A stretch of DNA of 33,302 nt from a virus. Below the pieces are notes generated by a model. It saw only the letters and a program-made list of their open reading frames with translations, did not search any database and had not been told where the DNA came from. Below, in pieces: positions 1 to 33,302 of this stretch (the stretch's first letter is position 1; every line of letters begins with the position of its first letter). The stretch covers positions 1 through 33,302 of IMG/VR virus record IMGVR_UViG_3300042898_002578; one strand, 5' to 3'. The position numbers were made by a program, and so were the translations under genes.

Positions 1-54
1 ATAGTCCATGTTAAACCGACTATTGATGTCGGTTCCTTCTCTACCACCACGCAT
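1..54 (-). CDS. Partial CDS, N-terminus of an unknown phage protein
   Basis: An ATG on the minus strand at 54 opens a frame that runs without a stop to the left edge and begins MRGGREGTDINSRFNMDY. A good ribosome binding site (AGAAAGG) lies about 7 nt upstream. The gene follows the Ig-like adhesin gene by only 11 nt, so it is probably the next gene of the same virion operon. Eighteen residues are too few to name a family. A tail or neck protein would fit the context, but that is inference only. Confidence 0.6.
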   Translation of the reverse strand, partial: MRGGREGTDINSRFNMDY

Positions 55-65
55 TTATTGCCTTT

Positions 66-1415
66 CTAAGTTAATCTAGCTGGAGCCCAAGTGGTGCCGT
101 TCCAAATTCGAACAACTCCTGGTACAAAGCTACCTGTAGGTCCTGTAGCAGTATTGACATTTACTGCCCCTGTTACAAAACTTCCTGTAGGACCTGTTAC
201 TGTGTTGACCCTTACAGGACTAATAACGTTTATAGTTCGTGAGGGAGTGTTAACCCCACCAGTTTCATTGCTAGCTCTTATTTGAAAAGTAAAACTACCA
301 AGAGCTGTAGGACCAGAAGTCCCTGAGGTTATTGCTCCAGTACCAGCGTTTAGTGTTAACCCAGGAGGAAAATTGCCACCAGCGACTACTTCGTAATTAG
401 TAGCATCAGTTGCTTCTACCCCATCTGTGTAAGATACTCCCCAAGTAGCTGGAGATGAAACTGCAGATTCTGTGTAAACGGGAGTAGGACGGGCTACTGT
501 TAAGCTAACGTTAGCATTTGTGCTTCCAATGCTGTTTGTCGCAGTAACTACAAAATTATAAGTACCAAGTGTCGTTGGTGTTCCAGTAAGAGTTCCATTA
601 CTGTTAAAAGTTAAACCAGGTATGCTAACCGCGCTACTATATCCAGTATTTGCAGTGTCTGTAGCTGCAACCTCGTTCCCAGTGCTATAGACCGCATCTC
701 GAATTGCAGGAGCAAAAGTAGTGTCTGTAAATGATGGTATAGCTGGGTTAATAGTAATAGTAAATGTTCTACTATTATTTGCAGTACTGTTATTGGCCCT
801 AATAGTAAACTCAACCGTACCAACTGATGTAGGAGTACCAGAAATTACATTTCCAGTAGCAGATAAGCCACGAGTATTTTCGCTTTGGCTAACGTTGGTA
901 TAGCTGGTAATAGGACTTGCGGCTACAGTACTTGAATAGGCAACCCCACGTGTAGCGTTTGGACGAGTTGCTCCAGAGTCTGCGTTCCAAGTAGGAGTTG
1001 TAGGTGCAGGAGGAGAAGAGGTAGTAAAAGTACTGTTAATGGAAGCGGTTCCAACTAAGTTACCTCCTCCACCACCACTAAAAGTTCCGACAACAGTGTA
1101 AGTAGTTCCAGACGCAAGGCTACCAATTGAACCCGAATAAGACCTACCAGTGGCTGGGAAATATGCACCAGGGTAAACAATAGGGTTATTAATATCTCCA
1201 CCAAAGTCATAGACTTTACCAGTATCATTTACTGCAGGAGGTTGTTGTCCTGCAAAAGTTATTACTAATGACGCGGTAGTACCGTGACCACCACGACTTG
1301 TGTTGTTGTCTGTAACAAGAGCGGTCCAAGTCGCCCCATTGGTTGTTGGGTTAACAGTTATGCTTAACCTAGCACGCTGCTCCACGTCATTGGTATTTGC
1401 TTCATAAGTTGGCAT
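66..1415 (-). CDS. Virion adhesin with three putative Ig (He_PIG-like) repeats
   Basis: A 449-aa Ser/Thr/Asn/Gly-rich protein without signal peptide or membrane segment. Residues 1-134 form a beta-rich N-terminal part. Three repeats of about 80 residues follow (roughly 143-223, 227-308, 312-398). Each carries the putative-Ig signature of a GLxxxxNGxxxGTPTxxGTYxFxVxAxN type: GTPTSVGTVEFTIRANN in repeat 1, GTPTTLGTYNFVVTATN in repeat 2 and a TALGSFTFQIRASN variant in repeat 3. The C-terminus holds two copies of VNTxTGPTGSFVxG (402-416 and 419-433) and ends WNGTTWAPARLT, a tip-like W-rich end also seen at the start of neighbouring fibres. Ig-like domains on phage tails commonly give weak adhesion to cell-surface carbohydrate. 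A role as tail or fibre decoration is inferred from domain type and position in the fibre island. Confidence 0.75.
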   Translation of the reverse strand: MPTYEANTNDVEQRARLSITVNPTTNGATWTALVTDNNTSRGGHGTTASLVITFAGQQPPAVNDTGKVYDFGGDINNPIVYPGAYFPATGRSYSGSIGSLASGTTYTVVGTFSGGGGGNLVGTASINSTFTTSSPPAPTTPTWNADSGATRPNATRGVAYSSTVAASPITSYTNVSQSENTRGLSATGNVISGTPTSVGTVEFTIRANNSTANNSRTFTITINPAIPSFTDTTFAPAIRDAVYSTGNEVAATDTANTGYSSAVSIPGLTFNSNGTLTGTPTTLGTYNFVVTATNSIGSTNANVSLTVARPTPVYTESAVSSPATWGVSYTDGVEATDATNYEVVAGGNFPPGLTLNAGTGAITSGTSGPTALGSFTFQIRASNETGGVNTPSRTINVISPVRVNTVTGPTGSFVTGAVNVNTATGPTGSFVPGVVRIWNGTTWAPARLT

Positions 1416-1430
1416 TAGTTAATCGCCCCT

Positions 1431-1907
1431 TTAGTAAGAAATCCAGACATCTCCAACATTCCAGTTTCCTGCTGGGGTTGCTGGAGTTGTAGTACTAACT
1501 ACTACGCGCTTACCGTCAATTCTATCAATAGACGCACCAACAGCTATTTTTCCAGTAGTAACTGCATTATTAATAATCTTTGCAGTAGTTACCTCATCAT
1601 CAGCAATTTTTGGGTTTAGTCTTACCCAAGTTGTGTTGTAGATGTAGGCTTCGGCTCCTGTTGGTTTAAACCAAAGGTTTCCTTTTACTGCGTTAACAGG
1701 CTGTGTCTCAGAAATTTCAAAATCACCAGAAGCGTAATTTAAAGCACCCCAAAGGGTTACTCCGTCACCAATTTTAATTTGGTTTTCTGTGGTGTCAAAT
1801 CCAATTTCTCCAAGTGCAAGTATTGGTGTTGAACCAGCAGCCGTTTGAGCAGCTGCCCAGTTGGCAGTAGAGTCTCTTCTTACTTGAATGCGTACTTGTG
1901 CAGGCAT
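1431..1907 (-). CDS. Short tail fibre protein with Mtd_N-like base domain
   Basis: A 158-aa protein. Residues 1-60 match the pattern of the tail-fibre base fold found at the N-terminus of major tropism determinant and many fibres: VQVRRDSTANW, then LALGEIGFDT, then IKIGDGVTLWGALNYASG. This module normally trimerises and docks a receptor-binding protein to the baseplate. The rest has a GNLWFKPTGAEAYIYNTTWVRLNP segment, resembling the tip motifs of the nearby collagen fibre, and ends NWNVGDVWISY. There is no C-type lectin domain, and no reverse transcriptase or template repeat, so this is not a diversity-generating cassette. The start is supported by AGGAGA 5 nt upstream. It lies 15 nt upstream of the Ig-like adhesin gene in transcription order. 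Confidence 0.75.
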   Translation of the reverse strand: MPAQVRIQVRRDSTANWAAAQTAAGSTPILALGEIGFDTTENQIKIGDGVTLWGALNYASGDFEISETQPVNAVKGNLWFKPTGAEAYIYNTTWVRLNPKIADDEVTTAKIINNAVTTGKIAVGASIDRIDGKRVVVSTTTPATPAGNWNVGDVWISY

Positions 1908-1931
1908 GGGTCTCCTATAAAGTCTTTGTGT

Positions 1932-2984
1932 CTATTCTGACTTATACCACTCTAAATTGCGTTCTAAACGCTCATTGGTTGGGTCAAGCTCCAAAGCTTT
2001 TTTACCATACTCTTCTGCTTTAGTTTTATCTCCTAGATAGTAATACCCCAGAGCGGCTAAATCGTAAGGTAAGAAGCCCCAAGCAAACTCTTCACAAAGG
2101 TAGTCAAGTGGCTTATCAGTAATCTTTAAAGCCATATCGGCGTACTGTAGACAGATAGCCCATTGTTTGTGTTGGTAGCCCCAGCCAGCCATTTCTACTA
2201 AAGACTCTCGTCTTCCTGGAGATTCCGCTATAGCTTTTAGAAGCCAGTCTTTTGCGTTTTCTGTATCTACCTTTGCTAGGTATCTCATAGAGGCTGCTCT
2301 TTCAGGAGGCCAAACAGCTCTGGGTAAAGACAAATGTCTTTTAAATTCCTCTTTTGCTTCTTCATATTGGTTATAGAAGTAAAGCTCGCGAGCATAGTAG
2401 AAGGAATTTCTATCATCAGACGGGTCTTCTTTAACAGCTTGTTTTAGTAAAGGTAGGTACTGGGAACGAGGCTTAGTGTTATCAGCATGGTGGTGTATTT
2501 CTAACCCAACCCATTCTTGCTTTTCTTGCAAATCACCATAAGCAGTAAGTACCTCATGAACAGGATGCTTCCAACGGTACCCAAACCTAGAGTGAATCTT
2601 ATCTCCACCGTACTGTAGTCCTGGAGTTCCATCTTCTTTCCAATTCCAGGTGTATTGATATCGAGGTCTAGTAGCGCCTTTTTCAAAAGCTTTCTCTAGC
2701 TCTTCTCGCCATCCAGGAAGTATGACTTCATCCATATCCAAAGCAATACAGTAATCTATGTCATCTGGTAAACAAGATAGGGAAACGTTTCTAGCGTCAT
2801 CAAAGCGCCAAGGTTTAACCGCTAGTTCTAGGACTCTAATTCCTAAAGACTTTGCTATTTCTACAGTCTGGTCTGTAGACCCAGTATCTGCGATTAGTAA
2901 GTAGTCTGCTTCTTTTGCTGAGTTATACCAATCATTTACAAAGTTTTGCTCGTTTAGTGCAATTGTGTAAATTGCGACTTTCAT
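1932..2984 (-). CDS. Family 2 glycosyltransferase with TPR-like C-terminal region
   Basis: A 350-aa soluble enzyme of GT-A fold. The N-terminus MKVAIYTIALNEQNFVNDWY is the typical nucleotide-sugar binding strand of GT-2 enzymes acting on proteins or glycans. IADTGSTDQTVEIAKSLG (31-48) is the second classical motif, and ALDMDE (81-86) supplies the DxD metal/UDP-binding motif at D83 and D85. Residues from about 180 on are helical with repeated YxxxExYxxAKEEFKRHL and YYYLGDKTKAEEYGKKALELDPTNE patterns, that is tetratricopeptide-like repeats, as in several peptide and protein glycosyltransferases. It sits inside the fibre island between the Mtd_N-like fibre and the 117-aa protein, so modification of a virion protein is plausible, although host glycan modification cannot be excluded. 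The substrate is unknown. Confidence 0.85.
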   Translation of the reverse strand: MKVAIYTIALNEQNFVNDWYNSAKEADYLLIADTGSTDQTVEIAKSLGIRVLELAVKPWRFDDARNVSLSCLPDDIDYCIALDMDEVILPGWREELEKAFEKGATRPRYQYTWNWKEDGTPGLQYGGDKIHSRFGYRWKHPVHEVLTAYGDLQEKQEWVGLEIHHHADNTKPRSQYLPLLKQAVKEDPSDDRNSFYYARELYFYNQYEEAKEEFKRHLSLPRAVWPPERAASMRYLAKVDTENAKDWLLKAIAESPGRRESLVEMAGWGYQHKQWAICLQYADMALKITDKPLDYLCEEFAWGFLPYDLAALGYYYLGDKTKAEEYGKKALELDPTNERLERNLEWYKSE

Positions 2985-3009
2985 ATTAGTCCTTATATTT
3001 TATTTTTAT

Positions 3010-3363
3010 TTATTCCGAGTATTCAATCAAATTCCAAGAAGTAGTTTCTTCGTTCCATGAGTAAGGGAGTCCATCGGTTGGGTAAGCCACTGGAGGTTCC
3101 CACTGGCAAGTTTCTTCATCAAGTAACCAAGAGTCAAAAGGCTTGGGTGAGATAAAAGCATCTCTTTCTTCATCGTAGCTGTAGCCAACTCCAGCATAAT
3201 TCTTACGGTAGTTACCGTTGTAAGAAGTGCGCTTGCAGACCTGACCCCTAAAGTTTCCATACCAAGTTTCGGTATCCAAACCTTCGATGAGTTCAGTCTC
3301 ATCAATACCAGTAATAACCTCAGTTACTACGTTGTTTTCATCTATAAATGCATAATGTGCCAT
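3010..3363 (-). CDS. Conserved phage protein of cyanophage-like family
   Basis: A 117-aa acidic, aromatic-rich protein. MAHYAFIDENNVVTEVITG opens it. The middle reads CKRTSYNGNYRKNYAGVGYSYDEERDAFI, followed by KPFDSWLLDEETCQWEPPVAYP and SWNEETTSWNLIE. From memory, proteins with the NYAGxGYxYDxxxDAFI and SWxLxxxTCxWxxPxxYP pattern are frequent in marine cyanophages and other pelagic phages, usually near structural genes and of unknown function. It lies 15 nt after the large Gly-rich fibre gene in the direction of transcription. A fibre-associated or accessory virion role is inference. Cys residues in the TCxW and QVCKR segments could form a disulphide or metal site, but nothing shows this. Confidence 0.7.
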   Translation of the reverse strand: MAHYAFIDENNVVTEVITGIDETELIEGLDTETWYGNFRGQVCKRTSYNGNYRKNYAGVGYSYDEERDAFISPKPFDSWLLDEETCQWEPPVAYPTDGLPYSWNEETTSWNLIEYSE

Positions 3364-3378
3364 TTTTTTCCTTATCTA

Positions 3379-5751
3379 CTAAAAGCTGATATTTCCAGTA
3401 CCAGCGGTTATTGTCGTTACTTTAAAATCTCCAACAGTTGATGTGGTACCAGTAAGTCCAGCGCCAATAGTAATATTATACACTAATGGATATCTAATCG
3501 CTACAATACCAGAACCACCTGCACGACAACCATCTCCACCGTTTCCAGTATTATCTGCACCAGCAACTCCACCCAAACCACCCTGAGAACCGATACCTCC
3601 CTTTGCGTACGTTATTCCAGTAATCGTGCTTACTAATCCTGGGCCTGCAACGTTAAGGGAGCCAGCGCCACCTGCACCACCACCTGCACCAGAGTCAAAA
3701 CCACCATTTGCGTTCATTCCTGGGCTATTAGCTCCAGCAAATCCTTGACCCGCAGTACCAGCTCCACCAGCCCTGCCGTTATCACCACCACCACCACCAG
3801 AACCACCAGCAGCACCGTTTGAATTTCGAGTTCCACCACCTCCACCACCAACGGTAGATATTCCAGCGAATGATGAGCTTCCACCGTTTCCACCATTGCT
3901 TCCACCACCAACACCAGTGACGTCAGGACCAGTGCCCCTGACTCCACCTAATCCAATTGTTACTGAATAAGATTGTCCCGAAATAAGGCTAACGCTTCCA
4001 GTAAGTAGACCACCAGCACCGCCACCGCCTCCTACGTCTGCATCTGTTGCTCCACCACCACCGCCAGCCACAATAAGATACTCGACGGCAATTATAAAGC
4101 TCACATTACCAGTACCTTGAGTAATTGTTGTTACTTTATCCGTTCCTACGACTGATGTAGTCCCAGTAAGTCCAGCACCAATATTAGCAGTGTAAAAAGC
4201 TGGGTATCTTAATATGATGACCCCAGAACCACCAGTACCACCTGTTGTATTACCACCCCTTGTATTTGAAGCACCACCGCCACCGCCACCCCTATTTGCT
4301 AGCGCGGCAAATCCATTTTGTTGACCTTGGCCACCATTTCCACCTACGCCAGAACCACCAGTTCCTCTAGTGACTACTCCACTACCACCACCACCACCAG
4401 AGTAAAAAACTGGAGAGCCTGTAATGCTAGAGGATACTCCAGTACCACCTGCACCACCTGTGGGACCAGAAGCATTTCCTCCAACAGAGCCCATACCTCC
4501 ACCACCACCAGCTGCTGTTGTTAAAGCTGGGCTTGCGTAAGCAGAACCGTTACCACCATTATTACCCTGAGGAGGTGTACCAGCCGCACCAGTTTGACCG
4601 CCGCCTTGGTTTCCACCACCACCACCTGATGCACCAGTTCTAGCTGCGGTCCACCATTGACCACCACCACCTCCGCCAAGAGCAGTTAATCCAAATGCTG
4701 TAGTGCCTCCACCGTCGGCTCCAGCCCCACCGTTTTGTCCAGTAGACCCAACACCACCACCGCCAACGGTTACGGTGTAAGACAAATCTTTCTGAGCAGT
4801 AAATGTGCCAGAGAGAAGACCACCAGCACCACCACCCGCACCCATTCCTTGGTCATTACCAGCACCACCACCACCAGCTCCACCACCAACTAAAAGATAG
4901 CTAGCAGCAATTGTTGTAGCAAGTTGAAAGTTAACATTTCCTGTTCCAGCTGTAATTGTTGTAATTTTATCAGTGCCTACGAGTGCTGTAGAGGAAGTAA
5001 GTCCAGTTGTAGTAATTACAAGAGAGTTTGAGTAGCGCAATACAACAATACCAGAACCACCATTCCGAATAGTGCCAGGGTCTCCACCAGCACCAGCTCC
5101 AGTATTAGCAGCTCCGTTTGAACCGACGGGGGTTCCACCTTGACTTCCAGCGGAGCCATTTGTGTATCCGTTAGCAGCGCCACCACCAGCAAACCAAGTC
5201 GATGTGTTGGTCCAAAGAGCCTGAAGTCCATTACCTGCAGAACCTCCCCAGAGCCCTAGTCCACCAGCGTTGTAACCAGCACTGCCAGCTCCTCCACCAC
5301 CACCACCACCAGTGGCACCACCGCTAGTAAATCCGTTTCCACCATTGTTTCCTTGTCCAGGTGTACCAGCGGCTCCGTTACCGTAACTTAATCCTGGACC
5401 ACCACCACCAGAGCCAACAACACCGTTTCCGCCAGCGGGGCTATGAGATGTGTTAGAGTTTCCTCCTCCACCACCACCCTTGAGGGCTGTGATTGTAGAG
5501 AATACGGAATTGTTACCAGGGTTTCCATCGTTTCTATCAGCGCCACCACCACCAACACCACCACCACCACCAGCTCCTACTGTTACGGTGTAAGTAGAGC
5601 CAAGAAAGCGATTAGTGGTTCCTGTTAAAAGACCACCAGCACCACCACCCGCACCAGCGGAAGCTCCACCAGCACCACCACCAGCAACAACTAAATACTG
5701 AACTTGAAATTGAGCAGTAGAACTTAGGATGGCAGATAAGACGCCAGGCAT
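3379..5751 (-). CDS. Large glycine-rich tail fibre or adhesin, three tandem modules
   Basis: A 790-aa protein made of three homologous glycine-rich modules at about 19-240, 285-517 and 557-755. Each starts (Y)L(I/V/L)VGGGxGG or LIVAGGGGG, runs through YTVTVGxGG, long poly-Gly tracts and NNGGNG segments, and ends GGSGI(V/I)xLRY. The modules are joined by a repeated linker, IGAGLTGTTSxVGxxKVTTITxGTGNxSF, seen at 522-552 and 760-790 and in degenerate form at 247-275. Glycine-rich adhesin domains that pack as polyglycine-II sandwiches are known at the tips of some phage fibres (for example the gp38-type adhesins). That fold is a family-based inference here. The start ATG overlaps the stop of the upstream gene by one base (TAATG). 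Low-complexity plus-strand proline frames opposite it are shadows. Confidence 0.85.
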   Translation of the reverse strand: MPGVLSAILSSTAQFQVQYLVVAGGGAGGASAGAGGGAGGLLTGTTNRFLGSTYTVTVGAGGGGGVGGGGADRNDGNPGNNSVFSTITALKGGGGGGNSNTSHSPAGGNGVVGSGGGGPGLSYGNGAAGTPGQGNNGGNGFTSGGATGGGGGGGAGSAGYNAGGLGLWGGSAGNGLQALWTNTSTWFAGGGAANGYTNGSAGSQGGTPVGSNGAANTGAGAGGDPGTIRNGGSGIVVLRYSNSLVITTTGLTSSTALVGTDKITTITAGTGNVNFQLATTIAASYLLVGGGAGGGGAGNDQGMGAGGGAGGLLSGTFTAQKDLSYTVTVGGGGVGSTGQNGGAGADGGGTTAFGLTALGGGGGGQWWTAARTGASGGGGGNQGGGQTGAAGTPPQGNNGGNGSAYASPALTTAAGGGGGMGSVGGNASGPTGGAGGTGVSSSITGSPVFYSGGGGGSGVVTRGTGGSGVGGNGGQGQQNGFAALANRGGGGGGASNTRGGNTTGGTGGSGVIILRYPAFYTANIGAGLTGTTSVVGTDKVTTITQGTGNVSFIIAVEYLIVAGGGGGATDADVGGGGGAGGLLTGSVSLISGQSYSVTIGLGGVRGTGPDVTGVGGGSNGGNGGSSSFAGISTVGGGGGGTRNSNGAAGGSGGGGGDNGRAGGAGTAGQGFAGANSPGMNANGGFDSGAGGGAGGAGSLNVAGPGLVSTITGITYAKGGIGSQGGLGGVAGADNTGNGGDGCRAGGSGIVAIRYPLVYNITIGAGLTGTTSTVGDFKVTTITAGTGNISF

Positions 5752-6245
5752 TATGTTAGTCCGTTACCTGAAATGTACCAAAGGGTTGACGTGACCTTTA
5801 TAGCAGTTGCTACACCGTGAGGAGCCAAAGTCCTAGACGTTCCAGCCCCACCGCTTCCAGAACCAGCCATTAGTAAAGTATCTGTATTTATTGCAATAGT
5901 CATAGTTGCACCAGCACCAGCAATAAACAAAAGGGTTGTTCCAACTGGTAGAGCTAACGAACTATTTGCGGGAATGGTTACAGTTCTAGTAGCAGAAGCG
6001 TAGACGTGCTCACCAGAGTCCGCAGCTGTGATTGTATAAGCACCAGTAGTTGTAGCATCAGTACTTTGTGGAATGCCCATGTATCCCAAACCAATAGCTG
6101 CTGTCGCAATAGTTCCTGGGGTTGTTGACGTAGGTACTGGACCAGTTGGGCCTGTAGCGCCATTTAAACCAGTTGGCCCCTGTTTACCAATTACAAGTGT
6201 TTCCCATGCAGATGAGACAGAGTCGTAGTACTTTAAATTAGCCAT
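5751..6245 (-). CDS. Short fibre protein with collagen stub and beta domain
   Basis: A 164-aa protein. Residues 1-22 (MANLKYYDSVSSAWETLVIG) form an anchor. A short collagen-like stretch ([16 protein letters not shown], about 21-36) follows, then a Ser/Thr/Ala/Gly-rich beta domain with TIPANSSLALPVGTTLLFIAGAGATMTIAINTD. That last pattern resembles trimeric fibre-tip domains of phages and Bacillus exosporium proteins. It has a good ribosome binding site (AGGAAAAT) just upstream of its ATG and overlaps the next gene by one base. It shares GPTG repeats with the big collagen fibre and is probably a small fibre or a fibre cap. Receptor specificity is not evident. Confidence 0.75.
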   Translation of the reverse strand: MANLKYYDSVSSAWETLVIGKQGPTGLNGATGPTGPVPTSTTPGTIATAAIGLGYMGIPQSTDATTTGAYTITAADSGEHVYASATRTVTIPANSSLALPVGTTLLFIAGAGATMTIAINTDTLLMAGSGSGGAGTSRTLAPHGVATAIKVTSTLWYISGNGLT

Positions 6246-6268
6246 TTATTTTCCTGTCTATCTAAATT

Positions 6269-7207
6269 TTATTGTGCTGTCCAGCTGACGTTTCCTGTGC
6301 CATCAGTTATTGTGGTTACGCTGTTTAATCCAACAGTGGCAGTTGAACCAGTTAGACCTGCGCCAATTGTAAGTGTGTAAGTAGAAGGGTAACGTAAAAT
6401 AACAATACCAGAGCCACCACCGCCAGTAGTGGCATTAAGACAACCGCCACCGCCACCGCCAGTATTAGTTGTTCCACTTGTAGCATTACCAACAGCACCA
6501 GCACCACCACCACCAGTACCACCAGCACCGCCAGCACCAGAACCGCCACCGCCGCCACCACCACCACGAATCACCGAAGAACCCGTAATGTTCGATGACA
6601 AGCCAGCACCGCCAGCACCACCAGTAGTACCTGACCCAACTACACCAACAGCACCAGAACCGCCACCGCCACCAGCGTTATTACTGTTTACTGAGCCATT
6701 CAGTCCACCATTGCTTCCCTCACCGATAATAGCTAGTCCAACTGGACCATTGTTGTAACCACCAACTCCACCGCCAGAACCACCAGTTGCGTTTTCACCA
6801 CCGAAGCGACCACGACCACCACCACCACCTTGCGCAGTAATCGAACCTAGAACTGACCGATTGCCTGGATTGCCATTTACATATTCACCAGTTCTTGCAG
6901 CACCACCAGCACCGACAGTAATTGTGTAAGCGGTGTTAAGAAGGTAAGGCTCGGCAGGTTCAGCAACGACAGAACCGCCACTTAGCTGACCTGAAACATT
7001 GGTTCGATAACCACCAGCACCGCCGCCACCGCCAGGACCAGGGTCAGACCTAGCTCCACCGCCACCGCCAGCAATTACTAAATATTCAACGTTTAACCTA
7101 AGAGGAAGAGCTGCAACGTCCCAGCCAGCGCCAGTCCACACCCATGACTTACCTAAATATGTGTATGTCTGTCCAACGGTAGGACCAGTGGGAAAATCAA
7201 TAGGCAT
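6269..7207 (-). CDS. Glycine-rich tail fibre protein (single module)
   Basis: A 312-aa protein with an N-terminal anchor, MPIDFPTGPTVGQTYTYLG followed by KSWVWTGAGWD, shared with the 307-aa fibre downstream on the map and in variant form with the 284-aa protein. One glycine-rich module occupies about 42-275 (EYLVIAGGGGGARS to GGGGSGIVILRY). The end repeats the linker motif of the 790-aa protein (TIGAGLTGSTATVGLNSV). The module matches each of the three in the 790-aa protein in order of motifs: VIAGGGGG, AYTITVGAGG, GSITAQGGGGG, SGIVILRYP. The start overlaps the stop of the upstream 64-aa gene by one base. A receptor-contacting fibre is the likely role by homology to glycine-rich phage adhesins. 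Confidence 0.8.
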   Translation of the reverse strand: MPIDFPTGPTVGQTYTYLGKSWVWTGAGWDVAALPLRLNVEYLVIAGGGGGARSDPGPGGGGGAGGYRTNVSGQLSGGSVVAEPAEPYLLNTAYTITVGAGGAARTGEYVNGNPGNRSVLGSITAQGGGGGRGRFGGENATGGSGGGVGGYNNGPVGLAIIGEGSNGGLNGSVNSNNAGGGGGSGAVGVVGSGTTGGAGGAGLSSNITGSSVIRGGGGGGGGSGAGGAGGTGGGGAGAVGNATSGTTNTGGGGGGCLNATTGGGGSGIVILRYPSTYTLTIGAGLTGSTATVGLNSVTTITDGTGNVSWTAQ

Positions 7208-7401
7208 TATAGGGCTGCAATTTCTTCTTCGGTTAATCCAAGTGCCGCTAGCTTAGCGAGTGCTGATTGACGGGCAGATACTTTTGCATCTTGCTCTGCT
7301 TGATAAGCTTCAGAAAATGCTTGGTCTGCAAGGTAAGCTTCGTATTCCTTATCGGTCATCTCTCTAACTAAATCATCTATCTGAATGTTTGGCTTAGTCA
7401 T
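7207..7401 (-). CDS. Small helical fibre-associated protein (copy 2)
   Basis: A 64-aa acidic, alpha-helical protein ending SALAKLAALGLTEEEIAAL. The last 19 residues are identical to those of the 69-aa protein at 9217-9426. In both cases the gene sits one base upstream of a Gly-rich fibre gene. Short proteins with an LAALGLTxxEIxAL tail are frequent beside tail-fibre genes of tailed phages. A role as fibre assembly chaperone or fibre linker is inference. Upstream and downstream neighbours overlap it by a single base each, which suggests coupled translation. Confidence 0.7.
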   Translation of the reverse strand: MTKPNIQIDDLVREMTDKEYEAYLADQAFSEAYQAEQDAKVSARQSALAKLAALGLTEEEIAAL

Positions 7402-8255
7402 TATGCCTTCCTGTATCCGTAAACAGCAATCGTTCCGCCTGTTAAAGTTCCTGCGTTTGGAAAAATTCTAAAGCTTGTAAAGCTAGTCGTGGATGTCTGC
7501 ACTCCTGTAAATAAACCAGCGGTTCCACCTGTTCCTCCAGCGGTTCCACCCTTAAGCCCTGTAGAAGTAACAGATGTTTGTCTTGTAAGGAAAGGACCAT
7601 CAACTTCAATATTGGCGACAACCCTAGTAGTGTCTGCTGCTCCAATCCAAATAAAACTTCCTAAGTTAGCTCCAACGTCTTGAACTGGAGAAGTGCCAGT
7701 AAAGGAACCAAAGAAATGAATTGAGTTATGATTTGCTGTATCTGTTCCTAGTTGCACCCTTAGGTAAGTTGAACCGCTAGCAACGCCACCCGAAACAATT
7801 ACCTTGTAGGAGTCGTAAGTAGAGCTAAATGCACCTGTGACCGTAACGCTTGAAACTGCAGTTCCAATTGTTTCTGATTTAATAAACTCAAGACCTGATG
7901 GCGCAACCCACTGAGTAGCGTAATCAGTAGAGCCTGTCTTAGCTAATACCTGACCAGTAGTTCCGCCAGTTGGAAGAGTGGGTACGCCAGACATGGATGC
8001 CCAGAAACTATCATAGTAAAGGTATGCATTGCCGTTTTCAGTGTTATACCAAACCACACTTGTGTCTACAGGAGCAGTAGCGCTAGCTACTACGCCTGGA
8101 CCAGCAGCTCCAGTAGCTCCAGCAGGTCCAGTAGGTCCAGTGTCTCCAACAGTACCCAGCCCCTGCCACACAGTGCCAGTCCACTCCCAAGTAACATCGC
8201 CAACTGTAAATAGCTGACCCACCGTGGGTGAGTTTGGAAAATCAATCGCTGTCAT
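7401..8255 (-). CDS. Short tail fibre with collagen stub and shared receptor-tip domain
   Basis: A 284-aa protein. The anchor MTAIDFPNSPTVGQLFTVGD plus VTWEWTGTVWQG resembles the anchors of the 307- and 312-aa fibres. A short collagen-like piece (GPTGPAGATGAAGPG, about 40-54) follows. Then comes a module WYNTENGNAYLYYDSFWASMSG and [21 protein letters not shown] (about 68-126), and a beta-rich end of about 155 residues finishing IAVYGYRKA. The module and the end closely match the last 225 residues of the 1235-aa collagen fibre, so this is a truncated paralogue keeping anchor and tip. It starts 38 nt after the stop of the 307-aa gene's upstream neighbour region and ends one base into the 64-aa gene. 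A -10-like TATACT lies upstream of its ATG, but no convincing -35 accompanies it. Confidence 0.8.
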   Translation of the reverse strand: MTAIDFPNSPTVGQLFTVGDVTWEWTGTVWQGLGTVGDTGPTGPAGATGAAGPGVVASATAPVDTSVVWYNTENGNAYLYYDSFWASMSGVPTLPTGGTTGQVLAKTGSTDYATQWVAPSGLEFIKSETIGTAVSSVTVTGAFSSTYDSYKVIVSGGVASGSTYLRVQLGTDTANHNSIHFFGSFTGTSPVQDVGANLGSFIWIGAADTTRVVANIEVDGPFLTRQTSVTSTGLKGGTAGGTGGTAGLFTGVQTSTTSFTSFRIFPNAGTLTGGTIAVYGYRKA

Positions 8256-8293
8256 AGTTTTAGTATACCTTACCTTATTCTAACCTGCGGCTA

Positions 8294-9217
8294 TTAAAAA
8301 CTCACTAAACCTTCGCCAGCAGTAAAGCTTGTAATTTTAAATCCTCCGCTGGTTGTAGTTGATGCAGTCAAACCAGCTCCAATACCTAAAGTTACGGTGT
8401 CAGGGTATTTCAGAATTACAATACCAGAACCACCAGCAGCGCCGTTTCCAAGGTTTCCCCAGGGGCCACCACCACCACCACCACCCGTGTTTACAGTTCC
8501 AGCTACAGCGTTATTGCTTGATGAACCAGTTGCACCAGCTCCTCCGCCACCAGTTCCACCAACTCCACCAGCAGAGCCACCTCCACCGCCAGCACGAGTT
8601 ACGGATGTACCAGTAATGCTGTTTGCTAACCCCGCCCCACCATTTACACCAGTAGAGGCAGCACCAGCCCCACCTCCTCCACCGTTAAGAACCCTGTTTG
8701 TATTGGCTCCACCGCCAGCACTTCCCTGACCAGTTATACCAGTAGTAAAAAGGCCTATACCTTGACCAGCATTTGCGGTTCCACCGCCTGAGCCACCACT
8801 TTTCCCGACTCCATTAGACTCACCAGAACCACCACCGCCACCACCGATTGAGGTAATAGTTGCAAAAGAACTGTCACCTCCATTACCGCCTTGGTTAGGT
8901 AAAACTCCAGCAATACCACCAGCACCAACTTTTAAATTCCAAGTTCCAAAAGGTAGGGTTATTGGGCTTTCTGCGGCAGCACCTCCACCTGATGTTCCAA
9001 CAGATGTTCTATAACCACCAGCTCCACCGCCAGCACCAAGGTCCCCAATGCTAGGGCTTTCACCACAGCCACCTCCGCCACCACCAGCAATTATAAGAAA
9101 ATCAAAGTTAACGGTAAATATTCCAATGTCCCAAGCAGCACCATTGTAAGTCCATGATTTGCCTGAGTAGTTATATACCTGTCCAGTAGTAGGTCCAGTT
9201 GGAAAATCTATTGGCAT
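8294..9217 (-). CDS. Glycine-rich tail fibre protein (single module)
   Basis: A 307-aa paralogue of the 312-aa fibre. The N-terminal anchor is MPIDFPTGPTTGQVYNYSG then KSWTYNGAAWD. The glycine-rich module spans about 39-273 (FLIIAGGGGGG to GGSGIVILKYP). The C-terminal motif IGAGLTASTTTSGGFK matches the linker of the 790-aa protein. Poly-Gly tracts of five to eight residues are encoded by GGT/GGA/GGC runs. The start codon overlaps the stop of the 69-aa gene by one base, repeating the small-helical plus Gly-rich gene pair seen at 7401-6269. Probably a receptor-binding fibre; the exact ligand cannot be told from sequence. Confidence 0.8.
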   Translation of the reverse strand: MPIDFPTGPTTGQVYNYSGKSWTYNGAAWDIGIFTVNFDFLIIAGGGGGGCGESPSIGDLGAGGGAGGYRTSVGTSGGGAAAESPITLPFGTWNLKVGAGGIAGVLPNQGGNGGDSSFATITSIGGGGGGSGESNGVGKSGGSGGGTANAGQGIGLFTTGITGQGSAGGGANTNRVLNGGGGGAGAASTGVNGGAGLANSITGTSVTRAGGGGGSAGGVGGTGGGGAGATGSSSNNAVAGTVNTGGGGGGGPWGNLGNGAAGGSGIVILKYPDTVTLGIGAGLTASTTTSGGFKITSFTAGEGLVSF

Positions 9218-9426
9218 TATAGAGCCGCAATTTCTTCTTCGGTTAGACCGAGTGCTGCAAGTTTAGCAAGTGCAGAAGCTCTTGCGGAGTCTTTAGAGGT
9301 TTTTAGTACTTCTTGGGCATCTATTTCCGACTGGTCTATTCTTCTTTGTTCTAAAAACTCTTCAAGCTCTAAACCTTGTAGTTCTATCTTTTCGCTGTTT
9401 CTACCTACATAAATTTTTTCAGTCAT
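9217..9426 (-). CDS. Small helical fibre-associated protein (copy 1)
   Basis: A 69-aa acidic helical protein (MTEKIYVGRNSEKIELQGLE at the start) ending in SALAKLAALGLTEEEIAAL, the same 19 residues as the 64-aa protein at 7207-7401. I chose the ATG at 9426: it has AGGGA six bases upstream and lies one base after the stop of the collagen fibre gene. A longer frame starts with TTG at 9444 inside that gene and has no better signal. The next gene overlaps by one base. Function unknown; a fibre chaperone or linker is suggested by the repeated pairing with Gly-rich fibres. Confidence 0.7.
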   Translation of the reverse strand: MTEKIYVGRNSEKIELQGLELEEFLEQRRIDQSEIDAQEVLKTSKDSARASALAKLAALGLTEEEIAAL

Positions 9427-9427
9427 T

Positions 9428-12400
9428 TTAGTCCCTATATCCAAAGACTTGCACTTTGCCAGTCATAGTTCCAGTATTAACAAGAAGTGTAAAACCATCA
9501 TAAGATTCGGAAGTAGTGTGACGCATGATTCCATTTCCTATAAATGGGCCAGTTGCGTCTGTTGAAATTGAGTGCATCGTCATCTCTGTAGGAATGAGAA
9601 CTTGTGGTTCAAAAATGTCATAAGTACCGTGCCCACGAACAGAAGCTGCAATAAGATTTATCGTGGCAAAAGTTCCTGGGTTTCCAGAGGTAGCTGTGAT
9701 AGCTGTGCCGTTTGTCCTCATGTGATAAAGAACGTTAAAATAATTTGTTATCGCATCAACTGTTGCTTTGGTCAATCTTAAGTTCAACTGTGCGCCTGCA
9801 CTCGGAGTGACCTCTGTAATTATTCGATAGTTTTCATAAGCGGATGTAAAAACATTGTTAAAAGATTGTGAAGCGACTCCAGTAAAAGTTTGTGTAGTTA
9901 TGTGAACTAAGCCTGGTGGTGCAACCCATTGAGTTGCATAATCACCAGAAGTTGATTTAGCTAGTACCTGACCAGCGGCTCCACCGCTTGGAACTCCTCG
10001 ACCAGAAATTGATGTCCAAAAACCGTCGTAGTAAACGTAGGCGTTACCATTCTCGGTGTGATACCAGATTGCACTTGTGTCAGCTGGGCCAGTTGCAGAA
10101 TAAATTACTGCATTTTCCCAAGCTGTTTCGTAGTCTGTGCTAGATGTCTTTTTAAGAACCTGACCATCTGTACCGCCAGCAGGCACGGGGACGTCTGGCT
10201 CTTCATCAGTATCAAGCCACACAACACTTGTATTTGTCGGGGCTGAAGTAGAGGCAAAAATACCAGCTGGTCCAGTAGGTCCAGCAATTCCAGGGTTTAG
10301 GTCAACCCAAGTGCTATCGTAACGAATATATGTTCTACCCTCGGCAGAGTTAAACCAAACATCACCTTCTACAGGAGACGCTGGACCTGTAGCAGAAACT
10401 TCATAAACACCGTCTGCACCTGTAGCACCTGTTGGTCCTGTTGCACCTGTGGGGCCTGTAACTGTAGACGCTGCACCAGTTGCACCTGTAGGACCAGTTG
10501 AACCTGTTGGCCCAGTCTCTCCTAAGTTTCCTTGGATACCCTGAGGTCCTGAAGGTCCTTGCGCACCAGTGTGACCAGTTGGACCCGTGACACCTTGAGG
10601 ACCTGTTTCACCCTGTGGTCCTGTAGGTCCTTGAATACCTTGCGCACCTGTAGGGCCTGTTGGTCCAGTTACAGTTGAGGCTGCTCCAGTAGAGCCTGTC
10701 GGTCCTGTGACACCCTGAATACCTTGGGGACCAGTCTCACCTTGAGCACCTGTAGGACCTGTAACACCTTGGATTCCTTGTGCTCCTGTTGGACCAGTCA
10801 CACCCTGAATACCCTGAGCTCCAGTAGAGCCTGTTGGTCCAGTTTCGCCTTGAGGTCCACTTACGCCTTGGATACCTTGTGGTCCAGTTGGTCCTAGGTT
10901 TCCTTGAGGACCAGTAGGACCTGTAGCGCCAGTTGCACCATCAATACCATTTGTTCCGTTAGAACCAGCTGCTCCCGTAGGGCCAGTGGGTCCCGTAACT
11001 GTAGAGGCTGCGCCTGTAGCTCCTGTAGGGCCAGTGACAGTAGAGTCAGCTCCAGTAGGTCCAGTAGGTCCAGTAGGTCCAGTAGGTCCAGTAGAGCCAG
11101 TAGAGCCAGTAGGTCCAGTAGCACCTGCTGTACCAGTAGGGCCAGTTGGTCCAGTGTCACCAATATCTCCAGTTCTCTGGAAGGTGATATAGAACTCTTC
11201 TGTGTCGGCTGGAGTGAAACTGTTGCCGCTGACGAAGGCGATAGGAACATTGAAGTGGTCAGAGTCGTGCGTGTGCGAGCCTGTGATGCTATAGAAAGCA
11301 AACTCATTCGTGTCAGACTTCTTAGTTAGTTTGAACGTACCCTTAATTTGCGAAGTCGAGTCGTCAATTGTTTGTAGGAAGTTGAAGATGTTTACAGAAT
11401 CAGCATCGATAAAGGCAATGTAAAGAACAGTAGCGGAAGCGGGAGTTGCGTTGTTGAGCCTAAAGATTCCGTTGCCAATAGTCGCTGGGTCGGTTGTGCC
11501 GTCATCAAAGATGTAGTCGAATGTCGCTCCACCAAATTCACCAGCAGGACCAGTTGCTCCAGTCGCACCAGTGGGTCCAGTTACAGTGCTTGCTGCACCA
11601 GTGGAACCTGTAGCACCAGTCGGGCCTTGTGCACCAGTTGGGCCTGTCGCTCCTTGAGAACCAGTTGGCCCAAGCTGAGTGTACATAACCTGCACTGCGG
11701 TAAGAATGATTGAAGGGATTGCTGGATAAACTGGCGAAGTTCCAGCAGGTAAAGCCTCAACCATAAGTTGTGTGCTATCCCCAGCCCAATAAATTTGAAC
11801 GTAATCATTTGCCGCAGCGGTAGCAACATAATTTATTGTGATAACTTGACGGCTAGGGTTTCCTGAACCCTTACGCTGAGGCATATCAATTTCGGTTGAA
11901 GAATCAGGATAATCAACCCCATTTTTCTTTACCCAAAAAATTGCTTTCTGCACAGAGTTGGCAAGGTTTGTTATTTGAATAGAAAATGTAAGACTATAAG
12001 TTCCAGCATAAGCAAAAGTAACTTCATCACCGTTTTGGATGCTCACGCCGTTTGATTCCGCCGTAGTTCCAATTGCAATAACTTGAGCTGCAGAAGTAGA
12101 AACAAGTTGCTGGTCAGTCATGTCATAGAACGAGCCGTAGTAGCCTAGAGCACCACCTGCCCCAGTTTCACCAGTAGAACCAGTAGAACCAGTTGGACCA
12201 GTTGCACCAGTAGCTCCTGTAGGTCCAGTGACGGTAGAGGCGGCTCCAGTAGGTCCTGTTGGGCCAGTATTGCCGATAGAACCAATGTCCCCAGTAGGAC
12301 CAGTTACTCCCTGGATGCCTTGAACACCTTGGATTCCTTGAGGTCCAGTAGGACCAATGTTTCCTTGAGAGCCTGTTGCTCCCGTAGGGCCTGTGGCTCC

Positions 12401-13135
12401 CGTAGCACCAGTCAAACCTGTTGGTCCTGTTACTGTAGAAGCTGCTCCCGTAGGGCCTGTAGGGCCTGTAGCACCTGTCGGACCTGTTACCGTAGAAGCT
12501 GCACCAGTGGCTCCAGTAGGACCTGTAGCGCCCGTAGGGCCTGTTACAGTACTGGCTGCTCCAGTAGCTCCAGTAAGTCCTGTAGGGCCTGTAGGACCAG
12601 TTACAGTGCTATTAGCTCCAGTTGGACCAGTTGGTCCACCTTCACCCTCAAACCCTTGAATACCTTGAGCACCTTGTGGTCCAACCGCACCCTGAGGTCC
12701 TGTTGGTCCAGTGACTGTAGATGCCGCGCCTGTAGCTCCAGATGGTCCTGTTGGCCCTGTTACAGTTGAGGCTGCTCCTGTAGGACCAGTTGGACCAGTT
12801 ACAGTAGAGGCCGCTCCTGTAGGTCCAGTTGAACCAGTTGGGCCAGTAACACCTGTAGGACCTGTAGCACCAGTTGGTCCAGTTACAGTCGAAGCTGCAC
12901 CACTAGGTCCAGTAGCACCTGTAGGACCAATAGCCCCAGTGGGTCCAGTAGCTCCACGTTGTCCAGGAACTCCTGGAAGCAAAGCAATGTCTAGCTCAGG
13001 TTGGGCTTGGTCGTTAGGTATTAGTACTGTATCAAATCCTGGAAAAGGCGCACCAAACTCAACTTCTCCAGCAGGATTTTGTAGTAAGCTTGTGTCTACT
13101 TCAGGATACTTTGGGGCCTCGGGGTTAATCGGCAT
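9428..13135 (-). CDS. Collagen-like tail fibre with three globular domains
   Basis: A 1235-aa fibre. Residues 1-56 form a Pro-rich anchor ([20 protein letters not shown]). Collagen-like G-X-Y tracts cover about 58-327, 488-533 and 656-909, mostly [10 protein letters not shown]. They are interrupted more than ten times by a fixed kink, [10 protein letters not shown] (NSTV and DSTV variants). Globular domain 1 (328-487, [36 protein letters not shown]) resembles a C1q/TNF-like trimer head. Domain 2 (534-655) holds a beta domain with [11 protein letters not shown]. The C-terminal tip (910-1235) has repeated [17 protein letters not shown] and [18 protein letters not shown] motifs and ends VQVFGYRD. 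The tip is shared with the 284-aa protein. Collagen tracts of phage fibres form trimeric rods without hydroxyproline. It follows the adaptor gene with a one-base overlap, so it is probably a major side or tail fibre. Confidence 0.85.
11052..11114 (-). repeat. Nine-base in-frame tandem repeat in the collagen tract
   Basis: Seven consecutive 9-bp units on the plus strand. Four are identical (CCAGTAGGT), two carry a variant (CCAGTAGAG) and one returns to the first form. They encode [19 protein letters not shown]-type repeats on the minus strand (about residues 675-695). Gain or loss of a unit keeps the frame and changes rod length by three residues. Elsewhere in the gene the codons for the same amino acids vary more, so this stretch is the most uniform. 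Confidence 0.85.
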
Positions 13136-14625
13136 TAAAGAATTGCCTCGCTACGACGCTGTACGAAGAAGTTGCCTCCAAGAACCTCCGTATGCTCATT
13201 CGTTAAGGGGTCAACAGTAGCAATCTGCCAATAAGTTCGGTTGGCAAGAAATCTAGTTTGGTCTTCGTTGAGGCTAACCTGAGCAATGTATGTTCCATTA
13301 AAGTTGTCAATTACATTGAGCGCAAAATTATGTATTGCAATCGGTGAGCCACGTTGAGGAAGAACCCTGGCGACTACTCCGTTTCCAATACGTGTTGCAG
13401 TTCCCGCAGAAACAAAAGCCGCAGTTGTAGTTCCTGAGACCTTAAACGTACTGGAGGTGACTGCTGTAACATAGCCACCAACCAAGTTGTATCCTGAGGG
13501 GGATACTCCGCTAATTGAAACTCGGTCTCCTACAGCAAACTTGTTATTTGCAGTGTAAGTAATGGTGGCCCCAGTACCTGTAGCTCCAGTAATTGCTGCA
13601 GTCTTATCCGCAATGCCGCCTGAAACGTATGTTCCAGTAACTGCGCTTGCTACCGTAAATGTGGTGGAGTTAGCTGCCGTAACAACTGCGTTTGTTAAGT
13701 TGTAAGCTGTAGGAGTGACTCCAGTGATTGTTACTGGTTGACCAACAACATAGTTGTTTGACGCCGTATAAACAACCGCTGTTCCTGAACCAACAACGTT
13801 GGTAATTGTAGCGGACAAGTAAACGCTGGCGGTAAAGGTAATTGCTTTGTAGTAATCCAAAGCTTGATAAGCAATAAGCTCGTCTGATTGCGTAGGCCAA
13901 GCAAGTTTAGAATCACCATAAGCAGGAAGAGGAATGTTGACTCTCTGAGGGTAAGACCTGTCATCAACTTCCATGGGCTTGTAAATAGGAACGTAGCGGT
14001 TAGTTGTCTTAGAGATTCGTCTTAGAGTAAATACATCAATACTGTATAGACCAATACCTAGATGCGCACATAGCTCAGAATACTGAGCTTTTCTAGTATT
14101 CATCATGTCTAGTAGCTGGCGGTAACGCTCAGAACGAGGAATTGTAACACCGTCTGGTGCGAAGATGTTGATGTCAAAAGAGGCATCTGTAGCAAGAGTG
14201 TATAGCGCCAAAGCTGTTGCGTAAACTACAACAGGATATTCATCAATAAAAGGAAGGGTCTCAATAGTAATTGCGCGACCTAAAGAGTCTGTGTGCTTTG
14301 CCGAATGCAAAGAAACGGCATTTTGAATTACTTGTGTAAGTTCGGCCCCAGTAAAGTATCTAAAGTAAGTTCCGCTTACAGTGAACTCAGCACCGTCTGC
14401 AGGAAGAACGTCAGTGACTAAAACTCCAGAAGATTCTTCAATAGAGCACGCACTAGATATGTCTATGTTATTTTTGTAAACTACAACTGTAGTAGAGTCT
14501 AATGGTGAGTAATGTAGCTTAAACCTATTAGAGGTTCCATCAGCCATAAACTGGGTTACAAATGACTTACCTATGTCTCCAAGTTCTACACGAACTCTAG
14601 CAACTAGATTGGATACTTCAGCCAT
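13135..14625 (-). CDS. Head-tail adaptor or neck protein candidate with two inserted beta repeats
   Basis: A 496-aa protein. Residues 1-25 ([19 protein letters not shown]) and the helical region about 95-190 ([49 protein letters not shown]) resemble gp6-type head-tail connector proteins. The C-terminal part (262-270 and 416-496) has a split beta domain reading FTASVYL, then [15 protein letters not shown] and [31 protein letters not shown], like phage baseplate or fibre base folds. Between the halves are two tandem repeats (about 272-339 and 343-412) of a phage-typical unit: T(A/I)VYTAxNxxxVGxxVxIxGVxPxxYNL, then VTAxxSxTFxV. It lies directly downstream of the capsid genes and upstream of the collagen fibre, which it may anchor. 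The name is tentative. Confidence 0.65.
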
Positions 14626-14694
14626 GGTACCTCCGAAAATTTGTATGTATTTATGGTCTCGTAAATTCAGTTAAAATACAGCGCAAACATGAAA

Positions 14695-14736
14695 GTCCGC
14701 CCTGCTGGTGAGGAGGGCGGGACCAGCAGGACGGAC
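14695..14736 (-). terminator. Intergenic hairpin between the 122-aa and 496-aa genes
   Basis: A 15-bp stem (14695-14709 with 14722-14736) and a 12-nt loop. In minus-strand RNA all 15 positions pair, one as G.U. In plus-strand RNA the same position is a C.A mismatch, so the hairpin is built for minus transcripts. Only a short UUU follows, so it may be a partial terminator or a 3-prime end stabiliser after the small head protein gene. Confidence 0.7.
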
Positions 14737-14751
14737 AGCTTTTAAAGTAGC

Positions 14752-15120
14752 TTAGTTAAGCCACAAGTAACCTAGTCGCTGAAGGTACTCAGCTAGGTCA
14801 CGTGGAACGGAGTACTTAACACCTTGTTTAAAGGTGAAAGAGTTTCCGACTCCATAAGTCATGTCATCAATGTCAGTGTTGACTCTAATGATTACTTTCT
14901 CATCATTAACAGAAACTCCGACCTCTTCAATCTCATCGATTAGAAGTGGTGCGTCTGGCTTCTGTGGGTCAAACACGTCATTAGCAAGAGATACTTCCTC
15001 TGCCTGACGAGAAAGAGAAATCTCTTCCTTGCGAGCTGCTAGCTCTGTTGCGTTGCGGCGGGCTGCATCTTCTGCTGCCTTGCCTGTTGCGTCCATTGGA
15101 CTTGTTGGTTTATTTGCCAC
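14752..15120 (-). CDS. Small head-associated protein
   Basis: A 122-aa protein encoded right after the major capsid gene. Residues 1-50 are charged and helical (AARRNATELAARKEEISLS). The second half is beta-rich (VGVSVNDEKVIIRVNTDIDDMTYG) and ends VPRDLAEYLQRLGYLWLN. Short capsid-adjacent proteins of phages often end in such a VPxxLAExLxxLGYxW motif. Decoration or neck roles have been proposed for such genes, but I cannot pick one. The start is GTG, supported by AGGAG about 9 nt upstream. It is flanked by strong hairpins on both sides, suggesting an independently stabilised transcript segment. Confidence 0.7.
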   Translation of the reverse strand: MANKPTSPMDATGKAAEDAARRNATELAARKEEISLSRQAEEVSLANDVFDPQKPDAPLLIDEIEEVGVSVNDEKVIIRVNTDIDDMTYGVGNSFTFKQGVKYSVPRDLAEYLQRLGYLWLN

Positions 15121-15153
15121 GATATTTTTCTCCTAGATAGATTTGTTTGTGTT

Positions 15154-15179
15154 GGGGGACGGAGCGAACTCCGCCCCCC
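15154..15179 (-). terminator. UUCG-capped hairpin after the major capsid gene
   Basis: An 11-bp G/C-rich stem with the four-base loop UUCG in minus-strand RNA (GGGGGGCGGAG / CUCCGUCCCCC). One G.U pair in minus RNA corresponds to a G.A or C.A mismatch in the other strand. The loop is the very stable UNCG type closed by G-C here. There is no U-tract, so mRNA protection or partial attenuation fits better than full termination. Confidence 0.7.
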
Positions 15180-15197
15180 TCGACGTGGTTTTGGCTG

Positions 15198-16328
15198 TTA
15201 AGCGGTGTATACCTTAACGATAGCCTGGTCTGTGATGATACCTAGACCCCAGATAGCGTACCATGCTAGTGCGTGCTCGCGACCGAAGTCTAGAACACCA
15301 CCATCACGGAGCTCAACTGGAAGCGAGATAGCGTGACCAAATGCGTTGTCACCAATCATGATTGATTCGTAGACATCAGTTGCAGTAGTACCAGTGGTAG
15401 CTACAGCACCCGATACAGCTGGGTTTCCACCAGCACCAGGGTTGGTGTTAGCGGTTACTGGAACAACAGCCTGGTTAGCAGGAGCACCGACGGACTGTGA
15501 GTACGCGGTAGCTGCTGCGGTAGCAATGTTGGTTCCAGATGCCAGTAGGTTAACCTGAGTGGTCTCGATGAAGACTACGTCGTATAGACGACCAATCTCA
15601 CCAAGCATGAAGTTACCTGGAGCAGCGTACTTGGTTACTTCGATGAACTCTGGGTTCGAGCGAAGGTCACGAGACTGCTTTGGGTGGATGAACTGAACGT
15701 AGGTCTCACCAATGCGAGGGATGTTCTTACCAGCAAGGGTAAGAGCTGCATCCTTGATTGCACCAGTAGTCAGCTTGTGAGCAGCAGTTACGCCTGCAAG
15801 GTTAGCTGCCTTGGAACCTTCGTCATAGTTGGTGAAGGCACCGCCAGTGATTCCTGAGCGGTCGTAACCAAACACTGCAGAGGTAGCAGCACCAAGGGTG
15901 TTGCGAGCCTGTAGGTCTAGGTACTGTGCCATGTGACGACCAAGTAGACGTGAAGCAGAAGCCATGATGTCGTCGAATGAGGCGTTAAGTAGTAGCTCAG
16001 AAACAGCTACTGCATAACCGTGCTCAGCAACGGTGATAGCAATCTGCTCTGCAGTCAACGCAGAGGTGGTCATACGGACACCTTCGGTAAGTGGAGTTGG
16101 GTCCACTGCGAAGTTCTTGTAACGAAGGAAGTTAACACGAAGACCAGGTGCGACACCTAGTTCAGTCTTCTTAACTGCAAACTGCTCAAAGCGAAGAATA
16201 GGCATCGCCTGGAACAGAATTTCCTTCGACCAGATGGTTTGAATAGCCTGTGATAGTTGGCTATTTGAACCTGAATATGCGGTTGGGGCTCCAGCGAGCT
16301 GGCCCGAACCTGTAATAGCTGATGCCAT
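15198..16328 (-). CDS. Major capsid protein, N4-gp56-like family
   Basis: A 376-aa protein matching the N4-gp56-type major capsid proteins. The N-terminus reads SQLSQAIQTIWSKEILFQAMP. It is followed by LRVNFLRYKNFAVDPTPLTEG (E-loop region) and ITVAEHGYAVAVSELLL, where the hallmark tolerance for AxxxxYG is visible. Later come YVQFIHPKQSRDLRSNPEFIEVTKYA and GEIGRLYDVVFIETTQVN. Near the end are IMIGDNAFGHAISLP and the C-terminal IWGLGIITDQAIVKVYTA. An Ala/Thr/Asn-rich insertion at about 283-327 (AATAYSQSVGAPANQAVVPV onward) could form a surface-exposed loop. The ribosome binding site AAAGGAA precedes the ATG. Codon use here is cleaner (GC-ending) than in the small genes, as expected for high expression. 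Position after the scaffold and portal genes agrees. Confidence 0.9.
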   Translation of the reverse strand: MASAITGSGQLAGAPTAYSGSNSQLSQAIQTIWSKEILFQAMPILRFEQFAVKKTELGVAPGLRVNFLRYKNFAVDPTPLTEGVRMTTSALTAEQIAITVAEHGYAVAVSELLLNASFDDIMASASRLLGRHMAQYLDLQARNTLGAATSAVFGYDRSGITGGAFTNYDEGSKAANLAGVTAAHKLTTGAIKDAALTLAGKNIPRIGETYVQFIHPKQSRDLRSNPEFIEVTKYAAPGNFMLGEIGRLYDVVFIETTQVNLLASGTNIATAAATAYSQSVGAPANQAVVPVTANTNPGAGGNPAVSGAVATTGTTATDVYESIMIGDNAFGHAISLPVELRDGGVLDFGREHALAWYAIWGLGIITDQAIVKVYTA

Positions 16329-16362
16329 TATTTAGTTCCTTTCGGTCGGTTAGGTTAGGTTA

Positions 16363-17136
16363 TTACCCGAACAATCCCTGTCCACGGTTATTGCTTGCAT
16401 TGCCAAGTAGCTTGGCTCTATTCTTCGCATAGTCTGTAATAGACATATTCCTGAGGTCATCAGGAGAGTACGAACGTTGCTCCGAGTCATTGTCGAGGGG
16501 TCCAGAGGCAGGGGCCGTAATTCGGCTTCCTACCATTTCCTTGCGAGTCTGTTGCGACGCTGTCGCCACGGAATCGAAGATTTTGGCAGATTTGTCTTTA
16601 AGACCATTGATGCTCTGCTCGATTTCATCTTTGGAATTTCCCTGAATCAGGTCAATCAATTCAGGAATAATGCTTTCACGTTCCTGCTCTAGTCGCTGCT
16701 GACGGTATGTCTGCAACTCCTGGAACTCACGCTCACGGTCAAGAAGTGCAAAAGCTTTTTCTCGTTCTGCACGTTCTGCCTCAATTTGAGACTGGAACTC
16801 CTGCTCCTTCTTAGCAAGAAGCTCTTTGAAACCTAATTCGGCTTCGTCTTGCTTCTTCTTTTCTGCAGCAGCTTCTGCTTCACGGACTGCACGGGCAGCT
16901 TTACGCTCAGCTTCTTTTGATTCACGTTCAGACTCTTTCTGCTTTAGCAGATTAAGTTCTTCTTTTAGCTTGTCTACTACAGGGTATAGCTTCTCTTTTT
17001 CCTGTGCACGTGCCTTAGCGATATCCTCGTTAGTGTACTTAGCAGCAGGTGTAGTTGATGCTTCTGCAGCAGCTTCGTTAAAAGCTTCTGTTGAACCAGT
17101 TTCGGTTGCGTCTGCAACCTCTAATTGTTCGTCCAT
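16363..17136 (-). CDS. Capsid scaffolding protein
   Basis: A 257-aa, highly charged coiled coil rich in Glu, Lys, Ala and Gln between portal and major capsid genes, the classic scaffold position. The long helix covers about 35-160 (KEKLYPVVDKLKEELNLLKQ to REREFQELQTYRQQRLEQER). The C-terminus is basic and Ser/Asn-rich (DYAKNRAKLLGNASNNRGQG), the sort of end that binds the inner capsid surface. I chose ATG at 17136 (MDEQLEVADATETG). A frame reaching GTG at 17199 adds 21 residues of unlike composition, including MTRSCGINSEN, with no ribosome binding site. No protease signature is visible. Confidence 0.85.
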   Translation of the reverse strand: MDEQLEVADATETGSTEAFNEAAAEASTTPAAKYTNEDIAKARAQEKEKLYPVVDKLKEELNLLKQKESERESKEAERKAARAVREAEAAAEKKKQDEAELGFKELLAKKEQEFQSQIEAERAEREKAFALLDREREFQELQTYRQQRLEQERESIIPELIDLIQGNSKDEIEQSINGLKDKSAKIFDSVATASQQTRKEMVGSRITAPASGPLDNDSEQRSYSPDDLRNMSITDYAKNRAKLLGNASNNRGQGLFG

Positions 17137-17245
17137 AATGGTTATTCTCTTTTCATTCTCAGGGTCGTTTTCCGAATTAATGCCACATGACCTTGTCACT
17201 TGTTATGAGATAAGTTCAACTTAAAATAGCTGAAATTTCTCACTA

Positions 17246-17267
17246 AACTCTATGATTTCATAGAGTT
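17246..17267 (-). terminator. Hairpin between portal and scaffold genes
   Basis: A perfect 10-bp inverted repeat (AACTCTATGA / TCATAGAGTT) starting 6 nt after the portal stop, with a two-base centre that would open to a small loop. No U-tract follows, so it is a weak terminator at most. It could mark a processing site between the portal and scaffold messages. Confidence 0.55.
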
Positions 17268-17272
17268 AGTCT

Positions 17273-18994
17273 TTATTCTTTGTCAACTGTCCTATTCTTT
17301 GGAACGTTAGCTCCATAGGCTTGGCTAACCAAAGTCTCTCTAATTTGCTGCTCTGCCATTAGGCTCTCAGCTTCTACAGCTGGGGCTTCAGGGTCAGTGC
17401 CCTGCTGACCAATTTGGCCATCTCCTAGCATGTCCCCATCGCCCATCATCATTGGGTCAACTGGGGTAGCTGTACCATCTGGGCTAGCCATAAAGCCTGT
17501 CATGTCCATAATCTGCTTTTGGACCTGTACCTTAACGAGGTTAAGAGCACCATCAGACTTAGCATCTTCAATAAGTTCTTTGCGAATCTCAACAAGCTTC
17601 TCTTCTGGGAACTCTTCTCCAAGAGCTCTAAGAGCGCCTTCTTTAGACTCAAGACCCATAGATAGCTTCTGAGCCAACTCGTTAAGAAGAACAATCTTGT
17701 CTAGAGGTAGCGGTGGTGGGAAGTGTGCGTAAGTTAAGTAGGTAATTGGGTCGTTAGGGTCTAGCTGAGTTAGCTGACCTTCTTTAATTGGACCGTCAAC
17801 GTCTGGGTTGTACTTAAGGGTTTCTGGTTCTTTTACCGCTAGGTTTAGCATTACTAGCTCGTTAACTCTTTCTAGACCCTTACCGTATACTGCAGTCTTC
17901 TGAGCCCAACGGTTCATCAAAGGCTGGAACTGAATGGAAAGTGCAACACCAGAGGTGTTAGAGATAGGCTGAGCCTGACCAAGAGCTGTCTCTGGAATGT
18001 TCATAAGTTCGTGCATAGACATCTTTAGTCTGTCTAGGTACTCAAGTGCTCCTTGGATACCTGCACCGCCACCTTCAAGGTTAAACACCTGAGCGTCTTT
18101 TGGAAGACCTCCCCAAACCTTCTTAGCACCCTTTTCAAGGTTAGAAGCTTTAGCACCCACGATTACAGTTACAGGAGCTGCGTGGTAGTTGATGATGTCT
18201 GCGATGTCTGTAGAGATTTCATTGTAAGCACGGTTAATTGTAATGATGTCGTGAGCGTCTGAAAGTCCCCAAGGAGAACCAGATACTGGAATGTTTGCAA
18301 TGTGTACGACAGGAATCTGTCCTAGTGGATTTGGTCTAGAGTCGATTAGCTCATCGTTAATGTACTCTTCAATAACATCATCAGTAAGAATTTCAGTGTA
18401 GGTAAACACTTGACGAGTACCTTCTAGGGATGTTCCCCAGAAACGGTACTTCTGCTTAAATCTAAGAAGACGGCTTCTATCGTGAGGGTGAAACTCAGGG
18501 AAAGCAAAAGCAGGGTTTAGTGGGAGAATACGTACACGTCCTGGGTGGAATCTTCCAACGCTGTCTTCCCAAGCTTCTTCGTAGGCTACCTTAACAAAGC
18601 AGTCACCAGTGATTCCACCAGTCTGCGACATCTCGTAGAGAACGTGCATCTTGTCGTTGTCGATTTCCCACACACGCTCTAGACGGTCAGGAACAATAGC
18701 TTCAGTTGCTTTAGGGCTACGGAAGTGAACTCCGTTACCAAAAGTAAATCGAGATAGATAGTCTAGAAACGCACGGTAGTAGTTGAGTGCAATCTGCATC
18801 TCACCTTGCTCACGGCGGTAACCCCAGTGATGACCAAGGTACATAGCCCAGTTAAGTGAGTAACGGTTTAGGCGAGGACCGTGGACCTCAAACTCTTCAT
18901 CAGCTAGTTCTACAAGACCTAGTGGAGAGATAGAAATTGTTAAGTCAGATGACGCAGCTCTATAACTCGGTGGGGAAAAATCAGCTACAGACAT
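17273..18994 (-). CDS. Portal protein
   Basis: A 573-aa protein with the portal order of motifs. The N-terminal part reads RYSLNWAMYLGHHWGYRREQGE, then LNYYRAFLDYLSRFTFGNGVHFR. The wing region contains TGGITGDCFVKVAYEEAW. The LGQIPVVHIAN and GLSDAHDIITINRAYNEISTDIADI segments are the strongly conserved core of phage portals, which bind the capsid vertex and the terminase. MNIPETALGQAQPISNTSGVALSIQFQPLMNRW resembles the portal crown and tunnel. The C-terminus is acidic with a Met/Gly/Asp tract (DPMMMGDGDMLGDGQIG). The start ATG overlaps the stop of the 75-aa gene. Family size (about 550-600 aa) agrees. Confidence 0.9.
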   Translation of the reverse strand: MSVADFSPPSYRAASSDLTISISPLGLVELADEEFEVHGPRLNRYSLNWAMYLGHHWGYRREQGEMQIALNYYRAFLDYLSRFTFGNGVHFRSPKATEAIVPDRLERVWEIDNDKMHVLYEMSQTGGITGDCFVKVAYEEAWEDSVGRFHPGRVRILPLNPAFAFPEFHPHDRSRLLRFKQKYRFWGTSLEGTRQVFTYTEILTDDVIEEYINDELIDSRPNPLGQIPVVHIANIPVSGSPWGLSDAHDIITINRAYNEISTDIADIINYHAAPVTVIVGAKASNLEKGAKKVWGGLPKDAQVFNLEGGGAGIQGALEYLDRLKMSMHELMNIPETALGQAQPISNTSGVALSIQFQPLMNRWAQKTAVYGKGLERVNELVMLNLAVKEPETLKYNPDVDGPIKEGQLTQLDPNDPITYLTYAHFPPPLPLDKIVLLNELAQKLSMGLESKEGALRALGEEFPEEKLVEIRKELIEDAKSDGALNLVKVQVQKQIMDMTGFMASPDGTATPVDPMMMGDGDMLGDGQIGQQGTDPEAPAVEAESLMAEQQIRETLVSQAYGANVPKNRTVDKE

Positions 18995-19221
18995 TAGTCG
19001 TCTCCAGGCTTACTCTTAAGTTCTCTTGCTCGTTCTGCAAATCTTTTTATAGCTTCTTTTCTTTCTTGAACTTCTTCGGAATCCTCAAACTTCCCGCCCA
19101 TCTCAAGATAACGCTTATGAACCCAGTGCGAAGCTCCTGGGCTCGGGTAAACACGATAACGTGCTTTTGCTTGCATTACTACCATAGCGTAAAGCTTTTC
19201 GTTGGTAGGTACGTCTGCCAT
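18994..19221 (-). CDS. Small conserved phage protein between terminase and portal
   Basis: A 75-aa protein with a helix-rich body. The core KARYRVYPSPGASHWVHKRY, then LEMGGKF, recalls the short phage proteins with an AKxxxxVYPSxxAxxWxxxxYxxxGG pattern that are common in actinobacterial and marine phages. The C-terminal part is a charged helix (ERKEAIKRFAERARELKSK). A nucleic acid or packaging role would fit its place next to the portal, but that is inference. It is translated immediately before the portal gene with a one-base overlap. Confidence 0.65.
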   Translation of the reverse strand: MADVPTNEKLYAMVVMQAKARYRVYPSPGASHWVHKRYLEMGGKFEDSEEVQERKEAIKRFAERARELKSKPGDD

Positions 19222-19242
19222 TAATACTCCTCAAGGCCAAGT

Positions 19243-19278
19243 TCTCGGCCTTTACTAATCTAGTAGTAAAAGCCGAGA
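19243..19278 (-). terminator. Hairpin after the 131-aa gene
   Basis: A 15-bp stem (19243-19257 with 19264-19278) and a 6-nt loop. In minus-strand RNA all positions pair with one G.U. In plus-strand RNA that position is C.A. It starts 14 nt after the stop of the 131-aa gene. A terminator or stabilising 3-prime hairpin for that gene is likely. Confidence 0.7.
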
Positions 19279-19292
19279 GCTGTAAGGCTAAA

Positions 19293-19688
19293 TTAGTCGT
19301 TTACGACTGTTGGATTGTTGCGCATCTGACGACCGCCAGAAACAACCCTAGTCTCGATAACTTGCTCAGAGTTCTTTCCGAAAGAACCATGTGCAAACTC
19401 ACCAAGGAAGGTTGGTGCTTCAATCCATGCAGCTGAACCTACGTGAGCACGCTCAGATAGAGTTTCAGCAGCTGGCTTCTGCCAAACTGGAGCATTACGG
19501 TTTGGACGGCCAGGAGCAGCTGCAAAGCCGTTCTGGATTCCAACCTGGAAATCGTTAGGTACGTCGGTGTCTGTTGCTACGCCTTCTTCAAAACGTAGTG
19601 GTCCACGACGCTCTGCGTTGCCAGACATCTTCATTTCATATGCCTGTGGTGAACGCTCTGGGAACTGTGGTGCAGGGCTGATACCCAT
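19293..19688 (-). CDS. Unknown phage protein, possibly virion-associated
   Basis: A 131-aa Pro/Gly/Asn-rich protein with little predicted helix. Visible segments are MGISPAPQFPERSPQAYEM, PAAETLSERAHVGSAAWIEAP and EFAHGSFGKNSEQVIETRVVSGGR. No family recognised. It has a strong ribosome binding site (AAGGAG, 5-6 nt before ATG), is followed by a strong hairpin, and its codons resemble those of the major capsid gene. All of this suggests a well-expressed virion protein. It lies between the large terminase and the 75-aa protein. Confidence 0.65.
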   Translation of the reverse strand: MGISPAPQFPERSPQAYEMKMSGNAERRGPLRFEEGVATDTDVPNDFQVGIQNGFAAAPGRPNRNAPVWQKPAAETLSERAHVGSAAWIEAPTFLGEFAHGSFGKNSEQVIETRVVSGGRQMRNNPTVVND

Positions 19689-19781
19689 GGGAACTCCTTA
19701 ATGTTAAAAATGGAAAACTGCAGTATTTCCTCTAACAGTTTCCCTGTTTATTGCTACTTTTGCACCCTTAACTAAAAACTT

Positions 19782-21407
19782 TTAGAAAAATGGTGAAGTA
19801 GTTGATTGAATCTCTGGCATGACTAATTCTTGTGTCAAAGAACATGCTATCGCAATACTGTCCACAAAGTCATCGTGAGCGTAGGTCTCTTTTGGCGCGG
19901 CAACGCTAAAGTTAGGCCCCTTAAAGTGCACTTCGGCATCTGTCATTTGCTGTATAAATCTCTTGTGAACCCTAAGCCTTCTGGTCTTAGCGTGGTTAGG
20001 GTAAGTAATAGAGCGCCTTTGGATTAGAGACTGTAAGTGCTTAAATCGCTTTGACTGCTCAGTAGGGCTTGAGGTTAATGGGATTACTTCTGCCCTAGGA
20101 AGCAAGATTTTTAATCTTTGAGCTACTGCGTCACCAACACCGTTAGCGTCAACGCCGATAGCAAGAACATCGTAATTGCTAAGGAAATTAACAATTTGGA
20201 AGTATTGCTCTTCCCAGTCATCTCCCTGTAATTCCAACCAGTTAAGGACTCTGTGGTCAAAATAGCCAAATTCATCTGGACGGTCCCAGTCAACCCAGAC
20301 AACTGTGACCACAGTGGAGTCCATCTTTCTAGCAGGGTCGATTCCGACCACAACAGGGGTTTTATGCCAGACTTTGACGAGTTCTTGAGACGTATCACCA
20401 AGCTCATCCATGACGCTAGAGGAGACAAACATTCCTCGTTCAAGAAGCCATTTGCAGTTGTACGACATCTGGAACTCATCGGACTCTTCTCCAATTCTTA
20501 ACATTTCTTTTTTAATAAACTTTTGGTAATCAGGGTTTACTTTTGATACGTCTTTCCAGTCCCACTGGAAGTGGTTTTGCTTAGCTCCCCTACCAGTTGC
20601 TTTTCTTTTGTTTAGCTGGATAGCTCTATAGAAGTTATTTTTGCTTGTTGTTGGTGTACCTGTCTTAATCATTGTACCTGCGTAGTACGCCAACATAGGT
20701 GATATAGATTTAGAAACTGTAAAGTCGTCTGCTTCTTGACACTCGTCAATTACGATAACGTGGAAAGACTTAGACTCAATTTTTGCTCTTGGGTTAGCTG
20801 TCATCATGGTAATAGTAGAGCCAGACCGCATAAGCTTTATCTGTCTGGTTACTCCACCAACACGCTTGGTAGTGTCATCAATTTCTGGGTCACCCAGTAC
20901 CTCTAGTGCACGCTCAGATGTGAGCCTAGTAACAGTTCTACCAAACAGTGTTTCTGCCTGTGATTCAGTAGGTGCAAACATTCCTACCCATAGACCCTCT
21001 TTAAACTTACCTAGAAGGTCTGGGTACAACTTAGCTAGCAAAGGAAGAATAACCATTAAAGTCGCTAGTACATCAGAGACAGTCTCTGTCTTACCTGACT
21101 GTCTTGATGCAAGAGCTGTAATTTCTTCACCATCATTAATTATGACTGACTCAATAACACGTCTTGCCAATGGCTTTTGGTATGGGTGAAGGTCATGCCC
21201 AACAAGAACTACCATAAAGCTCATGATTTTATCTATGAGTTTATTAACGAACTCTTTAGTTAGTTCGTCTTCTTCCTCTTCTTCGTCAAACTCGTTAGGA
21301 AGGACATGCTCTTCTCCAGAAAAGAACTCAGGGTTAATTTCTTCAAACTGGTAGTCTTCTTCACTGGGATAATCAGTTATTTCTTCGAACTGTGGTTCGT
21401 CAGACAT
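19782..21407 (-). CDS. terL: Terminase large subunit
   Basis: A 541-aa DNA packaging motor. The first 50 residues are strongly acidic (EEEEEDELTKEF). The ATPase domain has Walker A SRQSGKT (101-107), a FAPTESQAETLFGRT adenine-binding region (144-158), Walker B VIVIDE (217-222, catalytic E222) and coupling motif TGTPT (249-253). The RNase H-like nuclease domain shows the acidic triad: D356 in GIDPARKMDST, D420 in IGVDANGVGD and D512/D516 in HDDFVDS. The length fits large terminases that work with a separate small subunit. No small subunit is recognised in the window. It starts 8 nt before the stop of the 80-aa gene. Confidence 0.95.
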   Translation of the reverse strand: MSDEPQFEEITDYPSEEDYQFEEINPEFFSGEEHVLPNEFDEEEEEDELTKEFVNKLIDKIMSFMVVLVGHDLHPYQKPLARRVIESVIINDGEEITALASRQSGKTETVSDVLATLMVILPLLAKLYPDLLGKFKEGLWVGMFAPTESQAETLFGRTVTRLTSERALEVLGDPEIDDTTKRVGGVTRQIKLMRSGSTITMMTANPRAKIESKSFHVIVIDECQEADDFTVSKSISPMLAYYAGTMIKTGTPTTSKNNFYRAIQLNKRKATGRGAKQNHFQWDWKDVSKVNPDYQKFIKKEMLRIGEESDEFQMSYNCKWLLERGMFVSSSVMDELGDTSQELVKVWHKTPVVVGIDPARKMDSTVVTVVWVDWDRPDEFGYFDHRVLNWLELQGDDWEEQYFQIVNFLSNYDVLAIGVDANGVGDAVAQRLKILLPRAEVIPLTSSPTEQSKRFKHLQSLIQRRSITYPNHAKTRRLRVHKRFIQQMTDAEVHFKGPNFSVAAPKETYAHDDFVDSIAIACSLTQELVMPEIQSTTSPFF

Positions 21408-21642
21408 TCATAGACCGTTTCTTAAGCTCTTTGATTATTGCTGTTAAAGCTTCTGCTCCTAGAGCGGCCTCTTCTAAAGCGTAATCACTCTTGTCCCTTT
21501 GCCAGTGGGTGACTTCTTTCCCAATAACAAATAAAGCATTCTCCGCCCACATCACTAGGTCGTGAGTCGCTATGGTCGCAACTCTCTTCTCCATCTTTGT
21601 CTGGTGCTGGTGTCCACCCTTTTTCTTTTGAAAAATCTTCAT
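21400..21642 (-). CDS. Small helical phage protein overlapping the gene before it
   Basis: Up to 80 aa in a frame different from the 132-aa gene that precedes it. The C-terminal 50 residues (MWAENALFVIGKEVTHWQRD, then LEEAALGAEALTAIIKELKKRS) look like a genuine amphipathic helical phage protein. The AxxxxxVGxxxxxxxR and LGAE patterns recur in short genes near terminase in actinophages. The start is unclear. ATG codons at 21642, 21594 and 21552 all lack good ribosome binding sites. Depending on the choice, the overlap with the 132-aa gene is 158, 110 or 68 nt. The end overlaps the terminase start by 8 nt. A small-terminase-like function cannot be shown. Confidence 0.55.
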   Translation of the reverse strand: MKIFQKKKGGHQHQTKMEKRVATIATHDLVMWAENALFVIGKEVTHWQRDKSDYALEEAALGAEALTAIIKELKKRSMNV

Positions 21643-21883
21643 CTGTTAGTATCCGCATTTCTAGAGCCGAACTGAGCGCCTCTTCCTCGTTTTTTATACC
21701 TGTCCACTTACCTAACACTAGTGCCTTATTAAGTGGAAGTCTTACTATTATAGGTGTAGCTGAGCGAAAGGGCTCAGCAATTTCTTGTGTCCAACCGCGA
21801 ACATATAGCTTCCAACCCCATTTTACTGGGAAATCAATGTATTGGAAGAATCTTTCTGGTCCGATTTCGTGTACCTTTGGCAT
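21485..21883 (-). CDS. Unknown phage protein with possible C-terminal zinc site
   Basis: A 132-aa protein. The N-terminal half is beta-like (RFFQYIDFPVKWGWKLYVRG and SATPIIVRLPLNKALVLGKW). The C-terminus has C102-x-H104 and C116-x-x-C119 (ESCDHSDSRPSDVGGECFIC), which could bind one zinc ion. The family is not recognised. It is 10 nt from the KTSC-protein gene and its last 50 codons are read in a second frame by the 80-aa gene. That the zinc-like residues fall inside the overlap suggests that both frames are under selection. Confidence 0.65.
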   Translation of the reverse strand: MPKVHEIGPERFFQYIDFPVKWGWKLYVRGWTQEIAEPFRSATPIIVRLPLNKALVLGKWTGIKNEEEALSSALEMRILTDEDFSKEKGWTPAPDKDGEESCDHSDSRPSDVGGECFICYWERSHPLAKGQE

Positions 21884-21893
21884 GTAGTCCTAA

Positions 21894-22589
21894 TTATTTA
21901 CTGGGGTTCTTTCCACCATTAGAAGGGTTGGCTCCCCCTCGTTTTGGTGTTTTTGCTCGTAAAGCTCTTTGGGCTTTTAGTGTAGCAGTTTTTCCTAAAC
22001 GCTTAACATTTAGGGACGGTTCGTTTCTTTGTTGGTTAGGCGCTCTATACGCACGCTTGCTTTGGAATCTAAGCTGGGCTTCTCGTGCCGCAGTATAGAT
22101 AGCAGCAGTAACTCTAGCATCTACAGCTGACAGGTCAGCTGGATATCCCATCCCAAATACTTTTTCGTTAATCCAAGGTCTACCTTTAGAAATAGAAGCT
22201 TGGAAGTTTAACCACTCACCCTCAGACACATTATCGTAGTTCCAAAGAGTTCCATCTCTAAATACAACTGTTAGAACTTTCCTAGAAGCGTCATAACCTG
22301 CGGCTACAGTTCTTGGTCTAGATACGTTAGTGGTTGAAGTTGGTATGTCTGTTAGCTCAGCTGGAGCATCGGGGAAGTCTATATCAAATTGAAAATCATC
22401 ATCTATTAAGTCATCGCCCATGTCGATAATGTTTTTAGGTGCATAAAACCTAGTTGGGTCTTGCTCAACATCGTATTTTCCGTATGGAACAACTGGTCCA
22501 ACAGAAGTCGCATCATTTTTAACTCCAGCTTGGTTAAGCTTAGCTTTTAACTTAGCTTCTTCATAGGGGTCGTTACCTGTGTATGCCAT
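21894..22589 (-). CDS. KTSC-domain protein
   Basis: A 231-aa protein. Residues about 90-145 match the KTSC domain pattern: AAGYDASRKVLTVVFRDGTLW, then NYDNVSEGEWLNFQASISKG with RPWINEKV. KTSC domains bind or sense nucleic acid or act next to RNA ligase and lysyl-tRNA synthetase-like proteins. In phages they often appear alone with unknown function. The N-terminal 80 residues are acidic and Pro-rich (IDMGDDLIDDDFQFDIDFPD). The C-terminus is basic (KSKRAYRAPNQQRNE, RGGANPSNGGKNPSK), which would suit DNA binding. The ATG at 22589 has no ribosome binding site and lies just after a terminator hairpin. A -10-like TAGACT sits 6-11 nt before it, so a leaderless start is possible. Confidence 0.75.
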   Translation of the reverse strand: MAYTGNDPYEEAKLKAKLNQAGVKNDATSVGPVVPYGKYDVEQDPTRFYAPKNIIDMGDDLIDDDFQFDIDFPDAPAELTDIPTSTTNVSRPRTVAAGYDASRKVLTVVFRDGTLWNYDNVSEGEWLNFQASISKGRPWINEKVFGMGYPADLSAVDARVTAAIYTAAREAQLRFQSKRAYRAPNQQRNEPSLNVKRLGKTATLKAQRALRAKTPKRGGANPSNGGKNPSK

Positions 22590-22612
22590 GACTACAGTCT
22601 ACAATAAAAGTA

Positions 22613-22646
22613 AAAGACCGCGCTCCCCTAAAGGAGCACGGTCTTT
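22613..22646 (-). terminator. Rho-independent terminator after the PASTA protein gene
   Basis: A 14-bp stem (22613-22626 with 22633-22646) with a 6-nt loop. In minus-strand RNA it pairs fully with one U.G and is followed by UUUUACUUUUAUU. In the plus strand the same position is a C.A mismatch. It lies 14 nt after the PASTA gene stop and before the KTSC gene. Confidence 0.8.
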
Positions 22647-22659
22647 AGTACTTTAGCTA

Positions 22660-23319
22660 TTAGCTAGCTGCAGCGAAAGCAACGATTGTGATGGCTGCGC
22701 CAACTGCAATCGTGTTAGCTCCTGCGGCAACTGACTGGGTCTTTACAGTTCCAGCTACACCTGTTAGTCCAGCAACAGTAAGTTCTGCTGTTGATAGGGC
22801 ACCTGAAGTGGTGGTGGTGAAGGACACTGTGTTAGTAGCAACTGCAGTAACTGTCCAAGTACCGTTAAGAGCGGTGTCTGGGGAAGCTAGGGTTGCAACA
22901 GTAATCTTGGTACCTACTGGGTACTTAGCTCCTGCACCAGTTGAGGTGATGGTTGCGGTGGTACCTGTACGGGAAACTGCTGTAATTGTTGATGCAGCAT
23001 TAGTTGCTGCAGTTCCAACAGTTACTACTAGACCGTCATCCTCAAGGATGTCAGTTGCGTTAGCGGTGGTCTGACCAATAACGCTAGGAACTACGATGTA
23101 GCCAGCGCCTTCGGCACCAGCAACGCCTGGGTTGTATAGCGGGTAACCATTCCAGCCTTCGTAAGCAATGCTGTGGTTGTCTAGTGCTGGGTTAAGAAGT
23201 ACGGTCTGACCGTTTTCTTCACGTTCGTCGTTTGGCTGCATAGGAATGTTTCCCCATACAAAGTCGACGGCTACGTTACCTGCAGTGTCGAGCAGGTTTC
23301 CGTTCTCATTTACTGCCAT
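22660..23319 (-). CDS. PASTA-like protein with inserted beta domain
   Basis: A 219-aa protein. Residues 76-102 (VVPSVIGQTTANATDILEDD, then GLVVTVG) are the first half of a PASTA domain. Residues 188-215 (VAGTVKTQSVAAGANTIAVG, then AAITIVAF) read as the second half (VxxQxPxAGxxVxxGxxITI). Between them, at about 103-187, is an extra beta unit with VGTKITVATLASPDTALNGT and WTVTAVATNTVSFTTTT, of the same phage repeat type as in the 496-aa adaptor. The N-terminus (IPMQPNDEREENGQTVLLNP) has no signal peptide. PASTA domains bind peptidoglycan stem peptides or muropeptides. In a phage virion they could contact the cell wall. Strong hairpin and Ala/Thr/Gly-rich composition suggest a virion protein, but which structure is not known. 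Confidence 0.7.
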   Translation of the reverse strand: MAVNENGNLLDTAGNVAVDFVWGNIPMQPNDEREENGQTVLLNPALDNHSIAYEGWNGYPLYNPGVAGAEGAGYIVVPSVIGQTTANATDILEDDGLVVTVGTAATNAASTITAVSRTGTTATITSTGAGAKYPVGTKITVATLASPDTALNGTWTVTAVATNTVSFTTTTSGALSTAELTVAGLTGVAGTVKTQSVAAGANTIAVGAAITIVAFAAAS

Positions 23320-23365
23320 AATATTTATCTTTCTCTAGAGTTGTATCCCCGTGCACTGGGGGGTT

Positions 23366-23608
23366 TTATTCTTCTTCTTCATTCTCACAGTAGTGAGAAT
23401 TAAGTTCTTCTTCGTACAGGATATCTCCGCAGTCCCGACAACGGAACATACGAACATCATCTAGTGCTTCGTGTAAAGAGTCCGAGTGTTCGTATTCATA
23501 CTGTACAGGATTTTGTTCAAGAATTTCTGGCGAAAATGGTCCATGTGCTCTATATGCTGATTTGGGTACTTCGTGACCTTGAACCGCAAATTTACGTACT
23601 AAAGGCAC
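23366..23608 (-). CDS. Small zinc-ribbon-like protein
   Basis: An 80-aa protein. The C-terminal third has MFRCRDCGDILYEEELNSHYCENEEEE, that is C-x-x-C ... H-x-x-C, a likely single zinc finger, followed by an acidic tail. The N-terminal part (VRKFAVQGHEVPKSAYRAHG, then PFSPEILEQNPVQYEYEHSD) is not recognised. It overlaps the 99-aa gene upstream by one base (TAATG form), so the two zinc proteins are probably made together. Nucleic acid or protein binding is inferred from the finger only. Confidence 0.7.
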   Translation of the reverse strand: MPLVRKFAVQGHEVPKSAYRAHGPFSPEILEQNPVQYEYEHSDSLHEALDDVRMFRCRDCGDILYEEELNSHYCENEEEE

Positions 23609-23907
23609 TATTTGTCCTCTGGTACCTCTGGAGCGTCTTCTTCAGTTTCTTCTAGTACAACTTCAGGCTCTTCTACTTCTTCTACTACAACTGGTGGGGT
23701 AGAAGTCTTCTTTTTACTTGACTTAGAAGCTTCGACCTCAACAGGGGATGAAATGTTTAAAGCCTCAACTACACGGTCAGAGTACTCACGTGACTTTAGG
23801 AACTTAGGTAGGTCATTAGCGCAGTAGCTCTTGCTATAGCTATCGGTGATTAAGTAGGTGTACACTGCTTCGTTTGAGCAGTTTACGCATTTTGCAACAG
23901 TAGTCAT
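23608..23907 (-). CDS. Small zinc-binding protein with acidic tail
   Basis: A 99-aa protein. The first 40 residues carry C-x-x-C ... Y-C (KCVNCSNEAVYTYLITDSYS and KSYCANDLPKFLK), a treble-clef-like or knuckle-like zinc site with a possible fourth ligand at D or H outside view. This pattern (CVNCxxEAVYTY ... YCAxxLPxFL) recurs in short phage proteins. The rest is a Lys-rich hinge (SKSSKKKTST) and a Val/Glu/Pro tail of about 35 residues. It is tightly linked to both neighbours by one-base overlaps. The role is unknown. Confidence 0.7.
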   Translation of the reverse strand: MTTVAKCVNCSNEAVYTYLITDSYSKSYCANDLPKFLKSREYSDRVVEALNISSPVEVEASKSSKKKTSTPPVVVEEVEEPEVVLEETEEDAPEVPEDK

Positions 23908-24239
23908 TATCTTCCTCTTGGTGTTTTAGCTCTATTAGCTAGAGTCCTAGGTCTAGTAGGACGTGACGAACTTCTAGTTGGTTTACCGCTAGAAGTTTTA
24001 GGCCTAATTGTTGGTTTAACAACAGTGGCTTTAGGTGTAGTTTTTTTAGTAGTTTTTCTAGCTGCTTTTCTAGCTGCATCGGAAGCAGCAGCTTTGTTGT
24101 AGTCATCAGCTCGTTTTTTTGCTTTATCTTTTAAAACTTTTTGAATAGGCTTGTTAATAGCGGCCCCCATAATCCCAGCAGCAGCTACTAGTTTAGCAAC
24201 TCCCTGATTATCGCTTCTAATTCCTGGTGCATCATTCAT
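23907..24239 (-). CDS. Basic small protein
   Basis: A 110-aa protein. A short hydrophobic segment (VAKLVAAAGIMGAAINKPIQKV) near residues 14-35 is followed by a strongly basic Lys/Arg/Thr/Ser/Pro-rich tail (AARKAARKTTKKTTPKATVV and SSSRPTRPRTLANRAKTPRG). The composition is like that of DNA-binding histone-like tails. The hydrophobic start could be a membrane or amphipathic helix. No family recognised. The one-base overlaps to both neighbours place it in the lysis and membrane cluster operon. Confidence 0.55.
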   Translation of the reverse strand: MNDAPGIRSDNQGVAKLVAAAGIMGAAINKPIQKVLKDKAKKRADDYNKAAASDAARKAARKTTKKTTPKATVVKPTIRPKTSSGKPTRSSSRPTRPRTLANRAKTPRGR

Positions 24240-24589
24240 TAGTCTATTCTCCTCTCAATTTTGTCAATTCGACTGTCTAAACCGTCAAATCTTTGGTTGC
24301 CTTCTTCTAGCCTTGTTTCAATACGGTTCACTACATCTTTGATAGATTTACCGCCGTTTGGACGAACCTCTAGTTTTACGGTTTGCAGGCCGCTTTCTAG
24401 CTTTTCTAATCTAGCAATAACGCCTGGAATCTTAGCTCTTCCATCGTCGTGGTTGTCGCCTTTCCAATCTCGCATGAAGTCGTTCCAACCAATTGAGAAC
24501 TTCCAGAGTGAGAAGAGGACGCCAAGCGCAAAGGCAATCCCACCACCAATTAGGGTAATTTGTCCAGCTAATAATGCTGCAGGCTCCAT
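24239..24589 (-). CDS. DUF2746-like membrane coiled-coil protein
   Basis: A 116-aa protein. One transmembrane helix (about 8-32, GQITLIGGGIAFALGVLFSLW) is followed by a charged soluble coiled coil (ARLEKLESGLQTVKLEVRPN, then VVNRIETRLEEGNQRFDGLD and SRIDKIERRID). This layout, with a single N-terminal anchor and the VRPNGGKSIKDVVNRIETRL core, matches the DUF2746 type of actinobacteriophage proteins encoded in lysis cassettes. A holin or holin-regulator role is plausible but unproven. Confidence 0.7.
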   Translation of the reverse strand: MEPAALLAGQITLIGGGIAFALGVLFSLWKFSIGWNDFMRDWKGDNHDDGRAKIPGVIARLEKLESGLQTVKLEVRPNGGKSIKDVVNRIETRLEEGNQRFDGLDSRIDKIERRID

Positions 24590-24615
24590 TTAGGGCTCCT
24601 AAGGCTATCTGTAAA

Positions 24616-24885
24616 TTACTTCTTTACAGATTTCTTTACAGGGGCCTTTTTAGCTGTTGCTGACTTAGCTGCTTTGTCTACTTCTTCAGCACTTGGTACG
24701 ATACCAAAAGCTGGGTCATTAGGGTTTACTGCTCTAAGAATAACTGGCAACAGTGCTGCTACTAGAGACCATGCTAGGTCTAGTGGGTCTGTAACTCCAG
24801 CTAGGTAAAGCGCAGAAGCTGCACCTAGAATGCTTCTTCCATAAGAGGCTAGAGCTGGTTTTAGTTGTGCGATAAGGGATTCCAT
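24616..24885 (-). CDS. Holin-like small membrane protein
   Basis: An 89-aa protein with two hydrophobic segments, about 12-32 (ALASYGRSILGAASALYLAG) and 37-52 (LAWSLVAALLPVILRA). They are followed by NPNDPAFG, a motif known from r1t-type phage holins, and a Lys/Ala-rich basic tail (KAAKSATAKKAPVKKSVKK). It has two membrane helices, short length, a charged C-terminus and lysis-gene neighbours. One of three holin candidates here. Confidence 0.6.
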   Translation of the reverse strand: MESLIAQLKPALASYGRSILGAASALYLAGVTDPLDLAWSLVAALLPVILRAVNPNDPAFGIVPSAEEVDKAAKSATAKKAPVKKSVKK

Positions 24886-24980
24886 GATTCTCCTAGTGTT
24901 AAATGTACCTAACGATTGTCTCTTATTATCCGTTATTTTTCAGGGGGAATTGAAATTAAAAGATAATACAAGCAAATTAG

Positions 24981-25196
24981 TTACTTAGTTTTAGAGCTTT
25001 TAGGCTTTTCTTCAGACTCTTCTTTTTCGTAGCGGAAAAATGGGAAGGTAATTACCCATAGTGCAAGGGTGACTAGAATTAAGTTACCAACCAGTTCTCT
25101 AGCAGAACCTTCAAGAACAAGCCAGGCAACAAACATGCCAAGCAATGTCCAAGACTGCTCTATAGTATCTTTAGCTAATGCTGATAAGAATTTCAT
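24981..25196 (-). CDS. Small membrane protein, possible holin partner
   Basis: A 71-aa protein with two hydrophobic helices (about 13-31, WTLLGMFVAWLVLEGS; and about 35-52, LVGNLILVTLALWVITFPFF) joined by a short loop. A basic and acidic tail follows (RYEKEESEEKPKSSKTK). The layout is of holin type. It lies between the 89-aa holin-like gene and the 443-aa secreted protein gene, 11 nt from the latter. Function inferred from architecture and position. Confidence 0.6.
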   Translation of the reverse strand: MKFLSALAKDTIEQSWTLLGMFVAWLVLEGSARELVGNLILVTLALWVITFPFFRYEKEESEEKPKSSKTK

Positions 25197-25207
25197 TATT
25201 TTTCTTT

Positions 25208-26539
25208 CTATTGTCTAGTTGTAGATGCCATTGCAGCAATTGTTGAAACTCCTACAATTTGAGTAACAACTACGGCTGAAATAACTATTTTTTCTGAGGT
25301 CTCTCTAACCTCAGGGCTCATGTCTGCCCCCGCATTACCTAAGAAGTTAACCAACTCTACGGCCCCACCAAGGACATCACCAAGAAGTGGGATAGCTGCT
25401 AGGGATTCTTCTAAAACAACGTCATCCTGCTCGGCAGCTAGGAATAGGGCATCAAGAGCCTGCTCGTACTCCTCAGAGCCTTGCTCTGCTGTCTCGAAGA
25501 TTTCCATAGCTGCCTCGACTAAGGCCTCCGCCTGTGCTTCAGTTAGGTCGGTTGCAACGATTTCATCAAAGTCAATAGCCATAAGGACTTCAGTGGTAAT
25601 CTCCTCTGGCAATTCTTCTACAGAAGTGATAGGCTCTTCTTCAGAAGGAGTTGGTTCAAATGAAGGTTCAGGTTCGACAGGTTCTAGAAAAGGGTCTACA
25701 GGTTCTGTGGTTGGCTCTTCTGGTTCTATTGATTCCTCTGGCTGTGGTGTGGTCGGTTCTTCTGGCTCTGGCTCCAGCGATGGTTCTGGTTCTGGGTCTA
25801 CTGGTGTGGAGGGCTGTGGCTCTGGTTCAACGGGCACTTCAGGAGAAGGAGTAGGCGATGGAGTTTGTGTTGGACTTGGTGATGGTGTCACTTCTGGTGT
25901 GGGGCTTGGTGTTGGTTCTTCTGGAGTTGGGGAAGGACTAGGCTCAATTGTTGGGTTAGGTGCTGGTGGTTCAGTTATAGTTTGAATTGTCAAAGGAAGC
26001 ACTGGACCATTGTGTACGTAACGAACACCGTAGCGTGCTCCAGCAGGAGCGCTAGAACTAACCTGGTATGTTGGGGTCCAAGTGTAATTTTCTGGGTTTA
26101 CTTCAGCCAGCATTCTAATGTAGACAGCTTCACCAGAAGACTGTCCCCAAGGCAATACTTTCCAATCAACGCAAATGGAAGTAGATGTTGAGCCGTACCT
26201 TACATACAGGTCGTTCTGTCCTGCCCAAGGGTGGGTTCCAGTAGCAAAAGCGTGGTAGTCCCATGAAGCTATAGAAATAGAAGGGGTGGCAGGGTAGTCC
26301 CAAAAAGTGTAATCCCCATTACCAAAAGTAATAGTTCCTTTAGGGCTTACGTAAACGTTTCCGTTGTAAACAGTTCCACCAAATTCCAGCGGGGTGTTTA
26401 AGCTCATTAAGAATGCTTCATCACCACCGTTTACTTGGTGGGTGTCACACGGAGCGGTTGCACCACTTGCTGAAATACCAGTAAAAAATACTGGTATAAA
26501 TGCTACGGATATTGCTGCGAATAGTCGCAGCCTTATCAC
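25208..26539 (-). CDS. Secreted, membrane-anchored Pro/Glu-rich surface protein
   Basis: A 443-aa protein. A signal peptide covers about 1-27 (RLRLFAAISVAFIPVFFTGI, cleavage near SASGA). A compact beta domain follows (31-185), with a likely disulphide between C31 and C123 and a nidogen-like look (GGTVYNGNVYVSPKGTITFG, SWDYHAFATG, NDLYVRYGS). A Pro/Ser/Thr/Glu stalk covers about 190-310. A helical acidic region (318-415, LTEAQAEALVEAAMEIFETA) precedes a C-terminal membrane helix (about 417-437, IVISAVVVTQIVGVSTIAAM). It overlaps the 91-aa holin-like gene by 4 nt (ATGA). The architecture is one of a wall-spanning or surface-displayed protein. Roles in superinfection exclusion, host surface change or lysis assistance are all possible. 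Confidence 0.7.
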   Translation of the reverse strand: MIRLRLFAAISVAFIPVFFTGISASGATAPCDTHQVNGGDEAFLMSLNTPLEFGGTVYNGNVYVSPKGTITFGNGDYTFWDYPATPSISIASWDYHAFATGTHPWAGQNDLYVRYGSTSTSICVDWKVLPWGQSSGEAVYIRMLAEVNPENYTWTPTYQVSSSAPAGARYGVRYVHNGPVLPLTIQTITEPPAPNPTIEPSPSPTPEEPTPSPTPEVTPSPSPTQTPSPTPSPEVPVEPEPQPSTPVDPEPEPSLEPEPEEPTTPQPEESIEPEEPTTEPVDPFLEPVEPEPSFEPTPSEEEPITSVEELPEEITTEVLMAIDFDEIVATDLTEAQAEALVEAAMEIFETAEQGSEEYEQALDALFLAAEQDDVVLEESLAAIPLLGDVLGGAVELVNFLGNAGADMSPEVRETSEKIVISAVVVTQIVGVSTIAAMASTTRQ

Positions 26540-26811
26540 TTACTCTTCGAGTTCTTATCTACTTTAGAAAAAGCGTCGTTAATTTCGTCTATTGTTAGCT
26601 TACCGTCATCCAAGAAAGCGCGAGCTAGTCTTTCAATTACTGTAGCTACTCCAAGAATTCCTGCCATAAGCACAGCAGAAACTAAATCAATTCCTACGAC
26701 CGCTCCTGCTCCAAGTACTGTTAGTCCTGATGCTGCAAATACTGCAAGGATTCTCCAAAAAATGTTTTTTAGTGTTGCTAATCCGCCCATTACTCCCATA
26801 TTTTCATTCAT
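26536..26811 (-). CDS. Holin-like protein with EF-hand-like motif
   Basis: A 91-aa protein with two hydrophobic helices (about 14-32, NIFWRILAVFAASGLTVLGA; 34-56, VVGIDLVSAVLMAGILGVAT). The C-terminal tail after about residue 67 contains DDGKLTIDEINDAFSKVD, an EF-hand-like loop common at the end of phage holins. Short length and position within the lysis block agree. It couples to the secreted protein by a 4-nt overlap. The best holin candidate of the window because of the tail motif. Confidence 0.7.
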   Translation of the reverse strand: MNENMGVMGGLATLKNIFWRILAVFAASGLTVLGAGAVVGIDLVSAVLMAGILGVATVIERLARAFLDDGKLTIDEINDAFSKVDKNSKSK

Positions 26812-26834
26812 AATGAATGTTCCTATCTCTAGTC

Positions 26835-27041
26835 TTACCTAGTTCCAAACTGTCTTCTAATTACTGGGTATCGGTACATTCCACCAGAGACGCTAGCGCC
26901 TTCGGCAGATTTACCTGGAGAACTCCAAGTTACGACAGATTGTTTTTCATTGTTTTTAGGATAGGAATTGTTAGCCTCAAAATTAAACTGCGATGATAGT
27001 CTACCTACACGGTTTGGTATCAGCAGTTTACGTGGAGTCAT
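26835..27041 (-). CDS. Small unknown protein
   Basis: A 68-aa basic protein (MTPRKLLIPNRVGRLSSQFN at the start, GMYRYPVIRRQFGTR at the end). I chose the ATG at 27041: the longer frame begins at 27098 inside the terminator hairpin that follows the lysin gene, so it cannot be the real start. No ribosome binding site is visible. No domain recognised. Composition resembles small virion-associated proteins of phages but no function is claimed. Confidence 0.5.
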   Translation of the reverse strand: MTPRKLLIPNRVGRLSSQFNFEANNSYPKNNEKQSVVTWSSPGKSAEGASVSGGMYRYPVIRRQFGTR

Positions 27042-27066
27042 ACATCTATGATGACGTATTAAAACA

Positions 27067-27106
27067 AAAAAATAGTGCTGAACTTTTTTGTCCAACACTA
27101 TTTTTT
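27067..27106 (-). terminator. Strong terminator after the M23 lysin gene
   Basis: A 17-bp stem (27067-27083 with 27090-27106) and a 6-nt loop. In minus-strand RNA all 17 pairs form with two G.U. In plus RNA those are C.A. Downstream on the minus strand lies a run of seven U followed by GUUUU. It starts 14 nt after the lysin stop. This is the clearest terminator in the window. Confidence 0.9.
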
Positions 27107-27119
27107 ATTTAGTAGATAA

Positions 27120-27800
27120 TTAGCCTAGTTTAGACCAAGTTAGAGGGCCAACAATTCCGTCTGCTAACAAACCATTTTTCTTTTGGAAAGCAACAACAGC
27201 AGTATGGGTCATTGGGCCAAATGGACCAGTCGGGTTCACACCTAGTTTGTTTTGTAGGTAAAGAACATCTGGTCCTGCTGATGCACCCTTCTTTAGTTCT
27301 TTTCCAGGATACGCTCTTGTTCCAGCTTTAGCTGGTGCAGCACTTGGCTTAGCAGGTGAAGCAGGAATAGCACTTGTAGGTGCGCCTCGGAAAGCTTCGT
27401 AGTCAATGTTTCCAGCACCCATAGTTGGCTTGCCACCAACTCGGAATGAGAAGTGAAGGTGTGCGCCGTAGCCGTTTTCTTTTCCAAGACCTGAGCCACC
27501 TGATAACCCAAGTACTTGACCTTGCTTTACTGCCTGCCCTGGCTGCACATCAATGCGAGATAGGTGAAGGTAGTCAGCAGTGTGACCAGACGGGAAGCTT
27601 AGGAAAATCATTCGACCACCAGAGCCAGTGAAAGTGTTTACAATACCAGTTACAGTTCCATCAGCAACTGCTTTGACTGGTGTTCCCGTACCAACAGCGT
27701 AATCTATTCCTGGGTTTAGGGCTGGCTTGGCTCTGTTCTTATGTCCCTCAAAGCCATCTGAAATTGAACCGCCATCTACGGGTCTAATCCATGTTGTCAT
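27120..27800 (-). CDS. Endolysin: M23-like peptidase plus peptidoglycan-binding domain
   Basis: A 226-aa lysin without signal peptide. Residues about 1-140 form an M23 (LytM) fold: PGIDYAVGTGTPVKAVADGT (30-49), H79 in DYLHLS and H114-x-H116 in GAHLHF, with D33 as metal ligand. The position of the first zinc-ligand His, which precedes PGID in active family members, is Asn29 here. A Pro/Ala linker (142-160) leads to a PG_binding_1 repeat (about 168-226, LKKGASAGPDVLYLQNKLGV, then FGPMTHTAVVAFQKKNGLLA and DGIVGPLTWSKLG). The protein would cut peptide cross-links in host peptidoglycan if active. The start is supported by AAAGGAA 9 nt upstream. A terminator follows. Confidence 0.85.
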   Translation of the reverse strand: MTTWIRPVDGGSISDGFEGHKNRAKPALNPGIDYAVGTGTPVKAVADGTVTGIVNTFTGSGGRMIFLSFPSGHTADYLHLSRIDVQPGQAVKQGQVLGLSGGSGLGKENGYGAHLHFSFRVGGKPTMGAGNIDYEAFRGAPTSAIPASPAKPSAAPAKAGTRAYPGKELKKGASAGPDVLYLQNKLGVNPTGPFGPMTHTAVVAFQKKNGLLADGIVGPLTWSKLG

Positions 27801-27837
27801 TATTTTATTTCCTTTACTTTTATTTATTGGTTATTAT

Positions 27838-28134
27838 TTAATTACTAATTCCAAAATAATCTGGAGCCATTCCTGCTCGTTCTGCTAAATCAGAAACCTC
27901 TGGATTTACAACAGACATGTTAGAGCCTGGCATAGTGGCATCTGCAGCGTAGTTAGTCATTCCCCCAATAACACTTGGGTAGTCTTTCCAAAACCAACCT
28001 AGGCCTTGACCACCGTAAGTAGTGGCGCTAGTTTGTTCGATGTTTCCCTGTAAGTAATTCCCTTTTTGACCGCGAGGTCCAGCAAACATTCCTTTAGCCA
28101 TTTGAGGAGAAAGATTACTGCGGCTAATGCTCAC
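27838..28134 (-). CDS. Small unknown protein upstream of the lysin gene
   Basis: A 98-aa protein rich in Gly, Asn and Met with short motifs SISRSNLSPQMAKGMFAGPR, GQGLGWFWKDYPSVIGGMTN and PEVSDLAERAGMAPDYFGISN. Start GTG at 28134 overlaps the stop of the 52-aa gene in GTGA, so translation is probably coupled; an internal ATG (MAKGMF) is an alternative. Family not recognised. Similar Gly/Met-rich proteins occur in phage virions. Confidence 0.55.
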   Translation of the reverse strand: MSISRSNLSPQMAKGMFAGPRGQKGNYLQGNIEQTSATTYGGQGLGWFWKDYPSVIGGMTNYAADATMPGSNMSVVNPEVSDLAERAGMAPDYFGISN

Positions 28135-28289
28135 GGCTTCATACCCTCGTATTTAATGGTTTCTGTTCCAGGACCTTCAAACTTCTCTGTTTCAGGAACT
28201 GTGTAATCAGTACCCCTACCAGAGGCCATGCCTGTTTCAAACTCGCACCCTCTGCAGCAACAATTTTCCATGTAACTAGTGTGAGGCAT
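28131..28289 (-). CDS. 52-aa protein with cysteine cluster
   Basis: A short frame missed by length cutoffs: MPHTSYMENCCCRGCEFETG, then a Gly/Thr/Glu-rich rest ending TIKYEGMKP. C10-C11-C12-x-x-C15 is a dense metal-binding-like cluster. The ATG at 28289 follows a terminator region by 30 nt; the stop TGA overlaps the next GTG start by 4 nt. Strong linkage and typical phage composition support it as a gene. A zinc or iron-sulphur role is inference only. Confidence 0.6.
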   Translation of the reverse strand: MPHTSYMENCCCRGCEFETGMASGRGTDYTVPETEKFEGPGTETIKYEGMKP

Positions 28290-28318
28290 AACAGTTACTT
28301 ATTCAGGGTAAAAGATAA

Positions 28319-28342
28319 CCCCCCTACTAAAAAATAGGGGGG
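28319..28342 (-). terminator. G/C-stem terminator after the 92-aa gene
   Basis: Perfect 8-bp stem CCCCCCTA / TAGGGGGG with an 8-nt A-rich loop on the plus strand, 14 nt after the 92-aa gene stop in minus direction. In minus RNA the loop is U-rich and UUAUCUUUU follows. The palindrome would also work for plus transcripts, though none is expected here. Confidence 0.75.
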
Positions 28343-28356
28343 CTAAGTCTTTTACT

Positions 28357-28635
28357 TTACTTAGTCTTTTTTGTAGACCTTTTTAGGTTAAATCTATTGT
28401 TTTTATTAATCCAAGGTTTGTCGGCGTATCTAACCCATTCGTATATAAAGATACAAGAGGCTATCAAAAGACCCAGAGACATTGCTTGAACTATGTAATA
28501 GGGGGTTGGGTCAATCAAGTATGTACTCCAAGGAAAAGTGTACGCTATCACTGGGAATGCAATTACGCTTCCAAAAACAACCGAAACTACAATGCTCTTA
28601 TATACATTTTTCATTTTATCTCTCTTGTTCTCCAT
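28357..28635 (-). CDS. Two-helix membrane protein
   Basis: A 92-aa protein with two membrane helices (about 12-29, SIVVSVVFGSVIAFPVIAYT; 44-65, YYIVQAMSLGLLIASCIFIY) and a basic tail (NNRFNLKRSTKKTK). Another ATG at 28614 (MKNVYKSIVV) has AAGAGAGA just upstream and may be the real start, giving 85 aa. It lies 8 nt downstream of the NlpC/P60 gene in transcription and before a terminator. A lysis partner or a membrane accessory protein is possible. No family recognised. Confidence 0.6.
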   Translation of the reverse strand: MENKRDKMKNVYKSIVVSVVFGSVIAFPVIAYTFPWSTYLIDPTPYYIVQAMSLGLLIASCIFIYEWVRYADKPWINKNNRFNLKRSTKKTK

Positions 28636-28643
28636 ATCTTAGA

Positions 28644-29399
28644 TTAGTTGTTTGTTTCAATTATACGAGTATACACGATGTTGCTATTCCAGTTAACCTC
28701 GGCCCAGTCACTAATAGAACGAATTTCTGTCCTATCTCCTGGTTTACCACCTGAGTGAAGCATCTCATCAGGACCCAAGTAGATTCCAATGTGATAGGCT
28801 CCACCAGAACCACGGCTGAAAGACACAAGGTCTCCAACTTTAGGTTCGGTTACTAAGGTTCCAGCTTTGCTTTGAGCGGTAGCGCTGTGTCTAAGTTCTA
28901 TTCCTAATTGAGCGTATGTCCATGTAACGAGTCCTGAGCAATCCCAAGCTCTTGGAGTAGCACCACCTAGTACCCATCTAGTTATACCAATTTGCTTTTT
29001 AACTAGAACTAGTGTTTCGTTCAGAGCTGTAGTGTCATTAGCAATTTTTTCTAGTCGAGCAATTTCTGCTTCTAACTCTTCTTGAGTTTGTGCAGCATCA
29101 GACTCTAGTTTGTCTCTTTCTGCTTTTTCTTGAGCCATCCAGTCATGCGACCCAACTACAGGTGGGTCAGAGCGAAGGACTGGTCCTGATGATATTTCAG
29201 GCACTTTAACTGGTCCAGTAAATATAACTTCTTCTTTTACTGGATAGTTAATTATTGGAGCTGGTTTTGTTACTTCTTGATTCTTTGGTACTTCTTGAAT
29301 AGTTTGTGTTGGACTATTCACATAATCTGCGGTAGATGCTACTGCATAGTATGTTGCCGTTATTAGTGCAATTACACTAATTATAATGAGCTTTTTCAT
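28644..29399 (-). CDS. Secreted NlpC/P60 peptidoglycan hydrolase
   Basis: A 251-aa protein. A signal sequence or N-terminal anchor covers 1-22 (KKLIIISVIALITATYYAVA). A Pro-rich stretch (28-80) and a coiled coil (86-135, EKAERDKLESDAAQTQEELE and AEIARLEKIANDTTALNETL) follow. The NlpC/P60 domain (about 140-250) has catalytic Cys154 in DCSGLVTW, His203 in YHIGIYLG, and a third polar residue candidate H215 in MLHSGG. NlpC/P60 enzymes cut gamma-D-Glu to diamino acid bonds in peptidoglycan. The export signal sets it apart from the M23 lysin. AAGGAAAGGTAAGG just upstream supports the start. It is followed closely by the 92-aa membrane protein. Confidence 0.85.
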   Translation of the reverse strand: MKKLIIISVIALITATYYAVASTADYVNSPTQTIQEVPKNQEVTKPAPIINYPVKEEVIFTGPVKVPEISSGPVLRSDPPVVGSHDWMAQEKAERDKLESDAAQTQEELEAEIARLEKIANDTTALNETLVLVKKQIGITRWVLGGATPRAWDCSGLVTWTYAQLGIELRHSATAQSKAGTLVTEPKVGDLVSFSRGSGGAYHIGIYLGPDEMLHSGGKPGDRTEIRSISDWAEVNWNSNIVYTRIIETNN

Positions 29400-29469
29400 T
29401 AGGCGACCTTACCTTTCCTTACGTTAGTACTAGGGTCGTTTCTTGTGCGAGCTTGTTACTCTTTTTTAT

Positions 29470-29643
29470 TCAGTTATTAGACGCTCCCCATCCGCTACCT
29501 TTAAAGGTGACGAGTGGAGCAGTGAACCCCTTCTTCAGGGGAACTTTACAATACTCACACATTTCTTCATGTGAGTCAAACATAGAGTGGAAGATTACTT
29601 TCTTGTCCTTACATTGTAGGCAGTAATAATCATAGTTGGGCAT
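29470..29643 (-). CDS. FmdB-like zinc ribbon protein
   Basis: A 57-aa protein not found by length cutoffs. It starts MPNYDYYCLQCKDKKVIFHS, has C8-x-x-C11 and C29-x-x-C32 (MCEYCK), and ends VTFKGSGWGASNN. This is the FmdB family layout (MPxYxYxCxxC ... CxxC ... FxGxGW). Its ATG overlaps the stop of the 102-aa gene by one base. FmdB-like zinc ribbons are found in bacteria and phages; the role is not settled, proposed as regulatory or nucleic acid binding. Confidence 0.85.
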   Translation of the reverse strand: MPNYDYYCLQCKDKKVIFHSMFDSHEEMCEYCKVPLKKGFTAPLVTFKGSGWGASNN

Positions 29644-29951
29644 TATAGGTCTTCTAGGTTTACTAGTACTGGTTTAGAACCATCCTTAATAACTGCCTCG
29701 ACATTGAGTTCGTCCAGTTTAGCAGCATATTTGTCTCTCTCAGAGATTAAGTAAGCCTCAATTTGTTTTTTCTGATTTTCAACTTGAACCTTAATAGCTT
29801 CAAGTTGTTCCTCATTTAATTCGTCTTTATACTGCTCAACAGCAGCTATAGCCTTGTCTATTTGTTCTGCAGCTATTGCTGCTTTTAGCTGAGAACGTTC
29901 CCAAACCATATTGGCATGGGCAAGTCTTTTATCTTTCTTTTTATTTTTCAC
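29643..29951 (-). CDS. Coiled-coil protein
   Basis: A 102-aa, mostly helical charged protein (KKKDKRLAHANMVWERSQLK, then AAEQIDKAIAAVEQYKDELN, EAIKVQVENQKKQIEAYLIS and ERDKYAAKLDELNVEAVIKD). No catalytic motif. It is bounded by one-base overlaps with the HExxH protein upstream and the FmdB-like gene downstream. A scaffold or adaptor role for its neighbours is inference. Confidence 0.65.
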   Translation of the reverse strand: MKNKKKDKRLAHANMVWERSQLKAAIAAEQIDKAIAAVEQYKDELNEEQLEAIKVQVENQKKQIEAYLISERDKYAAKLDELNVEAVIKDGSKPVLVNLEDL

Positions 29952-30298
29952 TAACTAATCTTTCCAAGTAAGTATTCTTTAACAATTGGGTTATCCCTAA
30001 ACATAAGGATGATTCCTTCTTCGTAAATTCCTATGTAGTAATGCTCCCACAGGTCTTCACTGTCAGTCTTCTTTGGAGTAGTTGGGTTTCCGTAAGTGTG
30101 CCTTAAGGCGTGCATAATCTCATGAAACAAAGTTTGTTTTTTACGGCTCTCGGCAATCATTGAGTCAATAACAATTAAATTCTCTTTGTGCAGTGTGTAG
30201 CCGTAGCTATCCTCACTCAGCATCCCGTCTTTATTCCGAGTACGCTCGACTATCTCCCAGGTTTGAGTTCCAAGAATTACTTTCTTTGGAAGTGCCAT
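29951..30298 (-). CDS. Zincin-type metallopeptidase-like protein
   Basis: A 115-aa protein with H59-E60-x-x-H63 in LFHEIMHALRHTYG. A later acidic segment (EDLWEHYYIGIYEEG, about 81-95) offers the third zinc ligand, as in ImmA/IrrE-like small peptidases. The N-terminus KKVILGTQTWEIVERTRNKD is a beta strand pattern. Phage-borne single-domain zincins of this size are common and their substrates are usually unknown. ImmA-type proteins can cleave phage repressors, but no repressor is visible here. It is the first gene after the tRNA and the two hairpins. Confidence 0.75.
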   Translation of the reverse strand: MALPKKVILGTQTWEIVERTRNKDGMLSEDSYGYTLHKENLIVIDSMIAESRKKQTLFHEIMHALRHTYGNPTTPKKTDSEDLWEHYYIGIYEEGIILMFRDNPIVKEYLLGKIS

Positions 30299-30338
30299 TT
30301 ATACTCCTTATTAGATGCAAATTGTGAGGCTTACAGCC

Positions 30339-30377
30339 TATCCCATAAACTGGGATAAGGTCAACCCCAAAAGGGGT
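30339..30377 (-). other. Two short hairpins between tRNA-Asn and the peptidase gene
   Basis: A 7-bp stem with 5-nt loop (30339-30357) and a 5-bp stem with AAAA loop (30364-30377). Both are perfect in either strand. No U-tract. They lie 5-44 nt after the 3-prime end of tRNA-Asn and could take part in tRNA trailer processing or mild attenuation. Confidence 0.6.
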
Positions 30378-30381
30378 AAAG

Positions 30382-30454
30382 CTGGTCTGACAGGGCTCGA
30401 ACCTGTGACCTAGGAGTTAACAGCTCCCCGCTCTGCCAACTGAGCTACAGACCA
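30382..30454 (-). tRNA. tRNA-Asn (GTT)
   Basis: Cloverleaf on the minus strand: 7-bp acceptor stem TGGTCTG/CAGACCA, D-arm GCTC/GAGC, anticodon stem GGGAG/CTCCT with loop CTGTTAA giving anticodon GTT, and T-arm ACAGG TTCGAGC CCTGT. Discriminator base is G, as for tRNA-Asn. The 3-prime CCA is not encoded. It decodes AAC and AAT codons, frequent in the Asn-rich fibre and capsid genes. Confidence 0.95.
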
Positions 30455-30480
30455 TTAGGCAATTACTAAACTATATCTAC

Positions 30481-30939
30481 TTATTCTAACCCAGACTCTA
30501 AAAGGTCAGAAACACGCTGTTTATTCTCAGTGGTCTCAAGACGGCGTTTATGGCTTCTTTCAGTATGGCAGTTACCACATACTAGGTCGCACTTCTTCAT
30601 CTCAGCCATAACTTCCTTTATGTCAAAGGTGTAGTCATACCACTTAGCTATAGTGAACTTCTTGGTGTATTGAGGCAGATGGTCAAACTGCATGGAGTAG
30701 TAGTTAAACTTGTGACCACAGTCAACGCATGGGTTAGCGGACTTGTAGTGCTGTATAAAATTGTTTATCTTTTTACGAGGGATTTGTTTCTTGGCCCTAT
30801 TCTTTTCGCTACTGTCTTTACCTACGTGATAAGAGATAGTAGCCTTAGAACAATTTAGTACGGCCTTTATTTGGTCGTAGGTTTTGCCTTCTTCTCGAAG
30901 CTTTATAATCTCAGCCGCGATATGCCGTGGTTTTCCCAT
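30481..30939 (-). CDS. HNH endonuclease with N-terminal helix-turn-helix
   Basis: A 152-aa protein. Residues 8-38 form a helix-turn-helix (IIKLREEGKTYDQIKAVLNC and SKATISYHVG). The HNH nuclease part shows C71-x-x-C74 and C121-x-x-C124 (zinc), F85-D86-H87 and N123-C124-H125 with H130: PCVDCGHKFNYYSMQFDH, CDLVCGNCHTERSHKRR. This type is a homing or nicking endonuclease common in tailed phages, or one that assists packaging. It is first in the transcript crossing the tRNA. There is no ribosome binding site before the ATG; a promoter with TTGACA upstream suggests a leaderless message. Confidence 0.85.
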   Translation of the reverse strand: MGKPRHIAAEIIKLREEGKTYDQIKAVLNCSKATISYHVGKDSSEKNRAKKQIPRKKINNFIQHYKSANPCVDCGHKFNYYSMQFDHLPQYTKKFTIAKWYDYTFDIKEVMAEMKKCDLVCGNCHTERSHKRRLETTENKQRVSDLLESGLE

Positions 30940-30945
30940 ACATCA

Positions 30946-30974
30946 ATAGTGGTGGGTTATTTAAACTTTGTCAA
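30946..30974 (-). promoter_or_regulatory. Possible promoter for the HNH gene (leaderless)
   Basis: On the minus strand TTGACA (30969-30974), a 17-nt spacer and CACTAT (30946-30951) precede the HNH ATG (30937-30939) by 6 nt. The -35 is perfect, the -10 only fair (3 of 6). Transcription would then start near the ATG. Confidence 0.45.
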
Positions 30975-30984
30975 CCCCAGTGGG

Positions 30985-31314
30985 CTATTTTGGTTCTTTC
31001 CAGATACGTGCCGCTATGTGGGTATCTCCACGGGCTATGGCAGCATTTATTCGGTGGTTTCCATCAAATACTCTCAACCCTTTAGAGTCTCTCCACAGCT
31101 GTACTGGAGAGAACTCTTCGACGGAGCGCTCAGAGTACCTTTTTACTGTTTTAGGATAAACTTCTGTTTGTGCACTTTTAATGCTGGAAATCTTAACCAG
31201 CTTTTCTTCAGTAGGGTGGTAGTCGTTTATCACACTTCCAGCGTGCTTTGGCAAATCTCTTGTGGTCTGCTCAATGCGCTGATACGAAGGACCAAACTGT
31301 CCAGGGTTAAGCAC
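30985..31314 (-). CDS. ParB/sulfiredoxin-like domain protein
   Basis: A 109-aa protein. LVKISSIKSAQTEVYPKTVK (39-58), then SPVQLWRDSKGLRVFDGNHR (69-88) with INAAIARGD follow the ParB-N/sulfiredoxin-fold signature (V...I...Q ... sPv.v...g...v.dGnHRi.AA...G). G-N-H-R is the nucleotide-binding box. Stand-alone ParB-like domains in phages act as DNA-binding CTPases or nucleases. There is no helix-turn-helix half, so partition function is unlikely. The start is GTG at 31314 with AGAGGA 8 nt before, overlapping the 72-aa gene by 8 nt. Confidence 0.75.
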   Translation of the reverse strand: MLNPGQFGPSYQRIEQTTRDLPKHAGSVINDYHPTEEKLVKISSIKSAQTEVYPKTVKRYSERSVEEFSPVQLWRDSKGLRVFDGNHRINAAIARGDTHIAARIWKEPK

Positions 31315-31525
31315 GTGGGTCCTCTACTTCTGTACGGTGCATAGTAACGTTTCTAGTAGCTCTCACATCAGAGTTCTGCCAAGTCCAGCACTGCCCATCT
31401 TCATCATTGAAGCACACCCACTGTATGTTGTGCTCAGGTCCCATGTCAATTAGGAAATGAGCCAACGCTGAACCCTTAGGGGTGTTAAATGGCAGTGGGG
31501 GGTTCAGCTGAATAATGTCAGACAT
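31307..31525 (-). CDS. Conserved small phage protein
   Basis: A 72-aa protein: MSDIIQLNPPLPFNTPKGSA, then LAHFLIDMGPEHNIQWVCFN and GQCWTWQNSDVRATRNVTMH. A protein family with the LNPPLPxxTPKGxAxAHFLIDxGPEHxxxWVCF pattern is widespread in phages and genomic islands, and its function is unknown. It has a beta-barrel-like compact layout. It overlaps both neighbours. Confidence 0.75.
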   Translation of the reverse strand: MSDIIQLNPPLPFNTPKGSALAHFLIDMGPEHNIQWVCFNDEDGQCWTWQNSDVRATRNVTMHRTEVEDPRA

Positions 31526-31680
31526 TACTTACTCTTAGGCCTTAGTGGTATAACGTTTGAACGCTGGATATTGCGAAGTGCTGGATGGTTAGGTGATAGT
31601 CCCTGCTCTACGGCTTTCTGTGCGGCATCAGACAACTCCTGTGGTCTTTTCCTCTTAGGGAATGGAATGATGTTAGACAC
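31525..31680 (-). CDS. Small basic protein (51 aa)
   Basis: A short frame missed by length cutoffs: GTG at 31680, directly after the stop TAA of the 69-aa gene. It encodes MSNIIPFPKRKRPQELSDAA, then QKAVEQGLSPNHPALRNIQR, then SNVIPLRPKSK. Stop TAA overlaps the next ATG (TAATG). IPFPKRK and IPLRPKSK ends are typical of small phage proteins. It fills an otherwise empty 155-nt gap, which supports it. Function unknown. Confidence 0.65.
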   Translation of the reverse strand: MSNIIPFPKRKRPQELSDAAQKAVEQGLSPNHPALRNIQRSNVIPLRPKSK

Positions 31681-31890
31681 TTAGTGGCCCCCATCCTTTG
31701 CGTAGCCTCTAGGCTCAGGGAATATGTTCTTACCATCGTTATCAACCATTGGATAAACCATAGGAGCCTTGACGCTAAGACGGAACTGAGACAAGTTCAG
31801 GTTAGCATTAGTTTGCCCCTGCTTCTTTTTTTCAGCCGCTCTCCTAGAGGCCCTAATCTTTTTTCCAGCCCACAAATCATCACTAGTCAT
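31681..31890 (-). CDS. Small basic protein (69 aa), first gene of the minus operon
   Basis: A 69-aa basic protein (SDDLWAGKKIRASRRAAEKK, then LNLSQFRLSVKAPMVYPMVD and NIFPEPRGYAKDGGH). Good ribosome binding site GAAGGG five bases before ATG. It is the first gene of the leftward operon, opposite the plus-strand cluster. No domain recognised. Confidence 0.6.
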   Translation of the reverse strand: MTSDDLWAGKKIRASRRAAEKKKQGQTNANLNLSQFRLSVKAPMVYPMVDNDGKNIFPEPRGYAKDGGH

Positions 31891-31950
31891 AATAACCCTT
31901 CGTCCAACGGCGAGGCAGTTTTTCCGCGCAGCCGCTTTTTTACTAGTGTA
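31891..31950 (-). promoter_or_regulatory. Possible minus-strand promoter in divergent region
   Basis: Between 31890 and 32006 lies the only divergent intergenic region. On the minus strand a -10-like TACACT occurs near 31944-31949 with no convincing -35 at the right spacing. It is the natural place for the leftward operon promoter, so I list it at low confidence. Confidence 0.3.
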
Positions 31951-31957
31951 GCAGGGC

Positions 31958-31986
31958 TTGACATAGAACGCCCCCGTAACTAAGCT
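31958..31986 (+). promoter_or_regulatory. Plus-strand promoter TTGACA-N17-TAAGCT
   Basis: Perfect -35 TTGACA (31958-31963), 17-nt spacer and TAAGCT (31981-31986), which fits the actinobacterial TANNNT -10 form. A 45-aa gene with ribosome binding site AAGGAG starts at 32006, 19 nt further. This is the best promoter in the window. Confidence 0.7.
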
Positions 31987-32005
31987 AGCTAGAGAAGGAG
32001 ACCCA

Positions 32006-32143
32006 ATGAAGACACCCTATACTGAAGAATTTCAAAACGGTAGAGCTTACGAGCAGAAACGGATTATCAAGTTACTAGAGGAACACTTGGGTAACATGGA
32101 TTGGGATGACATCAAGAAATTAATCACGAAAGAAGAAAAATGA
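32006..32143 (+). CDS. Small charged protein (45 aa)
   Basis: A short plus-strand gene: MKTPYTEEFQNGRAYEQKRI, then IKLLEEHLGNMDWDDIKKLI, then TKEEK. It has a strong ribosome binding site (AAGGAG, 6 nt) and a promoter just upstream. Helical and charged; the EEFQNGRAYEQKRI stretch resembles phage proteins with an FxxGxxxExxRI motif. Stop TGA overlaps the next start (ATGA). Confidence 0.7.
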   Translation: MKTPYTEEFQNGRAYEQKRIIKLLEEHLGNMDWDDIKKLITKEEK

Positions 32144-32262
32144 TTTGGTTAGCTATACTACTGCCTGTTATTGTATTGGTCTTTGCACTAGTAGTGCTAT
32201 GGGGAGTTATGCAGATTGACAATATTGAGCTAGATGACTTCAATTGGAATGACGAAGATTAA
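32140..32262 (+). CDS. Single-pass membrane protein (40 aa)
   Basis: A 40-aa protein with one hydrophobic helix (about 2-25, IWLAILLPVIVLVFALVVLW) and an acidic tail (IDNIELDDFNWNDED). It overlaps the 45-aa gene by 4 nt (ATGA) and overlaps the 80-aa gene by 14 or 29 nt. Short single-pass phage proteins may act as membrane regulators or holin-like accessory proteins. No family can be named. Confidence 0.6.
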   Translation: MIWLAILLPVIVLVFALVVLWGVMQIDNIELDDFNWNDED

Positions 32263-32476
32263 CGGCTATCCTGAGAACGCCCCTGTAGACCCTGAAGAAG
32301 CGACTGTAGAGGCTTTCGTGGCTGGGGCCATAACGGGCCGCAATATGGAAAGAGACCGCCTGTACGAGTCACTGGTGACTTATGAGGGTATATCCGTGCT
32401 GTATGACCACTACATCAAGATTCAGGACGTTTTAGAGATGATTGACAGAGACCCCGATTCTACAGGGGCAATTTAA
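32234..32476 (+). CDS. Small conserved protein (75-80 aa)
   Basis: A helical protein with MTKINGYPENAPVDPEEATV, then EAFVAGAITGRNMERDRLYE, then YIKIQDVLEMIDRDPDSTG. GAITGRNMERDRL recalls the FxxGxxxExxRI motif of the 45-aa gene. The ATG at 32234 gives 80 aa. The ATG at 32249 (75 aa) has GGA just upstream and is a good alternative. It ends 10 nt from the stop of the convergent glycine-zipper gene. Function unknown. Confidence 0.65.
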   Translation: MTSIGMTKINGYPENAPVDPEEATVEAFVAGAITGRNMERDRLYESLVTYEGISVLYDHYIKIQDVLEMIDRDPDSTGAI

Positions 32477-32485
32477 ACTTAGTTT

Positions 32486-32707
32486 TTAGAGGTCTTTAGC
32501 GTAGTCAGCTTGAGTCTTGAACTGGACAGGACTTAGATTCCTGTTAGCCTTTTTAGCCGCTCTGCGGTTGGCTACTGCCTGACCCACACCTGCTGCAGCT
32601 GCTCCGACCGCCATTGGAATTAGTGGGCTTCCTGCGCCTGTTACCATTGCGCCAACAGCTGCGCCTAGTATAGCTGCGCCGCCTGCACTTAAGTCTGGTT
32701 TCTTCAT
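32486..32707 (-). CDS. Glycine-zipper membrane protein
   Basis: A 73-aa protein with two Gly/Ala-rich hydrophobic helices (about 8-26, AGGAAILGAAVGAMVTGAGS; 28-46, LIPMAVGAAAAGVGQAVANR) of glycine-zipper type. A basic tail follows (RRAAKKANRNLSPVQFKTQ). Such proteins insert in membranes and can oligomerise. It is alone on the minus strand between the plus operon and the repeat-rich noncoding region. A -10-like TACAAT lies at about 32722-32727 without good -35. Confidence 0.65.
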   Translation of the reverse strand: MKKPDLSAGGAAILGAAVGAMVTGAGSPLIPMAVGAAAAGVGQAVANRRAAKKANRNLSPVQFKTQADYAKDL

Positions 32708-32960
32708 GGCACAAGAGTATCAGATTGTAGGGGCGTTTTAAGGTTAATTTTTTATTTTGTTTATTCGGCTACTGCCTAACTTTCGGAGTGAATCCTGCGG
32801 GTTTGCCCTGGCACTAACTATTCTGTCAAGCGGTCTAATGGGTGGGGGTAGCGGATAAGGGCTTAGGGTTAGGCTGGTGCCTTATGGTAATGTAGTCCTA
32901 TAACCAATACACATTAGCAACTTGGGATTATCCAACTTAGCTAATCGGCTTGGATAGGTG

Positions 32961-32988
32961 TCCTTACCGCTTACGCCTTACGGCTTAC
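32961..32988. repeat. CTTAC heptamer array 1
   Basis: Four tandem 7-bp units: TCCTTAC, CGCTTAC, GCCTTAC, GGCTTAC. The CTTAC core is invariant and the first two bases vary. It is followed by GGCGGGCGGGG. Confidence 0.8.
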
Positions 32989-33115
32989 GGCGGGCGGGGA
33001 CTAGGGCAACCGCCTTAGTCTAGGGGCATTAGGCGTATGGATTACCCAACGCCCGTATTATCCCTAACACCTAACTTGCTTTTGCGTGTGTGAATAACAC
33101 ACCCGAGAGGGGATA

Positions 33116-33150
33116 GGGCTTAGGTCTTATGGCTTATGCTCTATCCCCTA
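33116..33150. repeat. CTTA heptamer array 2
   Basis: Five tandem 7-bp units: GGGCTTA, GGTCTTA, TGGCTTA, TGCTCTA, TCCCCTA. Same CTTA core and same 7-bp period as array 1. It lies between the arms of the GGGGATAG/CTATCCCC inverted repeat. Confidence 0.7.
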
Positions 33151-33176
33151 TTGGTGAACCCTATTCGCTATCCCTC

Positions 33177-33212
33177 TAGGGGGGAAATCCCCCCTATGAC
33201 CCCCCTAGGGGG
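33177..33212 (+). promoter_or_regulatory. Alternative G/C-tract hairpins upstream of the right-edge gene
   Basis: Four arms in order: TAGGGGGG (33177-33184), CCCCCCTA (33189-33196), CCCCCCTA (33200-33207), TAGGGGG (33206-33212). Arm 1 can pair with arm 2 or 3, and arm 4 with arm 2, so structures compete. They sit 53 nt before the ATG of the next gene, as expected for an attenuator or leader switch. No U-tract follows. Confidence 0.6.
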
Positions 33213-33264
33213 TTAGGGACTAGGGAAACGCCCTATCCTATTCACACACACGAAAGGCAACATT

Positions 33265-33302
33265 ATGACAGCAACACTAGTAAGCAACGCCCGTATCCTA
33301 GA
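33265..33302 (+). CDS. Partial CDS, plus-strand gene at right edge
   Basis: ATG at 33265 begins MTATLVSNARIL and runs off the window. Ribosome binding site GAAAGG lies 8 nt upstream. It is preceded by the long structured noncoding region and is the start of a rightward gene block, presumably early or replication genes (inference). Too short to name. Confidence 0.65.
   Translation, partial: MTATLVSNARIL

Follow-up and report, generated by a model that had tools for sequence, protein, structure and literature searches.

A candidate translation-controlling leader RNA in the noncoding strand-switch region of a tailed phage

The region between positions 32708 and 33264 of a 33302-base virus record, a 33 kb phage fragment referred to here as the window, raises the question of what its many repeats do: do they form an iteron-type replication origin, or do they belong to a leader RNA? 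The original prediction had left both readings side by side and had described the region as free of genes and rich in repeats. The ORF list bore out the first description, with no ORF of at least 50 aa on either strand (32715-33264). The region is bounded by divergent genes, a leftward one at 32486-32707 and a rightward one with its ATG at 33265. The 73-aa leftward protein has a 63% identical counterpart in the single close relative found, IMGVR_UViG_3300032323_002584 (L084, the same record as L002), and gave no match in PHROGs and Pfam searches. The start of the partial rightward gene, which PHROGs and Pfam assigned to no known family, resembles MTATLEIRND..., the homologous start of a 107-aa ORF in that relative.

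The window derives from a tailed phage, since genes for a terminase (19782-21407), a portal protein (17273-18994) and a major head protein (15198-16328) are present on its minus strand. The terminase matched at least 598 IMG/VR stretches, the best 80 of them about 80% identical, and was 50% identical to those of Streptomyces phages of the BRock group. Judging from these terminase relatives, the source is probably a large freshwater actinobacterial phage. In relatives with contigs of 81-100 kb, a long operon occupies one strand and a shorter operon the other, with noncoding DNA between them. The region is best read as a divergent control region between a leftward late/structural operon and a rightward operon. 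A tRNA-Asn gene (anticodon GTT, 30381-30454, minus strand) was found among the small late-operon genes. Highly repetitive Gly-rich and GPTG (collagen-like) tail-type proteins are encoded on the minus strand at 9428-13135 and 3379-5751, and these genes produce strong local GC skew. In several family members we also noted, immediately before small leftward genes, an element of the form TTAAAACGCCCC-N-(GATACT, CACACT or similar)-ATG, at 32742-32708 (minus strand) in the window, in three copies in L089 (G005), and in L097 (G009) and L099 (G010). This promoter-like element may be a family-specific late promoter.

The repeats themselves exceeded chance expectation. Two CTTA arrays with a 7-bp period had been claimed, of four and five units. 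The phasing held, but the arrays contain four units (32963, 32970, 32977 and 32984) and three units (33119, 33126 and 33133, spanning 33119-33139). Five CTTA pairs at 7-nt spacing were observed against a shuffle mean of 0.04, a number reached in none of 2000 dinucleotide shuffles; when the choice of 4-mer was free and the period could range from 5 to 24, five phased pairs were reached in 2 of 300 shuffles. All three copies of CTTANNNCTTANNNCTTA in the 33 kb window fall within the noncoding region, and shuffled sequences contained none. The five highest scores of ungapped direct repeats were 13, 11, 11, 10 and 10 (shuffle means 9.3, 8.5, 8.1, 7.6 and 7.5), and none of 40 shuffles reached the summed direct-repeat score of the region. 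Repeat content and phasing thus lay above shuffled sequence, the phasing less strictly so under the free choice of word and period, and the description as repeat-rich stood. TAGGG/CCCTA is also very frequent, with 15 copies, and 32741-32766 is 85% A+T. Among the imperfect repeats, the longest are mostly inverted: 33079-33096 with 33239-33256, 33103-33122 with 33135-33154, and 33159-33184 with 33200-33225.

As a rightward RNA, 33079-33257 was predicted to fold into a three-way junction of helices P1, P2 and P3 (Table 1). The fold of 33076-33262 had an energy of -100.6 kcal/mol on the plus strand (z = -10.0), and none of 200 shuffles folded equally well; on the minus strand the energy was -84.2 kcal/mol (z = -5.6). 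The difference between plus and minus strands, -16.4 kcal/mol, stood against a shuffle mean of 1.2 with a standard deviation of 4.0 (z -4.45), and the corresponding difference in L084 was -17.6 kcal/mol (z -3.86). It arises because several G.U pairs exist solely in the rightward RNA. This preference for the rightward strand argues for RNA over DNA. A DNA cruciform as the main conserved object was rejected, since both strands would then fold equally well. The 300 nt upstream were not unusually structured (z -1.25). Within P3, the G6 tract has two C6 partners, and the calculated energies favored the long pairing (-42.8 kcal/mol) over the alternative a.b pairing (-38.7 kcal/mol), so a switch of P3 between its two C-tract partners is possible in this model.

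Table 1. Coordinates of the noncoding region's features and flanking genes in the window
Feature	Position	Strand	Basis
Small leftward gene, 73 aa, left boundary of the noncoding region	32486..32707	-	ORF list
Leftward promoter-like element, CCTTAAAACGCCCC...GATACT...ATG	32708..32742	-	Sequence; TAAAACGCCCC before ATG in G005, G009 and G010
Block 1 of the family (GGCTACTGCCTAAC), at the head of the noncoding region	32767..32780	+	Also heads the region in L084 and other relatives
Block 2 of the family (G-tract GGGTGGGGG), 73 nt downstream of block 1	32840..32848	+	Spacing in relatives
CTTA-N3 array, four units, absent from L084	32963..32990	+	Sequence; comparison with L084
P1 (predicted), 5' arm, including CUUU that pairs with the Shine-Dalgarno sequence	33079..33096	+	RNA folds; pair count in the hand alignment
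P2 hairpin (predicted), arms formed by the three-unit CTTA array	33101..33155	+	RNA folds; double compensatory changes
P3 hairpin (predicted) with G6/C6/C6/G5 tracts, containing the family hairpin and C-tract (33178-33205)	33159..33225	+	RNA folds; pair count; family motif
P1 (predicted), 3' arm, continuing into the Shine-Dalgarno sequence GAAAGG (33252-33257)	33239..33257	+	RNA folds; pair changes in L084
Start of rightward gene, MTATLVSNARI..., truncated by the contig end	33265..33302	+	Sequence

L084 carries homologues of the neighboring genes together with the noncoding region. Protein-based and pattern searches of IMG/VR for further close relatives yielded only this record, nucleotide searches of phage and plasmid collections were without yield, and searches of genome contigs by protein and by pattern gave no match. 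In the alignment of the two phages, the head of the region (GGCTACTGCCTAACTTTCG, CCTGCGGGTT and GCCCTGGCACTAAC) and the last ~220 nt were conserved, but the middle with the four-unit array was not. DNA identity was 83-87% at 33100-33300 and 51-63% at 32800-33000, compared with about 60-88% in most aligned coding stretches. The arrays fared poorly in this comparison: the first is replaced by unrelated sequence in L084, and the second retains two of its three CTTA. The equivalent region of L084 contains 12 CTTA and no TAAG on this strand (11 and 2 in the window), with no CTTA pair 7 nt apart. The word bias is thus common to both phages and the phasing is not, and the arrays were rejected as conserved iterons. 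The CTTA words recur because one CUUAGG can pair with a second, two of the pairs being G.U, and in P2 they make up the two arms. The heptamers are by-products, in part hairpin arms and in part unconserved sequence.

The fold, by contrast with the arrays, was retained, as the two phages fold independently into the same three-way junction. Ten substitutions between them hit paired positions in a hand-placed alignment, and none breaks a pair; 55 of the 61 pairs are unchanged, four show double compensatory changes and two show one-sided, G.U-compatible changes. When 23 substitutions were placed randomly, a mean of 9.0 pairs were broken, an outcome with no broken pair was seen in none of 20000 trials, and four or more compensations had a frequency of 0.0002. 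The double changes in P2 are at 33113-33144 and 33116-33141, with a further one at 33101-33155 that involves a hand-placed gap; P1 has a double change at 33095-33240 and a one-sided wobble at 33080-33256. This gap, of 5 nt, is needed for two of the four double changes, and a covariance model places it similarly. The MAFFT alignment without editing still showed two double changes and a wobble, and nothing was broken except a misaligned helix foot. Sliding the partners by 1-3 columns lowered the paired cells from 98% to 33-58%. The covariance model matched solely the window and L084 in 0.99 Mb, and realignment with it restored the foot of P2. The covariation is drawn from few changes in the same two sequences from which the structure was derived, and a shuffle control of it was not significant (133 of 500), a permutation being powerless with two sequences. 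An Rfam search gave best matches far below the gathering threshold. Taken together, the predicted RNA structure is computationally well supported and, on these models, real.

The position of P1 suggests what the structure might do. The 3' arm of P1 leads into the sequence GAAAGG, seven bases upstream of the ATG; the opposite arm offers CUUU in the window and CCUU in L084. Bases 33253-33258 (AAAGGC) of the window leader had predicted unpaired probabilities of 0.02-0.21, and those of GAAAGG in L084 were 0.00-0.07, with the exception of one A. As P1 extends into GAAAGG, its closed form should hinder ribosome binding at the first rightward gene. The last ~180 nt would be transcribed rightward and form the 5' leader of the operon on that side, which is presumably early. 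The leader would then fold with P1 as its closing stem, P2 formed from the CUUA repeats and P3 from the G and C tracts, and the closed P1 would hold back translation of the operon's first gene. The Shine-Dalgarno sequence might be freed if P1 opened or if P3 switched to its other C-tract partner. Shortening the leader in silico freed just part of the Shine-Dalgarno sequence because other pairings formed. A promoter scan found no consensus match to a rightward promoter in the window or L084, and a terminator scan found no U-tract terminator in the leader. Translation control of the first rightward gene is the simplest reading of the predicted fold and its most likely candidate function.

The strand-switch noncoding regions of phages with ~80% identical terminases share a layout, but not the three-way junction. 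GGCTACTGCC comes first, and a G-tract (TAAnGGTGGGGGGGT in most) follows about 72 nt on. Block 1 stands at the head of the region in L084, G003, G005, G006, G009, G010, G011, G017, G022, L152 and L153; the spacing between blocks 1 and 2 is 71-75 nt in L084, L153, G017, G003 and G005, and block 2 is aligned in the others. The regions often have another GGCTACTG as well as a direct repeat, TTGATAGC. Farther downstream, on the same strand and still in noncoding DNA, they carry AGGGGG-loop-CCCCCTATAACCCCC or a variant, a terminal G-hairpin with a C-tract. The strict form of this motif was found in 8 IMG/VR contigs, four of them with the terminase and a fifth with nearly the same locus as one of these. 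P3 of the window contains a variant of the motif, and the rest of the junction is limited to the window and L084, so the window elaborates locally on a control region that the family shares. A junction common to the whole family was rejected, because the covariance model matched those two alone in 0.99 Mb. The C-tract (GTGACCCCCC) matches block 2 (GGTGGGGGGGTC), and this match continues past the tracts in G003 (TTTC/GAAA) and in G005 (GGGTGGGG/CCCCACCC); in the window no such continuation is clear. The match might reflect pairing over a long distance or protein sites in inverted orientation.

Several further observations concern the same family. The shared layout was seen in L084, L091, L097, L099, L101, L152 and L153 and in contigs G003, G005, G006 and G022; a pyrimidine-rich stretch occurs in several of the strand-switch regions, as do TTGATAGC repeats. 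L097, oriented minus (G009), has 12-nt and 23-nt tandem repeats (GTTACC/GTTATC words) 76-128 nt after GGCTACTGCC, at a position similar to that of the CTTA array but with a different unit. To the right of the strand switch in L140 (G010) lie a rightward gene for an AAA+ ATPase-like protein (7969-9330), whose best PHROG is annotated 'porphyrin biosynthesis', and, on the opposite strand, a match to queuine tRNA-ribosyltransferase (12684-14183). Streptomyces phage BRock was discarded as a comparison, as tRNA genes crowd the DNA upstream of its terminase and make that region unsuitable for comparison.

The evidence bears unequally on the functions that such a region might have. An iteron origin, at which a phage initiator would bind the CTTA heptamers and open the AT-rich 32741-32766, would account for the phasing above chance and for the A+T content of that stretch, and G009 has a repeat with a 12-nt period (GTTAC/GTTAT) in a similar place. 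We consider it highly improbable, given that none of the 12 CTTA in L084 are spaced by 7 nt, that an ORF replaces the AT-rich stretch there, that half of the phased CTTA are accounted for as hairpin arms, and that most relatives have no comparable array and several none at all. Iteron origins of plasmids and phages likewise have short phased direct repeats beside an AT-rich stretch, but here phasing and AT-rich stretch are not conserved in L084 and the window shows no initiator gene. As had been stated, no replication gene is visible in the window, which is a 33 kb fragment ending at the start of the rightward operon; in relatives with contigs of 71-100 kb, the genes for a DnaB-type helicase and a family-A DNA polymerase lie tens of kb from the region, which accounts for their absence here. 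The possession of these two enzymes agrees with a different kind of origin, in which the rightward RNA would serve as a primer or form an R-loop and the repeats and hairpins would be its secondary structure. The region is the main strand-switch point and is noncoding in all relatives examined, and several of them have direct repeats, the hairpin with C-tract and AT-rich stretches. Cluster A mycobacteriophages are known to have RNA-based origins in the vicinity of noncoding RNAs (PMC7157519); these adjoin parABS and are expressed in prophages. Those prophage origins (Wetzel et al. 2020, PMC7157519) resemble the present case in the noncoding intergenic region, the putative noncoding RNA and the actinobacterial phage, but no parABS was seen here and the structure here extends into the start codon. 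An RNA-primed origin is nevertheless quite unlikely: a primer has no need of a P1 that enters the Shine-Dalgarno sequence, the three-way junction is not kept across the family, and the helicase and polymerase genes are distant. The GC skew, proposed earlier as a check for an origin, gave no usable signal: it follows gene direction and varies between relatives, and in most of them its extremes lie away from this point.

The structure could also act on transcription or RNA stability, as a put-like antitermination element or as a leader that protects the 5' end of the rightward operon's transcript. The operon begins with a long and stable predicted structure that is without a U-tract terminator, and P3 could alternate between two pairings. 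This is rather unlikely, because the pairing with the Shine-Dalgarno sequence is kept in both phages, including the wobble at 33080-33256, and neither a known put or box sequence nor an Rfam match above the cut-off was found. The put RNAs of lambdoid phages consist of two small hairpins. They too are structured RNAs near the start of a phage operon, but the present element is a 180-nt three-way junction with no Rfam sequence match. That repeats and stems merely reflect G- and C-tract composition is suggested by the 15 copies of TAGGG/CCCTA and the ordinary z of -1.25 upstream; set against the z of -10 relative to dinucleotide shuffles, the strand asymmetry (z -4.5) and the compensatory changes in L084, this explanation is scarcely credible. 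The leader shares more with 5' leaders that hide the Shine-Dalgarno sequence, such as thermometers and riboswitch-like or translation-controlling leaders, namely a long 5' structure, a final stem that pairs with the Shine-Dalgarno sequence, and compensatory changes; it differs in having no Rfam match and two members found.

Of the two readings first proposed, the leader RNA was thus supported by the strand-specific fold, the compensatory changes and the Shine-Dalgarno pairing, and the iteron origin was not supported, given the unconserved phasing and AT-rich stretch. We consider it probable, on the strength of the modeled fold, that the element is a structured 5' leader of the rightward operon, located in a divergent control region and controlling translation. 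If the main task of the region is a family-wide one, the three-way-junction RNA would be a mere local addition. In a bolder and improbable version, the region would serve a large family of freshwater phages both as origin and as early control element, and the RNA of this clade would be a new class of switching leader, in which the G6 tract of P3 pairs with either C6 and couples replication or transcription from the region to translation of the first rightward gene.

The region provides a candidate structured RNA that Rfam does not cover, from a little-studied group of phages whose members are frequent in metagenomes (at least 598 terminase matches). The element is a defined 180-nt unit at the place where these genomes chiefly switch strands, and by means of the family-wide layout many related phages known from metagenomes could be searched for their control region, and possibly their origin.
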